Source: Actinoplanes palleronii
Lineage (GTDB): Bacteria > Actinomycetota > Actinomycetes > Mycobacteriales > Micromonosporaceae
Assembly (NCBI RefSeq): GCF_016862315.1
Contig: NZ_BOMS01000015.1
Coordinates: 1-64,000, forward strand
DNA: 64,000 nt
Direction: 5' to 3'
A model generated the notes under the pieces. That model did no database searches. It worked only from the letters and a program-made list of their open reading frames with translations, and was not told the origin of the DNA. Made by a program: the position numbers and the translations under genes. Shown here piece after piece: positions 1-64,000 of this stretch; the first letter of the stretch is position 1, and every line of letters starts with the position of its first letter.

Positions 1-328
1 CTTGGTTTTGCGGCGCGCGCAGCTTGGTTTTTGCGGCGCTCGCGGCGGCCGGTCGGGCTCTCGCACGACCCCCTCGGGTGCGCTCGCCGGGTGCCGGGGC
101 GCATCGACCGTGGTGCGGCACGGCTGGATCGATGGGTGATCCTCTGGCCGTGCTCATCGGCCGCCGCGAGCGGCCTACCCGCCCAGGGTAGGTGGCCCGG
201 GAAAGGCCCGACAATGCCGCGTGGCGGGGCCGAATGTGCACCACCCGCACGCGGTGGTGCACGGCCGGCTCGGCGGCTTCGGCGAGCGCGGCGAAAAGTT
301 GTCGGACCCCCGACGTACGGTGGTGGGC
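1..328. other. Spacer upstream of uvrB, no gene recognised
   Basis: No frame in this stretch looks like a protein: the open frames are Arg/Pro/Ala-rich and have no recognisable motif. The first 50 bases hold an imperfect direct repeat of about 23 bases (CTTGGTTTTGCGGCG at 1 and again near 24). A gene ending just before the window cannot be excluded. The uvrB promoter presumably lies in the 3' part, but I see no convincing LexA box. Confidence 0.5.
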
Positions 329-2446
329 ATGGCGCTCGACATCCCACGACTCGACAATCGCTTCGAGGTCATCAGCGACTACCAGCCCGCCGGTGACCAG
401 CCCGCGGCGATCGATGAGCTGGAGCGGCGGGTCCGTGCCGGCGACCGGCACACGGTCCTGCTCGGCGCCACCGGCACCGGCAAGAGCGCGACCACCGCCT
501 GGCTGATCGAGCGGCTGCAACGCCCCGCGCTGGTGATCGCGCCGAACAAGACTCTCTGCGCCCAGCTCGCCAAGGAGTTCCGCGAGCTGCTGCCGAACAA
601 CGCCGTCGAATACTTCGTCAGTTACTACGACTATTACCAGCCTGAGGCCTATATCGCCCAGACCGACACCTACATCGAGAAGGACTCCTCGGTCAACGAG
701 GAGGTGGAGCGGCTGCGGCACTCGGCGACCATGTCGCTGCTCACCCGGCGCGACACGATCGTGGTCGCCACGGTCAGCGCCATCTACGGCCTCGGGACTC
801 CGCAGGAGTACATCGAACGCGCCGTCAAGGTGAAGGTCGGCGGCGAGGTCGACCGGGACAAGCTGCTGCGCCGGCTCGTCGACATCCAGTACACCCGCAA
901 CGACGTGGCCTTCCAGCGCGGCACGTTCCGGGTCCGGGGCGACACCCTGGAGATCATCCCGGCGTACGAGGAGTTGGCCGTCCGGGTCGAGCTCTTCGGC
1001 GACGAGGTGGAGAAGCTGTACTACCTGCACCCGCTCACCGGCGAGGTGGTCCGCGAGGTCGACGAGCTGATCATCTTCCCGGCGACGCACTACGTGGCCG
1101 GTCCGGAGCGGATGGAGCGGGCGATCCGCGACATCGAGGCCGAGCTGGCTGAGCGGCTGGCCGAGCTGGAGCGGCAGGGCAAACTGCTCGAGGCCCAGCG
1201 GCTGCGGATGCGGACGACGTATGACATCGAGATGATGCGCCAGGTCGGCTTCTGCAACGGCATCGAGAACTATTCGATGCACATGGACGGGCGGGGGCCC
1301 GGCGATCCGGCGTACACGCTGATCGACTACTTCCCGGACGACTTCGTCACGGTCATCGACGAGTCGCACGTCACGATCCCGCAGATCGGCGGGATGTATG
1401 AGGGCGACGCCTCCCGCAAGCGCATCCTCATCGAGCACGGCTTCCGGTTGCCGAGCGCCGCCGACAACCGGCCGCTGCGGTTCGACGAGTTCCTGGACCG
1501 GGTCGGCCAGATGGTCTTCCTCTCCGCGACGCCGGGCAACTGGGAGATGGAGCAGGCGCAGGGCGAGTTCGTCGAGCAGGTGATCCGGCCGACCGGCCTG
1601 GTCGACCCGCAGGTGGTGGTCAAGCCGACAAAGGGCCAGATCGACGACCTGATGTATGAGATCAAGCTCCGGACCGACAAGGACGAGCGCGTCCTGGTCA
1701 CCACGCTGACCAAGAAGATGTCCGAGGACCTCACCGACTACCTGCTGGAGAACGGCATCCGGGTGCGCTATCTGCACTCCGAGGTGGACACGTTGCGCCG
1801 GGTCGAGCTGCTCAAGGAACTGCGCAAGGGCGACTACGACGTCCTGGTCGGCATCAACCTGCTGCGGGAGGGTCTCGACCTGCCCGAGGTGTCGCTGGTG
1901 GCCATCCTCGACGCCGACAAGGAGGGCTTCCTGCGCAGTGGCCGATCGCTGATCCAGACCATCGGCCGGGCCGCCCGTAACGTCTCCGGCGAGGTCCACA
2001 TGTACGCCGACAAGATCACCCCGTCGATGCGCCTGGCCATCGACGAGACGGACCGCCGCCGCGAGAAGCAGATCGCCCACAACGAGGCGAACGGCATCCA
2101 GCCCCAGGCGCTGCGCAAGAAGATCCACGACATCCTCGACGACATCTACCGCGAGGCCGAGGACACCGACTCGACGGTCTCCGGCTCGATGGTCGGCGGC
2201 GGCGGCCGCCAGATGTCCCGCGGCAAGGCCCCGGTCCCGGAGACCCGCTCGAAGGCCCGCGGTTCGGCCGGCCCGGCCCGCGAGGGCATGGCCCGCGCCG
2301 AGCTGGCCCAGCTCATCCAGGACCTCAGCGACCAGATGCTGGGCGCGGCGCGCGAGCTCCAGTTCGAGCTGGCCGCCCGGATCCGCGACGAGGTCAAGGA
2401 ACTGAAGAAGGAACTACGAGGAATGGACATGACCGGCGTGAAGTAA
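329..2446 (+). CDS. uvrB: Excinuclease ABC subunit B (UvrB)
   Basis: Damage-verification helicase of bacterial nucleotide excision repair; it is loaded by UvrA and then recruits UvrC. Read from ATG 329 it is 705 aa, typical for the family. Visible in order are the Walker A motif GATGTGKS (about 46-53), the beta-hairpin that inserts into DNA ([11 protein letters not shown], about 99-109), the DESH helicase box, the C-terminal helicase motifs, and a UVR motif in the last 40 residues that binds UvrC. The open frame continues upstream to 221, but the extra 36 residues are low-complexity and not family-like, so ATG 329 (MALDIPRL) is preferred. uvrA and uvrC lie 20-27 kb downstream on the same strand. 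Confidence 0.97.
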
Positions 2447-2454
2447 CCGCCCGG

Positions 2455-2550
2455 CGGTGCGGCCTGGCTCCGGGAGGTGCGGTCCGGCTCCAGAGGTCGG
2501 TCCGGCTCCGGCGGTGCGGCCTGGCTCCGGGAGGTGCGGTCCGGCTCCGG
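2455..2550. repeat. Direct repeat downstream of uvrB, 57-bp period
   Basis: The segment GGCCTGGCTCCGGGAGGTGC at 2461 recurs at 2518, with related GGTCCGGCTCC blocks between. It lies in the 233-base spacer between uvrB and the convergent GNAT gene. The spacer holds no recognisable gene. Confidence 0.6.
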
Positions 2551-2679
2551 CCGGGTGGGGGCCGGGTCGGTCGGGCAGCCCGGCGTGGGGGTGCTGGTCG
2601 CCTGCTGCCCGCTGCCCGCCGGACGGCGCGGGATGTGCCCGCCCGCCGGTCCGGCCGCCGGTCCGGCGCCGGGGTGAGG

Positions 2680-3816
2680 TCAGGCGGCGCCGGGGCGGAA
2701 GCGGGCTCGGCGTCCGCGGTGGGCGAAGCCCAGTCGTCGATAGAGCGCCGCTGCCGTGGGATTGTCGACGTTGACGTTGAGCCAGACGTCGTGGTGGCCG
2801 TCGGCGGCCATCCGGGTCAGCGACTCCCGTATCAGGGCCGTGCCCACGCCGGTGCGCCGATCCCCGGGTGCCACTCCGACCTGGTCGATCCAGCCCTCCG
2901 CGGCCGTCACAAACCCGAGATCGGTGCCGGCGCCGAGCCCGTCGGCCGCGGACCGGACGGCGAGCAGCGACCACCGGGGACGGAAACCGACCTCCTCCGT
3001 CTCGGCGATCCACTGCTCCGCGGGCCAGCCGGGGAAGCCCGGGCGGTCCCGGAACGCGGCCGCATAGACGGCGTGGAACCGTCCCGCGGTGGCCGAACTC
3101 CACTCCAGCACCGAGACCCCGGCCGGCCACACCGCAGGCGGCAGCGGGCCGGCGGACAGGTCGGCCCGCATCACCTCCTCCGCGAAGATCTGCCGCAGCC
3201 CCCGCGAGGCGAAGAGCGCCGCGGCCCCCGGCGTCAGCCCTTCGGTCTCCACACTCACCAGCCCACGCTCATCGGCCCCGGCCCCGGCCCCGGCCCCGGC
3301 CCCGGCCCCGGCCCGGGCTGCGGCCCCGGCCCGGGCTGCGGCCCCGGCCCCGGCTGCGGACCCGGAGCCGACATCGACGCCTGAGCTGGCGCTGGGGGAG
3401 GAACCGGGGCCGGAGTCGGACCCGGTGCTGAAACCGATGCCGACGTCTGAGGTGGTGCTGGGGGAGGAGCCGGACGCTGCGGCCAGCGCCAGATCCAGAA
3501 GGCGCCCGCCCCAGCCCCTGCCGCGCGCGGCCGGTTCGACGAGCCCGGTGACGATCGCTCTCGTGTCCCGGTCCGCGGCGGGGCGCACCGCCGCTGCTCC
3601 GAGCAGCCGGCCGTCGCCGTCACGGGCGACAAAAAGCTGCCCTCCCTCGGCTGACCAGCGGCTTCGCAAGAAATCCGGATCCACGGCGAGGGGCATGCCG
3701 CCGTCGTGCTCCCAGCACCGATGCGCCAGCGCCACGAGTTCGCCCTCGTCGAGCCGGCCCGCGCCGACCCACACCTGGCCGGACCAGCCGCCGCCCGGCG
3801 GATGGATGGACGTCAT
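2680..3816 (-). CDS. Tandem GNAT acetyltransferase with a Gly/Ala-rich insert
   Basis: The 378-aa protein has two GNAT-like halves. The N-terminal half carries an acetyl-CoA loop (ARGRGWGGRLL, about 97-107). The C-terminal half carries VAPGDRRTGVGTAL and ends in the usual LYRRLGF segment. The two-domain layout recalls MshD-type mycothiol synthases, but I cannot assign that function and the substrate is unknown. Between them, residues about 114-182 are a low-complexity Ser/Gly then Gly/Ala stretch, encoded by (GGCCCC)n DNA. It interrupts the first domain just after its CoA-binding helix. The gene is convergent with uvrB. The start at 3816 gives MTSIHPPGG; it follows no strong ribosome-binding site and a slightly later start is possible. 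Confidence 0.8.
   Translation of the reverse strand: MTSIHPPGGGWSGQVWVGAGRLDEGELVALAHRCWEHDGGMPLAVDPDFLRSRWSAEGGQLFVARDGDGRLLGAAAVRPAADRDTRAIVTGLVEPAARGRGWGGRLLDLALAAASGSSPSTTSDVGIGFSTGSDSGPGSSPSASSGVDVGSGSAAGAGAAARAGAAARAGAGAGAGAGAGADERGLVSVETEGLTPGAAALFASRGLRQIFAEEVMRADLSAGPLPPAVWPAGVSVLEWSSATAGRFHAVYAAAFRDRPGFPGWPAEQWIAETEEVGFRPRWSLLAVRSAADGLGAGTDLGFVTAAEGWIDQVGVAPGDRRTGVGTALIRESLTRMAADGHHDVWLNVNVDNPTAAALYRRLGFAHRGRRARFRPGAA
3274..3360. repeat. GGCCCC hexanucleotide microsatellite inside the GNAT gene
   Basis: Six perfect tandem copies of GGCCCC run from 3274 to 3309, followed by two GGCCCGGGCTGC-type variant units and a further GGCCCC pair. On the coding (minus) strand this reads as alternating Gly-Ala codons. 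The unit is six bases, so copy-number change would keep the reading frame. Confidence 0.9.
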
Positions 3817-3944
3817 CCTGCCAGCCTAGAGAGCGGCCGAAAGGTCGTTCAGGAGCGACTGCCGGGCGGCCGCAAGAGCGCTGCGGGAGTGAGCAAAAGC
3901 AGTCAGAAGGCCCACTGGGTGAGGGACCGCTGTTCGGCAGGTGG

Positions 3945-4012
3945 GCCGCTTGGTGAGCGGCCGCCGGACGGCAGCCTGGCCGCTGGGTGAGGGGCCGCCG
4001 GACGGCAGGAGG
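3945..4012. repeat. Short direct repeat in spacer
   Basis: The block GGCCGCCGGACGGCAG occurs twice, about 3958-3973 and 3992-4007, each preceded by a GGCCGCTnGGTGAG-like segment. It sits in the 241-base spacer between the starts/ends of the GNAT and monooxygenase genes. No gene is visible there. Confidence 0.6.
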
Positions 4013-4057
4013 CTGCGGACAGCGACCACCAGCAACCAGAGAGGACCCCGGCCGGGA

Positions 4058-4393
4058 TCAGGCGGCGAAGAAGTCGTGGTCGGCGTCCGGGCGGCCGTCC
4101 GGGGCCGGTACGTCGGTGAAGAACTCCGCCACCGGCGGCTGAGCGAGGGCCCCGGCGATCAGCGCCCGCCACTGGGCGAACCGCTCGGTACGCCGGAAGT
4201 TGTGCTCCTGTGCCTCCATCGACTCCCAGCTGACCAGCAGCGCATACCGCGGCGACACGTCGGTGGACCGTTTGAGCCGGACGCCGTGGCAGCCCTGCGC
4301 GCCGGCGATGACCGGTCGGGCCAGCTGGTAGGCGGAGATGAAGTCGTTCTCTCGGCCGGGTAAGACGTCGATAAGCGTCACTTCGAGGAGCAT
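4058..4393 (-). CDS. Antibiotic biosynthesis monooxygenase (ABM)-like protein
   Basis: This 111-aa protein resembles the small dimeric alpha+beta barrel ABM family: an N-terminal strand MLLEVTLIDVLPGREND, then residues of the type GCHGVRLKRS, YALLVSWES and an aromatic-rich helix (HNFRRTERFAQW). Such proteins include heme-degrading and quinol oxygenases, but many have no known substrate, and nothing here decides. An upstream in-frame start at 4486 would add 31 Arg-rich residues that do not fit the family, so ATG 4393 is chosen. It is transcribed divergently from the terC riboswitch region. Confidence 0.75.
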   Translation of the reverse strand: MLLEVTLIDVLPGRENDFISAYQLARPVIAGAQGCHGVRLKRSTDVSPRYALLVSWESMEAQEHNFRRTERFAQWRALIAGALAQPPVAEFFTDVPAPDGRPDADHDFFAA

Positions 4394-4570
4394 GCCCGCA
4401 AGCGTCCCATACGCACCAGATGGCGCAACGGCGAGTGTAAGGCGGAGGAAGCGGCGGCAGGAGTTACGTGCCGGTAGTCGCCCCACTGAGTGGTTTGGAG
4501 AGCGAGCCCCGCCACTCCTGGCCTCCCGATGTGTCGATCGGGGCCCGGATGCGCAACAATGGGCGACGTG

Positions 4571-4685
4571 GGAGGGGAGTATTCCCCCGCTCCGGTGTCG
4601 TCAACACGGAACACTCGGCTGGGTGACCAGCTGGGGAAGCCCGGGGCCGGAGGTCGCGTCACAGTGCGCGGCGGAAGAGACCTCC
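4571..4685 (+). ncRNA. yybP-ykoY family manganese riboswitch (candidate)
   Basis: The 5' arm GGAGGGGAGTA (4571-4581) and the 3' segment GAAGAGACCTCC (4674-4685) match the conserved ends of the yybP-ykoY motif, and GGAGG/CCTCC can form its P1 stem. Between them are the characteristic GTCGTCAACACG (4597-4608) and the CGGCTGGGTGACCAGCTGG arm (4616-4634). This RNA family senses Mn2+ and is classically found upstream of terC/mntP-type genes, which is exactly its place here, 76 bases before the terC start. The assignment is by eye, not by covariance search. Confidence 0.85.
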
Positions 4686-4695
4686 GACAGTCGCA

Positions 4696-4737
4696 CGTCG
4701 CTGCTCCTTTTCGATCTCTCGCGAGGGCGCAGCGACG
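4696..4737 (+). promoter_or_regulatory. Perfect hairpin between riboswitch and terC
   Basis: CGTCGCTGC (4696-4704) is the perfect complement of GCAGCGACG (4729-4737), with a loop containing CTCCTTTTCGATCTCTCGCG. It lies after the riboswitch core and before the GGAGG ribosome-binding site at 4751. It may be the expression platform, but no U-run follows, so control of translation or Rho access is as likely as intrinsic termination. Confidence 0.5.
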
Positions 4738-4761
4738 ACTCGTGTCTGCCGGAGGATGATT

Positions 4762-5763
4762 GTGAACATCTCAGCCTGGGTCTGGATCGCCACACTGGTG
4801 GCGCTGGTGGCCGTGCTCGCCGTCGATCTGTTGATCATCGGGCGCCGGCCGCATGAGCCCACCATGAAGGAAGCCGGCGGCTGGGTCGCGTTCTACGTCG
4901 GGCTCGCGCTGCTCTTCGGAGTGGGTGTCTGGGCCGTCGCCGGCGGGCAGTATGCCGGGGAGTTTTACACCGGCTGGCTCACCGAATATTCGTTGAGTGT
5001 CGACAACCTCTTCGTCTTCGTGATCATCATGGGCCGGTTCGCGGTCCCGCGCCGGTTCCAGCAGAAGGTGTTGCTGATCGGCATCGTGCTCGCGCTGCTC
5101 ATGCGGGGCGCGTTCATCGCGGCCGGCGCGGCACTGATCACGCAGTTCTCCTGGGTCTTCTACATCTTCGGCGCGTTCCTGGTCTACACCGCGATCACGC
5201 TGGTCAAGGGTGGGGAGAACGACGAGGAGGACTTCAAGGAGAACCTGCTGATCCGCTGGGCCAAGCGGGCGCTGCCGATCTCCTCCTCGTTCGCCGAGGG
5301 CCAGTTCCGGGTGGTCACCTCGACCGGCAAACGGCTCTTCACCCCGATGCTGATCGTGATGATCGCGATCGGCACCACCGACCTGATCTTCGCGCTCGAC
5401 TCGATCCCGGCGATCTTCGGCATCACCAAGGAGCCGTACCTGGTCTTCACCGCGAACGTCTTCGCGCTGATGGGCCTGCGCCAGCTCTTCTTCCTGCTCG
5501 GCGGCCTGCTGGAACGCCTGGTCTACCTGAACATCGGTCTCGCCTTCGTGCTCGCCTTCATCGGCGTGAAGCTCTTCCTCGAGGCGCTGCACACCAACAA
5601 CCTGTCGTTCATCAACGCCGGTGACGGTCTGCACTGGGCGCCGGAGATCCCGATCTGGCTGTCGCTGCTGGTGATCCTCGGCACGCTCGGCATCGCCACC
5701 GTCGCCAGCCTGGCCAAATCCGCCCGGGACCGCAAAAAAGAACTGATCTCCGCAGGACAATAA
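4762..5763 (+). CDS. terC: TerC family integral membrane protein, likely Mn2+ exporter
   Basis: This polytopic protein of 333 aa belongs to the TerC family, whose members export Mn2+ (often during metalation of secreted enzymes). About eight or nine hydrophobic segments are visible, with the conserved acidic motifs SVDNLFVFVII and DLIFALDSIPAIF in membrane segments. GTG 4762 is chosen because the GGAGG at 4751-4755 abuts the in-frame ATG 4756 with no spacer but sits six bases from the GTG. A yybP-ykoY type riboswitch upstream implies induction by manganese. Monocistronic; a strong hairpin follows at 5795. Confidence 0.93.
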   Translation: MNISAWVWIATLVALVAVLAVDLLIIGRRPHEPTMKEAGGWVAFYVGLALLFGVGVWAVAGGQYAGEFYTGWLTEYSLSVDNLFVFVIIMGRFAVPRRFQQKVLLIGIVLALLMRGAFIAAGAALITQFSWVFYIFGAFLVYTAITLVKGGENDEEDFKENLLIRWAKRALPISSSFAEGQFRVVTSTGKRLFTPMLIVMIAIGTTDLIFALDSIPAIFGITKEPYLVFTANVFALMGLRQLFFLLGGLLERLVYLNIGLAFVLAFIGVKLFLEALHTNNLSFINAGDGLHWAPEIPIWLSLLVILGTLGIATVASLAKSARDRKKELISAGQ

Positions 5764-5794
5764 AAACCCTTTTCGGGTACGACGTGAGCACGCA

Positions 5795-5822
5795 GGCCCG
5801 GGCGACCGATGTCGCCCGGGCC
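5795..5822 (+). terminator. Terminator hairpin after terC
   Basis: GGCCCGGGCGAC (5795-5806), a four-base loop, and the perfect complement GTCGCCCGGGCC (5811-5822). No U-tract follows, as is common for actinobacterial I-shaped terminators. Confidence 0.7.
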
Positions 5823-5942
5823 GCTGCCTGTCCACCACCCGCACCGCCGCCCCGCCCCGGCTGAGCGCCGGAAAGCAGAAGCAGCGGCCCGGGCCCGCCC
5901 CGGCGCCGGAAAGCCGGCCGCGGCCGCGCCCCGGGAAAGCGG

Positions 5943-5972
5943 AACGCCCCCGCCGGACCCGGCGAGGGCGTT
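5943..5972. terminator. Bidirectional terminator between terC and typA
   Basis: AACGCCCCCGCCGG (5943-5956) pairs with CCGGCGAGGGCGTT (5959-5972) with a single mismatch. It lies 13 bases past the typA stop codon and would serve this minus-strand gene. Confidence 0.7.
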
Positions 5973-5985
5973 CAGGTGACGCTGA

Positions 5986-7848
5986 TTACTGGTTCTTACG
6001 ACGCGAGGCGGCGCGCCCGCGGGCGTTCTGGTCGAGAACGACCTTGCGGATGCGGACGGTGGCGGCGGTGACCTCGACGCACTCGTCCTCGCGGCAGAAC
6101 TCCAGGGACTGCTCCAGCGACAGCCGGCGCGGCGGGATCACCTTCTCGGTGTTGTCGGCGCTCGCCGCCCGCATGTTCGTGAGCTTCTTCTCCTTGGTGA
6201 TGTTGACGTCCATGTCGTCCTCGCGAGAGTTCTCGCCGACGATCATGCCCTCGTACACCTCGGTGGTCGGCTCGACGAAGAGCTGACCGCGCTCCTGCAG
6301 GTTGATCATCGCGAACGGGGTGACCACACCGGACCGGTCGGCGACCAGGGAGCCGTTCTGCCGGGTGCGGAGCTCGCCGAACCACGGCTCGTGGTCCTCG
6401 TACAGGTGGTGCATGATGCCGGTGCCGCGGGTCTCGGTGAGGAACTCGGTGCGGAAGCCGATCAGGCCACGCGCCGGGACCAGCCACTCCATCCGGAGCC
6501 AGCCGGTGCCGTGGTTGGTCAGCTGCTCCATCCGGCCCTTGCGGGTGGCCAGCAGGGTGGTGATGGCGCCCATGTACTCGTCGGGCGAGTCGATGGTGAG
6601 CCGCTCGACCGGCTCGTGGATCTTGCCGTCGATGACCTTGGTGACCACCTGGGGCTTGCCGACGGTCAGCTCGAAGGCCTCGCGGCGCATCTGCTCGACC
6701 AGGATGGCGAGGGCCAGCTCACCACGGCCCTGCACCTCCCAGGCGTCCGGGCGCTCGGTGTTCAGGACGCGGAGCGAGACGTTACCGATCAGCTCCTTGT
6801 CCAGACGGTCCTTGACCATCCGGGCGGTGACCTTGGAGCCCTTGACCTTGCCGACCAGCGGCGAGGTGTTGGTGCCGATGACCATCGAGATGGCCGGCTC
6901 GTCGACAGTGATCAGCGGCAGCGGGACCGGGTTCTCGGCGTCGGCGAGGGTCTCGCCGATCATGATCTCCGCGATGCCGGCGACGGCCATGATGTCGCCG
7001 GGGCCGGCCTTCTCGGCCGACTTGCGCTCCAGGCCCTCGGTGATCAGCAGCTCGGAGATACGGACGTTGGAGACCGTGCCGTCGGTCTTGCACCAGGCGA
7101 CGGTCTGGCCCTTGCGGATCCAGCCCTCGCGCACCCGGCAGAGCGCCAGGCGGCCGAGGAACGGCGACGCGTCGAGGTTGACGACGTGCGCCTGGAGCGG
7201 GGCGCCCTCGGTGTAGGTCGGGGCCGGGATGGTGTTGAGGATCGTGCTGAACAGCGGCTCGAGGTCGTCGCTGTCTTCCGGGACCGAGCCGTCCTTCGGC
7301 TGGTTCAGGGTGGCGATGCCGTCACGGGCGCAGGCGTAGATGATCGGGAACTCGATCTGCTCCTCGTCGGCGTCCAGGTCGAAGAAGAGCGCGTACGTCT
7401 CGTCCACGACCTCCTTGATCCGGGCGTCCGGCCGGTCCACCTTGTTGATCACCAGGATGATCGGCAGCTTGGCGTGCAGCGCCTTGCGGAGCACGAAGCG
7501 GGTCTGCGGCAGCGGTCCCTCGGACGCGTCCACCAGCAGCACGACGCCGTCGACCATGGTCAGGCCGCGCTCCACCTCGCCGCCGAAGTCGGCGTGGCCC
7601 GGGGTGTCGATGATGTTGATGACGACCGGCTCGCCCTCGGCCGGCTTGTAGCTGATCGCGGTGTTCTTGGCGAGAATGGTGATGCCCTTTTCCCGCTCCA
7701 GGTCCATGGAGTCCATGGCACGTTCGGCCATCTCTCCACGCGCGTGGGACTGACCGCCCTGTCGGAGCATGGCGTCGACCAGGGTGGTTTTGCCATGGTC
7801 GACGTGAGCGATGATGGCGACATTGCGGAGGTCGGTGCGGGTCTGCAT
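5986..7848 (-). CDS. typA: Translational GTPase TypA/BipA
   Basis: Ribosome-associated GTPase related to EF-G and LepA that aids large-subunit assembly, especially under stress. The 620-aa product shows the G1 motif AHVDHGKTTL, G3 DTPGHADFGGEVERG and G4 NKVDRPDA, followed by the TypA-specific C-terminal region (RGLIGFRTEFLTETRGTG). ATG 7848 (MQTRTDLRNVAI) fits the family N-terminus; an ATG at 7857 is also possible. Divergent from the lytic transglycosylase gene. Confidence 0.95.
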   Translation of the reverse strand: MQTRTDLRNVAIIAHVDHGKTTLVDAMLRQGGQSHARGEMAERAMDSMDLEREKGITILAKNTAISYKPAEGEPVVINIIDTPGHADFGGEVERGLTMVDGVVLLVDASEGPLPQTRFVLRKALHAKLPIILVINKVDRPDARIKEVVDETYALFFDLDADEEQIEFPIIYACARDGIATLNQPKDGSVPEDSDDLEPLFSTILNTIPAPTYTEGAPLQAHVVNLDASPFLGRLALCRVREGWIRKGQTVAWCKTDGTVSNVRISELLITEGLERKSAEKAGPGDIMAVAGIAEIMIGETLADAENPVPLPLITVDEPAISMVIGTNTSPLVGKVKGSKVTARMVKDRLDKELIGNVSLRVLNTERPDAWEVQGRGELALAILVEQMRREAFELTVGKPQVVTKVIDGKIHEPVERLTIDSPDEYMGAITTLLATRKGRMEQLTNHGTGWLRMEWLVPARGLIGFRTEFLTETRGTGIMHHLYEDHEPWFGELRTRQNGSLVADRSGVVTPFAMINLQERGQLFVEPTTEVYEGMIVGENSREDDMDVNITKEKKLTNMRAASADNTEKVIPPRRLSLEQSLEFCREDECVEVTAATVRIRKVVLDQNARGRAASRRKNQ

Positions 7849-7999
7849 GAACCCCATTGTCCCCGGTTCAGGTTGCCGTTCGTGACACGGGGTCAAGTCC
7901 CGAACCTTGGGTTCTTTTGGGCGATTTGCCGGTCACTGCCGCGAGATCGTCGGCTGTTAGCGTTCCTCATCGATATATGCACGGGGAAGGGCTTCATCG

Positions 8000-8806
8000 A
8001 TGAAGGTTCGTTTGCTCGCGGTAGCGACAGCAGTGCTGATGGTGACCGCGGGATGTGGTCTCCTCGGCGGTGGTGATGACGACACGTCGTCGGGCTCGGC
8101 GCCGGTGGCGGTGACGGCGGCCGACTCGCCGGAGCCGGAGGAGTCGCCGGCTCCGGAGGAGACCGAGGAGGAGTCGCCCACGCCGAAGCCGAAGCCGTCG
8201 AAGACCACGACGTCGAAGAAGCCGACGGTGAAGGCCACGCCGACCGAGGATCCGTTCAACCGCCAGCTGCCGGACTGTGCCAAGTACGTCGGCAAGGCGG
8301 TCTCCTTCGCCAAGGCGAAGGCGGCGCTGAACGCGGCCGCGGCGAAGGTCTACTGGCCGATCAACGCACCGAAACTCAAGGTGCCGGCCGAGCTGGTCCG
8401 GGTGGTCGCCTGGCACGAGAGCGGCTGGGTGTCGAACATCCAGAACTGTGACGGCGGGTACGGCCTCATGCAGGTCATGCCGGACACCGAGGACTTCATC
8501 AACGGCCGGTTCACCAAGTCCTACGACGCCGACGACTACCGGCAGAACGCCATCCTCGGCGCCAACTACCTGGCCTGGCTGACCAAGTACTTCGGAGAGA
8601 ACTTCTTCAAGAACGACTACAGCCTGAGCACGTCGAAGTGCAAGACGGACGCCTCGCCCTGCCTGCTGAACATGGTGATCGACGGCTACAACATGGGCGC
8701 CGGTTCCACCGAGACGGCGTTCAAGGACGGCAAGAAGTTGTCCAACCCCGAGTACGTCGCCCTGATCCGGGCGAACATGCGCGACTGCGACTGCGACCGG
8801 TACTGA
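8000..8806 (+). CDS. Lytic transglycosylase lipoprotein
   Basis: 268 aa with a lipoprotein signal peptide ending at the lipobox VTAGC (Cys19), then a Pro/Glu/Ser/Thr-rich linker (about 30-80) of the kind that spans the cell wall. The C-terminal domain has the SLT signature: the presumed catalytic Glu in AWHESGW, then GGYGLMQVMP and a later DGYNMGAGS segment. Such enzymes cleave the glycan strands of peptidoglycan. The gene starts at ATG 8000 and stands alone between typA and the L11 paralogue. Confidence 0.88.
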   Translation: MKVRLLAVATAVLMVTAGCGLLGGGDDDTSSGSAPVAVTAADSPEPEESPAPEETEEESPTPKPKPSKTTTSKKPTVKATPTEDPFNRQLPDCAKYVGKAVSFAKAKAALNAAAAKVYWPINAPKLKVPAELVRVVAWHESGWVSNIQNCDGGYGLMQVMPDTEDFINGRFTKSYDADDYRQNAILGANYLAWLTKYFGENFFKNDYSLSTSKCKTDASPCLLNMVIDGYNMGAGSTETAFKDGKKLSNPEYVALIRANMRDCDCDRY

Positions 8807-8835
8807 GCCCGGGGCGGTCCGGGGCGGTCCCGGGC
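8807..8835 (+). terminator. GC-rich hairpin after the transglycosylase gene
   Basis: GCCCGGG (8807-8813) pairs with CCCGGGC (8829-8835) around a 15-base loop containing a GGGGCGGTCC duplicate. Weak evidence for termination. Confidence 0.45.
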
Positions 8836-8857
8836 TGCGAGCTACACTGGTTCCGGA

Positions 8858-8918
8858 CCCGAGACCCCGCTTACCAGCCGTTTTGACCGTGTAGTCAACG
8901 CGGTAGTAAGGTCTCGGG
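8858..8918. promoter_or_regulatory. Promoter flanked by a 9-bp inverted repeat upstream of the L11 paralogue
   Basis: A plausible promoter is TTGACC (8883-8888), 18 bases, TAAGGT (8907-8912), placing the transcription start about 70 bases before the ATG. It is bracketed by CCCGAGACC (8858-8866) and its perfect complement GGTCTCGGG (8910-8918), the right arm overlapping the -10 region. This could be an operator or a stem, depending on the true start site. Confidence 0.5.
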
Positions 8919-8943
8919 GTTGTCGTGTGTCGTTGATGCTGGC

Positions 8944-8970
8944 GAGCTGCGTTGTCTCGGCCCGCAGCTC
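8944..8970 (+). promoter_or_regulatory. Leader hairpin before the L11 paralogue start
   Basis: GAGCTGCG (8944-8951) pairs perfectly with CGCAGCTC (8963-8970) in the 5' leader, just ahead of the AAGGAG ribosome-binding site (8976-8981). A translational control element is possible; function not known. Confidence 0.45.
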
Positions 8971-8990
8971 ACCCTAAGGAGCCTTACCCG

Positions 8991-9416
8991 ATGCCTCCCA
9001 AGAAGAAGACCCATGAGGTAACCCTCGCGCTTGAGGCGGGTAACGCCGCGATGGTCGACCTCGGTAAGATGCTCGGCCCGACCGGCGCCAACATGCGCGC
9101 CGTCAAGGTCGAGTACGACGAGGCCACGTCGAAGAACCGGGGCGAGATCATCCCGGTCATCGTGAGTGTCTACGAGGACCGCAGCCACACGCTGGTCTAC
9201 AAGACGCCGCCGACCAGCTTCCTGATCCGCAAGGCTCTGGGCATCCAGTCGGGCGCGTCCAACCCGCTGACCCAGCACGTCGGCACGCTCAGTGTCACGC
9301 AGGTCAAGGAGATCGCGGAGCGCAAGATGCCCGACCTCAACGCGAACGACATGGACGCCGCGATTCAGATCGTCAGCGGCACCGCGCGTTCGATGGGTGT
9401 CAAGGTTTCTTCCTGA
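8991..9416 (+). CDS. Divergent, stand-alone ribosomal protein L11 paralogue
   Basis: 141 aa, collinear with ribosomal protein L11 over its full length: SVYEDRSHTLVYKTPP, the C-terminal KMPDLNANDMDAA and the closing GTARSMGVKV are clear. The 23S-binding C-terminal domain is well kept. The N-terminal domain is not: the nearly invariant PPVGPALGQHGVN becomes DLGKMLGPTGAN, with one residue deleted and the thiopeptide-contacting prolines gone. The gene has no rplA partner or secE-nusG context, so it is not the housekeeping copy. ATG 8991 follows AAGGAG by nine bases. It may be a drug-resistant, stress or regulatory L11; which is inference. Confidence 0.85.
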   Translation: MPPKKKTHEVTLALEAGNAAMVDLGKMLGPTGANMRAVKVEYDEATSKNRGEIIPVIVSVYEDRSHTLVYKTPPTSFLIRKALGIQSGASNPLTQHVGTLSVTQVKEIAERKMPDLNANDMDAAIQIVSGTARSMGVKVSS

Positions 9417-9431
9417 CCTCTCATGCGTGCG

Positions 9432-9463
9432 AACGGCCCTGGACCTGACGGTCCGGGGCCGTT
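9432..9463 (+). terminator. Terminator hairpin after the L11 paralogue
   Basis: AACGGCCC-T-GGACC, a four-base loop, GGTCC-G-GGGCCGTT: 13 Watson-Crick pairs plus a G-T pair. It ends 22 bases before the convergent ClpP-like gene and probably serves both strands. Confidence 0.75.
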
Positions 9464-9484
9464 CCCCGTTCCGGGACGTCCCGG

Positions 9485-10108
9485 TCACCGCGCCTTGGGT
9501 GTGACGACCTCGTCGAGCAGGCCGTACTCCAGGGCCTCGGCGGCGCTCAGGGTGCGCCCGGCGGAGAGGTCGTCCTCCACCCGGCTGCGCGGCCGGCCGG
9601 TCAGCTCGGCCAGCCGCACCACGATCTCCTCCAGCTCCCGCAGGTGCTGCCCGGCCGCGGCGGCCACCTCGTCGGCGGTGCCGGTCACCCCGGCGGCCCG
9701 TGGCTCGGTGAGCCGGAACCGGGCGTGCCGGTAGGCGGCCCGGCGGTCGGTGGCCGACAACACGGCCAGGGCGGCGCCGCCGGCCTCCGAGGTGACGAGC
9801 GAGTGCACCGGGGAGACCAGCGCGTCGATCACGTCGACCACCGCGAGCGCGGCGCTCAGATCACCGCCCGGGCAGGCCACGTGCACCTGGATCGGCGCCG
9901 TACCGGCCGCGTCCAGGGTGAGCAGCGCGGCCGAGATGCCGGTCGCCAGGTCGCTGGTGAGCTGGCCGCGCAGCATCACGATGCGCTGGTCGAAGAGTCG
10001 TTCCTCGAGCCAGCCGGGGAAGGCCGGCCCGCCGGGCGGCAGGTCGAACGGCTGCTGCGGCTGGTGCGGCGGGAAACCCCACCGCGACGGATCATGTCTG
10101 AGGTTCAC
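9485..10108 (-). CDS. ClpP-like protein lacking the catalytic triad
   Basis: 207 aa with ClpP fold hallmarks: an N-terminal LEERLFDQRIVMLRGQLT segment, the oxyanion-strand region HVACPGGDLSAALAV, and the C-terminal TLSAAEALEYGLLDEV. However, the nucleophile Ser is absent (TSEAGGAALAV where ClpP has xxAASMG), the His position reads RLTEP rather than MIHQP, and the Asp-containing segment is also changed. The protein is therefore expected to be proteolytically dead, perhaps a structural or adaptor subunit of a mixed Clp ring. It converges on the L11 paralogue. ATG 10108 is the natural start. Confidence 0.82.
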   Translation of the reverse strand: MNLRHDPSRWGFPPHQPQQPFDLPPGGPAFPGWLEERLFDQRIVMLRGQLTSDLATGISAALLTLDAAGTAPIQVHVACPGGDLSAALAVVDVIDALVSPVHSLVTSEAGGAALAVLSATDRRAAYRHARFRLTEPRAAGVTGTADEVAAAAGQHLRELEEIVVRLAELTGRPRSRVEDDLSAGRTLSAAEALEYGLLDEVVTPKAR

Positions 10109-10226
10109 GGAGCGCCTCCACGTTCACCGGTGGGCTTTCGCCAGCGTACGCGGGAGTCTTTCGCCTCGGCGCCGCCTGGGGCACATCGGAAACGTACCGA
10201 TAACCGTGAGCCGCTAGGGTCCCGGC

Positions 10227-10943
10227 ATGTCCGGACCTCGCCGCCGATCCGCGCTGCTGGCGCGCCTGGCGGACCGGCCGGCGGGCAGCGCCCAGAGCGC
10301 GATCGTGGACGACCTGCGGGCGATCATCCTGCACGGTGAGGTACCGCCCGGCTCGGCGATCCCGGTCGACGCGGTCGCCGCCGCGTTCGGGGTCAGCCGG
10401 ATCCCGGTGCGTGAGGCGCTGATGACCCTGATCGGCGAGGGCCTCGTCGACCACCGGCCGAACGGCGGCTACCGGGTGGCCATGATGACCGCCCGGGAGT
10501 TCGGTCAGATCTACCTGGTCCGGGAGGCGCTCGAGTCGGCGGCGCTGCGCGCTGCGGTGGCCGGGGCCACCCCCGAGGACGATCGGCAGGCACGGTCCGC
10601 TCTTCGGTCGCTGGACGCGGCGAGCGAGGCCGACGACGGGGGTACGTCGTACCACCGGGAGAGCCGGCGGTTCCACCTGGCGCTGATCGGTCCGTGCCGG
10701 ATGCGCCGCCTGCTGCACATGCTCGAGGCGGCGTGGAACATGACCGAGCCGTTGCGCCCGATGTCCCATCTGACCGCCGGCGACCGGGAGCTGCTGCACT
10801 CGGACCACGCCGGGATGCTCGCCGCGTTCCTGCGCCGGGACCCGGAGGGGCTCGCCCGGGCCTGCGCCGACCACCATCACCGGCTGCAGGGCTTCATCTC
10901 CGCGCTGCCCCAGCACACCGGACTTTTCGCCGAGGGTGACTGA
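10227..10943 (+). CDS. GntR family (FCD/FadR-type) transcriptional regulator
   Basis: 238 aa. The N-terminal winged helix (about 15-80) shows the GntR pattern AIVDDLRAIILHGEVPPGS followed by AAFGVSRIPVREAL and NGGYRVA. The all-helical C-terminal part (about 95-220) matches an FCD effector-binding domain, including RRFHLALI and a DHAGMLAAF...DHHHRL segment with metal-ligand-like histidines. Ligand and targets are unknown; nothing adjacent is an obvious catabolic gene, though an NCS1 permease and racemase lie 4 kb downstream. Divergent from the ClpP-like gene. Confidence 0.88.
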   Translation: MSGPRRRSALLARLADRPAGSAQSAIVDDLRAIILHGEVPPGSAIPVDAVAAAFGVSRIPVREALMTLIGEGLVDHRPNGGYRVAMMTAREFGQIYLVREALESAALRAAVAGATPEDDRQARSALRSLDAASEADDGGTSYHRESRRFHLALIGPCRMRRLLHMLEAAWNMTEPLRPMSHLTAGDRELLHSDHAGMLAAFLRRDPEGLARACADHHHRLQGFISALPQHTGLFAEGD

Positions 10944-11123
10944 TTTCACATCGTCCACAGTGTGGGAGCCGAGGCCGGTTCGCGGGACCGGGGCGCCGCG
11001 ATGGGAGCGCTCCTGACCTGCCGATCGTGCGGATCGGCGAGGGTTCGACAGATCATTGACGACGGATGGACGGAGTGGTCCGCGTCGCGTGCCTGACAAC
11101 CGGAACCGATCACTGCCGGTACC

Positions 11124-13022
11124 GTGCCGCCAGTGCTGATCGCTGAACGTTACCGCCTGGTAGGACCCTTGGGCCAAGGTGGCATGGGCCGGGTCTGGGC
11201 GGCCCGCGACGAACTGCTCGGCCGGGATGTGGCGATCAAGGAATTGGTGCCACCGGCCGGGCTGACCGAGGACGCCCTGCGCGGGCTCCGTGAGCGGTCC
11301 ATCCGGGAGGCGCGCGCCATCGCCCAGGTGGACCAGGCGAACGTGGTCCGGGTCTTCGACGTGGTGTTCGACTCCGGTGACCCGTGGATCGTGATGGAGC
11401 TGGTGCCGTCCCGGTCGCTCTACGACGTGCTCCAGGCCGAGGGGCCGATGGCGCCGGACCAGGTGGCCCGGGTCGGGCTGGGCGTGCTCGCCGCGCTGCG
11501 GGCCGCGCACCGGGCCGGGCTGCTGCACCGGGACGTGAAGCCGGGCAACGTGCTGCTCGCGCACGACGGCCGGGTGGTGCTGACCGATTTCGGACTGGCC
11601 ACCCTGGCCGGGGACTCCAGCATGACCAGCACCGGTGTGGTGCTCGGTTCGCCGTCCTACCTGGCGCCGGAGCGTGCGCTGGACGCCGAGATCGGGCCGG
11701 CGGCGGATCTGTGGTCGCTGGGGGCGACCCTGTACGCGGCCGTCGAGGGGCGGCCGCCGTACGCGAAGTCGTCGCCGATGGCGACCCTGGCGGCGCTGGC
11801 CACCGAGCTTCCGGCCCCGCCGGCCCGGGCCGGTGCGCTGCGGCCGGCGCTCGTCGCGCTGCTCCAGCGGGACCCGGCACAGCGCGCGGACGCCGAGACG
11901 GCCTACCGGTTGCTGATGGCCGCGGCGGAGCAGGACGGTCCGGCGGCCGCGCAGGCCCGCTTCAACGAGCAGCCGTTCGCGACACCGCCTCTCGCCGCGC
12001 CCGCCGCTGCGCCGGCCGACGGAGCGACCCCGCCCGCCGCCGCGCCGGCCAGCGGAGCGACCCCGCCCGCCGCCGCGGAAGCGACTCCGGTCAACGGGGC
12101 GACCCCGGCCGCGGCGCCGCCGTCCAAGGAAGTGACTCCGGTCAACGGGGCGACCCCGGCCGCGACGCCGCCCGGCAAGGGAGTGACGTCGGCGGACAGC
12201 AGCGCGACCACGGCTGCCGCCGCCGGCCCGGCTCCGGTCGTACCCACAAAGGGGTCGACATCGGCCACCGCGGACCTGGCGCCGGAACGACCTGCCCCCG
12301 CGCCGGCCGGAAGGCCGCGGTGGCGACGCCGCAGCCTGGTGGCCGGAGCGATCCTGTTGATCGTGGCCGGTGTCGGCGCGCAGCAGATGCTCAGCGCACC
12401 CGAGGGCGCGGCCGAGACACAGTCCCCCGGCGTGATCGCGGTGTCCTCCGGACCGGCCCTCACGCCCGCCGGCGCCCCGGCGGCAGTGCCCTCCGCGCGC
12501 CCGACCCGCGCCAACGCGCCCTCCGCGCGCCCCGGAGCCACCACCGGCAAGCCCGCGCAACCCACGAAGCCGCCGGCCGGAACCGTGACCGTGACGGTGA
12601 CCCCCAGCACCGCCAAACCCACCGCGACGACCGCCGCCACCACGACCGAACCGGCGCCGGTCGGGCGGCAGATCCGCAACCACGGCACCGGCACCTGCCT
12701 CTACGCGCCGAGCACCACCGGCCTGCTCAAGCTGTGGGCCTGCACCGGCGCGGCGACGCAGATGTTCAGCTTCCCGGCCGACGGCACCATGCGGGTGCGC
12801 GGGCAGTGCGCGCAGATCTCCAGCACCGCCAACGGCACTCAGCTGCGGCTGGCCGGCTGCACCGGCGGGACCGCGCAGCAGTTCAACTACAACGCGGCGA
12901 GTGACCTGACGAGCGGCTGGGGCTACAAGTGCCTGGACGTGCCGGACGCCAACACCGCGAACGGGGTGACCGCGCAGATCTGGGAGTGCTCCGGCGCCGA
13001 CAACCAGAAATGGACCTACTGA
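11124..13022 (+). CDS. Membrane Ser/Thr protein kinase with ricin-type lectin ectodomain
   Basis: 632 aa. The cytoplasmic kinase domain (about 1-265) is intact: GQGGMGRVW P-loop, catalytic Lys in VAIKEL, HRDVKPGN, DFG and a GSPSYLAPER activation segment. A long Ala/Pro/Thr linker (about 280-400) contains repeated PVNGATPA blocks. One transmembrane helix (about 405-423) leads to a Ser/Thr/Pro-rich stalk and a C-terminal ricin B-like domain (about 514-632), with paired cysteines and a terminal QKW motif. The layout suggests a sensor of external glycans in place of the usual PASTA repeats. GTG 11124 is used; GTG 11133 is an alternative. Confidence 0.9.
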   Translation: MPPVLIAERYRLVGPLGQGGMGRVWAARDELLGRDVAIKELVPPAGLTEDALRGLRERSIREARAIAQVDQANVVRVFDVVFDSGDPWIVMELVPSRSLYDVLQAEGPMAPDQVARVGLGVLAALRAAHRAGLLHRDVKPGNVLLAHDGRVVLTDFGLATLAGDSSMTSTGVVLGSPSYLAPERALDAEIGPAADLWSLGATLYAAVEGRPPYAKSSPMATLAALATELPAPPARAGALRPALVALLQRDPAQRADAETAYRLLMAAAEQDGPAAAQARFNEQPFATPPLAAPAAAPADGATPPAAAPASGATPPAAAEATPVNGATPAAAPPSKEVTPVNGATPAATPPGKGVTSADSSATTAAAAGPAPVVPTKGSTSATADLAPERPAPAPAGRPRWRRRSLVAGAILLIVAGVGAQQMLSAPEGAAETQSPGVIAVSSGPALTPAGAPAAVPSARPTRANAPSARPGATTGKPAQPTKPPAGTVTVTVTPSTAKPTATTAATTTEPAPVGRQIRNHGTGTCLYAPSTTGLLKLWACTGAATQMFSFPADGTMRVRGQCAQISSTANGTQLRLAGCTGGTAQQFNYNAASDLTSGWGYKCLDVPDANTANGVTAQIWECSGADNQKWTY

Positions 13023-13093
13023 GACCTGGAACGGGTGAATTCCGGCCGGTAATGGTGCCCGGTAGGACGACTTTGGCCCAGAATGTCCCCACG

Positions 13094-14074
13094 ATGAAAT
13101 CTTCCGTGCTCACCACCCTGGTCGCCCTCGCCGCCGTCCTCCCGGTCGCGGTGCCCGCCCACGCCGCGCCGCCCGCACCGGACGGCGGCCGGATCTCCCT
13201 CGCGGCGCTCCGGGAGGCCACCCTGGACGTGCCGGCCTGGCCCGCCGACAACGTCCAGGGCCCGTCCGGCCCGCTGCGCTTCCACCACGGCGAGGTGACG
13301 GTCGCGCCGAGGACCGTGCCGGACGGCCGCCCGCCCTACGGGCAGTCGATCGTGATCCTGTCGGTCAGCTACGGCGACATCGACCACGACGGCACCGACG
13401 AGACCCTCGTCGTGCTGGGCTGCCTGATCGAGGGCGGCAGCAAGCAGATCGTCGCCTACGACCGGGACGCCGACGGCCGCATCGTCTCCCGCGGGCAGGT
13501 CGCCGCGACCACCGGCGAGGTCCGCGACCTCAGCAACACCGGCGTCCGGGTCGACGGGTCCGGCGTGGTGACCGCGCGGGTCGCCGACTATCAGCGCTGC
13601 TGCGCCGACCGGACCCCGCAGAGCTGGCAGACCCGCGGGTACGCCCTGCGCGACGGCCGGTTCGCGCAGGTCAGCGGGCCGACCCGGATGCCGCTCAACC
13701 CACGGGTGACCGAGACCCGGCTCACCGCCGACGACCTGATCCTCGGCCGGCCGGTCGGCGGATTCCGGTCCGGCGGCGTCGACGTGACGGTCACCCACCA
13801 CCGGGGCGCCCATCCCGAGCGGGTCACCCTGACGTTCTACCCGCCGGAGGGTCTGGAGCGCTCCGGCAGGTGGCCCAGGGTGACCGGCGGAACGGACTCG
13901 TTCAGCGTGACGGTCGCCGCGCCCGCGGCGGGTGGCAGCGTCACCCACCGGTTCACGTTCCGGCTGCCGGTCGGGGTGTCCGCCGGCGAGCTGGCGATCG
14001 CGCTGGACACCGTGCCGCAGCTGAGCCCGGCGATCCCGTGGCAGGGCAGCGCCACCGCCCGGATCCTCGGGTAG
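13094..14074 (+). CDS. Secreted protein of unknown function
   Basis: 326 aa. A classical signal peptide (MKSSVLTTLVALAAVLPVAVPAHA) is followed by a mature region without transmembrane segments. The only recognisable motif is YGDIDHDGTDETLVVL (about residue 92), an Asp-rich Ca2+-binding loop of the type found in FG-GAP/lipoprotein-like beta repeats. The second half looks like an immunoglobulin-like beta domain. I do not recognise the family. It follows the kinase gene by 71 bases on the same strand and might share its transcript. The chosen ATG begins the signal peptide; upstream frame to 12929 overlaps the kinase gene. Confidence 0.72.
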   Translation: MKSSVLTTLVALAAVLPVAVPAHAAPPAPDGGRISLAALREATLDVPAWPADNVQGPSGPLRFHHGEVTVAPRTVPDGRPPYGQSIVILSVSYGDIDHDGTDETLVVLGCLIEGGSKQIVAYDRDADGRIVSRGQVAATTGEVRDLSNTGVRVDGSGVVTARVADYQRCCADRTPQSWQTRGYALRDGRFAQVSGPTRMPLNPRVTETRLTADDLILGRPVGGFRSGGVDVTVTHHRGAHPERVTLTFYPPEGLERSGRWPRVTGGTDSFSVTVAAPAAGGSVTHRFTFRLPVGVSAGELAIALDTVPQLSPAIPWQGSATARILG

Positions 14075-14210
14075 CCGCCCGGCCTGGTGGGCAGCCGCCC
14101 GGCCTGGTGGGCAGCCGCCCGGCCCGGTGGGCAGCCGCCCGGCCCGGTGGGCAGCCGCCCGGCCCGGTGGGCAGCCGCCCGGCCCGGTGGGTGGCCGCCC
14201 GGCCCGGGCG
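14071..14210. repeat. Seven tandem copies of a 20-bp unit
   Basis: The unit GCAGCCGCCCGGCCCGGTGG is repeated seven times in perfect 20-base register. Units 1 and 2 have GGCCTGG in place of GGCCCGG, and units 1 and 7 diverge at their edges. The first unit contains the TAG stop codon of the secreted protein. The array fills the spacer before the NCS1 permease. Confidence 0.93.
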
Positions 14211-14272
14211 GGTAGCCGAAGATATACATTTCCGCTCATCGCTGTGAAACACCTGGTTCTTAGCGTGTTCGC

Positions 14273-15766
14273 ATGTCCGACACCCTCTCGAGCAAGCCCG
14301 AGGACCTGGTCGAAGCCGCCGGCATGCCGGCGGGCAGCGGCATCATCAAACCCGGATACGACCCCCGCCTGACCAACGAGGACCTGGCCCCGCTGCGCAA
14401 GCAGACCTGGGGCTCCTACAACATCTTCGCGTTCTGGATGTCCGACGTGCACAGCGTCGGCGGGTACGTCACCGCCGGCTCGCTGTTCGCGCTCGGCCTG
14501 TCGAGCTGGCAGGTGCTGGTCTCGCTGGTCGTGGGCATCACGATCGTCTACTTCTTCTGCAACCTGGTGGCCAAGCCGAGCCAGGCGACCGGCGTGCCCT
14601 ACCCGGTGATCAACCGGGTGGCGTTCGGTGTGCTCGGCGCGAACGTCCCGGCCATCATCCGGGGCCTGATCGCGGTGGCCTGGTACGGCATCCAGACGTA
14701 CCTGGCCTCGGCGGCGCTGGACGTCGTCGTGCTGAAGCTCTGGCCCTCGCTGCTGCCCTACGCCGACGTGAACCAGTACGGCTTCCTGGGCCTGCCGCTG
14801 CTCGGCTGGTGCACCTACGCGATCCTCTGGGTGCTGCAGGCCGCGGTGTTCTGGACCGGCATGGAGACCATCCGCCGGTTCATCGACTTCTGCGGCCCGG
14901 CCGTCTACGTGGTGATGTTCGCGCTGACCGGCTACCTGATCTACAAGGCCGGGTGGAGCGCGATCGACCTGAACCTGGGCGAGGTGAAGTACACCGGGCT
15001 CGACGCCGTGCCGATCATGCTGGGTGCGATCGCGCTGGTCGTGTCGTACTTCTCCGGTCCGATGCTGAACTTCGGCGACTTCTCCCGATACGGGAAGTCG
15101 TTCACAGCGGTCAAGAAGGGCAACTTCCTCGGCCTGCCGATCAACTTCCTGATGTTCAGCATCCTGACCGTGGTGACGGCCAGCCTGACCCTCCCGGTCT
15201 TCGGCGAGCTGATCACCGACCCGGTGGCGACGGTGTCCCGGATCGACAGCACGTTCGCGATCGTCCTGGGCGCGCTGACCTTCACGATCGCCACGATCGG
15301 CATCAACATCGTCGCGAACTTCATCTCGCCGGCGTTCGACTTCTCCAACGTCAGTCCGCAACGGATCAGCTGGCGCGCCGGCGGCATGATCGCCGCGGTC
15401 GGCTCGGTGCTGATCACCCCGTGGAACCTCTACAACAACCCGGACGTCATCCACTACACGCTGGAGACGCTCGGCGCCTTCATCGGCCCGCTGTTCGGTG
15501 TGCTGATCGCCGACTACTACCTGGTGCGCAAGCAGCAGGTCGACGTGGACGCGATGTTCACCATGGCGCCGGAGGGCAAGTACTTCTACAAGAACGGCTA
15601 CCACCTGCCGGCGATCATCGCGACCGCGGTGGGCGCGGTCATCGCGATGATCCCGGTGCTCTGGACCGGCGGGCCGGGCATGCACACCATCGCTCAGTAC
15701 AGCTGGTTCATCGGGTGCGGCCTGGGCTTCGTGACCTATCTCGGACTCCTTAAAAAGACCGTCTGA
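14273..15766 (+). CDS. NCS1 family nucleobase/hydantoin:cation symporter
   Basis: 497 aa with about twelve transmembrane segments. Features of the NCS1 family (Mhp1, PucI, allantoin and cytosine permeases) are present: NEDLAPLRKQTWGSYNIFAFWMSD near the N-terminus, the WYGIQTYLAS segment of helix 3, and the GPMLNFGDFSRYGKS loop. The substrate is probably a purine-derived or hydantoin compound because the next gene, overlapping by one base, is a racemase of the hydantoin family. ATG 14273 gives a typical soluble N-terminus. Confidence 0.92.
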   Translation: MSDTLSSKPEDLVEAAGMPAGSGIIKPGYDPRLTNEDLAPLRKQTWGSYNIFAFWMSDVHSVGGYVTAGSLFALGLSSWQVLVSLVVGITIVYFFCNLVAKPSQATGVPYPVINRVAFGVLGANVPAIIRGLIAVAWYGIQTYLASAALDVVVLKLWPSLLPYADVNQYGFLGLPLLGWCTYAILWVLQAAVFWTGMETIRRFIDFCGPAVYVVMFALTGYLIYKAGWSAIDLNLGEVKYTGLDAVPIMLGAIALVVSYFSGPMLNFGDFSRYGKSFTAVKKGNFLGLPINFLMFSILTVVTASLTLPVFGELITDPVATVSRIDSTFAIVLGALTFTIATIGINIVANFISPAFDFSNVSPQRISWRAGGMIAAVGSVLITPWNLYNNPDVIHYTLETLGAFIGPLFGVLIADYYLVRKQQVDVDAMFTMAPEGKYFYKNGYHLPAIIATAVGAVIAMIPVLWTGGPGMHTIAQYSWFIGCGLGFVTYLGLLKKTV

Positions 15767-16497
15767 TGCTGATCAGGGTCATCAATCCCAACACCACGGC
15801 GTCGATGACCGCGTTGATCGAGGCGAGCGCCCGGGCCGTCGCCGGCCCGGGCGTCGTCGTCGAGGGGATCACCCCGGCGATGGGCCCGGCCTCGATCGAG
15901 AGTCACTACGACGAGGCCCTCGCGGTGCCCGGCCTGCTCGCCGAGGTCGCCGCGGGGGAGCGGGCCGGCGCCGACGGCTACGTGATCGCCTGCTTCGGCG
16001 ACCCCGGCCTGGACGCGGCCCGGGAGATCGCCGCCGGGCCGGTGGTCGGCATCGCCGAGGCCGCGATGCATGCGGCCACGCTGCTGGGTCGCGGTTTCAG
16101 CGTGGTGACAACCCTTTCCCGTACGACGGGCAGAGCCCTCGACCTCGCCCACCGCTACGCACCGGCCGGCGCCTGCAAGGGGGTCTGGGCCTGCGACATC
16201 CCGGTCCTGCGACTGGAGCACGACCCGGCCGTCCTGCCCCGGGTCGTGGAACTGGCCCGCACCGCGCTGGCCCGGGACGGCTCCGACGTGATCGTGCTCG
16301 GCTGCGCCGGGATGGCGACGCTCTGCGCCGACGTCTCCGCCGAGCTGGGCGTGCCGGTCGTGGACGGCGTCGCCGCCGCGACCGTGCTGGTCCAGTCCCT
16401 GGTCACGCTGGGCCTGCGCACCTCGAAACGGGACGAGTACGCGTCGCCGCCGGCCAAGGCGTACGCCGGCCTGCTCGCGGAGTTCAGCAGGCGTTGA
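15766..16497 (+). CDS. Asp/Glu/hydantoin racemase family protein
   Basis: 243 aa. The two active-site cysteines expected for the family are visible in VIACFGDPG (about residue 76) and VLGCAGMA (about 184), and the N-terminal RVINPNTT motif is typical of hydantoin and allantoin racemases. It would racemise a 5-substituted hydantoin or allantoin imported by the upstream permease. Its ATG overlaps the permease stop in TGATG, which implies translational coupling. No hydantoinase or carbamoylase is in the window. Confidence 0.9.
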   Translation: MLIRVINPNTTASMTALIEASARAVAGPGVVVEGITPAMGPASIESHYDEALAVPGLLAEVAAGERAGADGYVIACFGDPGLDAAREIAAGPVVGIAEAAMHAATLLGRGFSVVTTLSRTTGRALDLAHRYAPAGACKGVWACDIPVLRLEHDPAVLPRVVELARTALARDGSDVIVLGCAGMATLCADVSAELGVPVVDGVAAATVLVQSLVTLGLRTSKRDEYASPPAKAYAGLLAEFSRR

Positions 16498-16519
16498 GGC
16501 GCCCTGCGACGATGCGGCG

Positions 16520-16866
16520 GTGCTGACGAACATGATCGAGTCCTCGCTGCCCGCCGAGGCCGGCACCGTGCTCGACCTGGCGCCGGGTGGCGCCCCCGGC
16601 TCCTGGCTGACCCTTGACGACACCGGCCGGGTCGGCCGCTGGGACATCGGCTCCGGAACGTGGCGGCACCTCGCCACCGCGGCCCGGCAAGGACAGCTCC
16701 GGCTGCACACCGGCCCCGCCGGACCGCCGGGAACCGCCTCGACGTCTCGGACGTCGCCACCGGCGAGCTGCTCACCGCCGGCGAGCAGGACCTGGACTAC
16801 TTCCACGGCGAGCTCCACCTGAGCCCCGGCGGCGACCGGCGGGTGCGCACGGCCACCTATTTCTGA
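16520..16866 (+). pseudogene. Frameshifted gene remnant, beta-propeller-like
   Basis: Reading from GTG 16520 gives a plausible protein with a WD/PQQ-like strand (TLDDTGRVGRWDIGSGTW) up to about 16731. The natural continuation (NRLDVSDVATGELLTAGEQDLDYFHGELHLS) is in the next frame from 16732 to the TGA at 16864. A one-base loss near a GCCGGACCGCCGGGAACC tract explains both. The predicted product would be about 115 aa and lacks the rest of a propeller, so it is either a decayed fragment or carries a sequencing error. Confidence 0.55.
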
Positions 16867-16927
16867 CCGGCGTGCAACCCGGCGGCAACGGGAGTCGTCA
16901 GGGAGGTGTGACAGCGAAGGAGGCCTT

Positions 16928-17440
16928 GTGAGAAGCGAGCGTGACGAGCAATTCCACCGCTTCGTGGTGTCCCGGAGATCCGGCCTGGTGCGTACGGCCA
17001 CTCTGCTCACGGCGGGTGACGCGCACCTGGCCGAGGATCTGGTCCAGTCGACGCTGACCAAGCTGTACGTGGCGTGGCCGGCGTTCCAGCGTGCCGACAA
17101 CCCGGACGGTTATCTGCGCCGGGTGCTGGTCAACGCGCTCACCGACGAGCGGCGGCGCTGGTGGCGGCGCCGGGAGGAGTCGATGGCAGACGTGCCCGAC
17201 CGGGCCGGCGCCGAACAGGTGGCACAGGGTGAGGTGGCGGACGGGCTGCGCGCGGCCCTGAAGCAGCTGCCACCACGGATGCGGGCGGCGTTGGTCTTCC
17301 GCTACTTCTACGACCTCGACGTCGCTGACACCGCCGACGCCCTCGGTTGTTCCGAGGGAACGGTGAAGAGCCAGACCGCCCGGGCCCTCGACCGGCTCCG
17401 GACGGTCATCGGTCAGAACCCGTCACTCGCCCACCTCTGA
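16928..17440 (+). CDS. SigE-family ECF RNA polymerase sigma factor
   Basis: 170 aa with sigma region 2 (about 10-75: LTAGDAHLAEDLVQSTLTKLYVAW, NPDGYLRRVLVNALTDE) and region 4 (about 110-160: LPPRMRAALVFRYFYDLDVADTADALGCSEGTVKSQ). This is the actinobacterial SigE subfamily of 160-180 aa. GTG 16928 is preceded by GAAGGAGG. The next gene encodes a small membrane protein on the same transcript, the usual place of an anti-sigma factor. Confidence 0.93.
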   Translation: MRSERDEQFHRFVVSRRSGLVRTATLLTAGDAHLAEDLVQSTLTKLYVAWPAFQRADNPDGYLRRVLVNALTDERRRWWRRREESMADVPDRAGAEQVAQGEVADGLRAALKQLPPRMRAALVFRYFYDLDVADTADALGCSEGTVKSQTARALDRLRTVIGQNPSLAHL

Positions 17441-17453
17441 GCAGAGGATCACC

Positions 17454-18158
17454 ATGACGAACCTGCGTGAGCAGTTCGAAGCCCTGGCCGGTTCCCCGGC
17501 CGCTCCCACCACCGCACAGACCGACGCCGACCTGGCCCGCGGCCGGGGCGCGCTGCGCCGCCGCCGGGCGCTGCAGGCGGCCACCGGCTCGGCGTTCGCG
17601 ATCGTGGTCGCCGCCGCGGCCGTCGCGTTCACCACCACGAGCACCCCGGCGCCCAGCACCCCGCAGGCCGCCGCCACGACCGCCACGGCCACCACCGGCG
17701 TGACCACGAGCGCCGCGTTCGCGCTGGTGGCCTACAAGGGGGAGCAGCCCGCCGGCTTCTCCATCGACAAGGTTCCGGCCGGCTGGGAGGTCCAGGGACT
17801 CGACGAGAACCTGCTGACCCTGGCCCCGGAGGGTGCCAAGCCGCGGAACAGCGCGGAGCCGCAGGGCAACGAGGCGGACACCGACCCGTACAGCTTCGTC
17901 GGCAAGGTCGTCGTGACGCTGCAGTCGCTCGACGAGCAGGGCACGCCGGCCGGCGAGGCCGTCAAGGTCGGCGGCAAGAAGGCCACCCTGGTCAAGAAAG
18001 AGGGCGCCAAGGACGGCCGGACCCTCTACGTCGCGCAGCCGTCCGGCGTGAACCTGCAGATCCAGGTCTGGGACGGCATCGGCTGGTCCGCCGACCAGAT
18101 CGTCGAGTTCGCCGAGGGCATCCACGTCAACCCGAACGCCAAGCAGGGCCGGGGCTGA
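17454..18158 (+). CDS. Membrane protein linked to the sigma factor
   Basis: 234 aa. An N-terminal cytoplasmic part (about 1-37) ends in Arg-rich RGRGALRRRRALQ, then one transmembrane helix (about 40-60), a Thr/Pro stalk, and an extracytoplasmic domain of unknown type. It starts 13 bases after the sigma gene, so co-transcription is likely. By position it could control the sigma factor, but I see no zinc-binding HxxxCxxC anti-sigma motif, so this is inference. Confidence 0.75.
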   Translation: MTNLREQFEALAGSPAAPTTAQTDADLARGRGALRRRRALQAATGSAFAIVVAAAAVAFTTTSTPAPSTPQAAATTATATTGVTTSAAFALVAYKGEQPAGFSIDKVPAGWEVQGLDENLLTLAPEGAKPRNSAEPQGNEADTDPYSFVGKVVVTLQSLDEQGTPAGEAVKVGGKKATLVKKEGAKDGRTLYVAQPSGVNLQIQVWDGIGWSADQIVEFAEGIHVNPNAKQGRG

Positions 18159-18175
18159 CCCGAGTAGTACCGACG

Positions 18176-18220
18176 AAGCCGCCGGATCCGGACGCGCCAA
18201 TCGCCCGGATCCGGCGGCTT
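18176..18220. terminator. Bidirectional terminator
   Basis: AAGCCGCCGGATCCGG (18176-18191) and its perfect 16-base complement CCGGATCCGGCGGCTT (18205-18220) form a strong stem between two convergent genes. Confidence 0.85.
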
Positions 18221-18226
18221 ACACGT

Positions 18227-18871
18227 CTACCACCCCCGCGCACGCCAGGTGGCCAGGTGGGGGCGCTCGGCGCCGAGCGTCGAGTCCTTGCCGTGGCCCG
18301 GGTAGAACCAGGTGTCGTCCGGGAAGCGGTCGAACAGTTTGTGCTCGACGTCGTTGATCAGTGAGGTGAAGTTCTCCTTCACGCCGCGGGTGTTGCCGAC
18401 CCCGCCCGGGAAGAGGCTGTCGCCGGTGAACAGGTGCACCCGGCCGCCGTCCGGTTCCTGGTAGGCCAGCACGATCGAGCCGGGCGTGTGGCCCACCACG
18501 TGGATCACTTCGAGTGTGTGCGCGCCGACCTCGACGACGTCGCCGTCGCGCAGTGTGCCGGTGACCACCGGCAGGGCGCCGGCGTCGGCCGTGTGGGCCA
18601 GCGACTGCGCGCCGGTGGCCGCGACCACCTCGGCCAGGGCGTACCAGTGGTCGTGGTGCTGGTGGGTGGTGACCACCGTGCGCAGGCCCGCGTCGCCGGC
18701 CAGCTTCAGCAGGTCGGCGGCGTCGTTCGCGGCGTCGATGAGCAGCTGGTCGGTGCCGGCGGTCAGCAGGTAGGCGTTGTTGTCCATCGGGCCGACCGAC
18801 ACCTTGCGCAGGGTCAGGCCGCCGCCGAGGTCACGGGTGCCGGGCGCGGTACCGGTGTAATCGTCGGTCAT
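18227..18871 (-). CDS. MBL-fold metallo-hydrolase (glyoxalase II-like)
   Basis: 214 aa. The metal-binding signature THQHHDHW (about 76-83) corresponds to HxHxDH, with further ligands in VVGHTPGS and the terminal YPGHGKDS. The spacing and length fit hydroxyacylglutathione hydrolase-like enzymes; in an actinomycete the thiol ester would more likely be of mycothiol, which is inference. The gene ends 7 bases downstream of the mycothiol-dependent enzyme gene's stop, so the two probably form one transcript. Confidence 0.88.
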   Translation of the reverse strand: MTDDYTGTAPGTRDLGGGLTLRKVSVGPMDNNAYLLTAGTDQLLIDAANDAADLLKLAGDAGLRTVVTTHQHHDHWYALAEVVAATGAQSLAHTADAGALPVVTGTLRDGDVVEVGAHTLEVIHVVGHTPGSIVLAYQEPDGGRVHLFTGDSLFPGGVGNTRGVKENFTSLINDVEHKLFDRFPDDTWFYPGHGKDSTLGAERPHLATWRARGW

Positions 18872-18878
18872 CGGGATC

Positions 18879-19580
18879 TCACTTCCACCGAGCGGGCTGG
18901 GGGAGTTCGCCGTCGGGCGAGACGGTCAGGTCGGTGCCGTCGGCGCGGCCGGACAGCCAACCGGCGATCGAGCGGAGCGGTCCGCCGATCGCCGGGCCGT
19001 CCGCCGAGCCGATCACGATCGCGTGGTCGACCGCGGCCGGGTGCAGGACCATGGCCGGCGCCGAGGCCGGCAGGTCGCCGGCGATCTCCCGGAGCAGCCG
19101 CAGCGCGAACGCCTCCGACCAGTCGGCCGGGGAATACGCCAGGCCGAGGTCGACGTGGTGCACCTCGACCTCGCGCAGCCGGGCCCAGGGCACCGCGGCC
19201 GCGGACCGGTTGATGGCCGGCAGGTGGAACGTCCAGGCGGCGGCCGGCATCGCGGCGGCCGCGTCGGCGAACCGCTCGTGCGCGGCGCGGATGTCGGCGA
19301 CCTGCTCGGCGAGCGGCCGGGCGGCGCCGGCCGTGATGCCCGCCTCCCGCGCGTCCGCCGTGGCGTAGGCCGGGGTCTCCACCCCGGTGCGCGCCCAGGT
19401 CAGCAGGTTCGTATAGGCGTCGGCGTTGCGGGCCACGTGGGTCAGGACGTGCCCGACGGTCCAGCCGGGCAGCGCGGACGGCGTCCCGATCACCGAGTCG
19501 TCGAGGCCCTCGGCGGTCCGCAGCAGCGTCTCGGTGGCCTGCTCGACGTCGGTCATCAGGACCAGTGGGTCGATCGTCAC
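18879..19580 (-). CDS. Maleylpyruvate isomerase family (DinB/MDMPI) mycothiol-dependent enzyme
   Basis: 233 aa with the N-terminal DinB-like helix bundle: LPGWTVGHVLTHVARNADA carries the first metal His, and REVEVHHVDLGLAY the later pair. The C-terminal domain ends in the SGRADGTDLTV segment usual for MDMPI proteins, which use mycothiol as cofactor. The reaction is not known. The GTG start at 19580 (MTIDPLVL) is used. It is upstream of the metallo-hydrolase in the same direction. Confidence 0.85.
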   Translation of the reverse strand: MTIDPLVLMTDVEQATETLLRTAEGLDDSVIGTPSALPGWTVGHVLTHVARNADAYTNLLTWARTGVETPAYATADAREAGITAGAARPLAEQVADIRAAHERFADAAAAMPAAAWTFHLPAINRSAAAVPWARLREVEVHHVDLGLAYSPADWSEAFALRLLREIAGDLPASAPAMVLHPAAVDHAIVIGSADGPAIGGPLRSIAGWLSGRADGTDLTVSPDGELPQPARWK

Positions 19581-19723
19581 GGGACCGACCCTAGCCGGTT
19601 CCGGGCGCTTGCCCGAGCGCTGTGCGCCGCACCGCGGAATTCGCTTTCGCGGTGATGACCGTGACCGTACCGTCGATCCCGAGACGCGTCGCTCACAACG
19701 AACCCGCGGAGGAGGTGAGGCAC

Positions 19724-19783
19724 GTGTTGTCCGCTGATCTCGCGTCCCTTCACCCGGGGGCCTTCGCCCCTACTCGACCGTAA
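19724..19783 (+). CDS. Possible 19-aa leader peptide upstream of rsgA
   Basis: A GTG at 19724 is preceded by a very strong purine-rich site (GGAGGAGGTGAGG, 19708-19720 region). It opens a 19-codon frame, VLSADLASLHPGAFAPTRP, that stops with TAA at 19781-19783. That TAA forms part of the AAAGGG before the rsgA ATG at 19793. The layout would couple rsgA translation to the leader. Conservation cannot be tested here, so confidence is low. Confidence 0.35.
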   Translation: MLSADLASLHPGAFAPTRP

Positions 19784-19792
19784 AGGGTTCCC

Positions 19793-20824
19793 ATGTCGTT
19801 CGACCTGTCCCAGCTCGGCTGGGACGAGACCTTCCTCTCCTCCTACCGTCCTTTCGACCGCAAGGACACCGTGCCCGGCCGGGTGCTGCGCGCCGACCGT
19901 GGGGTCAGCACCGTGCTCACCGCGACCGGCGTGACCCGGGCCAGTCTGGGCGGCAACGCGCTGCTCGAGACGGCCCGCGACCCGTCCCGGCTGCCCTGTG
20001 CCGGTGACTGGGTGGTGCTGCGCGACTGGCCCGACCGCCGGGTCACCCTGGAGCTGGTGCTGCCCCGGCGGACCGCGCTGATCCGGCGCACCGCCGACAA
20101 GGACTCCTCCGGCCAGGTGCTCGCCGCCAACATGGACACCGTCGCGGTGGTCGAGCCGATCTTCCCCGAGCCGAACGACGCCCGGGTGGAACGGCTGCTG
20201 GCGCTGGCCTTCGAGTCCGGCGCCGACCCGATCCTGGTGCTCACCAAGAGCGACACCGCGCCGGATCCGCAGGCGGTGGCCCGGCAGCTCGCCGAGCTCG
20301 CCCCCGGCGTCCCGGTCGTCCCGGTCAGCGTGCACCGTGGCGACGGGCTGGACCGGCTGCGCGAGTTCGTCGCACCGGGCCGCACCCTGGCCCTGCTCGG
20401 CAGGTCCGGCGCCGGTAAATCGACGCTCGCCAACGCGCTGGCCGGCACGACGGTGATGCCGGTGCAGGCGATCCGGGACGCGGACGGCAAGGGCCGGCAC
20501 ACCACGGCGTACCGGAATCTGGTCACCGTGCCGGGTGGCGGCTGCGTGCTGGACACCCCGGGCATCCGCGGGGTCGGCCTGCTCGACACCGGCTCCGGCC
20601 TGGAACGGGCGTTCGCCGACGTGGTCGAGCTGGCCGGGCACTGCCGCTTCGACGACTGCGGGCACGAGGTCGAACCCGGGTGCGCCGTGCAGGCCGCGCT
20701 CGCCGACGGCGTCCTGCCGCCTCGCCGCCTGGACAGCTGGCGGAAGCTGCGGCGCGAGGTCGCGGTGGAGAGCCGGCGCCGGACCGTCCGCTTGGCGACC
20801 GCTCCGCGCCGCCGGCCGCACTGA
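19793..20824 (+). CDS. rsgA: Ribosome small subunit-dependent GTPase A (RsgA)
   Basis: Circularly permuted GTPase that assists late 30S subunit maturation. The 343-aa protein shows, in permuted order, the G4 motif TKSD (about 147), then G1 GRSGAGKST (about 204), and G3 DTPGIRG (about 258). An N-terminal OB-fold and a C-terminal zinc knuckle (CRFDDCGHEVEPGCAV) complete it. ATG 19793 gives the expected start. The upstream leader frame may affect its translation; a long inverted repeat follows. Confidence 0.95.
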   Translation: MSFDLSQLGWDETFLSSYRPFDRKDTVPGRVLRADRGVSTVLTATGVTRASLGGNALLETARDPSRLPCAGDWVVLRDWPDRRVTLELVLPRRTALIRRTADKDSSGQVLAANMDTVAVVEPIFPEPNDARVERLLALAFESGADPILVLTKSDTAPDPQAVARQLAELAPGVPVVPVSVHRGDGLDRLREFVAPGRTLALLGRSGAGKSTLANALAGTTVMPVQAIRDADGKGRHTTAYRNLVTVPGGGCVLDTPGIRGVGLLDTGSGLERAFADVVELAGHCRFDDCGHEVEPGCAVQAALADGVLPPRRLDSWRKLRREVAVESRRRTVRLATAPRRRPH

Positions 20825-20896
20825 CCTTTTTCCGGTACGAGGGGCAGAGCTGCCCGGGCGGGTGACCGGGCGGCTTTCACCTCGTACCGGAAAAGG
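20825..20896. terminator. Long inverted repeat after rsgA
   Basis: CCTTTTTCCGGTACGAGG (20825-20842) pairs with CCTCGTACCGGAAAAGG (20880-20896), with one bulged T and a 37-base GC-rich loop that can itself fold. It begins directly after the rsgA stop codon and is likely the terminator, though its arm sequence is unusual. Confidence 0.6.
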
Positions 20897-20998
20897 GGTG
20901 AGAAGGACCTCAGCGGAAGCGTAAGCGCACCTCACACCGTGCCCCGCAGCTGCGCCGCGTTTGCCGGATGGTCAGGTGGCTCTGGCAGAATCCGCCCG

Positions 20999-22789
20999 AT
21001 GCGCGCGGCGGAGGAGTTGCTCGAGAAACAGGTCGTGCCGGTATCCGAGCAGATCGGAGCCGGTTTCCGCCGGTGGCGGCGGAGCGATCTGTGGGTCGTG
21101 CTGGGCTTCCTCGCGCTCGCGGTGTTCGTGCTGATCCGGCTCTGGATCGACCCGAACGGCCGGATCCTCGACCGCAACGACGACGACCACGGCATCTTCC
21201 TGTTCATGCTGGCGCACGGCGAGCGGGTGGTCTTCGACGGCGCCTCACCGTTCTTCGAGAGCCACCTGAACGCGCCGGTCGGCGTGAACATGATGGCGAA
21301 CACCGCGGTCCTGGCGCTCAGCCTGCCGCTCGCACCGGTGACCCACTTCCTCGGCGGCGGCGTCTCGGTCGCGCTGCTGCTCACGCTGGGTCTGGCCGGC
21401 ACCGCGACGGCCTGGTACTGGCTCTTCGCCCGGCACCTGGTGCGCAGCCGGGTGGCGGCGGCGATCGGTGCGCTCTGGTGCGGCTTCGCGCCGACGATGA
21501 TCTCGCACGCCAGCGGGCACGTGAACTTCGTCAATCAGTACCTCGTCCCGATCATCCTGTGGCAGGTGCTGCGGCTGCGCGAGCCGGGCCGGGCGGTGCG
21601 CGGCGGGATCGTCCTGGGCCTGCTGATCGTGGTGCAGATCTTCATCAACGAGGAGACGCTGCTCTTCCTCGCGCTCACCCTGGCGGTCTTCGTGCTCGCC
21701 TACGCCGCGATGCGCCCGCGGGAGGTCCACGAGGTGGCCAAGCGGTTCACGGCCGGGCTCGGCGTCGCCGCGGGGGTCGCGCTGGTGCTGGCCGGCTACC
21801 CGCTCTGGTACCAGTTCTTCGCGCCGGGCAACTACCACGGCCAGCCGTTCGCGCCGAGCGACTTCGTCACCGACCTGTGGTCGATCGCGGCGTTCCCGCG
21901 GCAGTCGATCGCCGGGACGGAGGCGATGGACCGGCTGAGCGTCAGCGCCACCGAGGACAACACGTTCTTCGGGCCGTTCGGCCTGATCATGATCGTGGTG
22001 TCGACGGTGATGCTGTGGCGCTCGGCGGCCGCCCGGTCCGCGGCGATCGCCGGGCTGGTGCTGCTGCTCGCCTCGATGGGGCCGCGCCTGCAGGCGGGTG
22101 GCGTGCGTACCGGCATCCCGCTGCCGTTCGGGCTGGTCAGCCACATCCCGGTGATCGACCTGGTGAGCGTCACCCGGTTCGCCATGGTGCCGGCCACCAT
22201 CGCCGGGATCCTGCTGGCGCTGGCCGCCGACCGGATCCGCGAGTCGTCCCCGGCCCGCCGCCGGCGGTTCTGGATCGGGATGGCCCTGGCCCTGGTCCCG
22301 CTCTTCCCGAAGCCGGTGCCGGTGGTGCAGGGCGACCCGATGCCCGCGTTCCTCACCGCCGGGCTGTGGAAGCAGTATGTGCCGGAGGGCCGGACGCTGG
22401 TCACCGTGCCGCTGCCGGACGTGACAGTGGGCCGGACCGGGCAGCGCTGGGCCACCCTGCAGAACCTGGACTTCGCGGTGCCGCGCGGCTACTTCATGGG
22501 CCCGGCGAACCCGCCCGCCGACGACACCGGGTCGTGGAAGGCGCCCGACCGGTTCACCTCCCAGCTGTTGATCCGGGTGCAGCTGACCGGGATGCGGCCG
22601 TACCTGACCACGGTCGAGCGGGACCGGGTCCGGGCCGACCTGGCGTACTGGCGGGCGGCGGTGGTGGTGCTGGTGCCGCAGACCCCGAACGCGGTGGCGC
22701 TGCGGGCCACCCTGGTCGACGTGCTGGGCGAGCCGGAGAGTGTCGGCGGCGTGGAGATCTGGGCTCTGCGGGATCCCTCCGGCGGGTGA
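20999..22789 (+). CDS. Large polytopic membrane protein, GT-C glycosyltransferase-like
   Basis: 596 aa. About eleven transmembrane helices span residues 35-430, followed by a soluble C-terminal domain of about 150 residues. The first extracytoplasmic loop has an acidic motif DRNDDDHGIF and a FFESHLNAPVGVNMMAN segment, as seen in GT-C-fold lipid-linked sugar transferases of actinobacteria. The specific donor and acceptor are unknown. ATG 20999 follows a weak site; the upstream frame to 20939 is unlikely coding. It is followed by uvrA. Confidence 0.65.
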   Translation: MRAAEELLEKQVVPVSEQIGAGFRRWRRSDLWVVLGFLALAVFVLIRLWIDPNGRILDRNDDDHGIFLFMLAHGERVVFDGASPFFESHLNAPVGVNMMANTAVLALSLPLAPVTHFLGGGVSVALLLTLGLAGTATAWYWLFARHLVRSRVAAAIGALWCGFAPTMISHASGHVNFVNQYLVPIILWQVLRLREPGRAVRGGIVLGLLIVVQIFINEETLLFLALTLAVFVLAYAAMRPREVHEVAKRFTAGLGVAAGVALVLAGYPLWYQFFAPGNYHGQPFAPSDFVTDLWSIAAFPRQSIAGTEAMDRLSVSATEDNTFFGPFGLIMIVVSTVMLWRSAAARSAAIAGLVLLLASMGPRLQAGGVRTGIPLPFGLVSHIPVIDLVSVTRFAMVPATIAGILLALAADRIRESSPARRRRFWIGMALALVPLFPKPVPVVQGDPMPAFLTAGLWKQYVPEGRTLVTVPLPDVTVGRTGQRWATLQNLDFAVPRGYFMGPANPPADDTGSWKAPDRFTSQLLIRVQLTGMRPYLTTVERDRVRADLAYWRAAVVVLVPQTPNAVALRATLVDVLGEPESVGGVEIWALRDPSGG

Positions 22790-22916
22790 CGTTCATCCGC
22801 CCGTTCTGCGGGAATGTCCGTCATGTGAGAGGCGCTCCGTCTAGGCCGACGAAAAATGTCATACCCCGTCGCTAGAGTGTCTGCTCGACTCATACACATG
22901 TACGGAGAGGCTGGCA

Positions 22917-25874
<2,958 letters not shown>

Positions 25875-25884
25875 ATCCGCCGTC

Positions 25885-25920
25885 GACGGACCGGCTCGGG
25901 GCTTCCCGGGCCGGTCCGTC
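25885..25920 (+). terminator. Terminator after uvrA
   Basis: GACGGACCGG (25885-25894) pairs with CCGGTCCGTC (25911-25920), 11 bases after the uvrA stop codon. Confidence 0.75.
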
Positions 25921-26424
25921 GTGTTTCCTCCCGGTCTGCAGGGCTGCGTTGCGGAAACGGTCGGGACACCACGGTGAGTGCTCGCTGGCTGGGCTCGGCT
26001 GGTGCTGGCGGCCGTTATCGCGGGCGGGAAAGGGCCGTGAGGACCAGCCGGGGCGGCGCACTGTGCGCGGGCGTCTCCCCGGGGCTGTCCTGCGCGGGCG
26101 TCGGCCCGGGGCTGTCCTGCGTGGCCCGCTGCCCCGGCCGGATTGAGGGCGGGATGCGCCACTGCGGGAAATTTGATTTTAGAAATTTCTTAGGGGACTC
26201 ATAGACAGTCCGGCGGCTGGGTCTTTTAAGGTCGACCCCGGACGACAACGGTGCCGCAAGTGCGGCAAACAGGACGTCCGGATGTGTGCGAATCGGGGGA
26301 ATCCGCCGCGGCACAGCGCGGGTTAATCTCGCCGCACGCATGAACCGATCGTGGTGGCGCCCCCGTACTCAGGGGCGACTCCGCGTGAGATCAGACGTGG
26401 ACCAGGTACTTGGAGGGGCGACAC
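25921..26424. other. Spacer between uvrA and the Rieske gene
   Basis: About 500 bases with no convincing gene. It holds one solitary copy of the dispersed palindromic repeat (25997-26051). Two copies of a CCCGGGGCTGTCCTGCG block follow at about 26078 and 26106. There is also a short AT-rich island around 26167-26190 (GAAATTTGATTTTAGAAATT), unusual in this genome. The Rieske promoter is probably in the last 200 bases. Confidence 0.6.
25997..26051. repeat. Solitary copy of the dispersed palindromic repeat
   Basis: GGCTGGTGCTGGCGGCCGTTAT and, after a short centre, AAGGGCCGTGAGGACCAGCC form an imperfect palindrome. It closely matches the three copies at 46990-47170, 21 kb away. Confidence 0.75.
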
Positions 26425-26958
26425 ATGACTGACGTGCAGACGAGGGCCGACGTCGAGACCGAGGTGGCGCAGACGGGCACCGCGTCGACCCGCCGTTGCG
26501 TCCTGCTGGGCGCCGGCGGTCTCGGCGCCGCCGCGGTCCTGGCCGCCTGCGGCACCGCCACGACCGGCACCAACCCGAACGGCTCCGACTTCGAGGCCGA
26601 GCCGGGCCCGGCCGGCAGCAAGGGCACCACGACCGGTGGCGGCACCACCGGTGGCGACAGTGGCGGCGGCGCGGCCGGCGCCTCGCTCGCGCTGGTCGCC
26701 GACGTGCCCTCGGGCGGCGGCATCATCCAGGGTGACTACGTCATCACCCAGCCCACCCAGGGCACCTTCAAGGCGTTCACCAAGATCTGCACCCACCAGG
26801 GCTGCGAGGTCAGCGAGGTGAAGGACGGCACGATCAACTGCCCGTGCCACGGCGCCAAGTTCTCGATCAAGGACGGCTCGGTGGCCGGTGGCCCGGCGCC
26901 CAAGCCGCTGGCCGAGACCAAGGTCAAGGTCGACGGCGAGAACATCGTCGCCGCGTGA
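26425..26958 (+). CDS. Rieske [2Fe-2S] lipoprotein
   Basis: 177 aa. The N-terminus combines a twin-arginine (TRR at 22-24), a hydrophobic core and a lipobox (LAAC, Cys42), so it is likely exported folded by Tat and lipid-anchored. A Gly/Thr-rich linker leads to the Rieske domain (about 90-177), whose cluster ligands are in CTHQGC and CPCHGAKF. Small exported Rieske proteins of this form are common in actinobacteria with unknown redox partners. ATG 26425 follows GGAGGGG by seven bases; an in-frame TTG upstream is ignored. Confidence 0.9.
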   Translation: MTDVQTRADVETEVAQTGTASTRRCVLLGAGGLGAAAVLAACGTATTGTNPNGSDFEAEPGPAGSKGTTTGGGTTGGDSGGGAAGASLALVADVPSGGGIIQGDYVITQPTQGTFKAFTKICTHQGCEVSEVKDGTINCPCHGAKFSIKDGSVAGGPAPKPLAETKVKVDGENIVAA

Positions 26959-27068
26959 GCAAGGTGTCCGAGGGGTTCTGAGCACAGGCCGGAGATCCGG
27001 CGCCGTGGCGGCGGCACCGGACCTCCGGTCGGGCAATCATGTCAGTCCCAGGCACTACTGTTGGGGTT

Positions 27069-29030
27069 GTGCCAGACCCGTCCACTTATCGTCCGGCGCC
27101 CGGTACCATTCCCGACGCTCCGGGCGTCTACCGTTTCCGCGATCCGGCCGGCCGGGTGATCTATGTCGGCAAGGCGAAGAGCCTGCGGAGCCGGCTCAAT
27201 TCGTACTTCGCCGACCTGTGGTCGTTGCACGCGCGGACCCAGCAGATGGTCACCACCGCCGCCGGCGTCGACTGGGTGACGGTCGGCACCGAGGTCGAGG
27301 CGCTGCAGCTGGAGTTCTCCTGGATCAAGGAGTTCGACCCGCGCTTCAACGTGAAGTACCGCGACGACAAGTCGTACCCGTTCCTCGCCGTCACCCTGAA
27401 CGAAGAATATCCGCGACTGCAGGTCATGCGGGGCGCCAAGCGAAAAGGCGTCCGCTATTTCGGGCCGTATTCGCACGCCTGGGCCATCCGCGAGACGCTC
27501 GACCTGCTGCTCCGGGTCTTCCCGGCCCGCACCTGCTCGACCGGCGTCTTCAAACGGTCCGCCCAGATCGGCCGGCCCTGCCTGCTCGGTTACATCGGCA
27601 AGTGCTCCGCCCCGTGCACCGGCCAGGTCAGCGCCGAACAGCACCGCGCGATCGTCGACGACTTCTGCGACTTCATGGCCGGCAAGACCGACGCGTTCGT
27701 GAAGCGGCTCGAGCGCGACATGCTGGACGCCTCCGAGGAGCTGGAGTTCGAGCGCGCGGCCCGGCTGCGTGACGACATCGCGGCGCTGCGCCGGGCCATG
27801 GAGAAACAGACCGTGGTGCTCGGCGACGGCACCGACGCCGACGTGGTCGCGTTCGCTGAAGACCCGCTCGAGGCCGCCGTGCAGGTCTTCAACGTCCGCG
27901 ACGGCCGGATCCGCGGCCAGCGCGGCTGGGTGGTGGAGAAGGTGGAGAACCTCACCGCCGGCGACCTGGTCCACCACTTCTGCACCCAGACGTACGGCGA
28001 GTCCGAGGGTGAGGCCGACGTCCCGCGCGAGCTGCTGGTCCCGGAGCTGCCCGACGACGCCGAGGCGCTCGCCGACTGGCTCTCCGAGCGCCGGGGCAGC
28101 CGGGTCAGCCTGCGGGTGCCGCAGCGTGGCGACAAGCGCTCGCTGATGGAGACCGTGGCCCGCAACGCCGGCGAGTCGCTGCAGCGGCACAAGCTGCGCC
28201 GGGCCGGTGACCTGACCACCCGCAACAAGGCCCTCGAGGAGATCGCCGAGGCGCTCGGGCTGGACACCGCTCCGCTGCGCATCGAGTGTTATGACGTCTC
28301 GCACATCCAGGGCACCGACGTGGTGGCCTCGATGGTGGTCTTCGAGGACGGCCTGGCCCGCAAGGCGGAGTACCGGCGGTTCGCGGTCCGGGGCAACCCG
28401 GACGGCAGCGGGCTGGACGACCTCGCCGCGATGAGCGAGGTGATGCGGCGCCGCTTCGCGAGGTACAAGGCGCAGGCGGTCGCGGACGCGCCCGACCCGG
28501 CCGCCGAGCCGGACCCGGCCGCCGAGCCGTCCGGGGAGCTGCCCGGCATCGATCCGCTGACCGGCAAGCCGCGGCGCTTCGCGTACCCGCCTCAGCTGAT
28601 CGTGGTGGACGGCGGCCAGCCGCAGGTGAACGCGGTCGCCACCGTGCTCGCCGAGATGGGTGTCACCGACGTCGCGCTGTGCGGGCTGGCCAAGCGCCTG
28701 GAGGAGGTGTGGCTGCCGGGCGACGACTTCCCGGTCATCCTGCCGCGCACCTCGGAGGCGCTCTACCTGCTGCAACGGGTGCGGGACGAGGCGCACCGGT
28801 TCGCCATCACGTTCCACCGGCAGCGCCGCTCGAAACGGATGACCGAGTCGGCGCTGGACGGCGTCGCCGGGCTGGGCGAGACCCGGCGCAAGGCGTTGCT
28901 GCGGCACTTCGGATCGGTGAAGCGCCTCGCCGCGGCCACCCCGGAGGAGATCATCGAGGTGCCGGGGATCGGCCGGCGGACCGCCGAGGCGGTGCTGGCC
29001 GCGCTGAATCCCGCGGCGGCGCCGAACTGA
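27069..29030 (+). CDS. uvrC: Excinuclease ABC subunit C (UvrC)
   Basis: The dual-incision nuclease of excision repair. 653 aa from GTG 27069. The N-terminal GIY-YIG domain ([21 protein letters not shown]) makes the 3' cut. A central UVR motif ([21 protein letters not shown]) binds UvrB, and an RNase H-like domain with [12 protein letters not shown] makes the 5' cut. Two helix-hairpin-helix repeats close the protein. A short Pro/Ala/Glu duplication ([13 protein letters not shown], about 490) is an actinobacterial insertion. The frame is open to ATG 27039, which would add ten residues. Confidence 0.96.
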
Positions 29031-29043
29031 GGAGGAACAGCAG

Positions 29044-29163
29044 ATGATCGGGCCGGGTTCCGGCGGCGGACAACCTGTCCGGCGGTCCGGGCGGTACTCA
29101 TCGGACTACCATGTTGTGTCCGCCCGACGGGTGCGGGCGAAGCGACGCGGGAGGCGTGCGTGA
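29044..29163 (+). CDS. Unrecognised 39-aa basic ORF linking uvrC and rapZ
   Basis: ATG 29044 lies seven bases after a perfect GGAGGA (29031-29036) that directly follows the uvrC stop. It opens a 39-codon frame whose last third is very basic (SARRVRAKRRGRRA). Its TGA (29161-29163) overlaps the GTG start of rapZ (29160) as GTGA. The frame therefore fits both ends of the 129-base gap precisely, as expected of a translationally coupled small gene. No family is recognised. It could instead be a leader that couples rapZ to uvrC without a functional product. Confidence 0.5.
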   Translation: MIGPGSGGGQPVRRSGRYSSDYHVVSARRVRAKRRGRRA

Positions 29164-30074
29164 CGGAAGCGATGCCCGAGTTCGGACCCGGCGACGTGGT
29201 CGACCCGGACGAAGCCGGTACTGACCTGGTGGTGGTCACCGGGCTCTCCGGTGGCGGCCGCAGCACGGTGGCCCGGGCCCTGGAGAACGTCGGGTTCTAT
29301 GTGGTCGACAATCTGCCGCAGGCGCTGATGCTGGAGATGGCCGAGCTGGCCTTCGCCGCCGGCGGCGCGGCCCGGCGCACCGCGATGGTGCTGGACGTGC
29401 GCAGCCGCGCGTTCTCCACCGACCTCGCGGGCGCGGTGCGGGCCCTCAAGGAGCGCGGTTTCTCGCCGCGGGTGGTGTTCGTGGACGCCGACGACGAGGT
29501 GCTGATCCGGCGCTTCGAGTCGGTGCGCCGCTCGCACCCGCTGCAGGGTGACGGCCGGCTGGCCGACGGGATCGCCGCCGAGCGCAAGCTGCTCGCCGAG
29601 GCCCGTGAGCACGCCGACGTGATCATCGACACCAGCCACCTGAACGTGAACCAGCTCCGGCGCCGGGTGGAGGAACTGTTCGGTGGCGAGGACGCCCGCA
29701 AACTGCGGATCACCGTCCTCTCGTTCGGTTTCAAGTACGGCCTGCCACCGGACGCCGACTACGTGCTCGACGCCCGGTTCCTGCCCAACCCGTTCTGGGT
29801 GCCGGAGCTGCGCGAGCACACCGGCCTCGAGGAGGGCGTGAGCAGCTACGTGCTCGGTCAGGAGGGCGCCACCGACTTCGTGGCGACGTACGCCGGCCTG
29901 ATCGCGGCGACCGCGCCGGGCTTCGAGCGCGAGGGCAAGCGATACCTGACGGTCGCGATCGGGTGCACCGGTGGCAAACACCGGAGCGTGGCGATAACCG
30001 AGGAGTTGACTTCACGATTGAGCGGGATGCGTCTGTCGGCGCACGCCTCGCATCGTGACCTGGGGCGGGAGTGA
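29160..30074 (+). CDS. rapZ: RNase adapter protein RapZ
   Basis: 304 aa P-loop protein of the RapZ/YvcJ family. In E. coli RapZ controls decay of the GlmZ small RNA and so glucosamine-6-phosphate synthesis; the actinobacterial role is less clear. The nucleotide-binding loop reads TGLSGGGRST, with Arg where most homologues have Lys. The C-terminal domain has GFKYGLPPDADYVLDARFLPNPF and CTGGKHRSVAI, both diagnostic. GTG 29160 overlaps the upstream small ORF and its stop overlaps yvcK. Confidence 0.95.
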   Translation: MTEAMPEFGPGDVVDPDEAGTDLVVVTGLSGGGRSTVARALENVGFYVVDNLPQALMLEMAELAFAAGGAARRTAMVLDVRSRAFSTDLAGAVRALKERGFSPRVVFVDADDEVLIRRFESVRRSHPLQGDGRLADGIAAERKLLAEAREHADVIIDTSHLNVNQLRRRVEELFGGEDARKLRITVLSFGFKYGLPPDADYVLDARFLPNPFWVPELREHTGLEEGVSSYVLGQEGATDFVATYAGLIAATAPGFEREGKRYLTVAIGCTGGKHRSVAITEELTSRLSGMRLSAHASHRDLGRE

Positions 30075-31129
30075 CCGCCGCGGCCGAGGGCCGGGTGGAC
30101 CGGCCGGTCCGGGTGGTGGCGTTCGGCGGCGGGCACGGGCTGAGCGCCTCGCTCCGGGCGCTGCGGCACGCCGCGGCGGAGGTGCCGCTGGCCATCACCG
30201 CGATCGTCACGGTCGGCGACGACGGGGGTTCCAGCGGCCGCCTGCGGGTCGAGCGGGACGCCCTGCTGCCGCCGGGTGACCTGCGTCAGGCCCTGGCCGC
30301 GCTGGCCGATCAGCAGCCCACCGCGCAGCTCACCGCCCGGTTGATGCAGCACCGGTTCGCGGTGATGTCCGAGCCGGGCGACGGCGAGCCGCGAACCGGC
30401 CGCGGGCCCCGGCTCGAGCGGCGGGCCGACCGCAGCAAGGACACCTTGGCCGGGCACACCGTCGGCAACCTGCTGCTGCTCGGCCTGATGGAGATGCTCG
30501 GCGACCCGGTCGAGGCCCTCGATCACGCCGCCGAGATGGTCGGCGCGCAGGGCCGGGTGCTGCCGATGGCGCGGTACGCGGTCGGTATCGAGGCCGACGT
30601 GGTGGGCTCCGACCCTGCACGTCCGGGTGACACGGTCACCGTCCGGGGTCAGCATTCGGTGGCGGTCGCCGACGGCCGGGTGGAGTCGTTGCGGCTGGAA
30701 CCGGCCGATCCGCCGGCCTGTCCGCAGGCCGTCGAGGCGGTGCTCGCCGCCGACTGGCTGATCTTCGGTCCGGGCAGTTGGTTCACCAGTGTGCTGCCGC
30801 ACCTGCTGGTGCCCGGACTGGCCCGGGCGGTCGTCGCCAGCCCGGCCCGCAGGCTGGTAACCCTCAACCTGGGCACCGACAAGGAGACCCGCGGGCTGTC
30901 CGCCGCCGGGCACCTGGAGACCCTGCACCGATACCTGCCGGAGCTGCGGGTGGACACCGTGCTCGCCGACCTGAAATGGGCCGGCGAGCCGGAGCCGGTA
31001 CGCGTCGCCGCCCGCCGGATGGGCGCCGACCTGGTATTGGCACCCGTCGCCGTTGCCGACGGCAGCCCACGGCATGATCCTGAGGCACTGGGTGTTGCAC
31101 TGGTGCCAGTATTGGGCGCCGCTCGTTAA
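30071..31129 (+). CDS. yvcK: Gluconeogenesis factor YvcK/CofD family protein
   Basis: 352 aa, with the nucleotide-binding N-terminus [13 protein letters not shown] and the family motif [13 protein letters not shown]. YvcK (CuvA in mycobacteria) binds UDP-sugars and is needed for cell shape and growth on gluconeogenic substrates. Start GTG overlaps the rapZ stop as GTGA. The rapZ-yvcK-whiA order is the conserved Gram-positive arrangement. Confidence 0.95.
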
Positions 31130-31187
31130 TTACTGGCGTAGTGCGACACACAATGTCCAAGATCCGGCGCATGAGGTGACATTCACG

Positions 31188-32168
31188 ATGGCGATGACCG
31201 CAGCGGTCAAAGACGAGCTGAGCCGGGTCGACGTGCCCAAGCCCTGTTGCCGGCGGGCGGAGATGGCATCCCTGCTCCGGTTCGCCGGTGGCTTGCACAT
31301 CGTCTCCGGCCGGGTGGTCGTCGAGGCCGAGCTGGACACCGGCGCGGTGGCGCGCCGGCTGCGCCGGGAGATCGCCGACGTGTACGGCTATCCCAGCGAG
31401 GTCCACGTGCTGGCCTCCGGCGGGCTGCGCAAGGGCAGCCATTACATCGTCCGGATCGTCAAGGACGGTGAGGCGCTGGCCCGGCAGACCGGGCTGCTCG
31501 ACGTGCGCGGCCGGCCGGTCCGTGGCCTGCCGCCGCACGTGGTGTCGGCGAACGTCTGTTGCGCGGTGGCCGCCTGGCGCGGCGCGTTCATGGCGCACGG
31601 CTCGCTCACCGAGCCGGGCCGCTCCAGCGCGCTGGAGATCACCTGTCCGGGACCGGAGGCGGCGCTCGCCCTGCGTGGCGCTGCCCGGCGGATAGGGATC
31701 ACGGCGAAGGAGCGCGAGGTCCGCGGGGTGGACCGGGTTGTGATCAAGGACGGGGACGCGATCGCGGCGCTGCTCACCCGGATCGGCGCGCACTCCAGCG
31801 TGCTGGCCTGGGAGGAGCGCCGGGTCCGGCGTGAGGTGCGGGCCACGGCCAACCGCCTCGCGAACTTCGACGACGCGAACCTGCGGCGTTCGGCCCGGGC
31901 GGCGGTGGCCGCGGCGGCCCGGGTCACCCGGGCGCTGGAGATCCTCTCCGAGGAGGCGCCGAACCATCTGACCTCGGCCGGCCAACTGCGGCTGGAGCAC
32001 CGGCAGGCGTCGCTGGAGGAGCTGGGCGCGCTGGCCGACCCGCCGCTGACCAAGGACGCCATCGCGGGACGGATCCGCCGGCTGCTGGCGCTGGCCGACA
32101 AGCGCGCCCGCGACCTGGGCATCCCCGACACGGAAGCCGCTGTGACCCCGGAGATGATGGCGTGTTGA
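31188..32168 (+). CDS. whiA: Sporulation/DNA-binding regulator WhiA
   Basis: 326 aa. The N-terminal half is a degenerate LAGLIDADG homing-endonuclease fold ([19 protein letters not shown]...) and the C-terminal part a helix-turn-helix ([17 protein letters not shown]). In Streptomyces it works with WhiB to start sporulation septation. ATG 31188 ([14 protein letters not shown]) is chosen because the open frame upstream overlaps yvcK and is not family-like; ATG 31194 is possible. It follows yvcK by 58 bases. Confidence 0.96.
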
Positions 32169-33574
<1,406 letters not shown>

Positions 33575-33576
33575 TC

Positions 33577-34773
33577 TTGAAGACTCTCGACGACCTGCTC
33601 GGCGAGGGTGTATCGGGTCGGCGCGTCTTCGTGCGCGCCGACCTGAACGTCCCGTTCGACAAGGCCAACCCCGGGGTCATCAGTGACGACGGCCGCGCCC
33701 GCGCGGTGCTGCCGACGCTGATCGCCCTGCGCGACGCCGGCGCCCGCGTGATCGTGGCGTCCCACCTGGGCCGTCCGAAGGGCGCGCCGGACCCTGCTTT
33801 CACCCTGGCGCCGGTGGCGACGCGGCTCGGTGAGCTGCTCGGTTCCGCGGTCGTTTTCGCGTCCGACACCGTGGGGGAGGACGCGCAGGCCAAGGTCGGC
33901 GCGCTCGCCGACGGTGAGGTCCTGCTCCTGGAGAACCTGCGGTTCAACAAGGGCGAGACGTCGAAGGACGATGCGGAACGCGGAGCTTTCGCCGACCAGC
34001 TCGCGAAATTCGCAGACTTCTACGTCGATGACGCTTTTGGCGCGGTGCACCGGAAGCACGCCTCGGTGTACGACGTGCCGGCCCGGCTGCCGCACTACGC
34101 GGGTGGCCTGGTCGTCAAAGAGGTCGAGGTGCTCCGCAAGGTCTCCGAGACCCCGGAGAATCCCTACGTCGTCGTCCTCGGCGGCTCGAAGGTCTCCGAC
34201 AAGCTCGCCGTGATCCAGGCGCTGCTGCCGAAGGTGGACAAGCTCCTCGTCGGCGGCGGCATGTGCTTCACGTTCCTCAAGGCGCAGGGTCACGAGGTGG
34301 GCAAGTCCCTCCTCGAGGCCGAGATGATCTCCACCTGTGCCTCGCTCCTGGAGCAGGCTGACGGTCGGATCGTGCTCCCGGTGGACGTCGTGGCGGCAAC
34401 CGCGTTCTCAGCTGACGCGGACCATGCCGTTTACGATATTTCCGAGATTCCCGCCGACCGGCTCGGCCTCGACATCGGCCCCAAGTCGACGGAGCTCTTC
34501 GCGTCGGCGATCGCCGGTGCCAAGACGGTCTTCTGGAACGGCCCGATGGGCGTCTTCGAGCTCGCCCCGTTCGCCGCGGGTACCCGTGGCGTCGCCGAGG
34601 CGATCACGAAGATCGACGGCTTCTCGGTCGTCGGCGGTGGCGACTCGGCCGCCGCGGTCCGCACGCTCGGCCTGGACGAGACCGCGTTCGGCCACATCTC
34701 CACCGGTGGGGGCGCGTCCCTGGAGTACCTCGAAGGCAAGACGCTGCCGGGCGTCGCCGCGTTGGAGAAGTGA
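33577..34773 (+). CDS. pgk: Phosphoglycerate kinase
   Basis: 398 aa two-domain kinase that makes ATP from 1,3-bisphosphoglycerate. RADLNVPFD near the N-terminus and the C-terminal GGGDSAAAV motif are intact. The best start is an unusual TTG at 33577 ([11 protein letters not shown]), because every ATG/GTG upstream lies inside gap and gives a non-family N-terminus. Its stop overlaps the tpiA ATG in TGATG. Confidence 0.95.
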
Positions 34774-35564
34774 TGGGTGACGTGACCCGCAAGCCGATCA
34801 TCGCCGGTAACTGGAAGATGAACCTCAACCACTACGAGGCGAATCTGCTGATCCAGAAGCTGGCGGCGAGCCTGACCGGTGAGCAGCTGGAGGCCGTCGA
34901 GACGGTCGTGCTGCCGCCGTTCACCGACCTGCGCACGGTGCAGACCGCGATCGAGGGCGACAAGCTCGCGATCGCGTACGGCGCCCAGGACATCTCCAAG
35001 CACGCGTCGGGTGCGTACACCGGGGAGATCGCCGGCTCGATGCTGGCGAAGCTCGGCTGCACCTACGTGGCGATCGGCCACTCCGAGCGCCGCGAGTACC
35101 ACGACGAGACCGACGAGCTGGTCAACGCGAAGATCAAGGCGGCCTTCACGGCCGGCCTGACCCCGATCTTCTGCGTCGGCGAGGGTCTGTCGATCCGGGA
35201 GGCCTCCGGGCACGTGGCGCACTGCACGGCGCAGGTCGACGCGGGCCTCGACGGGCTCAAGGAAGACCAGATCAAGCAGATCGTCATCGCGTACGAGCCG
35301 GTCTGGGCGATCGGCACCGGCAAGACCGCGACGCCGGAGGACGCGCAGGAGGTCTGTGGCGCCATCCGGGCCCGGCTGGCCGAGAAGTACGGCAGCGACG
35401 TCGCCGAGGCGGTCCGCATCCAGTACGGTGGATCGGTCAAGGCGGCGAACATCGCTTCGATCATGGCCAAACCGGACGTGGACGGTGCCCTGGTCGGCGG
35501 TGCTGCCCTGGACGCCGAGGAGTTCGCCTCCATCGTGCGCTTCAAGGAGCACGTCGCTCGCTGA
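34773..35564 (+). CDS. tpiA: Triose-phosphate isomerase
   Basis: 263 aa TIM-barrel isomerase. IIAGNWKMN carries Asn and Lys of the active site, [11 protein letters not shown] the catalytic His, and [11 protein letters not shown] the catalytic Glu. ATG 34773 overlaps the pgk stop by one base, so the two are translationally coupled. A 9-bp hairpin follows at 35599. Confidence 0.96.
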
Positions 35565-35598
35565 GAAGTGTGTAACGACCTGAGCTACGAATCGCGCG

Positions 35599-35625
35599 TG
35601 CCCGGCCGGATGAAACGGCCGGGCA
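35599..35625 (+). terminator. Hairpin after tpiA
   Basis: TGCCCGGCC (35599-35607) pairs with GGCCGGGCA (35617-35625). It separates tpiA from secG and may reduce read-through; a TATTGT -10-like element follows at 35631. Confidence 0.55.
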
Positions 35626-35676
35626 CCCGCTATTGTGGGACCGCTGCAGTGCCCTTCGAGAGGAATGAACCCGACC

Positions 35677-35931
35677 ATGCCGATCGGATTCGCGTACACG
35701 CTGATCGTGTTGCTGATCATCACGAGCATCCTGCTGACCCTGCTGATCCTGCTGCACCGCGGTAAGGGTGGCGGCATGTCCAGCATGTTCGGTGGCGGCG
35801 TGTCCTCCAGCCTGGCCGGTTCCTCGGTGGCGGAGAAGAACCTCGACCGGTACACGGTTCTGGTCGGCATCATCTGGTTCGCCTGCGTCGTCGGTCTCGG
35901 CTTCTGGCTCAAGCTCGCGGTGGGTTCCTGA
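35677..35931 (+). CDS. secG: Preprotein translocase subunit SecG
   Basis: 84 aa with two transmembrane helices (about 5-25 and 54-76) joined by the conserved GKGGGMSSMFGGG loop. It is the accessory subunit of the SecYEG channel. ATG 35677 gives MPIGFAYTLIV, as in related proteins; an ATG four codons earlier abuts the GAGAGGA site. Its position after tpiA is conserved in actinobacteria. Confidence 0.93.
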   Translation: MPIGFAYTLIVLLIITSILLTLLILLHRGKGGGMSSMFGGGVSSSLAGSSVAEKNLDRYTVLVGIIWFACVVGLGFWLKLAVGS

Positions 35932-35956
35932 CCCGCGACAACCGTCGTAGACTCTG

Positions 35957-35996
35957 CCGCGCGGCCGGTTCATCCGGCCGCGCGGTTTGTCTTTTT
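35957..35996 (+). terminator. Intrinsic terminator after secG
   Basis: CCGCGCGGCCGG (35957-35968), loop TTCAT, perfect complement CCGGCCGCGCGG (35974-35985), followed by TTTGTCTTTTT. A textbook Rho-independent terminator. Confidence 0.92.
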
Positions 35997-36045
35997 GATC
36001 AAAAAAGTGATCAGGGTAAGCCCGAGTTGATCAGGAGTGACGTCC

Positions 36046-36390
36046 GTGTCCAGTGGCAGCGCCATCCGCGGCAGCCGAGTCGGCTCCAGCCCGATGCGCC
36101 CCGACGAGCGCACCGAACCCGCACCGCGCCGGCAGGTCAGCTATTTCTGTGCGGCCGGTCACAACAGCCGGATCTGGTTCGCCGCTGAGGCGCCGGCTCC
36201 GGAGACCTGGGACTGCCCGCGCTGCGGCCAGCCCGCCGGCCTCGACCAGGAGCAGCCTCCGGGCCGGTCCCGCACCGAGCCGTTCAAGTCGCACCTGGCC
36301 TACGTCAAGGAGCGCCGCTCGGACGAGGACGCCGCGGCGATCCTGGCCGAGGCGCTGGCCAAGGTCCGGCAGCGCCGCGGCCGGGAGTAA
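36046..36390 (+). CDS. rbpA: RNA polymerase-binding protein RbpA
   Basis: 114 aa actinobacterial activator that binds the principal sigma factor and stabilises the open promoter complex. The N-terminal tail (AIRGSRVGSSPM) and the zinc-ribbon-like core with CAAGH and CPRCG are visible. The terminal sigma-interacting helix is HLAYVKERRSDEDAAAIL. GTG 36046 is preferred, since AGGAG (36033) is eight bases before it but overlaps the alternative GTG 36037. Confidence 0.9.
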   Translation: MSSGSAIRGSRVGSSPMRPDERTEPAPRRQVSYFCAAGHNSRIWFAAEAPAPETWDCPRCGQPAGLDQEQPPGRSRTEPFKSHLAYVKERRSDEDAAAILAEALAKVRQRRGRE

Positions 36391-36396
36391 GCCTCG

Positions 36397-36999
36397 TTAC
36401 AGCGGGCTGGTGTCGCGGCCCAGGAAGAGCGCACCGGCATCCGGGACCGGCAGGTCCCGGAACCCCAGCCGCTGATAGAACGCGTGCGCGCCGTGGTTCT
36501 CCGGCGCCATGCCGAGGTGCACCCGGGGCACGCCGGCGGCGCGCAGTCCGGTCAGGAACGCGGCCATCAAGCCGCGTCCCTGCCCCTTGCCCTGCCATTC
36601 CGGCAGCAGGTCGATGTGCAGGTGTGCCGGGTGGTCGTGCAGCTCGGGCAGCAGCATCCGCTCCGGGTGCCGGTGCAACTCGAGCATCTCCTCGTCGCGC
36701 GGGTCGCCGTCGACCAGCCGGTCCGCGGTGGCCGGCAGCCACTCCGCGCGGTATCGCTCGACGAACGTGGCGGTGTCCGCCGTACCGATGATGTAGCCGA
36801 CCGGGCGGCCGGTCCCGTCGTCCAGGACGTGCGCGTGCTCCGGCTCCAGGATCACGTAGGGCGCCGCCCAGATGTCCCCGAGCAGGCGGTCCGAGCTGTA
36901 CTTCCCGCGTGCGTCGCCGCCCGCCTCGCCGGTCCGGACGCAGATGTCGTAGATGGCGTCGAGGTCGCTCGATCGGTAGGCGCGAATCGCAACAGGCAC
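36397..36999 (-). CDS. GNAT family N-acetyltransferase
   Basis: 200 aa single-domain GNAT enzyme: AIRAYRSSDLDAIYDIC at the N-terminus, the CoA-binding loop LPEWQGKGQGRGLM, and LGMAPENHGAHAFYQRLGF at the end. The extended middle region (ADTATFVERYRAEWLPATAD) resembles eukaryotic-type O-GlcNAcase C-terminal GNAT-like proteins, but the substrate is unknown. GTG 36999 is the likely start. Convergent with rbpA. Confidence 0.85.
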   Translation of the reverse strand: MPVAIRAYRSSDLDAIYDICVRTGEAGGDARGKYSSDRLLGDIWAAPYVILEPEHAHVLDDGTGRPVGYIIGTADTATFVERYRAEWLPATADRLVDGDPRDEEMLELHRHPERMLLPELHDHPAHLHIDLLPEWQGKGQGRGLMAAFLTGLRAAGVPRVHLGMAPENHGAHAFYQRLGFRDLPVPDAGALFLGRDTSPL

Positions 37000-37023
37000 C
37001 TTCCGGAGTCTACGGATGGCAGC

Positions 37024-37440
37024 ATGAGCGGCATGAACTGGACTCTCGAGGTGGTCATCGTTCCGGTCAGCGACATCGACCGGGCCAAACGGTTCTATGC
37101 CGAGCAACTCGGCTTCCATGTCGATCATGACACCGTGTTCGGCGACCAGGTGCGGATCGTGCAGCTGACCCCGCCGGGCAGCGGCTGCTCGATCGTGTTC
37201 GGCAAGGGCGCGGTGCCGGAGATGCCGCCCGGCTCGCTCAAGGGCCTGCAACTGGTGGTCCGGGACATCAAGGCGGCGCACGCCGAGCTGGTCTCCCGCG
37301 GCGTCCAGGTCAGCGACGTGACGACGCTGGGGGAGAACCCGTCGCCGACCCCGGATCCGCTGGACAACGTCGGATTCGTCTTCTTCAGCGACCCGGACGG
37401 CAACGCCTGGGCGGTTCAGCAGATCTCGTCCCGTACCTGA
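37024..37440 (+). CDS. VOC family (glyoxalase/dioxygenase-like) protein
   Basis: 138 aa with the paired beta-alpha-beta-beta-beta units of the vicinal-oxygen-chelate fold: VVIVPVSDIDRAKRFYAEQLGF, then LQLVVRDIKAAHAEL and FSDPDGNAWAVQQ. These proteins include glyoxalase I, bleomycin-binding proteins and dioxygenases; this one cannot be assigned further. ATG 37024 or 37033. Divergent from the GNAT gene by 24 bases. Confidence 0.85.
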   Translation: MSGMNWTLEVVIVPVSDIDRAKRFYAEQLGFHVDHDTVFGDQVRIVQLTPPGSGCSIVFGKGAVPEMPPGSLKGLQLVVRDIKAAHAELVSRGVQVSDVTTLGENPSPTPDPLDNVGFVFFSDPDGNAWAVQQISSRT

Positions 37441-37495
37441 CCTGACCTGCCCGGTCCGGGCGCGCTGCGCGCCCGGACCATGTCCCCGCTCGAGG

Positions 37496-38224
37496 TCAGC
37501 GGTTCGCCGCGGCAGCCTGATCCAGAAGCCAGAGCGTTTTGCGTACGCCCTGAGCACGAGCCGCCGGCAGATCCCCGCCGGCCAGCGCCGACGCGATCGG
37601 CCCGGCCTTGTCCGCACCCGCGGCGACCAGCCACACCTCGTCGGCGCCGCGGATCGTCGCCAGGGACAGCGTGACCCGGGTCGGCGGCGGCTTCGGGCTG
37701 TCGAAGGTGGCCACCGCGGCACCCTCCTCCTTGAGCACCGGGTGCCCCGGGAACAGCGACGCCACGTGCCCGTCCTCGCCGACCCCGAGCATCAGTACGT
37801 CGAAGCGGGCCACCCGGCCGTCACCGGCGGCGGTCAGCTCGGCCGCGTACCGGGCGGCGGCCGCTGTCGCGTCGTCACCGTCCGGGCCGTCCGAGGCGGG
37901 CATCGCGTGCACCCGGGCCGGGTCCAGCGGCAGCGCGTCCAGCAGCGCCTCCCGGGCCTGGGTCTCGTTGCGGTCCGGGTCACCGGAGGGCAGGAAACGC
38001 TCGTCGCCCCACCACAGGTCCACCCGGGACCAGTCGATCGCCGCGGCGGCCGGTAGCTCCCGGACCGTGCGCAGCACCTTGGCGGCCACCCGGCCGCCGG
38101 TCAGCACCACGCTGGCGGTGCCGTGCACCGCCTGCGCGTCGATGATCCGGATGACGAGCCGCGCGGCCACCGTCGACGCCAGGATGTCGGCGTCCGGAAC
38201 CACCACGACCACGGTCTCACTCAC
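37496..38224 (-). CDS. pgl: 6-phosphogluconolactonase
   Basis: 242 aa DevB-type lactonase of the oxidative pentose-phosphate pathway. LTGGRVAAKVL, VDLWWGDERFLP and LGVGEDGHVASLFPGH are the family signatures. GTG 38224 is placed seven bases after GGAGAA. It is last in the tkt-tal-zwf-opcA-pgl run on this strand, though a strong hairpin sits just before it. Confidence 0.95.
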   Translation of the reverse strand: MSETVVVVVPDADILASTVAARLVIRIIDAQAVHGTASVVLTGGRVAAKVLRTVRELPAAAAIDWSRVDLWWGDERFLPSGDPDRNETQAREALLDALPLDPARVHAMPASDGPDGDDATAAAARYAAELTAAGDGRVARFDVLMLGVGEDGHVASLFPGHPVLKEEGAAVATFDSPKPPPTRVTLSLATIRGADEVWLVAAGADKAGPIASALAGGDLPAARAQGVRKTLWLLDQAAAANR

Positions 38225-38243
38225 TTGGGTTCTCCTTCGACGG

Positions 38244-38275
38244 AAGGGCCGTCCACCGATCGGCGGACGGCCCTT
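38244..38275 (-). terminator. Hairpin between opcA and pgl
   Basis: AAGGGCCGTCC (38244-38254) pairs perfectly with GGACGGCCCTT (38265-38275). It may attenuate transcription into pgl and so lower its expression relative to zwf-opcA. Confidence 0.65.
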
Positions 38276-38292
38276 CTCATGTAGTTGTCGGA

Positions 38293-39291
38293 CTAGCCGG
38301 CCATCGCGTCGGTCGGTGCGGCGGCCCGGGCTGCCAGGGTCGGGTCCTTCCAGACGTGCACCCGCATCGGCAGCCGGTGGTCGAGACCGGCGACGCCGGC
38401 CATGGCACCCAGCGCGTCCGCGTAGATCTGGTCGGCGTCGAGCCGGCGCAGCTCCTCGGCGAGCTCGTCGCCGACCGCCCGGCGGGGGAGCGGCATGTAC
38501 CGATCCTCCTGACCGGACCGGCTGAACAGGGCGGTGCCCTCTTCCCGGGTGACCCGGACGTAGTCGCCGTTCTCGCACTGCAGCTCGACCGAGTGCAGCC
38601 GCGGGGAGCGGTCGGTGTGCTCCATCGTCGGCTCGATGTTGAGCCGGGCCTTGAGCCAGCCGAGCATCAGCCAGGCGGTCGGGTCCTTCGCCGGCGCCAC
38701 GATCTTGGCGCCGATCACCCGGGCCTCGGTGGCGTCGAACGCGCCGGCCACCAGGCTCCGCCAGAGCGTGATCCGGGTCCAGGTGAGGTCGGTGTCACCG
38801 GGCGCGTAGTCGATCGCCCGCTGGCGCAGCGCGGCCACCGGGTCGGGCGCCTGCGCGCTGTCGGTGATCCGGCGGTCGGCCACCACACCCAGGAAGTCGT
38901 TGGCGATCATGTTCGGCGGCTCCTCGTGCCACCAGGAGACCACCGGGACGTCCGGGGCGAGCAGCGGCATGACCACCGACTCGGCGTGCAGCGCGAGCCG
39001 GCCGTACATCCGCATCACGACCGCCTCGGCCGGGCCCAGCCGGCCACCGACGACGATCTCCGCGTCCAGCCGGCTGCGTCCGTCCAGATCGGAGCGGACC
39101 ACGATCAGCAGACGGCACGGGTGCGCGGAGGCGGCTATCGTGGCGGCCGCCTCGGCCTCCCGGACCTTCTTCTCCTCGACCACGGCGATCAGGGTCAGCG
39201 CGAGCCCGGAGGCCACGCCCCCGGCACTGCGGCGTTCCGCGGCGAGTGCCTTCACGACCTCGTTACCAGTGGTGTCCCACAGCCCGATCAT
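38293..39291 (-). CDS. opcA: Glucose-6-phosphate dehydrogenase assembly protein OpcA
   Basis: 332 aa protein that in actinobacteria and cyanobacteria is needed for full G6PDH activity. The N-terminal MIGLWDTTGNEVVKAL and central DVPVVSWWHEEPPN are recognisable. ATG 39291 overlaps the zwf stop as ATGA, so it is coupled to its partner enzyme. Confidence 0.95.
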   Translation of the reverse strand: MIGLWDTTGNEVVKALAAERRSAGGVASGLALTLIAVVEEKKVREAEAAATIAASAHPCRLLIVVRSDLDGRSRLDAEIVVGGRLGPAEAVVMRMYGRLALHAESVVMPLLAPDVPVVSWWHEEPPNMIANDFLGVVADRRITDSAQAPDPVAALRQRAIDYAPGDTDLTWTRITLWRSLVAGAFDATEARVIGAKIVAPAKDPTAWLMLGWLKARLNIEPTMEHTDRSPRLHSVELQCENGDYVRVTREEGTALFSRSGQEDRYMPLPRRAVGDELAEELRRLDADQIYADALGAMAGVAGLDHRLPMRVHVWKDPTLAARAAAPTDAMAG

Positions 39292-40805
39292 GCTCGCCTC
39301 CAGGCGCGGCCCTCGTTCTCCAGCATTTCGTCCGAGGCTCGCGGGCCCCACTCACCGGCCCGGTACGGCTCCGGTGCGGTGCTCGCCCAGGCGGCCTCCA
39401 GCGGGTCGATGACCCGCCAGGACTGCTCGACCTCGGCCGCGTCCGGGAACAGCGTCCGGTCGCCGATCAGGACGTCCAGCACCAGGCGTTCGTACGCCTC
39501 CGGGCTGGACTCGGTGAAGGCCTCGCCGTACTGGAAGTCCATCGCGATGTCGCGGACCTCCATCGAGGTGCCCGGCACCTTGGAACCGAACTTGAGCACC
39601 ACGCCCTCGTCCGGCTGCACCCGGATGACGAGCTGGTTGTTGCCCAGCATCTCCACATCGGCCGGATCGAACGGCAGGTGCGGCGCCTGCTTGAAGAGGA
39701 TCGCGATCTCGGTGACCCGGCGCGGCATCCGCTTGCCCACCCGGACGTAGAACGGGACTCCCGCCCAGCGCCGGTTCTGGATGCCGAGGCGGACCGCGAC
39801 GTACGTCTCGGTCGTCGAGTCGGCCGGGATGTTCTTCTCTTCGAGGTAACCCACGGCGCGTTCACCGGCCACCCAGCCGGGGAGGTACTGCCCGCGGACC
39901 GAGCCGGCCGCGATGTCCGCCGGCAGCGCGATCGCCTTGAGGACCTTGAGCTTCTCGGCCCGCACCTCCTGCGGGTCGAAGCTCGTCGGTTCCTCCATGC
40001 CGACCAGCGCGAGCAGCTGGAGCAGGTGGTTCTGCAGCACGTCGCGGGCGGCGCCGGACGCGTCGTAGAACGCCGCCCGGGTGCCGATGCCGACGTCCTC
40101 GGCCATGGTGATCTGCACCGAGTCGACGTACTTGGAGTTCCACACCGGCTCGAACAGGTTGTTCGCGAAGCGCAGCGCCAGAATGTTCTGGACCGTCTCC
40201 TTGCCCAGGTAGTGGTCGATCCGGTAGACGTCGTCCGGGTTGAACACGTCGTCGACGAGCTGGTTCAGCGAGATGGCGGTGGCCAGGTCGTTGCCGAACG
40301 GCTTCTCCACCACCACCCGGCGCCAGCCGCCGGACTTGGCGTTGTCCGCGAGACCGGTCCGGTTCAGCTGGTTGAGCACCAGCGGGAAGGCGGCCGGCGG
40401 GATGGAGAAGTAGAAGGCCGTGTTGCCCTGGATGCCGTTGCGCTCACGCAGCTGGTCCAGGGTCTCGGAGAGTTTGTCGAAGTCGGCGTCGTCGTCGAAC
40501 GAGCCGGGTACGAACTGGAACTGGCTCGAGAGCCGTTGCCAGACGTCCTCACGCCACGGTGTCCGGGCGCCCTTCTTGGCGGCGGCGTAGGCGAGCGACT
40601 CGAAGTCGCCGTCGCCCCAGTCAGCCCGGGCGAAGCCCACCACCACGAAACCTGGTGGCAGCAGACCGCGGTTGGCCAGGTCGTAGACGGCCGGGATGAG
40701 CTTCTTTCGGGACAGGTCACCGGTGACCCCGAAGATCACCAGAGCGCAGGGCTCCGGAATCCGCGGGAGCCGTCGGTCCTGTGCGGTACGCAGCGGATTA
40801 CCCAC
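39288..40805 (-). CDS. zwf: Glucose-6-phosphate 1-dehydrogenase
   Basis: 505 aa NADP-dependent enzyme that opens the oxidative pentose-phosphate pathway. The dinucleotide loop is IFGVTGDLSRKKL, and RIDHYLGKE holds the substrate Lys and the catalytic dyad. GTG 40805 is chosen over an upstream frame to 40871 because AGGA lies eight bases before it and VGNPLRTAQDRRLPRIPEP fits the family. Confidence 0.96.
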   Translation of the reverse strand: MGNPLRTAQDRRLPRIPEPCALVIFGVTGDLSRKKLIPAVYDLANRGLLPPGFVVVGFARADWGDGDFESLAYAAAKKGARTPWREDVWQRLSSQFQFVPGSFDDDADFDKLSETLDQLRERNGIQGNTAFYFSIPPAAFPLVLNQLNRTGLADNAKSGGWRRVVVEKPFGNDLATAISLNQLVDDVFNPDDVYRIDHYLGKETVQNILALRFANNLFEPVWNSKYVDSVQITMAEDVGIGTRAAFYDASGAARDVLQNHLLQLLALVGMEEPTSFDPQEVRAEKLKVLKAIALPADIAAGSVRGQYLPGWVAGERAVGYLEEKNIPADSTTETYVAVRLGIQNRRWAGVPFYVRVGKRMPRRVTEIAILFKQAPHLPFDPADVEMLGNNQLVIRVQPDEGVVLKFGSKVPGTSMEVRDIAMDFQYGEAFTESSPEAYERLVLDVLIGDRTLFPDAAEVEQSWRVIDPLEAAWASTAPEPYRAGEWGPRASDEMLENEGRAWRRA

Positions 40806-40892
40806 GTTGTCATCCTGCCAGTTTTTCGCGAATGGAGCGGCCTGTCGCGAAGTGTTCACGACAGGCCGCACAACCCTGTTACCTGTTGCTCG

Positions 40893-42032
40893 TTACTTGG
40901 CCGCGTCGCTCGGGTTCGCCGCGCCGGCACTGGCCGCCTTCAGCGACTTGTCCACGTCGACGAGGAGTTCCTTCCAGGCGGACTCGAACTTCTCGACGCC
41001 CTCCTCCTCGAGGACCTTGACGGCGTCGTCGAAGTCGATGCCGGCCGCCGCGAGGTCGGCGAAGACCTGCTTGGCGTGCCCGATGTTCGGGGTGATGGTG
41101 TCACCCTTGGTGGTGCCGTGGTCCTCGTACGCGAAGATCACCGACTCCGGCATGGTGTTGACCGTGCCGGCCGCGATCAGCTCCTCGACGTAGATCGTGT
41201 CGAGGAAGTCGGGGTTCTTCGTGGACGTGGAGGCCCACAGCGGCCGCTGCGGGTGCGCGCCGGCGCCGGACAGCGCCGTCCACCGCTCGGTGCCGAAGAC
41301 CTCGGTGTACGCCTCGTAGGCCAGGCGGGCGTTGGCGATCGCCGCCTTGCCCTTGAGCGCCTTGGCCTCGTCGGTGCCGATCTTGTCGAGGCGCTTGTCC
41401 ACCTCGCTGTCCACGCGGGAGACGAAGAACGACGCGACCGAACCGATCTTGGCGAGGTCGTGGCCGTTCGCCTTCGCCTGCTCCAGACCGGCCAGGAACG
41501 CGTCCATGACCGCCCGGTAGCGCTCGAGCGAGAAGATCAGGGTGACGTTGACGCTGATGCCGGCCGCGAGCACCTGGGTGATCGCGGGCAGGCCGGCGAG
41601 CGTCGCCGGGATCTTGATGTACAGGTTCGGCCGGTCGACGAGCCACCACAGCGTCTTCGCCTCGGCGACGGTCGGGTCGGTCTCGTGCGCCTTGCGCGGG
41701 TCCACCTCGATGGAGACCCGGCCGTCGACGCCGTTGGAGGCGTCGTACGCCGGGCGCAGCACGTCGCACGCCGCCCGTACGTCGGCGGCGGTCATCAGGC
41801 GGACGGCCTCCTCGACCGTCACGCCCTGCGAGGCCAGGTCACGCAGCTGCACGTCGTACGCGTCCGCGTCGGACAGCGCCTTCTGGAAGATGCTCGGGTT
41901 GGTGGTCACACCGACCATGTGCTGATCGCGGCGCATCTTGTCCAGCGAACCGCTGGTCAGGCGCACCCGGTTGAGGTCGTCGAGCCACACCGCGACACCC
42001 GCGGCGGAGAGCTCTGCCAGTCTGTCGGTCAT
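40893..42032 (-). CDS. tal: Transaldolase
   Basis: 379 aa non-oxidative pentose-phosphate enzyme of the actinobacterial/cyanobacterial class. [14 protein letters not shown] opens it, [15 protein letters not shown] has the Schiff-base Lys, and [14 protein letters not shown] follows. ATG 42032 follows AGGAG by nine bases. Sixteen bases separate it from tkt upstream, so they are co-transcribed. Confidence 0.96.
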
Positions 42033-42047
42033 TACCTTCAACTCCTG

Positions 42048-44162
42048 TCAGTTGCCGGTCTTGTGACCGGTGATCTCGCCGGCCCGGGCCAGCGAGGCGT
42101 TGGCCTTGGCAACGACGTTGTCAGGCGTGAAACCGAACTGCTCGAAGAGGATCTTCGCGGGGGCGCTGGCGCCGTAGTGCTCGATGCTGACCGCTTCGCC
42201 GGCGTCGCCGAGGATGCGGTCCCAGCTCATCCGGATGCCGGCCTCGACCGTGACCCGGGCCTTGACCCCGCTCGGCAGGACCTCCTGCTGGTACGCGGTG
42301 TCCTGCTGGAAGAACCACTCCTGGCAGGGCATCGAGACGACCCGCGTCGGGGTGCCCTCCGCCTCGAGGCGCTCCTGCGCGGTGAGCGCGATGGAGACCT
42401 CGGAACCGCTGGCGATCAGGATCACCTTCGGGTTGCTGTCGGACGCCTCGGACAGCACGTAGCCGCCCTTGAGGGTGCCCTCGGCCGACGCGTACTTGGT
42501 CCGGTCCAGGGTCGGCAGGTTCTGCCGGGACAGGGCGAGCGCGGTCGGGCGGTCGGTGTGCTCCAGCGCGCCACGCCAGGCCCACGCGGTCTCGTTGGCG
42601 TCGGCCGGGCGGACCACGTCGAGGCCGACGATCGCGCGCAGCGCGGTCACCGTCTCGATCGGCTGGTGCGTCGGGCCGTCCTCGCCGAGACCGATCGAGT
42701 CGTGCGTCCACACGAAGATGACCGGCAGCTTCATCAGCGCGGACAGCCGGACGGAGCCGCGCATGTAGTCGCTGAAGACCAGGAACGTGCCGCCGTACGG
42801 CCGGGTGCCGCCGTGCACCGCGATGCCGTTGAGGATCGAGCCCATGCCGTGCTCACGGATGCCGAAGTGCAGCGTGCGGCCGTACTCGTGACCCGGGAAC
42901 TCCTTGGTGGCGTACTCCGCCGGGATGAAGGACGGCTCGCCCTTCATCGTGGTGTTGTTGCTCTCCGCCAGGTCGGCGGAGCCGCCCCAGAGCTCGGGGA
43001 GCACCGGCGCGAGCGCCTCCAGCACCTTGCCGGACGCGGCCCGGGTGGCCAGGCCCTTCTCGTCGGCCGGGAACTCGGGGAGCGCCTTGTGCCAGCCCTC
43101 CGGGAGCTTCTTGGCGGCCAGCCGGTCGAAGAGCTCCTTGCGCTCGGCGTTGCCGGCGGCCCAGGACTGGAAGCCCTTGTCCCACTCGGCGTGCGCCGCC
43201 TTGCCGCGCTCGACGGTCTGGTGTGCGTACTTGATGATGTCGTCGTCGATGGCGAACGGCTCGGGCGCGAACCCGAGGATCTCCTTCGTCGCGGCGATCT
43301 CGTCGGCGCCCAGCGCGGAACCGTGGATCTTGCCGGTGTTCTTCTTCTTCGGCGCGGGCCAGCCGATGATCGTCTTCAGCACGATGAACGACGGCTTGTC
43401 GGTCACCGCCTTGGCGGCCTGGATCGCGTCCCAGAGCGCGTCGACGTCCTCGACGTACGGGTCCGCGCCGCTCCAGTTCACCGTCTGCACGTGCCAGCCG
43501 TACGCCGCGTACCGCGCGCCGACGTCCTCGTTCTTGGCGATCCGGGTGTCGTCCTCGATGGAGATCTGGTTGTCGTCGTAGATCACCGTGAGGTTGCCGA
43601 GCTTCTGCACCGACGCGATGGCGCTCGACTCGTGGCTGACGCCCTCCTCGATGTCGCCGTCCGAGGCGATCGAGTAGATGTGGTGGTCGAACGGCGACTC
43701 ACCGGGTGCGGCGTCCGGGTCGAACAGGCCGCGCTCGCGGCGGGCCGACATGGCCATGCCGATCGCGTTGCCGATGCCCTGACCCAGCGGGCCGGTGGTG
43801 ATCTCGACGCCGGAGGTGTGGCCGTACTCCGGGTGACCCGGGGTCAGCGAGTCCCACTGGCGCAGCGACTTCAGGTCATCCAGCGACAGGCTGTAACCAC
43901 TGAGGAAGAGCTGAATGTAGAGGGTGAGGCTGGAGTGACCGCAGGACAGTACGAACCGGTCGCGGCCCGCCCAGTGGGGGTCGGTCGGGTCGTGCCGCAT
44001 CACGCGGTTGAACAGCAGGTAGGCGGCCGGGGCCAGGCTCATGGCCGTGCCGGGGTGGCCGTTGCCGGCCTTCTCGACGGCATCCATGGCCAGCACCCGA
44101 ACCGCGTCGACCGCCTTGCGGTCGAGGTCGGACCAATTGAGAGCAGGAACTGTGGCACCCAC
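42048..44162 (-). CDS. tkt: Transketolase
   Basis: 704 aa thiamine-diphosphate enzyme. GNGHPGTAMSLAPAAYLLF, the TPP-binding GDGDIEEGVSHE-like segment (SDGDIEEGVSHES), and the pyrimidine domain HDSIGLGEDGPTHQPIE are intact. Starts with GTG 44162, with GAGGAG upstream. First gene of the pentose-phosphate operon; a -10-like TAGGGT on this strand at 44216-44211 is a likely promoter element. Divergent from ctaB. Confidence 0.96.
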   Translation of the reverse strand: MGATVPALNWSDLDRKAVDAVRVLAMDAVEKAGNGHPGTAMSLAPAAYLLFNRVMRHDPTDPHWAGRDRFVLSCGHSSLTLYIQLFLSGYSLSLDDLKSLRQWDSLTPGHPEYGHTSGVEITTGPLGQGIGNAIGMAMSARRERGLFDPDAAPGESPFDHHIYSIASDGDIEEGVSHESSAIASVQKLGNLTVIYDDNQISIEDDTRIAKNEDVGARYAAYGWHVQTVNWSGADPYVEDVDALWDAIQAAKAVTDKPSFIVLKTIIGWPAPKKKNTGKIHGSALGADEIAATKEILGFAPEPFAIDDDIIKYAHQTVERGKAAHAEWDKGFQSWAAGNAERKELFDRLAAKKLPEGWHKALPEFPADEKGLATRAASGKVLEALAPVLPELWGGSADLAESNNTTMKGEPSFIPAEYATKEFPGHEYGRTLHFGIREHGMGSILNGIAVHGGTRPYGGTFLVFSDYMRGSVRLSALMKLPVIFVWTHDSIGLGEDGPTHQPIETVTALRAIVGLDVVRPADANETAWAWRGALEHTDRPTALALSRQNLPTLDRTKYASAEGTLKGGYVLSEASDSNPKVILIASGSEVSIALTAQERLEAEGTPTRVVSMPCQEWFFQQDTAYQQEVLPSGVKARVTVEAGIRMSWDRILGDAGEAVSIEHYGASAPAKILFEQFGFTPDNVVAKANASLARAGEITGHKTGN

Positions 44163-44210
44163 GTCTGTTGTGCTCCTCGGGGCAGGGAATGTGGAACCCT
44201 TTTCGGCTTG

Positions 44211-44216
44211 ACCCTA
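44211..44216 (-). promoter_or_regulatory. Candidate -10 element of the tkt operon
   Basis: On the minus strand this reads GGATAGGGTCAA, matching the TAnnnT -10 pattern; the same GGATAGGGTCA string occurs ahead of the proposed RNA upstream of gap (32378). The -35 is unclear. It would give a leader of about 40 bases before tkt. Confidence 0.4.
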
Positions 44217-44427
44217 TCCAGTAGGGCTAAACGTCTGCGCAGCGAACGCCGTAGGCACATACGCTGTGAGCGGACACACGGTTGAGGGGTGTGATGGTCT
44301 CCACCCGTGCTGGGTGCCCCGAGCAGCGGAGATGGTGGCGCGTAGGCTGTCCGGGCGGCTTGGCCGGGTCGATGGGACACCCGGCACGCGGCTGCGAGTT
44401 GGTCCAAATGCCGGAAGGTGGCTGTCC

Positions 44428-45390
44428 GTGAGCATGATCACCGAGCGTTCCGTCCAGCGACGGTCGCCCGGCGTGGCGGAGCCTGCGCCACGCGAGTCAC
44501 GACGTGACCGGATGGCGGTGGTCCGCGGCTATGTGGCACTGACCAAACCGGCCATCGTCGAGTTGCTGCTGGTGACCACGGTGCCCACGATGTTGCTCGC
44601 GGCCGGAGGTTGGCCGGACCTGGTCACCTTCTTCGCGGTGCTGGTCGGCGGGGCACTGGCGGGTGGCGCGGCGAGCGCGCTGAACTGTTACATCGACCGC
44701 GACATCGACGTGCTGATGAAGCGGACCAAGCGGCGTCCGTTGCCGACCCACCAGATCACCCCTCGCGCGGTGCTGATCTTCGGGCTCACCCTCGCGGTGG
44801 TGTCGGTGGTGCTGATGGCGGTGCTGACCAACTGGCTGGCGACCGCGCTCACCGCGTTCTCGATCTTCTACTACGACGTGGTCTACACGCTCTGGCTGAA
44901 GCGGCGCACCCCGGCGAACACGTTCTGGGGCGGTGTCTGCGGCGCCGCGCCGGTGGTCATCGGCTGGGCCGCGGTGACCGGATCGATCGCGCCGATGGGC
45001 TGGGCGCTGTTCGCAGTCGTCTTCTTCTGGCAGATGCCGCATTTCTACGCATTGGCCATCAAGTACAAGGACGACTACGCGCGGGCCGGCATCCCGATGC
45101 TCCCGGTGGTGCGCTCCGTCGCCCGGGTGAACTTCGAGATCCTGCTCTACACCGTGCTCACCGTGGTGTCCTCGGCGGTCGTGGCGTGGCCGCTCGGCGC
45201 CGAGTTCGGGCTGGGCTGGATCTACGCCGTCTCCGCGGTCGTCACCGGCGCGCTGTTCCTGGGCGAGTCGATCCGGTTGGTCTACCAGACCCGCAACGGC
45301 GGGATGGTGAAGCCGATGCGGCTGTTCCAGCTCTCCATCACGTACCTGACGCTGCTGTTCCTGGCGGTCGCGGTGGACGCTCTCATCTGA
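44428..45390 (+). CDS. ctaB: Protoheme IX farnesyltransferase (heme O synthase)
   Basis: 320 aa UbiA-type prenyltransferase with about eight or nine membrane helices. The first Asp-rich motif is [21 protein letters not shown] and the second [12 protein letters not shown]. It adds farnesyl to heme b to make heme O for cytochrome oxidase; ctaA for the next step is 3 kb downstream on the other strand. GTG 44428 is taken as start; ATG 44434 is equally possible. Confidence 0.94.
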
Positions 45391-45615
45391 GATCGCCCTC
45401 GGTGATCTGGTTACGGGTGAGTCGCACACAATGCCCGGATTGTGATCAGTGTCAACTACTGTCCGTCACTCATTAGGCTGATTCTGGTCACCGGGCAAAT
45501 CGGGCGTAATTGGTGCATAACTATCCCTCGCGCGGGGAAACCTGCTGGTAACAGCGGTCACAAAAGGCTTCCGGAGTACCCCACGATCCCTCGCGGACTG
45601 CTTAGGCTGCGAGTC

Positions 45616-45909
45616 ATGGCAGAAGGTTCCGTAATGACGCTGACCTCAGAGATCAAGTCTTTCGCCGCCGGTCACGGCGGCGCGAAGGCGGTCATCGAGT
45701 ACGTCGGTAAGCGCGGCGCCCGCATCGTCCTGGTCGGTGAGGACGGCGAGTGGTCCGACCAGTTCGCCCAGGACACCGGTGTCGCCCGGCAGGCGTGTGA
45801 GCACGCCGGCGTCCAGGTGGAGAACGAGTGGGAGCGCGAGCTCCTCGAGCAGATGCGTCCCAGCAACGACCTGTGGCGGTCGATGGCGCGCCGGAGCATG
45901 GCGCGCTGA
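45616..45909 (+). CDS. Conserved small protein of unknown function
   Basis: 97 aa without membrane segments. The sequence looks structured (TSEIKSFAAGHGGAKAVIEY, GARIVLVGEDGEWSDQF) and the codon use is that of a real gene, but I cannot name the family. Its stop overlaps the start of the ATP-grasp gene in TGATG, so the two are translationally coupled. ATG 45616 is used; ATG 45634 is an alternative. Confidence 0.72.
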   Translation: MAEGSVMTLTSEIKSFAAGHGGAKAVIEYVGKRGARIVLVGEDGEWSDQFAQDTGVARQACEHAGVQVENEWERELLEQMRPSNDLWRSMARRSMAR

Positions 45910-46787
45910 TGCCCGCCGACGCCCGGGTCGCCCTGGTCACCTGCGACCTTTTCCCCGACCTGTGGGACGACGACCACCCGCTGCGCGACGCTCTCGTCGC
46001 GCGCGGGGTGGCCGTCGACGCGGTGAGCTGGGACGACACGGGCGCCGACTGGTCCCGCTACGACCTCACCGTGATCCGTTCGCCGTGGGACTACGTCGCC
46101 CGCCACGACCAGTTCGTGGCCTGGGCGCGCAGCGTGCCACGGCTGGCCAACCCGGCCGACATCATCGCCTGGAACACCGACAAGCGGTACCTCAGCGAAC
46201 TCGCCGCGGCCGGCGTCCCGATCATCCCGACCACGTTCGTCGGCCCCGGCGAGTCCTGGTCCGCGCCGGCGGACGGCGAGTGGGTGGTCAAGCCCACGGT
46301 CTCGGCCGGCAGCCAGGACACCGCCCGCTACGCCCTGCCCGGCCAGCGCGCGGAGGCCGAGGCGCACGTCAGCCGGCTCACCGCCGCCGGCCGGACCGCC
46401 ATGGTCCAGCCGTACCTGGCCGCCGTCGCCACCGCCGGCGAGACCGCCCTGCTGTGCCTGCCCGACGCGACCGGCGAGCTGACCTTCAGCCACGCGATCC
46501 GCAAGGGACCGATGCTGCTGCGCACCGGCGAGCACGAGATCAACCCGGGCAGCGAGGACATCACCCCACGCACCCCGTCCGCCGCCGAGCTGGAGATCGC
46601 CCGCCAGGCCCTGGCCGCGATCCCCGGCGGCTCCAAGCGCCTGCTCTACGCCCGGGTCGACGTCATCCCCGGCCCCGACGCCCGCCCCATGATGATCGAG
46701 CTGGAGCTCACCGAGCCGTCCCTCTTCCTCCGCGAAGCCCCCACCGCCGCCACCCGCCTGGCCGACGGCATCCTGGCCCGCCTCTAA
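45909..46787 (+). CDS. ATP-grasp (RimK-like) domain protein
   Basis: 292 aa. N-terminal pre-ATP-grasp segment (VALVTCDLFPDLWDDD...LTVIRSPWDY), then the ATP-grasp fold with WVVKPTVSAGSQDT for nucleotide binding and YARVDVIPG and MIELELTEPSLF near the metal site. The family ligates a carboxylate to an amine or thiol; proteins of this type occur in peptide, glutathione-like and RiPP pathways. With only a 97-aa unknown partner, no substrate can be given. A clear terminator follows. Confidence 0.85.
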   Translation: MPADARVALVTCDLFPDLWDDDHPLRDALVARGVAVDAVSWDDTGADWSRYDLTVIRSPWDYVARHDQFVAWARSVPRLANPADIIAWNTDKRYLSELAAAGVPIIPTTFVGPGESWSAPADGEWVVKPTVSAGSQDTARYALPGQRAEAEAHVSRLTAAGRTAMVQPYLAAVATAGETALLCLPDATGELTFSHAIRKGPMLLRTGEHEINPGSEDITPRTPSAAELEIARQALAAIPGGSKRLLYARVDVIPGPDARPMMIELELTEPSLFLREAPTAATRLADGILARL

Positions 46788-46803
46788 CCCCACCTGCTTG
46801 CTG

Positions 46804-46841
46804 CGGACCGCGCCTCTTGGCGCGGTCCGTTTCTTTTTCTT
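46804..46841 (+). terminator. Intrinsic terminator after the ATP-grasp gene
   Basis: CGGACCGCGCC (46804-46814), loop TCTT, perfect complement GGCGCGGTCCG (46819-46829), then TTTCTTTTTCTT. Very strong Rho-independent terminator. Confidence 0.94.
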
Positions 46842-46989
46842 GTACGGGCACGGCCGCCCCCAACCGCAGCAGCCCGTCTCGTGGCGGCGCCCCGCGACAT
46901 CCGTCCACCCCGGACCGCCCAGCGCCTCCCGGATGTACCGGTGGTCCCGCTCACCCCACCAACCCAAGCACCTGCCCCGCCCACCACCC

Positions 46990-47170
46990 GGCTGGCCCCA
47001 ACGGCCCTTATAAGCGCCGGATTCGGGCCGTGGCGTCCAGCCGTGCGTGCCTGGCTGGCCCTGGCGGCCTTTATGGGTGCCGGATTCGGGCCGTGGCGTC
47101 CAGCCGCGTGGGCCCGGCTGGCCCTGGCGGCCCTTATGAGGGTCGGAAAAGGGCCGTGAGGGCCAGCTGG
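46990..47170. repeat. Three palindromic repeats with exact 63-bp period
   Basis: Each copy starts GGCTGGCCC, at 46990, 47053 and 47116. Each has GGCTGGCCCTGGCGGCCCTT as left arm, a centre near TATGAGGGTCGGA, and AAGGGCCGTGAGGGCCAGC or a variant as right arm, so each can fold into an imperfect hairpin of about 20 bp. Compensating differences between arms are visible in the copies. A fourth, solitary copy is at 25997. Confidence 0.9.
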
Positions 47171-47424
47171 GCCGTGACGCGCGTTGCGGCGCGGTCCGGA
47201 GCGGGAACGTCGCGGGCTCCACGGCGTACCCCGTGCAGGTGGAACGGGATCAGCGGTCTGGACCGGATCGTCTGCCCGGAGTGGGCACCCACCTCTGGGG
47301 ACGGCAGTGCCCGAACGCGACCGGTGACCGGCGTATCGGGCCGTGACCACCAGGTCCCTCGCCTGGGAAGCAACCCCCAGCGAGCCCGCAGCCGACCCCT
47401 CCCGCCCTGACCCGGTCCATCGTG

Positions 47425-47504
47425 GCCGCGAGTGAGGCAGGCCGCGAGTGAGGCAGGCCGCGAGTGAGGCAGGCCGCGAGTGAGGCAGGGCGTGAGTGGG
47501 GCAG
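47425..47504. repeat. 16-bp tandem repeat, five copies
   Basis: GCCGCGAGTGAGGCAG is repeated four times without change from 47425 to 47488, followed by a degenerate fifth copy (GGCGTGAGTGGGGCAG). It ends 29 bases before the ctaA stop. Confidence 0.92.
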
Positions 47505-47533
47505 GGCGCGGCGGCGACGCCGGGCCGGCGCGG

Positions 47534-48496
47534 TCAAGCGGCCGGAACGGGATCCTTCGACGGTGCCGGGGCCGGCGTCTGGCCGGCGGGCGTGGAGTCC
47601 GCCACCACCGGGCGTTCGCGCAAGGACCACAGGGCGCCGAGCGTCGCCCACCACACCAGGCCGGCGCCGAGCATGTGGGCGGCGACCAGGATCACCGGGA
47701 GGTGGGTGAAGTACTGGACGAAGCCGATCAGGCCCTGCGACAGCTCCACGATGACCAGCACCCCGGCGGCGCGGACGGCGGCCGCGGGGGCCGGGACCGC
47801 GCGGAGGGCGAACCACAGCGCCACCGACAGGCCGATCAGCAGGAAGACCAGGTCGGCGTGGACCTGGGAGATGGCGGCCGGGTCGAGGCCGTTGCGCTTG
47901 GCGCCGCGGTCGCCGGAGTGCGGGCCGCTGCCGGTCACCACCACGCCGACCGCGACGACCGCGAGGCTGGCCAGCGTGGTGAGCGCGCCGAGGGCACGGA
48001 GCGGAGCGGGCACCAGGAGGACCGGGGCGGCGTCACCCTCGTCGATCCGGCGCCAGAACGCGTAGGCCACCGTGATCAGCGCGATCGAGAGCAGGAAGTG
48101 CAGCCCGACGACCCACGGGTTGAGGTGGGTCAGCACGGTGATGCCGCCGATCACGCCCTGCATCGGGATGCCGAGGCCGACCGCGATCGACAGCCGGACC
48201 AGCGACCGGCGGCGGGGCCGGCCCATCGCGCCGAGGAAGCAGGCGATCGCGAGAGCCACGAGCACGAACGTGAGCATCCGGTTGCCGAACTCGATCACGC
48301 CGTGCACGCCCATCGCGGACGTCGTCGTATATGACCCGTCGGTGCACTTGGGCCACGTCGGGCAACCCAGACCGGAGTCGGTGAGCCGGACCGCGGCACC
48401 GGTGACGATCAGCGCGACGTTGGCGACCAGGGACGCGAGGGCCAGTGGACGCAGCACGGCGGTGAACGGGCGGAACAGCGGCTCGAAGGACTTCAC
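47534..48496 (-). CDS. ctaA: Heme A synthase (COX15/CtaA)
   Basis: 320 aa membrane enzyme that oxidises heme O to heme A for aa3 oxidase. About eight helices, with RLTDSGLGCPTWPKC, the heme-ligand segment VIEFGNRMLTF, HLNPWVVGLHFLLS and a later QVHADLVFL, typical of the family. A Pro/Ala-rich tail ends it. GTG 48496 (MKSFEPLFRP) is taken as start. Divergent from sufR. Confidence 0.93.
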   Translation of the reverse strand: MKSFEPLFRPFTAVLRPLALASLVANVALIVTGAAVRLTDSGLGCPTWPKCTDGSYTTTSAMGVHGVIEFGNRMLTFVLVALAIACFLGAMGRPRRRSLVRLSIAVGLGIPMQGVIGGITVLTHLNPWVVGLHFLLSIALITVAYAFWRRIDEGDAAPVLLVPAPLRALGALTTLASLAVVAVGVVVTGSGPHSGDRGAKRNGLDPAAISQVHADLVFLLIGLSVALWFALRAVPAPAAAVRAAGVLVIVELSQGLIGFVQYFTHLPVILVAAHMLGAGLVWWATLGALWSLRERPVVADSTPAGQTPAPAPSKDPVPAA

Positions 48497-48547
48497 GCGG
48501 ACGATCGTACGCTCGAATTTGATCTTGAAAATCGCGTCCCCCGGATG

Positions 48548-48604
48548 CCGGTGTGACGGATCACCGGAACCCGGTTTGCAGGTGCCCGAGGAAATACGTA
48601 ACGT
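48548..48604 (+). promoter_or_regulatory. sufR promoter and candidate operator
   Basis: TTGCAG (48576-48581), a 17-base spacer and TAACGT (48599-48604) sit seven bases before the GTG of sufR, so the mRNA is probably leaderless. Just upstream is the inverted repeat CCGGTG-N8-CACCGG (48548-48567), within which GTGA-CGGA-TCAC is also symmetric; it is a candidate SufR binding site. Confidence 0.55.
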
Positions 48605-48611
48605 TGGCGTA

Positions 48612-49379
48612 GTGAAATACGAGGTGCTGGTCGGCAACGGTGCGGAGGCGTCAGCCGCCGTGTCGGACGGCCGCACCCGTGACCGGGTCGCCCAGCTGCT
48701 GCGCCGTGGCCCCGCCACCGCCGCCGAGCTCGGCGCGCAGCTCGGCCTGAGCCCCGCCGCGATCCGCAAGCACCTCGACGCCCTGCTCGCCGACTGCCTG
48801 GTCGAGACGCGCGAGGTGCGGCGCACCGGCCCGCGTGGCCGTGGCCGCCCGGCGAAGGCGTTCGTGCTCACCGCCGCCGCCCGCGAGGATCTCAACCCGC
48901 ACCACTACGACAACATCGCCGCCGCCGCGCTGCGCTGGATCGCGCAGAACAACGGCCCGCAGGCGGTCACCGCGTTCGCCGCCTCGCAGATCCAGGCCCT
49001 CGAGGACCGCTGCAGTGCGGCTCTCGAAGAGGCCGGCACCGATCCGATCGCCCGGGCGGAGGCGCTCGCCGATGCGCTGACCGCGGAAGGCTACGCTGCC
49101 AGCGCGACCACGATCGCGTCCGGCGGACAGTTGTGCCAGCACCACTGTCCGGTGGCCCACGTGGCCGCCGAGTTCCCTCAGCTGTGCGACGCCGAGACCG
49201 AAGTCATCTCTCGCCTCATCGGCACCCACGTGCAGCGTCTCGCCACCATCGCGCACGGCGACGGGGTGTGCACCACGCACATCCCTCACCGCCCTGCGCA
49301 CACCCCATCCGACCGCCCCGCCCGCCACCCTAAAGCGGACGAAATGCTTTCTACCACCACGGTTAGGACAGATACATGA
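48612..49379 (+). CDS. sufR: Fe-S responsive transcriptional repressor SufR
   Basis: 255 aa. N-terminal winged helix ([25 protein letters not shown]) and a C-terminal region with cysteines in [16 protein letters not shown] and GVCTTH that can ligate a [4Fe-4S] cluster. As a holo-protein it represses the suf operon. GTG 48612; the ATG of sufB overlaps its stop as ATGA, so repressor and operon are co-translated. Confidence 0.9.
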
Positions 49380-50797
49380 CTGACCAGATCGTCACTCAGG
49401 AAGAGCACCTGGCCGCACTTGGCAAGTACGAGTACGGCTGGTCCGACACCGACACCGCCGGTGCCACCGCTCAGCGTGGCCTGTCCGAGGCCGTGGTTCG
49501 CAACATCTCCGCTCTGAAGAGCGAGCCGCAGTGGATGCTCGACCTGCGGCTCAAGGGCCTGCGCCTGTTCGGCCGCAAGCCGATGCCGAACTGGGGCGCC
49601 GACCTCACCGGCATCGACTTCCAGAACATCAAGTACTTCGTGCGTTCCACCGAGAAGCAGGCCGCCACCTGGGACGACCTGCCCGCGGACATCAAGAACA
49701 CGTACGACAAGCTGGGCATCCCGGAGGCCGAGAAGCAGCGCCTCGTCTCCGGCGTCGCCGCGCAGTACGAGTCCGAGGTCGTCTACCACGCGATCCGTGA
49801 GGACCTGGAGCAGCAGGGTGTGCTGTTCCTGGACACCGACACCGCCCTGCGCGAGCACGAGGAGCTCTTCCGGGAGTACTTCGGCACGGTGATCCCGGTC
49901 GGCGACAACAAGTTCGCCGCGCTGAACACCGCGACCTGGTCCGGCGGCTCGTTCATCTACGTGCCGAAGGGTGTGCACGTCGACATCCCGCTGCAGGCCT
50001 ACTTCCGGATCAACACCGAGAACATGGGCCAGTTCGAGCGGACCCTGATCATCGCCGACGAGGGCAGCTACATCCACTACGTCGAGGGCTGCACGGCGCC
50101 GATCTACTCGTCCGACTCGCTGCACTCCGCGGTCGTCGAGATCGTCGTGAAGAAGAACGCGCGGGTCCGGTACACGACCATCCAGAACTGGTCGAACAAC
50201 GTCTACAACCTGGTCACCAAGCGCGCCACCTGCGAAGAGGGCGCGACCATGGAGTGGGTCGACGGCAACATCGGCTCCAAGGTCACCATGAAGTACCCGG
50301 CGGTCTACATGACTGGCGCGCACGCCAAGGGCGAGGTGCTCTCGATCGCCATGGCCGGCGCGGGCCAGCACCAGGACTCCGGCGCCAAGATGGTGCACGC
50401 CGCACCGCACACCTCCTCGACGATCATCTCCAAGTCGATCGCCCGGGGCGGTGGCCGCACCAGCTACCGCGGCCTGGTCCAGGTGCTCGAGGGTGCCGCG
50501 CACTCGAAGAGCACGGTCAAGTGCGACGCGCTGCTGGTCGACACGATCTCCCGCTCGGACACGTACCCGTACGTCGACATCCGCGAGGACGACGTGAACA
50601 TGGGGCACGAGGCGACCGTCTCCAAGGTCAGCGAGGACCAGCTCTTCTACCTGATGAGCCGTGGTCTGACCGAGGACGAGGCGATGGCCATGATCGTGCG
50701 TGGCTTCATCGAGCCGATCGCCAAGGAGCTCCCGATGGAGTACGCCCTGGAGCTGAACCGGCTGATCGAGCTGCAGATGGAAGGGGCCGTGGGTTAA
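49376..50797 (+). CDS. sufB: Fe-S cluster assembly scaffold SufB
   Basis: 473 aa subunit of the SufBCD scaffold on which clusters are built. Right-handed beta-helix core with [24 protein letters not shown], and the C-terminal helical domain [17 protein letters not shown]. Start ATG 49376 overlaps sufR. Second gene of the operon. Confidence 0.97.
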
Positions 50798-50834
50798 GCA
50801 CCCGGGCCCAATCACAAGCGGATTAAAGGAAGAA

Positions 50835-51962
50835 ATGACAACCGAGGTCATCGCCCCGCCGCGCACCAAGTCGCAGGTGCTGCGCTCCTTCGACGTCGCC
50901 GACTTCCCGGCCCTCAACGGCCTGGAGGAGGAGTGGCGTTTCACCCCCCTCAAGCGCCTGCGTGACCTGGTCACGGCCACGACGCTGACCGGGGCGGCCC
51001 CGTCCGTGGAGTACGCCGACCTACCGGTCGGCGTGACGGTGTCGACAGCCGACGACGTCGAGCCGGTGCTGACCCCGTTCGACCGGGTCAGCGCGCTGGC
51101 CTACGGCTCGGCTGCGGGCGTCACCGTGATCGAGGTGGCGGCCGAGGCCGTACCGGCCGAGGCGGCCGTGATCCGTCTGGTCGGCAAGGGCGGCGACGCC
51201 GCTGCCGCGCGCACCGTGGTGAAGGTCGGCAACTTCGCCAAGGCCACCGTGGTGCTGCACCAGACCGGCTCGGTCACCCTGGCCGACAACATCGAGGTGG
51301 TGCTCGGCGACAGCGCCCAGCTCACCTTCGTCACGCTCGCCGAGTGGGACCGTGACGCGGTGCAGGCCCAGCACGTGAAGATCCGGGTCGGCAAGGACGC
51401 CCGGATCCAGCACGTGCAGGTGACCCTCGGTGGCGACCTGGTCCGCCAGTTCACCAGTGTGGAATACACCGGACGGGGCGGCGACGCCGAGCTGTTCGGG
51501 CTGTACTTCGCGGCGGCCGGCCAGCACCACGAGCACCGCCAGCTGGTCGATCACAGCGTGCCGGACTGCCGCAGCTACGTGGGTTACCGCGGGGCGCTGC
51601 AGGGCGCGTCGGCGCACACCGTCTGGGTCGGCGACGTGCTGATCCGGGCGGCGGCGACCGGCACCGACACGTACGAGATCAATCGCAACCTGGTGCTGAC
51701 GGACGGCGCCCGCGCCGACTCGGTCCCGAACCTGGAGATCGAGACCGGCGAGGTCGCCGGCGCCGGGCACGCCAGCGCGACCGGCCGGTTCGACGACGAG
51801 CAGCTGTTCTACCTGATGGCCCGCGGCATCCCCGAGGGGGAGGCGCGCAAGCTGGTGGTCCGCGGCTTCTTCGCCGAGCTGATCAACAAGATCCCGGTCG
51901 CGGAGTTGCGCGAGCGCCTGGGCGACGCCATCGAGGCTCGGCTGGTGGAGGCCGGGTCATAG
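50835..51962 (+). CDS. sufD: Fe-S cluster assembly protein SufD
   Basis: 375 aa partner of SufB and SufC. The beta-helix has SVPDCRSYVGYRGALQG-like sequence (VPDCRSYVGYRGAL) and the C-terminus is MARGIPEGEARKLVVRGFF, parallel to SufB. ATG 50835 follows AAAGGAAG. Its TAG overlaps the next GTG by one base. Confidence 0.96.
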   Translation: MTTEVIAPPRTKSQVLRSFDVADFPALNGLEEEWRFTPLKRLRDLVTATTLTGAAPSVEYADLPVGVTVSTADDVEPVLTPFDRVSALAYGSAAGVTVIEVAAEAVPAEAAVIRLVGKGGDAAAARTVVKVGNFAKATVVLHQTGSVTLADNIEVVLGDSAQLTFVTLAEWDRDAVQAQHVKIRVGKDARIQHVQVTLGGDLVRQFTSVEYTGRGGDAELFGLYFAAAGQHHEHRQLVDHSVPDCRSYVGYRGALQGASAHTVWVGDVLIRAAATGTDTYEINRNLVLTDGARADSVPNLEIETGEVAGAGHASATGRFDDEQLFYLMARGIPEGEARKLVVRGFFAELINKIPVAELRERLGDAIEARLVEAGS

Positions 51963-52294
51963 TGACGTTCGAGAACGTCGGCCCGGTGGCCGACGTGGCC
52001 AAGGGCACCGCGCTCCAGGTGGAGGTCGACGGTGTCGAGATCGCGATCGTGCACGCCGACGACGACAACTTCTACGCGGTCCGCGACGAGTGCAGTCACG
52101 CCTCGGTGGCGCTCTCCGAGGGCGAGGTCGACGGGTGCACGCTGGAATGCTGGCTGCACGGTTCCCGTTTCGACCTGCGCACCGGTGAGCCCTCCGGACC
52201 GCCCGCCATCGAACCGGTGGCGGTCTACCCCGTCGAGATTCGCGACGGAGACATCTACGTTTCGACGACACCGAGCAATGGAGTAGAGCCGTGA
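51962..52294 (+). CDS. Rieske-type ferredoxin of the suf operon
   Basis: 110 aa non-heme Rieske protein, with ligands in CSHASVAL and CWLHGSRFD. Proteins of this kind regularly sit between sufD and sufC in actinobacteria and may deliver electrons for cluster assembly; the exact role is not established. GTG 51962 overlaps sufD by one base and its stop overlaps sufC by four. Confidence 0.93.
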   Translation: MTFENVGPVADVAKGTALQVEVDGVEIAIVHADDDNFYAVRDECSHASVALSEGEVDGCTLECWLHGSRFDLRTGEPSGPPAIEPVAVYPVEIRDGDIYVSTTPSNGVEP

Positions 52295-53049
52295 GCACCC
52301 TGGAGATCCGCGACCTGCAGGTTTCGGTGAAGCTGCCCGATGGAGAGCTGAAGCCGATCCTGGCCGGGGTCGACCTCACCATCAAAGCCGGCGAGACCCA
52401 CGCCATCATGGGCCCGAACGGTTCCGGCAAGTCGACGCTGGCCTACTCCATCGCCGGTCACCCGAAATACCAGATCACCGGTGGCTCGGTCACCCTGGAC
52501 GGCCAGGACCTGCTCGCGCTGAGCGTGGACGAGCGCGCCCGGGCCGGCCTCTTCCTGGCCATGCAGTACCCGGTCGAGGTCCCCGGCGTCTCGGTGGCCA
52601 ACTTCCTGCGTACCGCGAAGACCGCGATCGACGGCCAGGCGCCGAAGCTGCGCACCTGGGCCGGCGAGCTGCGGGGCGCGATGGAGAAGCTGCAGATGGA
52701 CCCGGCGTTCGCCCAGCGCAACGTCAACGAGGGCTTCTCCGGCGGTGAGAAGAAGCGGCACGAGATCATGCAGCTCGAGCTGCTCAAGCCGAAGATGGCG
52801 ATCCTCGACGAGACCGACTCCGGCCTCGACATCGACGCGCTGCGGATCGTCAGCGAGGGTGTCAACCGGGTCCGGGAGAACGGCGACACCGGCTTCCTGC
52901 TGATCACCCACTACGTGCGGATCCTGCGCTACATCAAGCCGGACTTCGTGCACGTCTTCGTCGGCGGCAAGATCGTCGAAGAGGGCGGCTCCGAGCTGGC
53001 CGACCGCCTCGAGGCCGAGGGCTACGAGAAGTTCCTCACCAAGGCCTGA
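52291..53049 (+). CDS. sufC: Fe-S cluster assembly ATPase SufC
   Basis: 252 aa ABC ATPase of the SufBCD complex. Walker A GPNGSGKST, signature FSGGEKKRHE, and Walker B MAILDETDSGLD are present. GTG 52291 overlaps the Rieske gene as GTGA. Confidence 0.97.
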   Translation: MSTLEIRDLQVSVKLPDGELKPILAGVDLTIKAGETHAIMGPNGSGKSTLAYSIAGHPKYQITGGSVTLDGQDLLALSVDERARAGLFLAMQYPVEVPGVSVANFLRTAKTAIDGQAPKLRTWAGELRGAMEKLQMDPAFAQRNVNEGFSGGEKKRHEIMQLELLKPKMAILDETDSGLDIDALRIVSEGVNRVRENGDTGFLLITHYVRILRYIKPDFVHVFVGGKIVEEGGSELADRLEAEGYEKFLTKA

Positions 53050-53060
53050 GAGGACGAGTC

Positions 53061-54290
53061 ATGAGCTTCGACGTCGCACGGGTGCGCAAGGACTTCCCGA
53101 TCTTCGAGCGGGAGGTGAACGGCCACCCGCTGGTCTACCTGGACAGCGCCAACACCTCGCAGAAGCCGGTGCAGGTGCTCGACGTCATGCGCGCGCACCA
53201 GGAGAAGCACAACGGCAACGTGTCGCGCTCGGTGCACACTCTGGGCACCGAGTCGACCGAGATGTACGAGGGCTCCCGGGCCAAGGTGGCGAGCTTCATC
53301 GGTGCGGGCAGTCCCGATGAAGTGATCTTCACGAAGAACTCCACCGAGGCGATCAACCTGGTCGCGCACTCGGCCGGTCAGTTCCTCGGCCTGAAGCCCG
53401 GCGACGAGATCGTGATCTCCGAGATGGAGCATCACTCCAACCTGGTGCCCTGGCAGCTGCTCTGCGAGCGGACCGGCGCCACGCTGCGCTGGTTCGGCAT
53501 CACCGACGAGGGCCGGCTCGACGAGTCCCGGCTCGACGAGCTGGTCAACGAGCGCACCAAGCTGGTCTCGGTGGTGCACATGTCCAACGTGCTCGGCACG
53601 ATCAACGACGTGACCGCGCTGGTGGCGCGGGCCCGTCAGGTCGGCGCGCTGGTCATGCTGGACTGCTCGCAGTCGGTGCCGCACTTCCCGGTCGACGTGC
53701 GCGCGCTGGGTGTCGACTTCATCGCGTTCACCGGGCACAAGATGCTCGGCCCGACCGGTATCGGCGTGCTCTGGGGCAAGTTCGAGCTGCTGGCCGCGAT
53801 GCCGCCGTTCCTGGCCGGCGGGTCGATGATCGAGACGGTGTCGATGGCGAAGACCACGTTCGCCCCGCCGCCGGCCCGGTTCGAGGCCGGCACCCCGCCG
53901 ATCACCGAGGCGATCGGTCTCGGCGCGGCCGTCGACTACCTGACCGCGCTGGACATGGACGAGGTCCACCGGCACGAGCAGGAGATCACCCGGTACGCGC
54001 TGGACCAGCTCGCCGGGGTCCCGGACGTCCGGATCTTCGGCCCGACGTCGTCCGAGAACCGCGGCGGTACCGTGTCGTTCGGTGTGAACGGGGTACACCC
54101 CCATGACGTCGGGCAGATCCTGGACGCGCTCGGCGTCGAGGTGCGGGTCGGCCACCACTGTGCCCGTCCGGTCTGCGTACGCTTCGCGGTGCCGGCGATG
54201 ACCCGGGCCTCGTTCTACCTCTACACGACAACGGAAGAGATCGACGCCCTGGCGCGCGGTCTCGACCAGGTGCGGAAGGTGTTCGGCTGA
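53061..54290 (+). CDS. sufS: Cysteine desulfurase SufS
   Basis: 409 aa PLP enzyme that supplies sulfur from cysteine. The PLP-binding Lys is in FTGHKMLGPTG (about 230) and the persulfide Cys in RVGHHCARPVC (about 370). ATG 53061 with GAGGA upstream; its stop overlaps sufU in TGATG. Confidence 0.97.
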   Translation: MSFDVARVRKDFPIFEREVNGHPLVYLDSANTSQKPVQVLDVMRAHQEKHNGNVSRSVHTLGTESTEMYEGSRAKVASFIGAGSPDEVIFTKNSTEAINLVAHSAGQFLGLKPGDEIVISEMEHHSNLVPWQLLCERTGATLRWFGITDEGRLDESRLDELVNERTKLVSVVHMSNVLGTINDVTALVARARQVGALVMLDCSQSVPHFPVDVRALGVDFIAFTGHKMLGPTGIGVLWGKFELLAAMPPFLAGGSMIETVSMAKTTFAPPPARFEAGTPPITEAIGLGAAVDYLTALDMDEVHRHEQEITRYALDQLAGVPDVRIFGPTSSENRGGTVSFGVNGVHPHDVGQILDALGVEVRVGHHCARPVCVRFAVPAMTRASFYLYTTTEEIDALARGLDQVRKVFG

Positions 54291-54745
54291 TGATGCTCGA
54301 CGGGCTGTACCAGGAGATCATCCTGGATCACTACAAGCACCCGCATGGGCGTGGACTGCGCGACCCGTACGACGGGGAGGCGCACCACGTCAACCCGACC
54401 TGCGGTGACGAGATCACCGTGCGGGTCTCCGCCGATCTGTCGGAGATCTCGTACGACGGCCTGGGCTGCTCGATCAGCCAGGCCTCGGCTTCGGTCCTGC
54501 ACGAGTTGCTGCAGGGCAAGGACCGGCACGACGCCGCACGGATCCACCATGCTTTTGTGGAGCTGATGCAGAGCCGCGGCCAGATCGAGCCGGACGAAGA
54601 GGTGCTCGGTGACGGGGTCGCTTTCGCCGGGGTGGCGAAGTTCCCGGCCCGGGTGAAGTGTGCCCTGCTCCCGTGGATGGCATTCAAGGACGCGGCCGTT
54701 CGCGCGGGCGTCGACGTGGGCGCGAGCCCGGAGGTGAAGGCATGA
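54290..54745 (+). CDS. sufU: Sulfur-transfer protein SufU (IscU-like)
   Basis: 151 aa zinc protein that takes sulfur from SufS. The three cysteines of the family lie in NPTCGDEI, GLGCSISQAS and VKCALLPW, with the conserved Asp next to the first. ATG 54290 or 54293. The stop overlaps the next ATG as ATGA. Confidence 0.96.
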   Translation: MMLDGLYQEIILDHYKHPHGRGLRDPYDGEAHHVNPTCGDEITVRVSADLSEISYDGLGCSISQASASVLHELLQGKDRHDAARIHHAFVELMQSRGQIEPDEEVLGDGVAFAGVAKFPARVKCALLPWMAFKDAAVRAGVDVGASPEVKA

Positions 54746-55224
54746 CGGACAACAAGACCGACGAGGTACCGGCCTGGCTGGCCGCCGAGCGCGACGCCGC
54801 CGAGGCCGCGGGTGACGTGGTCGAGGTGCCGGAGACCGAGTTGTCGGCCCCGGCTGAGGTCGCGGAGGAAGAGCCGGTCGCTGAAAAAGCACCGGTCAAG
54901 AAGGCGTCCACCGACGACGTCGAAGAGGCCATGAAGGACGTCGTCGACCCCGAGCTCGGGATCAACGTCGTCGATCTCGGCCTGGTCTACGGCGTGCACG
55001 TGGACGACGACAACGTCGTCACCCTGGACATGACGCTGACCTCCGCGGCCTGCCCGCTGACCGACGTGATCGAGGACCAGACCCGGCAGGCGCTGACCAC
55101 CGGCCCCGGTGGCGGCCTGACGCAGGACTTCCGGATCAACTGGGTGTGGCTGCCGCCGTGGGGCCCCGACAAGATCACGGACGATGGACGCGAGCAGCTC
55201 CGGGCGCTCGGTTTCAACGTCTGA
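54742..55224 (+). CDS. sufT: DUF59/SufT-type metal-sulfur cluster assembly factor
   Basis: 160 aa. The C-terminal DUF59 domain (about 58-160) is clear: DVVDPELGINVVDLGLVYGV, MTLTSAACPLTD and NWVWLPPW. It is preceded by an acidic, Ala/Glu-rich extension of about 55 residues not essential to the fold. SufT proteins help mature Fe-S enzymes under high demand. Last gene of the suf operon; a hairpin follows. Confidence 0.92.
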   Translation: MTDNKTDEVPAWLAAERDAAEAAGDVVEVPETELSAPAEVAEEEPVAEKAPVKKASTDDVEEAMKDVVDPELGINVVDLGLVYGVHVDDDNVVTLDMTLTSAACPLTDVIEDQTRQALTTGPGGGLTQDFRINWVWLPPWGPDKITDDGREQLRALGFNV

Positions 55225-55235
55225 TAAGTGTCTCC

Positions 55236-55268
55236 AAAGGGCGGTGCGCGACAAGCGTGCCGCCCTTT
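55236..55268 (+). terminator. Terminator of the suf operon
   Basis: AAAGGGCGG (55236-55244) pairs with CCGCCCTTT (55260-55268), beginning 11 bases after the sufT stop. Confidence 0.75.
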
Positions 55269-55295
55269 GTCGTATTTGGATGGTAGAAACCGGGA

Positions 55296-56048
55296 ATGAC
55301 ACCGACTCCGCCCTTCCCCGAGCTGATCACGCTGGTCGAGGAGCGCTCCGCGGCACTGCGGGAGGCCGCCGCGCTGGCGCCGGCCCTCGACGCCCGGGTT
55401 CCCGGCTGCCCCGACTGGTCGCTGCGGGACCTGATCGCGCACCTCGGTGAGGTGCAGCGCTTCTGGGCTCTCGTGGTGACCGAGGCGGACCCGTCCGGCC
55501 CACCCTCCAAGGAACGGCACGGCAGCACCCTGCCGGAGAGCGACCTGCTGGAGTGGTTCTCCGGGTCGACCCGGATGCTCGACGCCGCCCTGCGCGCCGC
55601 CGGGCCGGACACCCCGTGCTGGGCCTGGTGGCCCGAGTCGGCCGGTCCGCACACCTCGGGCGCGGTGGCCCGGCACCAGGTGCAGGAGTCGGCGGTGCAC
55701 GCCTACGACGCCATGGAGGCCCTCGGCAAACCCGAACCGCTGCCGGCCGCGGTCGCCGTCGATGGGATGAGCGAGTTCTTCGCCGTGGTGATGGGTTCGC
55801 TCGGGGCCTGGCCGCACCGCCCGGCCCGGGTGCAGTTCCAGGCGATCGAGGGACCGTCCTGGACGCTCGACCTGTCACCGAGCGGCGCCACCGCGGATCC
55901 GGCGGCCAGCGGTGAGCCGGTCACCCGGGTGCACGGCACCGCCAGCGACCTGCTCCTGCACCTCTACCGCCGGATCCCGCTGGAGGACGTCCGGATCGAC
56001 GGCGACCGCGAGGTCGCCGTCCAGCTCCGCGAGTGGTCCAAGCACTGA
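55296..56048 (+). CDS. Maleylpyruvate isomerase family (DinB-like) protein
   Basis: 250 aa. N-terminal helix bundle with CPDWSLRDLIAHLGEVQRF and VARHQVQESAVHAYD, which hold the metal-binding histidines of MDMPI-type mycothiol-dependent enzymes. The C-terminal domain has GTASDLLLHLYRRIP, usual for the family. No reaction can be assigned. It is the second such protein in the window (the other at 18879). Convergent with the nucleotidyltransferase gene, three bases apart. Confidence 0.85.
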   Translation: MTPTPPFPELITLVEERSAALREAAALAPALDARVPGCPDWSLRDLIAHLGEVQRFWALVVTEADPSGPPSKERHGSTLPESDLLEWFSGSTRMLDAALRAAGPDTPCWAWWPESAGPHTSGAVARHQVQESAVHAYDAMEALGKPEPLPAAVAVDGMSEFFAVVMGSLGAWPHRPARVQFQAIEGPSWTLDLSPSGATADPAASGEPVTRVHGTASDLLLHLYRRIPLEDVRIDGDREVAVQLREWSKH

Positions 56049-56051
56049 TCG

Positions 56052-57701
56052 TCACACCCGCCAGGCGCGGTCCAGGGCCACGGCCAGCCGCCGTAGCCAC
56101 GGGTGCTCGTGCGGCTCGGTGACCAGGCCGGGGTAGTCCCGGGCGAAGTTGTCCCACTGGACGTCGGTCCAGCTCAGCACGGTCTCGGCGGTGAAGTCGT
56201 CGGCCGTCGCGCCCAGCTCCGGCCGCAGCAGCTCCCGGACCAGCGCGAGGTCGGCGGTGGCCCGCTCGGCCAGCAGCACCGCGTCGTAGAGGTCCTTGCC
56301 CTGCGGGTAGCAGTCGGTGGCCAGCCACTGGAGTTTCCAGGCCAGCGACAGTCCGGCGGTGGCGGCCAGGACCGGGCCGGTCACCCCGGGCAGGGTGATC
56401 GGCTCGGGCGCGACCGGCAGGTTCTCACCGAACACCACGTCGACCTGCACGATGCCGCCCGGCACGTTCTCGACCTCGAACGGGATGACCAGGCGGCGGC
56501 CGTCGGCCCGCTCGTACGTCCAGATCTCGGATTGTTCGATCCGGTCGGCCCGCAGCCCGGCGCCGGGCCGCTCGCCGAGTGCCCGGACGATCCGGTCGAA
56601 CAGCCGGCGGCCCGCCTCGCCGTCGCTGGTCACCGACGCCGGCGTGACCACGAAGTCCAGGTCGCCGGGCTCGCGGGCGGCGGCGCCGACCCAGGCCGGC
56701 ATGGTGACGCTGCCGCGCAGCACCAGGTGCCGGCTCCAGGACTCGCCGGTCAGCTGGGCCAAGACGTGGTCGAGTGCGGCCCGCCGGGCGGCCCGCCAGC
56801 GCTCGCCGGCCGCCGGGTCGCCGAACACCGGCTCACCCGCCCGGTAGGCGTTCGCGTGCTGCTTGAGCGCCGGGTCGAAGACCAGTTCCTGCCGTACGTC
56901 CGGTGACCTGCGGCGCAGCGTCCGTTTCGGCTGGGGCACCGGCCGGTAGGTGGCCGGGTAGCCGCGCGGGGTGGCCGGCGCCAGCTGGACCTTACGGCGT
57001 GCCGGGCGGGCGACACCGAACGTCGTACCGGGCAGCCAGCCGGCGTCGAGGCCCAGGTTGGTGTCCTGCACCACGTACTCCTGCTCGACCGAGACCACCT
57101 CGTGGCCGGCCTCGCGCAGCGCGGTGACCAGCCGGTCCAGCCGCAGCGACGCGGTGGACCGGCCGACCCGGTGGCAGCGCTGGTTGACGAAGCGGGTCTC
57201 GGCGCCGTCGGCGGACCGGGACCGGGCGTTGCGGGAGAGCCGGGCCCCGTGCGGCTCGACCAGGTCGGTGACCGTGATCAGGTCGGTCATCCCGGCCGGC
57301 AGCCGCAGCTTGAGGTGGTGTTCGAAGTACCTGTCGTCCGGCTCGTCGCGGGCGTCCCGGTCGTGCTGTGGCACGCCGTCGGCCCATGGCGCCACCTCGA
57401 TCTTGCTGCGGATCGGGTCCATCCCGGCCACCCGCAGCCAGTGGCACCAGTCCCGGGCCACCGCCTGCTGCTCGGTCAGGGTGCCGCTGCCGTGCAGCGT
57501 CAGCATCGGCTGGGACATGGCCGAACCCCGGTCCAGTTCGATGTGCAGGAAGGTCGCGCCGTGGTCGGCGGCGAACGCGGCGAGCACCTCGGCCTGGTTC
57601 GGATAGACGGTCACGTGGGTTTCGAAGTCCCCCGTAATCTCTTTCACGACCCGGGAGAATAGCCGGAACGACGCCTTCCGGACGACCGTTTTGCTCGCCA
57701 T
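56052..57701 (-). CDS. Two-part protein with a C-terminal AbiEii-like nucleotidyltransferase domain
   Basis: 549 aa. The C-terminal half (about 325-549) resembles the AbiEii/AbiGii (MNT, pol-beta fold) nucleotidyltransferases of type IV toxin-antitoxin systems. LVLRGSVTMP is the glycine-serine motif, followed after about ten residues by GDLDFVV with the paired acidic residues. VQVDVVF gives the third Asp, and WKLQWL...GKDLYDAVLL matches the family's C-terminal Lys/Asp segment. The N-terminal half (about 1-215) is an unrecognised domain, with HVTVYP, FLHIELDRG, FEHHLKLRLP and FVNQRCHRVG. The linker is basic and Pro/Arg-rich. No antitoxin is adjacent. ATG 57701 is used; the frame upstream is a shadow of the divergent hydrolase. 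Confidence 0.78.
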   Translation of the reverse strand: MASKTVVRKASFRLFSRVVKEITGDFETHVTVYPNQAEVLAAFAADHGATFLHIELDRGSAMSQPMLTLHGSGTLTEQQAVARDWCHWLRVAGMDPIRSKIEVAPWADGVPQHDRDARDEPDDRYFEHHLKLRLPAGMTDLITVTDLVEPHGARLSRNARSRSADGAETRFVNQRCHRVGRSTASLRLDRLVTALREAGHEVVSVEQEYVVQDTNLGLDAGWLPGTTFGVARPARRKVQLAPATPRGYPATYRPVPQPKRTLRRRSPDVRQELVFDPALKQHANAYRAGEPVFGDPAAGERWRAARRAALDHVLAQLTGESWSRHLVLRGSVTMPAWVGAAAREPGDLDFVVTPASVTSDGEAGRRLFDRIVRALGERPGAGLRADRIEQSEIWTYERADGRRLVIPFEVENVPGGIVQVDVVFGENLPVAPEPITLPGVTGPVLAATAGLSLAWKLQWLATDCYPQGKDLYDAVLLAERATADLALVRELLRPELGATADDFTAETVLSWTDVQWDNFARDYPGLVTEPHEHPWLRRLAVALDRAWRV

Positions 57702-57718
57702 GCATCGATGTTCACGCA

Positions 57719-57724
57719 TAAAAT
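57719..57724 (+). promoter_or_regulatory. Candidate -10 shared by divergent genes
   Basis: TAAAAT lies seven bases before the GTG at 57732, fitting a leaderless mRNA. The same AT patch read on the other strand (TTTTAT, 57723-57718) is positioned to serve the nucleotidyltransferase gene with a leader of about ten bases. Confidence 0.4.
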
Positions 57725-57731
57725 CCGGGGC

Positions 57732-58577
57732 GTGGACACCTTCGACGCCCCGGACGGCATCCGGCTCGCGCTGCACCGTTCCGGCTCCGGCGACCCGCTC
57801 GTCTGCCTGCCCGGCGGCCCCATGCAGGCCTCCGCGTACCTCGACGACCTGGGCGGGCTGTCCGCGCACCGGCGGCTGCTGATCCCGGATCTGCGCGGCA
57901 CCGGCGCGTCCGAGGTGCCGGCCGGTCCGGACAGTTACCGCTGCGACCGGCAGGTGGGTGACGTCGAGGCGCTGCGCGAGCACGTCCGGCTGGAGCGGTT
58001 CGACCTGCTCGGCCACTCGGCCGGTGCCACGCTGGCGCTGCTCTACGCGGCCCGGCACCCGGAGCGGGTGCGCCGGCTGGTGCTGGTCAACCCCAGCCCG
58101 CGGGCGGTCCACCTGGAGATCAGCGACCTGGACCGGCGGCGGGTGGCCGAGGAGCGCCGGGCCGAGCCCTGGTTCCCGGAGGCCTACGCCGCCCTGGAGC
58201 GGGTGCAGACCGGGCAGGCCACACCGGCCGACGGCCGGGCGCTGGCGCCGCTCATCTACGGACGGTGGGACGCCGAGACGCAGGCCTATTCGGCCCGCGA
58301 GGCCGGGCAGAAGAACAACGTCGCGGCCGCGGCCTACTACGCCGACGGAGCTTTTGATCCGTACGAGGTGCGCGCCCGGCTGGCCACCTTCCCCGCCCCG
58401 GTGCTCCTGATCACCGGCGAGGTCGACCTCCAACTGCCGCCGAAGCCCGCCGCCGAGTACGCCGGCCTGTTCCCGCAGGCGGAGCTGGCAGTGGTCCCCG
58501 GCGGCGGTCACTTCGCCTGGCTCGACGACGCCGAATGGTTCGTCCAGAAGGTGACCGGGTTCTTAAACCGCGCGTAG
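57732..58577 (+). CDS. Alpha/beta hydrolase (proline iminopeptidase-like)
   Basis: 281 aa. The nucleophile elbow GHSAGAT (about 95), LITGEVDLQLP with the acid, and GGGHFAW with the catalytic His make a full triad. The oxyanion region LPGGPMQASAYLDDL resembles prolyl aminopeptidases. GTG 57732 is preferred because a TAAAAT box is at leaderless distance; ATG 57708 would add eight residues. Its 3' end overlaps the next, convergent gene by 15 bases. Confidence 0.87.
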   Translation: MDTFDAPDGIRLALHRSGSGDPLVCLPGGPMQASAYLDDLGGLSAHRRLLIPDLRGTGASEVPAGPDSYRCDRQVGDVEALREHVRLERFDLLGHSAGATLALLYAARHPERVRRLVLVNPSPRAVHLEISDLDRRRVAEERRAEPWFPEAYAALERVQTGQATPADGRALAPLIYGRWDAETQAYSAREAGQKNNVAAAAYYADGAFDPYEVRARLATFPAPVLLITGEVDLQLPPKPAAEYAGLFPQAELAVVPGGGHFAWLDDAEWFVQKVTGFLNRA

Positions 58578-59306
58578 GAAGTCGATCAGCAGCGGGTTCA
58601 CCAGCTCCGGCCGCTCCAGGCTGGGCAGGTGACCGGCCCAGTCCAGTTCCACGTGCCGGGCGTCCGGCAGCACCCCGGCCAGGTGCACCGCGATCTCCCG
58701 GAAGTCCGGCAGGTCGTACGCCCCGGAGAGCAGCAGGGTCCGGGCCGCGATCGTGTCCAGCTCCCACTCCACCTCGATCTGCTCCGGCTCCGGCATGTCC
58801 GGCGGCTGCAGTTCGAAGACCCGGCGCTGCATCACCCGGACCGCCTCCCGCTGTTCCGGCCCGGCGGCCGGCCCGACCCACGTCCGCACGTTGAGCTCGG
58901 TGGCCGCGTCCAGGTCGCCCGCGGTCACCAGGGCGTCCTCCTCGCCGGCGAACGCCAGCCGCTGCGGGCTCTTCGGGTGCCCGGGCAGCGCGGTGCAGAG
59001 CAGCGCGAGCGCGGTCACCCGCTCCGGCCACCGGGCCGCGATCTCCAGCCCGAGCTGACCGCCGCCGGACGCGCCGGCCACCGCGAACGGGCGCCCGCCG
59101 AGCAGCTCGACGATCTCGTCGGCGTCGTTCCAGGGCTGGTCCGGGATCGGGCTGTCGCCGAAGCCGCGGAAGTCGCAGCGGGTCACCCGGAAACCGGCCG
59201 CGACCAGGTCGGGGACCTGCGGATCCCACATCCGGCGGTCACACACGGTGGAGTGGAGCAGGAGCACGTCCGGACCGTCACCGGTCACATCGAAGGCAAG
59301 CGTCAT
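58563..59306 (-). CDS. Alpha/beta hydrolase
   Basis: 247 aa. FDVTGDGPDVLLLHSTVCDRRMW and the elbow GASGGGQLG (Ser about 84) give the fold; YDLPDF the acid and DWAGHLPSLERP the His. It is similar to 3-oxoadipate enol-lactonase-type and esterase enzymes, substrate unknown. Convergent with and overlapping the preceding hydrolase. The MFS gene lies upstream in the same direction with a 15-base gap. Confidence 0.87.
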   Translation of the reverse strand: MTLAFDVTGDGPDVLLLHSTVCDRRMWDPQVPDLVAAGFRVTRCDFRGFGDSPIPDQPWNDADEIVELLGGRPFAVAGASGGGQLGLEIAARWPERVTALALLCTALPGHPKSPQRLAFAGEEDALVTAGDLDAATELNVRTWVGPAAGPEQREAVRVMQRRVFELQPPDMPEPEQIEVEWELDTIAARTLLLSGAYDLPDFREIAVHLAGVLPDARHVELDWAGHLPSLERPELVNPLLIDFLRAV

Positions 59307-59321
59307 CCGGCCGATCTTTCC

Positions 59322-60575
59322 TCACTCCACCGTGGCCAGTGCCCGGGCCCCCGATTTGCGGATGACCCGATGCTCGTCCAGGGCGTGCCAGGCGGAGAAC
59401 AGGAACGGTGACAGGGTCACCACGAGATAACCGATCCCGGCCAGCAGCGCGGCGGTGCGCAGGCCCAGGTCCTCGACCGCCCAGCCGCCGAGGACCCCGC
59501 CGAGCGGGATGCCGGCCCAGGAGAACGCGATCAGCACGCTCATCACCCGGCCCTGCATCCGGATCGGGACCCGTTCGTAGACGGCGGCCAGCAGGATCGG
59601 GTTGATCGTCGACATCAGCGCGCCGGCCAGCGCGGCGATCGCCAGCACCGCCCACAGCCGGTCGGTCAGGGCCAGCGCGAGCAGCTGCGCCGGGCCGCCG
59701 ATCAGGAAGCAGACCGCGAAGGTGACCCGCCGGGGCACCCGCGGCCCGATGATCGTCCAGAGGATGTTCCCGGCCACCGCACCCACCCCGAAGGCGCTGC
59801 CGAGCACACCGAGCGCCGCCGGGCCGTGCGGGCCGTCGCGCACCCACACCGGCACGAACACCGTCGCGTACGCCTGGTCAAAGAGGTTCGTGGCGAACAG
59901 CATCGACATGATCCCGACGATCAGCCGGTCCTGTCGTACGTACCGGAAACCGCACCGCAGTGCCGCCGCATAACCGCTCTCCTCGTCCTCCGCGGTCTCC
60001 TGGCCGGTGGAACCGGCCGTCACGTAGATCGAGATGATCAGCGCGCACACGCCGAACGTGGCCGCGTCGACGAGCAGCACCCGGGCCGGTCCGACCGCGG
60101 CCACCAGCAACCCGGCCAGCGGCAGGCCGAGCAGGGTGGCCACCCGGCTGATCCCGTCGTAGAGCGTGGTGCCCCGCTCGGTGGACAGCCCGGCGCCGGC
60201 GATCACCCGGGGGAGCAGCGCGCGCTTGGCGGTGTCGCCGAACCCGCGCAGCGCCCCGGCCACCGCGATCAGGCCGAGCAGAGTCGAGTACGAGATCGTC
60301 TCGGTGCTGGCCAGCAGCGGGATCCCGGCCACCGCGACCAGGCTCGCCGCGTCGGCGGCCACCGCGGTCGGCCGGGGACCGACCCGGTCCACGATCGGAC
60401 CGCCGAGCAGCCCGGCCAGCACGTACGGAAGCATCTCGGCCAAGCCGGCCACCCCGGCCAGCAGCGCCGAGCCGGTGCTGGTCAGCACCAGCCAGGGCAG
60501 CGCCACGAAGGTGATCCGGCTGCCCAGCAGGGAGATCGCCTCGGCCGCGAGCAGACCGGTCAGGCTCCGTCTCAC
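59322..60575 (-). CDS. MFS transporter
   Basis: 417 aa with about twelve transmembrane helices in two halves, a central cytoplasmic loop (GSTGQETAEDEESGYAAALRCGFRYVRQDR), and loop motif GGPIVDRVGPRPT after helix 2. It resembles the MFS_3/enterobactin exporter-like drug efflux group. GTG 60575 overlaps the stop of the ArsR-type gene as GTGA; the pair is likely a regulator-efflux unit. Confidence 0.9.
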   Translation of the reverse strand: MRRSLTGLLAAEAISLLGSRITFVALPWLVLTSTGSALLAGVAGLAEMLPYVLAGLLGGPIVDRVGPRPTAVAADAASLVAVAGIPLLASTETISYSTLLGLIAVAGALRGFGDTAKRALLPRVIAGAGLSTERGTTLYDGISRVATLLGLPLAGLLVAAVGPARVLLVDAATFGVCALIISIYVTAGSTGQETAEDEESGYAAALRCGFRYVRQDRLIVGIMSMLFATNLFDQAYATVFVPVWVRDGPHGPAALGVLGSAFGVGAVAGNILWTIIGPRVPRRVTFAVCFLIGGPAQLLALALTDRLWAVLAIAALAGALMSTINPILLAAVYERVPIRMQGRVMSVLIAFSWAGIPLGGVLGGWAVEDLGLRTAALLAGIGYLVVTLSPFLFSAWHALDEHRVIRKSGARALATVE

Positions 60576-61171
60576 CGGTCGCCTCGCGGCTCGTTCCGGG
60601 TCTGTTCGCCAGGTGGCGGGCCGGTGTCCGGACGGGCCGGCAGGGGGAAGGCCTGCCACTGGAAGACCACCCGGGCGCTGCCGGGCACCGCGAGGTCCGG
60701 GTCGTCGTCGACCGGGTAGTCGGTGAGCACCGCACCGATCCGGGACAGCAGCTCACCGGCCTGTGCCGGGGTCAGCCGCAGCGCGACGTTGCGGATCGCG
60801 ACCCCGGTCTGCCACTCCGGCGGCAGGTCCGCGGCGGCGCCGAGGAAGTCCTGCAGCCGCTGGAAGTCGGCGACCGCGACCGACCGCAGGTAGTTCTCCG
60901 CGCCCGCCGGCACCGGGGCGCTGCTCCGGCTCGCCACCCGCCACCAGCGTTCCCGCCGCACCCCCCGGCCCGGCACGTCCTCGACGAAGCCGTAGGCGGC
61001 GAGCTGACGCAGGTGGTAACTGGTCGCTCCGGACGACTCGCCGAGCCGGCCGGCGAGCCGGGTCGCGGTCGAGGCGCCGTGCTCGCGCAGCAGGCCGAGG
61101 ATGCGCACCCGGAGCGGGTGAGCGAGGCCGCGCAACGAGTGCGGGCCGGGGACGACGGGGGAGGCGGGCAT
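60572..61171 (-). CDS. ArsR-like winged-helix transcriptional regulator
   Basis: 199 aa. The winged helix (about 10-75) reads LAHPLRVRILGLLREHG, ATRLAGRLGESSGATSYHLRQL and RRERWWRV. The remainder is a helical domain of unknown ligand. No arsenic-type Cys pair is visible. Coupled by overlap to the MFS transporter, which it probably controls. Confidence 0.88.
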   Translation of the reverse strand: MPASPVVPGPHSLRGLAHPLRVRILGLLREHGASTATRLAGRLGESSGATSYHLRQLAAYGFVEDVPGRGVRRERWWRVASRSSAPVPAGAENYLRSVAVADFQRLQDFLGAAADLPPEWQTGVAIRNVALRLTPAQAGELLSRIGAVLTDYPVDDDPDLAVPGSARVVFQWQAFPLPARPDTGPPPGEQTRNEPRGDR

Positions 61172-61233
61172 CGGCCCAACTTATCTTTGCAAAGAAGTCT
61201 TTGGAAGACGTATGTCGATATGCTTCGGCGGGT

Positions 61234-61932
61234 TCAGGCCGGTGGGAGGTGATCCACGCCGTTGTAACCGTCGAGTTTCAGGCCCGCTCCGCCGTCGCTC
61301 GTGAAGCGGGTCAGCGACGCGTTCCGGACCGGGCCCGCGGACTTCTCCAGGGCGGCCAGCTCGTCCCAGTCCAGGTCCTCGAGGACCGCGCGGGTCATCA
61401 GGACCACCGCGTCGTGCGCGACCACGACCACCCGCCGGCCGGCGTGCTCGCGGTGCAGATCGTCCAGGAAGGACGTCAGGCGCAGGCGGATGTCGGCGAA
61501 GGACTCGCCGCCCGGCGGGCGGTACTCGTACAGGCCGGCCTCGGCGCGACGGGCCGCCTCGCCCGGGAACCGGGCCGCGATCGCGGCGCGGGTGAGCATC
61601 GCCAGCTCACCGTTGAGCCGATCGACAAGACGATCATCGGTGTGGGCGTCGGGCAGGGTGATCCCGGCACTCTCGGCCGCGATCCGCCAGGTCTCCCGAG
61701 CTCTTGTGTACGGGGAGGTGACCACGACCTCGGGGCGCGCACCGGCCGGTAGTGCCGCGAGCCAGGCCCCGAGCGCGCGCGCCTGTTCCTCGCCGTGCCC
61801 GGTGAGCGGCACCTCGGCGTCCGGCCCGCTCACCGCCGCCTCCAGCAGCTGCTGCGCGTCCGCGGCCGGGAAGGCGACGTTGGCCAGGCTCTGCCCGTGC
61901 CGGATCAGGACAAGTTCCGCGACAACCGTCAT
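61234..61932 (-). CDS. Histidine phosphatase family protein
   Basis: 232 aa. The phospho-accepting His is in LIRHGQSLAN (about 11), with Arg and the acid in TSPYTRARETWRIA and the second His in VVAHDAVV. Phosphoglycerate-mutase-like fold; substrate unknown. Its end is 62 bases from the ArsR gene start. Confidence 0.9.
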   Translation of the reverse strand: MTVVAELVLIRHGQSLANVAFPAADAQQLLEAAVSGPDAEVPLTGHGEEQARALGAWLAALPAGARPEVVVTSPYTRARETWRIAAESAGITLPDAHTDDRLVDRLNGELAMLTRAAIAARFPGEAARRAEAGLYEYRPPGGESFADIRLRLTSFLDDLHREHAGRRVVVVAHDAVVLMTRAVLEDLDWDELAALEKSAGPVRNASLTRFTSDGGAGLKLDGYNGVDHLPPA

Positions 61933-61997
61933 GATCGGACCCTATCTGTCACGGTACGTCGCCGGGAGGGCGCATCGAGTGACGGTAGTCTCGCCCA

Positions 61998-62552
61998 ATG
62001 CCCCGGCTGATCGTGCTCAACGGCCCACCCGCGACCGGCAAGTCCACACTCGCCGGTCGGTATGCCGCCGCCCGTCCGCTGACCCTGAACCTGGACATCG
62101 ATCGGCTCCGGGACCTGATCGGCGGCTGGCGCACCGACCCGCAGGCCGGCGGGCTGCTGGCCCGGGCGGCGGCGCTGGCCGCGGCCCGGGTGCATCTGCT
62201 CGCCGGTCACGACGTGATCGTGCCGCAGTTGCTGGCCCGGCCGGCTTTCCTGGAGCAGGCCGGCGCGCTGGCGGCGGAGACCGGCGCGTCGTTCCACGAG
62301 CTCGTCCTGATGGACACCCGGGAGAACGCCCTCCGCCGCTGGGCCGTCCGGTCCGCGGCGGCGGCCGGTTCCCCTGCGGCGACCGGTTCCCCGGCTTCGG
62401 CTCGTTTCGCCGCGGAGCGGGATGAGGTTGCGGGGCTTTATGACCGGTTATGTGACATGTTGGTGTCGCGCCCGGATGCCCAGATCGTGCACAGCCACGA
62501 GAACGAGATCGATCGCACCTATCGGGACGTGCTCGCCTGCCTGCCGGGTTAA
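61998..62552 (+). CDS. P-loop kinase-like protein
   Basis: 184 aa. Walker A NGPPATGKSTL is at the N-terminus, DIDRLRDLIGGW is a possible substrate lid, and RENALRRWAVRS is an Arg-containing lid region. The family (AAA_33-like) includes chloramphenicol phosphotransferase and polynucleotide-type kinases. A short SPAATGSPAS repeat lies near residue 122. Divergent from the phosphatase gene. Confidence 0.82.
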   Translation: MPRLIVLNGPPATGKSTLAGRYAAARPLTLNLDIDRLRDLIGGWRTDPQAGGLLARAAALAAARVHLLAGHDVIVPQLLARPAFLEQAGALAAETGASFHELVLMDTRENALRRWAVRSAAAAGSPAATGSPASARFAAERDEVAGLYDRLCDMLVSRPDAQIVHSHENEIDRTYRDVLACLPG

Positions 62553-62592
62553 TCGGTGGTCACCCACCCCGGGCGGGTCGCATGATGAGCCG

Positions 62593-62700
62593 GTGATCTC
62601 ACCGATGAGGTATCCCGCCCTCCCTGTCGCCGCGGCCGAACGGGCCACCCGGCAGCAGCGGGCCCGCCGGGGACGGGTGGTGCCCGAGCAGCGATCATGA
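62593..62700 (+). CDS. Possible 35-aa ORF coupled to the LysE gene
   Basis: GTG 62593 opens a 35-codon frame (with Arg-rich ERATRQQRARRGRVV). Its TGA (62698-62700) overlaps the LysE ATG (62697) as ATGA. It fills the 144-base gap but has no clear ribosome-binding site. It may only be a leader. Confidence 0.3.
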   Translation: MISPMRYPALPVAAAERATRQQRARRGRVVPEQRS

Positions 62701-63296
62701 GCGCCGCGTTCCTGTCCGGCGTGATCGCCGGATATGGGATCGCGGTGCCGGTCGGCGCGATCGGCGCGCTGATCGCCGGCTTGAGCGCCCGCACCTCGTG
62801 GCGGGTGGGCGCGGCGGCCGGTCTGGGCGCGGCCACCGCCGACGGGATCTACGCCTGCGTCGCGGTGGCCGGTGGCGCCGCGGTCGCCGGCCTGATCGCA
62901 CCGCTCACCACCCCGCTGCGCTGGGCCGGTGCGGTGGTCCTGCTGCTCCTGGCCGCCCGGACCGCCTGGACCGCGGTCCGCCTCGCCGGTACGCCGGAAC
63001 GCACCGAACGCCCGACCACGGCGATCCGGGCCTACGCCGGGATCCTCGCGCTCACCCTGCTCAACCCGGCCACCGTGATCTACTTCGCGGCCCTGGTCCT
63101 CGGTGCCGGTGGGGTGGGTGGCGGCGTCTGGTTCGTGCTCGGCGCCTTTCTCGCGTCCGCCAGCTGGCAACTCCTGATCGCCGCCGCCGGCTCCCTCTCC
63201 GGCCACCTGCTCACCGGCCCCCGAGGCCGCCTCCTGACAACCCTGCTCTCCAGCGCCGTGATAACCCTCCTAGCCCTACGCCTCCTGATCCCCTAA
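62697..63296 (+). CDS. LysE/RhtB family exporter
   Basis: 199 aa with about six helices. GIAVPVGAIGALIAG at the N-terminus and TLLNPATVIYFAAL are the family's conserved sites. It exports amino acids or other small cations; substrate not defined. ATG 62697. Confidence 0.88.
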   Translation: MSAAFLSGVIAGYGIAVPVGAIGALIAGLSARTSWRVGAAAGLGAATADGIYACVAVAGGAAVAGLIAPLTTPLRWAGAVVLLLLAARTAWTAVRLAGTPERTERPTTAIRAYAGILALTLLNPATVIYFAALVLGAGGVGGGVWFVLGAFLASASWQLLIAAAGSLSGHLLTGPRGRLLTTLLSSAVITLLALRLLIP

Positions 63297-63299
63297 AAC

Positions 63300-63520
63300 A
63301 TGCGTGTGAAGTTGGGGTGCGCACCGCACCGAAAGTCCCCACGCTGCAGCTGCTCAGGGCGTGCGTGTGGAGTTGGGGTGCGGTGCGCGCCGAAAGTCCC
63401 CACGCTGCGCCCAGCCCCACCGTGCGTGTGGAGTTGGGGTGCGGTGCGCGCCGAAAGTCCCCACGCTCGGTGTCACCACCGCTGGCGTGGGGGGTGGGTG
63501 CGGTGCGCGCCTCAGGTTCA
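63300..63520. repeat. Tandem repeat with 61-bp period, about four copies
   Basis: Units begin GCGTGTGGAGTTGGGGTGC at 63302 (slightly divergent), 63363, 63424, and a degenerate one near 63485. Each unit ends with CGAAAGTCCCCACGC, so the ends of a unit are partly complementary. No gene is seen in this 238-base spacer. Confidence 0.88.
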
Positions 63521-63534
63521 CGTGGGCGGGGGCT

Positions 63535-64000
63535 TCACCGCGTACCAGACAGGTGTTTGGCGGCCTCGCGGATCGACAACGGTGACAGGATCGCGGCCTG
63601 GGCGGTGAGGTAGTCCCGGACCGCGCCGGGGTCGGTGCGCGCGTAGTGGCGCAGCGCCCAGCCGATCGCCTTGCGGATGAAGAAGTCCTGGTGGCCGGCC
63701 TGCCGGGTGCAGTAGGCGAAGAGCCGCGCGGCGTCGGTCGCGGGGCCGTAGTGGAGCTGGTGCAGGATCGCCGTGCGGATCAGCCAGCGGTCGGCGGCGG
63801 TGGACCAGTCGTCCATCCGGGTGAGCAGCGCGGGGTGCCGGCGGACCAGGCCGCCGACGACGTGGGTGGCGAGCGGGTCGACCGTGTCCCACCACGACCT
63901 GCTGGTGATCAACTCTTCCAGGACGCCGAGGAAGGCGGGGCCGGGCACGTCGAGGTGGGCGGTCAGGTAGTCGCAGGCGAACTGCTGGAACTCGCGCTCG
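63535..64000 (-). CDS. DNA alkylation repair protein (AlkD-like), partial
   Basis: The 3' part of a minus-strand gene that runs off the window; 155 codons are present, including the stop. HEAT-like helices are visible: FQQFACDYLTAH, SWWDTVDPLATHVVGGLV, WLIRTAILHQL, FFIRKAIGWALRHYARTDP and LSPLSIREAAKHL. This matches the AlkD/AlkC-type glycosylases that remove alkylated bases. The N-terminal part and start are missing. Confidence 0.85.
   Translation of the reverse strand, partial: EREFQQFACDYLTAHLDVPGPAFLGVLEELITSRSWWDTVDPLATHVVGGLVRRHPALLTRMDDWSTAADRWLIRTAILHQLHYGPATDAARLFAYCTRQAGHQDFFIRKAIGWALRHYARTDPGAVRDYLTAQAAILSPLSIREAAKHLSGTR

Follow-up and report, generated by a model that had tools for sequence, protein, structure and literature searches.

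Palindromic repeats behind genes in Actinoplanes palleronii are probably cores of a genus-level family of non-autonomous mobile elements

The window analysed here, 64,000 nucleotides of contig C15 in the 11.17-Mb, 234-contig assembly of Actinoplanes palleronii, contains a convergent intergenic region in which three palindromic sequences lie side by side. An ATP-grasp gene (stop codon at 46787) is found to the left of this array, followed by what appears by eye to be an ordinary terminator at 46804–46839. To the right, on the opposite strand, lies a COX15/CtaA-like gene (47534–48496), so named from its sequence, with weak NCBIfam support below cut-off. A sequence-only reading of the window had reported these copies, at 46990, 47053 and 47116, together with a solitary one at 25997. 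All four exist, with 3, 1, 0 and 3 mismatches, respectively, to the 22-mer quoted for them (0 expected; 100 shuffles), and the 63-bp spacing of the first three was exact. Each was a palindrome-like unit of 53 bp, its 22-nt arms flanking a 9-nt centre, and together they were the sole matches in the window to a genus-wide model, R2 (E ≤ 0.1). RNA folding of the + strand was far better than that of shuffled sequences for the copies at 47116 (z = −6.36) and 25997 (z = −4.99), and little better for those at 46990 (z = −1.75) and 47053 (z = −0.98).

Other repeats were seen in the window. Just right of the array's element, in the same convergent intergenic region, about five copies of the 16-bp tandem repeat GGCCGCGAGTGAGGCA occupy 47408–47510. 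Four copies of an about 61-bp repeat (63299–63526), by eye unrelated to the cores, lie between the end of one gene and a convergent neighbour, and a 20-bp tandem repeat with seven register copies (14035–14227) overlaps the end of a called gene and continues behind it.

The sequence-only reading had placed the feature at 46990–47170; the array does lie there, and the feature extends outward, as the flanks on both sides matched the arms of a larger element (Table 1). Aligned with A. palleronii element arms, the left flank scored 82 and the right flank 49, each equalled by 1 of 300 random stretches of the same genome. The flanks of the 25997 copy gave no such match (129 and 78 of 300 random stretches scored as well). 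GTACG at 46842 and CGTACC at 47225–47230 are probably the ends of the window element, and its unequal flanks (149 versus 62 bp) indicate that it is decayed or rearranged.

Table 1 Palindromic features of the window
Feature	Position	Strand	Description
Core palindrome 1 of array	46990..47042	+	53 bp
Core palindrome 2	47053..47105	+	53 bp; folds poorly, decayed
Core palindrome 3	47116..47168	+	53 bp; best-preserved hairpin of the array
Larger element, left arm	46841..46989	+	GTACG end motif 46842–46846; inner CGGACCG 46911, GCGCCTCCCGG 46922
Larger element, right arm (shorter)	47169..47230	-	GGTCCGG 47193; end motif CGTACC 47225–47230
Full element (inferred)	46841..47230	.	Three cores in about 390 bp; flanked by a convergent gene pair
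Solitary core palindrome	25997..26049	+	Between uvrA and same-strand downstream gene; flanks unlike larger element

Across the genome, comparison of flanks revealed that A. palleronii cores are often enclosed by long inverted arms, the core usually being the apex of a larger element with ends GGTACGNATACGGAGCG...; the ends of full elements read GGTACG...CGTACC. The arm end GGTACGNATACGGAGCGNNCGNCCGNAGGCTAC matched A. palleronii 153 times at ≤3 mismatches (76 forward, 77 reverse) and none of 19 other Actinoplanes genomes (control, 0). In 18 of the 20 ends examined, the first core arm lay 102–106 nt inside the end (one lay at 157 nt and one end had none). The both-ended copies L358, L359, L360 and L373, of 249–263 bp, each folded as a single long hairpin at −182 to −246 kcal/mol; in four copies the + and − ends were paired at 247–261 bp. 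A. cyaneus has an end family of its own, with 9 matches there, 4 in genome G031 and 0 in the other 18 genomes, A. palleronii included. Ten +/− end pairs were listed; 47 of 57 ends were outside these or in overlapping views of one element, and many had no recognisable partner. One pair, 2,040 bp apart, has a called gene of 330 aa between its ends and probably represents two elements. We also observed a small palindrome, TTTTTCCGGTACGAGG...CCTCGTACCGGAAAAGG, at 20825–20900 of the window, right behind a stop codon and bounded by GGTACG/CGTACC as the large elements are.

The core itself is a 53-bp palindrome with 22-bp arms and a 9-nt loop (22-9-22), often repeated every 62–64 bp, whose ends read RGCTGG/CCAGCY by eye in alignments. 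Two core families were distinguished in A. palleronii: the older has GGCC-TTAT arms and forms arrays, and the second has CAGGGGTG arms. On contig C120, a perfect second-family copy lies 63 bp from a decayed unit, which itself follows first-family units. Rfam 15 gave no match above gathering score at the elements in the window or in loci L148, L157, L349, L358, L207 and L306; the only Rfam match, an L31-Actinobacteria ribosomal protein leader (L148, 6340–6387), lies away from the element.

Searching the whole genome with the arm pattern (≤3 mismatches) gave 150 matches (77 forward, 73 reverse), compared with 3 (2 + 1) for the reversed pattern. Covariance model R1, built from 29 A. palleronii copies, gave 149 strand-wise matches at E ≤ 0.01, which is not a count of sites because palindromes often score on both strands and only the best 150 candidates were considered. 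Over the named genomes, a palindromic pattern found at least 76 stretches, and every listed match was in Actinoplanes (A. cyaneus, A. utahensis, A. liguriensis, A. flavus and A. lutulentus). R1 matched 15 of 60 genomes of the genus (A. palleronii included), and R2, among the best 38 candidates per genome, matched at least 11 of 150 family genomes, 7 inside the genus and 4, weakly, outside it. The sequence-only reading had weighed a dispersed family against a local duplication only; the 150 genome-wide arm matches and the presence in 15 of 60 genomes rule out the latter, and the palindromes belong to a family that is dispersed, mostly intergenic and numerous both in this genome and in its relatives. 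Many elements stand at A. palleronii contig ends (for example, C18, C44, C172 and C204), so these repeats probably broke the assembly, and the copy counts are low estimates. In G097, which belongs to a different genus of the family, we saw 53-bp palindromes of related appearance (L229 and L235), their ends reading ATCTGG...CCAGAT.

Relative to genes, placed with a home-made caller based on codon-position GC, 26 of 62 core clusters lay between convergent genes, 18 between tandem genes and 4 between divergent ones, with 1 inside a called gene; the other 13, mostly at contig ends, had no assigned gene context. The nearest upstream gene reads into 44 of 57 distinct ends; for 24 of these 44, the distance to the stop codon is no more than 18 nt, 10–11 nt being the commonest.

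A rival reading is that the copies are conserved host 3′-end structures (transcription-end, mRNA-end or DNA-binding) behind stop codons, homogenised within each genome by gene conversion or by co-evolution with a binding protein, with an arm register (31/32, 63, 84 and 105 bp) reflecting a protein along double-stranded DNA. We regard this reading as possible but doubtful. It is favoured by the enrichment of GTACG 5–19 nt behind stops at 1,046 gene ends of several species (54 observed against about 18.5 expected from positions 60–199), although this set partly consists of loci picked for bearing elements. Also in its favour, the gene ending at L157:3305 has GTACG 5–12 nt behind its stop in 5 of 5 relatives too. 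Against it, each end family is specific to a lineage, most relatives giving 0 matches, and an ordinary-looking terminator already follows the gene on the left of the window array.

Site occupancy in relatives bears on both this reading and that of a mobile element. The window site holds cores in 7 of 21 genomes (A. palleronii, G051, G047, G046, G010, G035 and A. cyaneus), and arm sequence and array size differ in each. The 20 genomes examined for this site were hand-picked, ten being the closest by COX15-type protein identity and ten others including some already known to be positive; G045, with a different 52-bp palindrome, and G044, with an unrelated 62-bp repeat, were counted as empty. That repeat of G044 is in tandem at the orthologous site (L219, 2090–2330), and in G025 the orthologous intergenic region has a perfect 22/22 palindrome of unrelated sequence (L216, 2374–2425). 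Other palindrome families may thus use the same sites as the window array. Sharing of the window site by seven species is odd for random insertion and counts against a mobile element.

Occupied and empty sites were also compared in relatives, as the sequence-only reading had proposed, at eight convergent sites occupied in A. palleronii, namely those of 18 convergent sites that had a hit in all five relatives used. A core was present in 2 of 40 site-by-species cases, both in G051, and 38 of 40 had no detectable core; for 21 of these 40 orthologous cases, the genes on both sides were recovered. Away from the window site, R2 gave few hits in the syntenic 72-kb blocks of ten species: one gene boundary in G051, one in G015, the A. 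palleronii 25997 copy and two in G058 beyond the block's mapped genes. The 2/40 occupancy, taken with the shared window site, indicates that most copies are lineage-specific and that a few sites are old, with lineage-specific sequence. That relatives are unoccupied at most sites speaks against fixed host structures.

Growth of the satellite type alone, with no mobile element but with replication slippage and template switching at terminator hairpins that were already present, would account for some of these observations, and template switching is known to perfect palindromes. Tandem arrays of identical units at one site, as in G051 at the window site, fit it, as do nested palindromes that share centres. 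It cannot, however, account for 33-bp ends that recur at many unrelated gene ends in one genome and nowhere in 19 relatives, and we consider it quite improbable.

Spacing within arrays was regular. In A. palleronii, the step from one core arm to the next alternated between 31 bp, seen for 97 of 116 +/− neighbours, and 32 bp, seen for 65 of 80 −/+ neighbours. Core-to-core spacing was 62–64 bp for 45 of 78 neighbours, in a set whose stretches partly overlap and in which identical neighbour pairs were counted once. The same spacing was found for 66 of 80 neighbours in G051, 7 of 7 in G035, 2 of 2 in G192, 4 of 5 in G027 and 2 of 2 in A. utahensis. Some A. palleronii cores (L140 and L144; five neighbour pairs) were spaced by 84 bp, again a multiple of 21. 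The 31/32-bp alternation holds although the spacer sequence varies, and 62–64 bp is the prevailing spacing in several species whose arm sequences differ; both points favour a host structure with a protein bound along it. On the other side, 62–64 bp is not dominant in A. cyaneus (6 of 21) or A. liguriensis (0 of 4), and in G010 the spacing is 105 bp in two instances. Arm distances and core spacings agree with multiples of the DNA helical repeat, and we hold helical phasing as a lead only, because tandem duplication likewise preserves spacing, which also weakens the register as an argument for host structures. We discounted the possibility that the 63-bp period, equal to 21 codons, is coding, as 62-bp units are mixed among the 63-bp ones.

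The sequence-only reading had also noted changes in both arms of the copies. These are present, but among 29 A. palleronii copies they are not compensatory (80.1% of cells paired versus 81.7% when shuffled), which leaves selection for hairpin pairing in this species unsupported and which, for the old family, would also suit the host-structure reading. Across the genus, the 22-9-22 shape is kept and arm sequence changes on both sides: 89.3% of cells were paired versus 75.9% in shuffles, and there were 87 double-change cells versus 34.9 (reached by 0 of 500 shuffles), in sets that lean towards pairing because they were chosen by a pairing-aware model (set A2; the rows of A1 were best arm matches) or, for A. 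cyaneus, by a palindromic pattern and a pairing filter (cores kept at ≥19 of 22 pairs). In A. cyaneus, 33 of 57 such filtered cores were perfect palindromes, and matched two-arm changes made up 17 of 48 differences between nearest neighbours. Coordinated two-arm changes accounted for 4 of 228 differences in the old family of A. palleronii and 5 of 98 in its second family. Among perfect A. cyaneus copies, all four combinations occurred at 5 of 10 tested site pairs, which suggests recombination or repeated coordinated change.

A more specific version of the mobile-element reading is a self-templating mobile palindrome, which would move or be copied as one long hairpin with arm templating arm. 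Its copies would be born near-perfect with their own coordinated changes and placed beside stop codons at GGTACG-bounded 3′-end hairpins, in helical register with older copies, and each Actinoplanes lineage would fill or overwrite such sites with sequence of its own. We think this specific version unlikely; if true, it would add to mobile DNA a class distinct from RAYT/REP.

The array had originally been read as a REP/BIME-type mobile hairpin, of the kind usually moved by a RAYT transposase. REPs are 20–40-bp palindromes with a GTAG or CGTC tag, found behind genes or between convergent genes, and GTAG types are tied to RAYTs, as described in PMC3733652 and PMC2817692. The resemblance in life style stood: like REP, BIME and REPIN sequences as those papers describe them, the Actinoplanes palindromes are dispersed, high in copy, mainly intergenic, located behind genes or between convergent genes, arranged in arrays and divided into species-specific families. 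Membership did not, since the Actinoplanes core is 53 bp, usually inside a palindrome of about 260 bp with GGTACG...CGTACC ends, and no GTAG (GTRG) or CGTC tag was seen by eye in alignments at core or full-element ends.

The RAYT link also failed. The A. palleronii Y1 transposase that we scanned is of IS200/IS605 type (113.9 bits, cut-off 55) and scored 22.1 bits against the RAYT model (cut-off 80). All five Y1 proteins scanned, this one and four from other genomes, were IS200-type, scoring at most 29.9 bits against RAYT model NF047646 (cut-off 80). A. palleronii has a second Y1 gene, split into two pieces where contig C147 begins; the scan covered the other one. No Y1 match was found in 7 of 15 element-positive genomes, among them the single-contig G051, G035, G015 and G046, and none in G192, G027, G058 and G014, which speaks against this mover; three complete single-contig genomes lacking Y1 carry 22 to 97 element matches. 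A. cyaneus, with the most perfect cores, has only two partial Y1 matches. On the other hand, Y1 genes were commoner in element-positive genomes (8 of 15) than in the others searched (2 of 11), which counts against a RAYT-free reading. The IS200-type scans and the Y1-less element-positive genomes largely refute RAYT as the mover, and true REP/BIME elements moved by RAYT seem to us very improbable here. The search brought up no other candidate mover.

Among REP-related repeats, PMC3733652 describes CGTC REPs as a family without a dedicated transposase and TIR families as flanking tyrosine transposase genes. The Actinoplanes elements resemble these in lacking a dedicated transposase and in having long inverted repeats, respectively, and are unlike the TIR families of that source in that no tyrosine transposase gene was found near an element end and several element-bearing genomes had no Y1 match. 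A word search did not find Actinobacteria in the text of PMC3733652 or PMC2817692, and a search of titles and abstracts, in a library of limited coverage, found no literature on such repeats in Actinoplanes.

Inverted terminal arms common to many copies (the 153 end matches and four +/− paired copies), lineage-specific amplification, many copies and no coding capacity are features shared with MITEs. Unlike MITEs, the whole Actinoplanes element is a single palindrome, its structured centre being 53 bp long and its ends tied to stop codons. No target-site duplication was recognised by eye in element flanks. GTAC as a duplicated target was set aside: among 1,017 intergenic GTACs of the examined loci there were 7 weak palindromic empty sites, none convincing. 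No autonomous copy or transposase with the same ends was seen in the examined loci, where the one pair of ends about 2 kb apart spans a called gene.

ERIC/YPAL-type palindromes are intergenic, exceed 100 bp and have no known transposase of their own, and the Actinoplanes elements are alike in this. They differ in belonging to another phylum, in being larger, in their in-register internal arrays and in the fast species-specific turnover of their centres. Long palindromes are generally held to be unstable in SbcCD cells. We found an SbcD homologue in 26 of 26 genomes searched; this excludes loss of SbcD as the cause of palindrome tolerance, and the tolerance of long palindromes is not explained in that way.

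We conclude, with a probability of roughly 0.6, that the copies in the window are cores of a genus-level Actinoplanes family of non-autonomous palindromic mobile elements, REP/MITE-like but not REP members. Anatomy, copy number, lineage-specific end families, position and in-register arrays are the observations from which this starts. In A. palleronii a typical full copy is an inverted repeat of about 260 bp just behind stop codons, favouring convergent pairs, with a central 53-bp hairpin, and extra cores added in tandem at about 63 bp give arrays such as that of the window. Copies may spread by transposition or transposition-like copying, in lineage-specific bursts, with an activity supplied in trans acting on the hairpin or cruciform form. 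Copies would be near-perfect palindromes when young and would later decay through uncompensated changes, and the elements may be mainly selfish and tolerated at gene 3′ ends.

Such a family would give Actinobacteria a RAYT-free system of dispersed palindromes, with nearly perfect inverted repeats of up to about 260 bp in genomes that have kept SbcD. Its lineage-specific gene-end families across one genus would make the birth, spread, in-register growth and decay of palindromes comparable between species.
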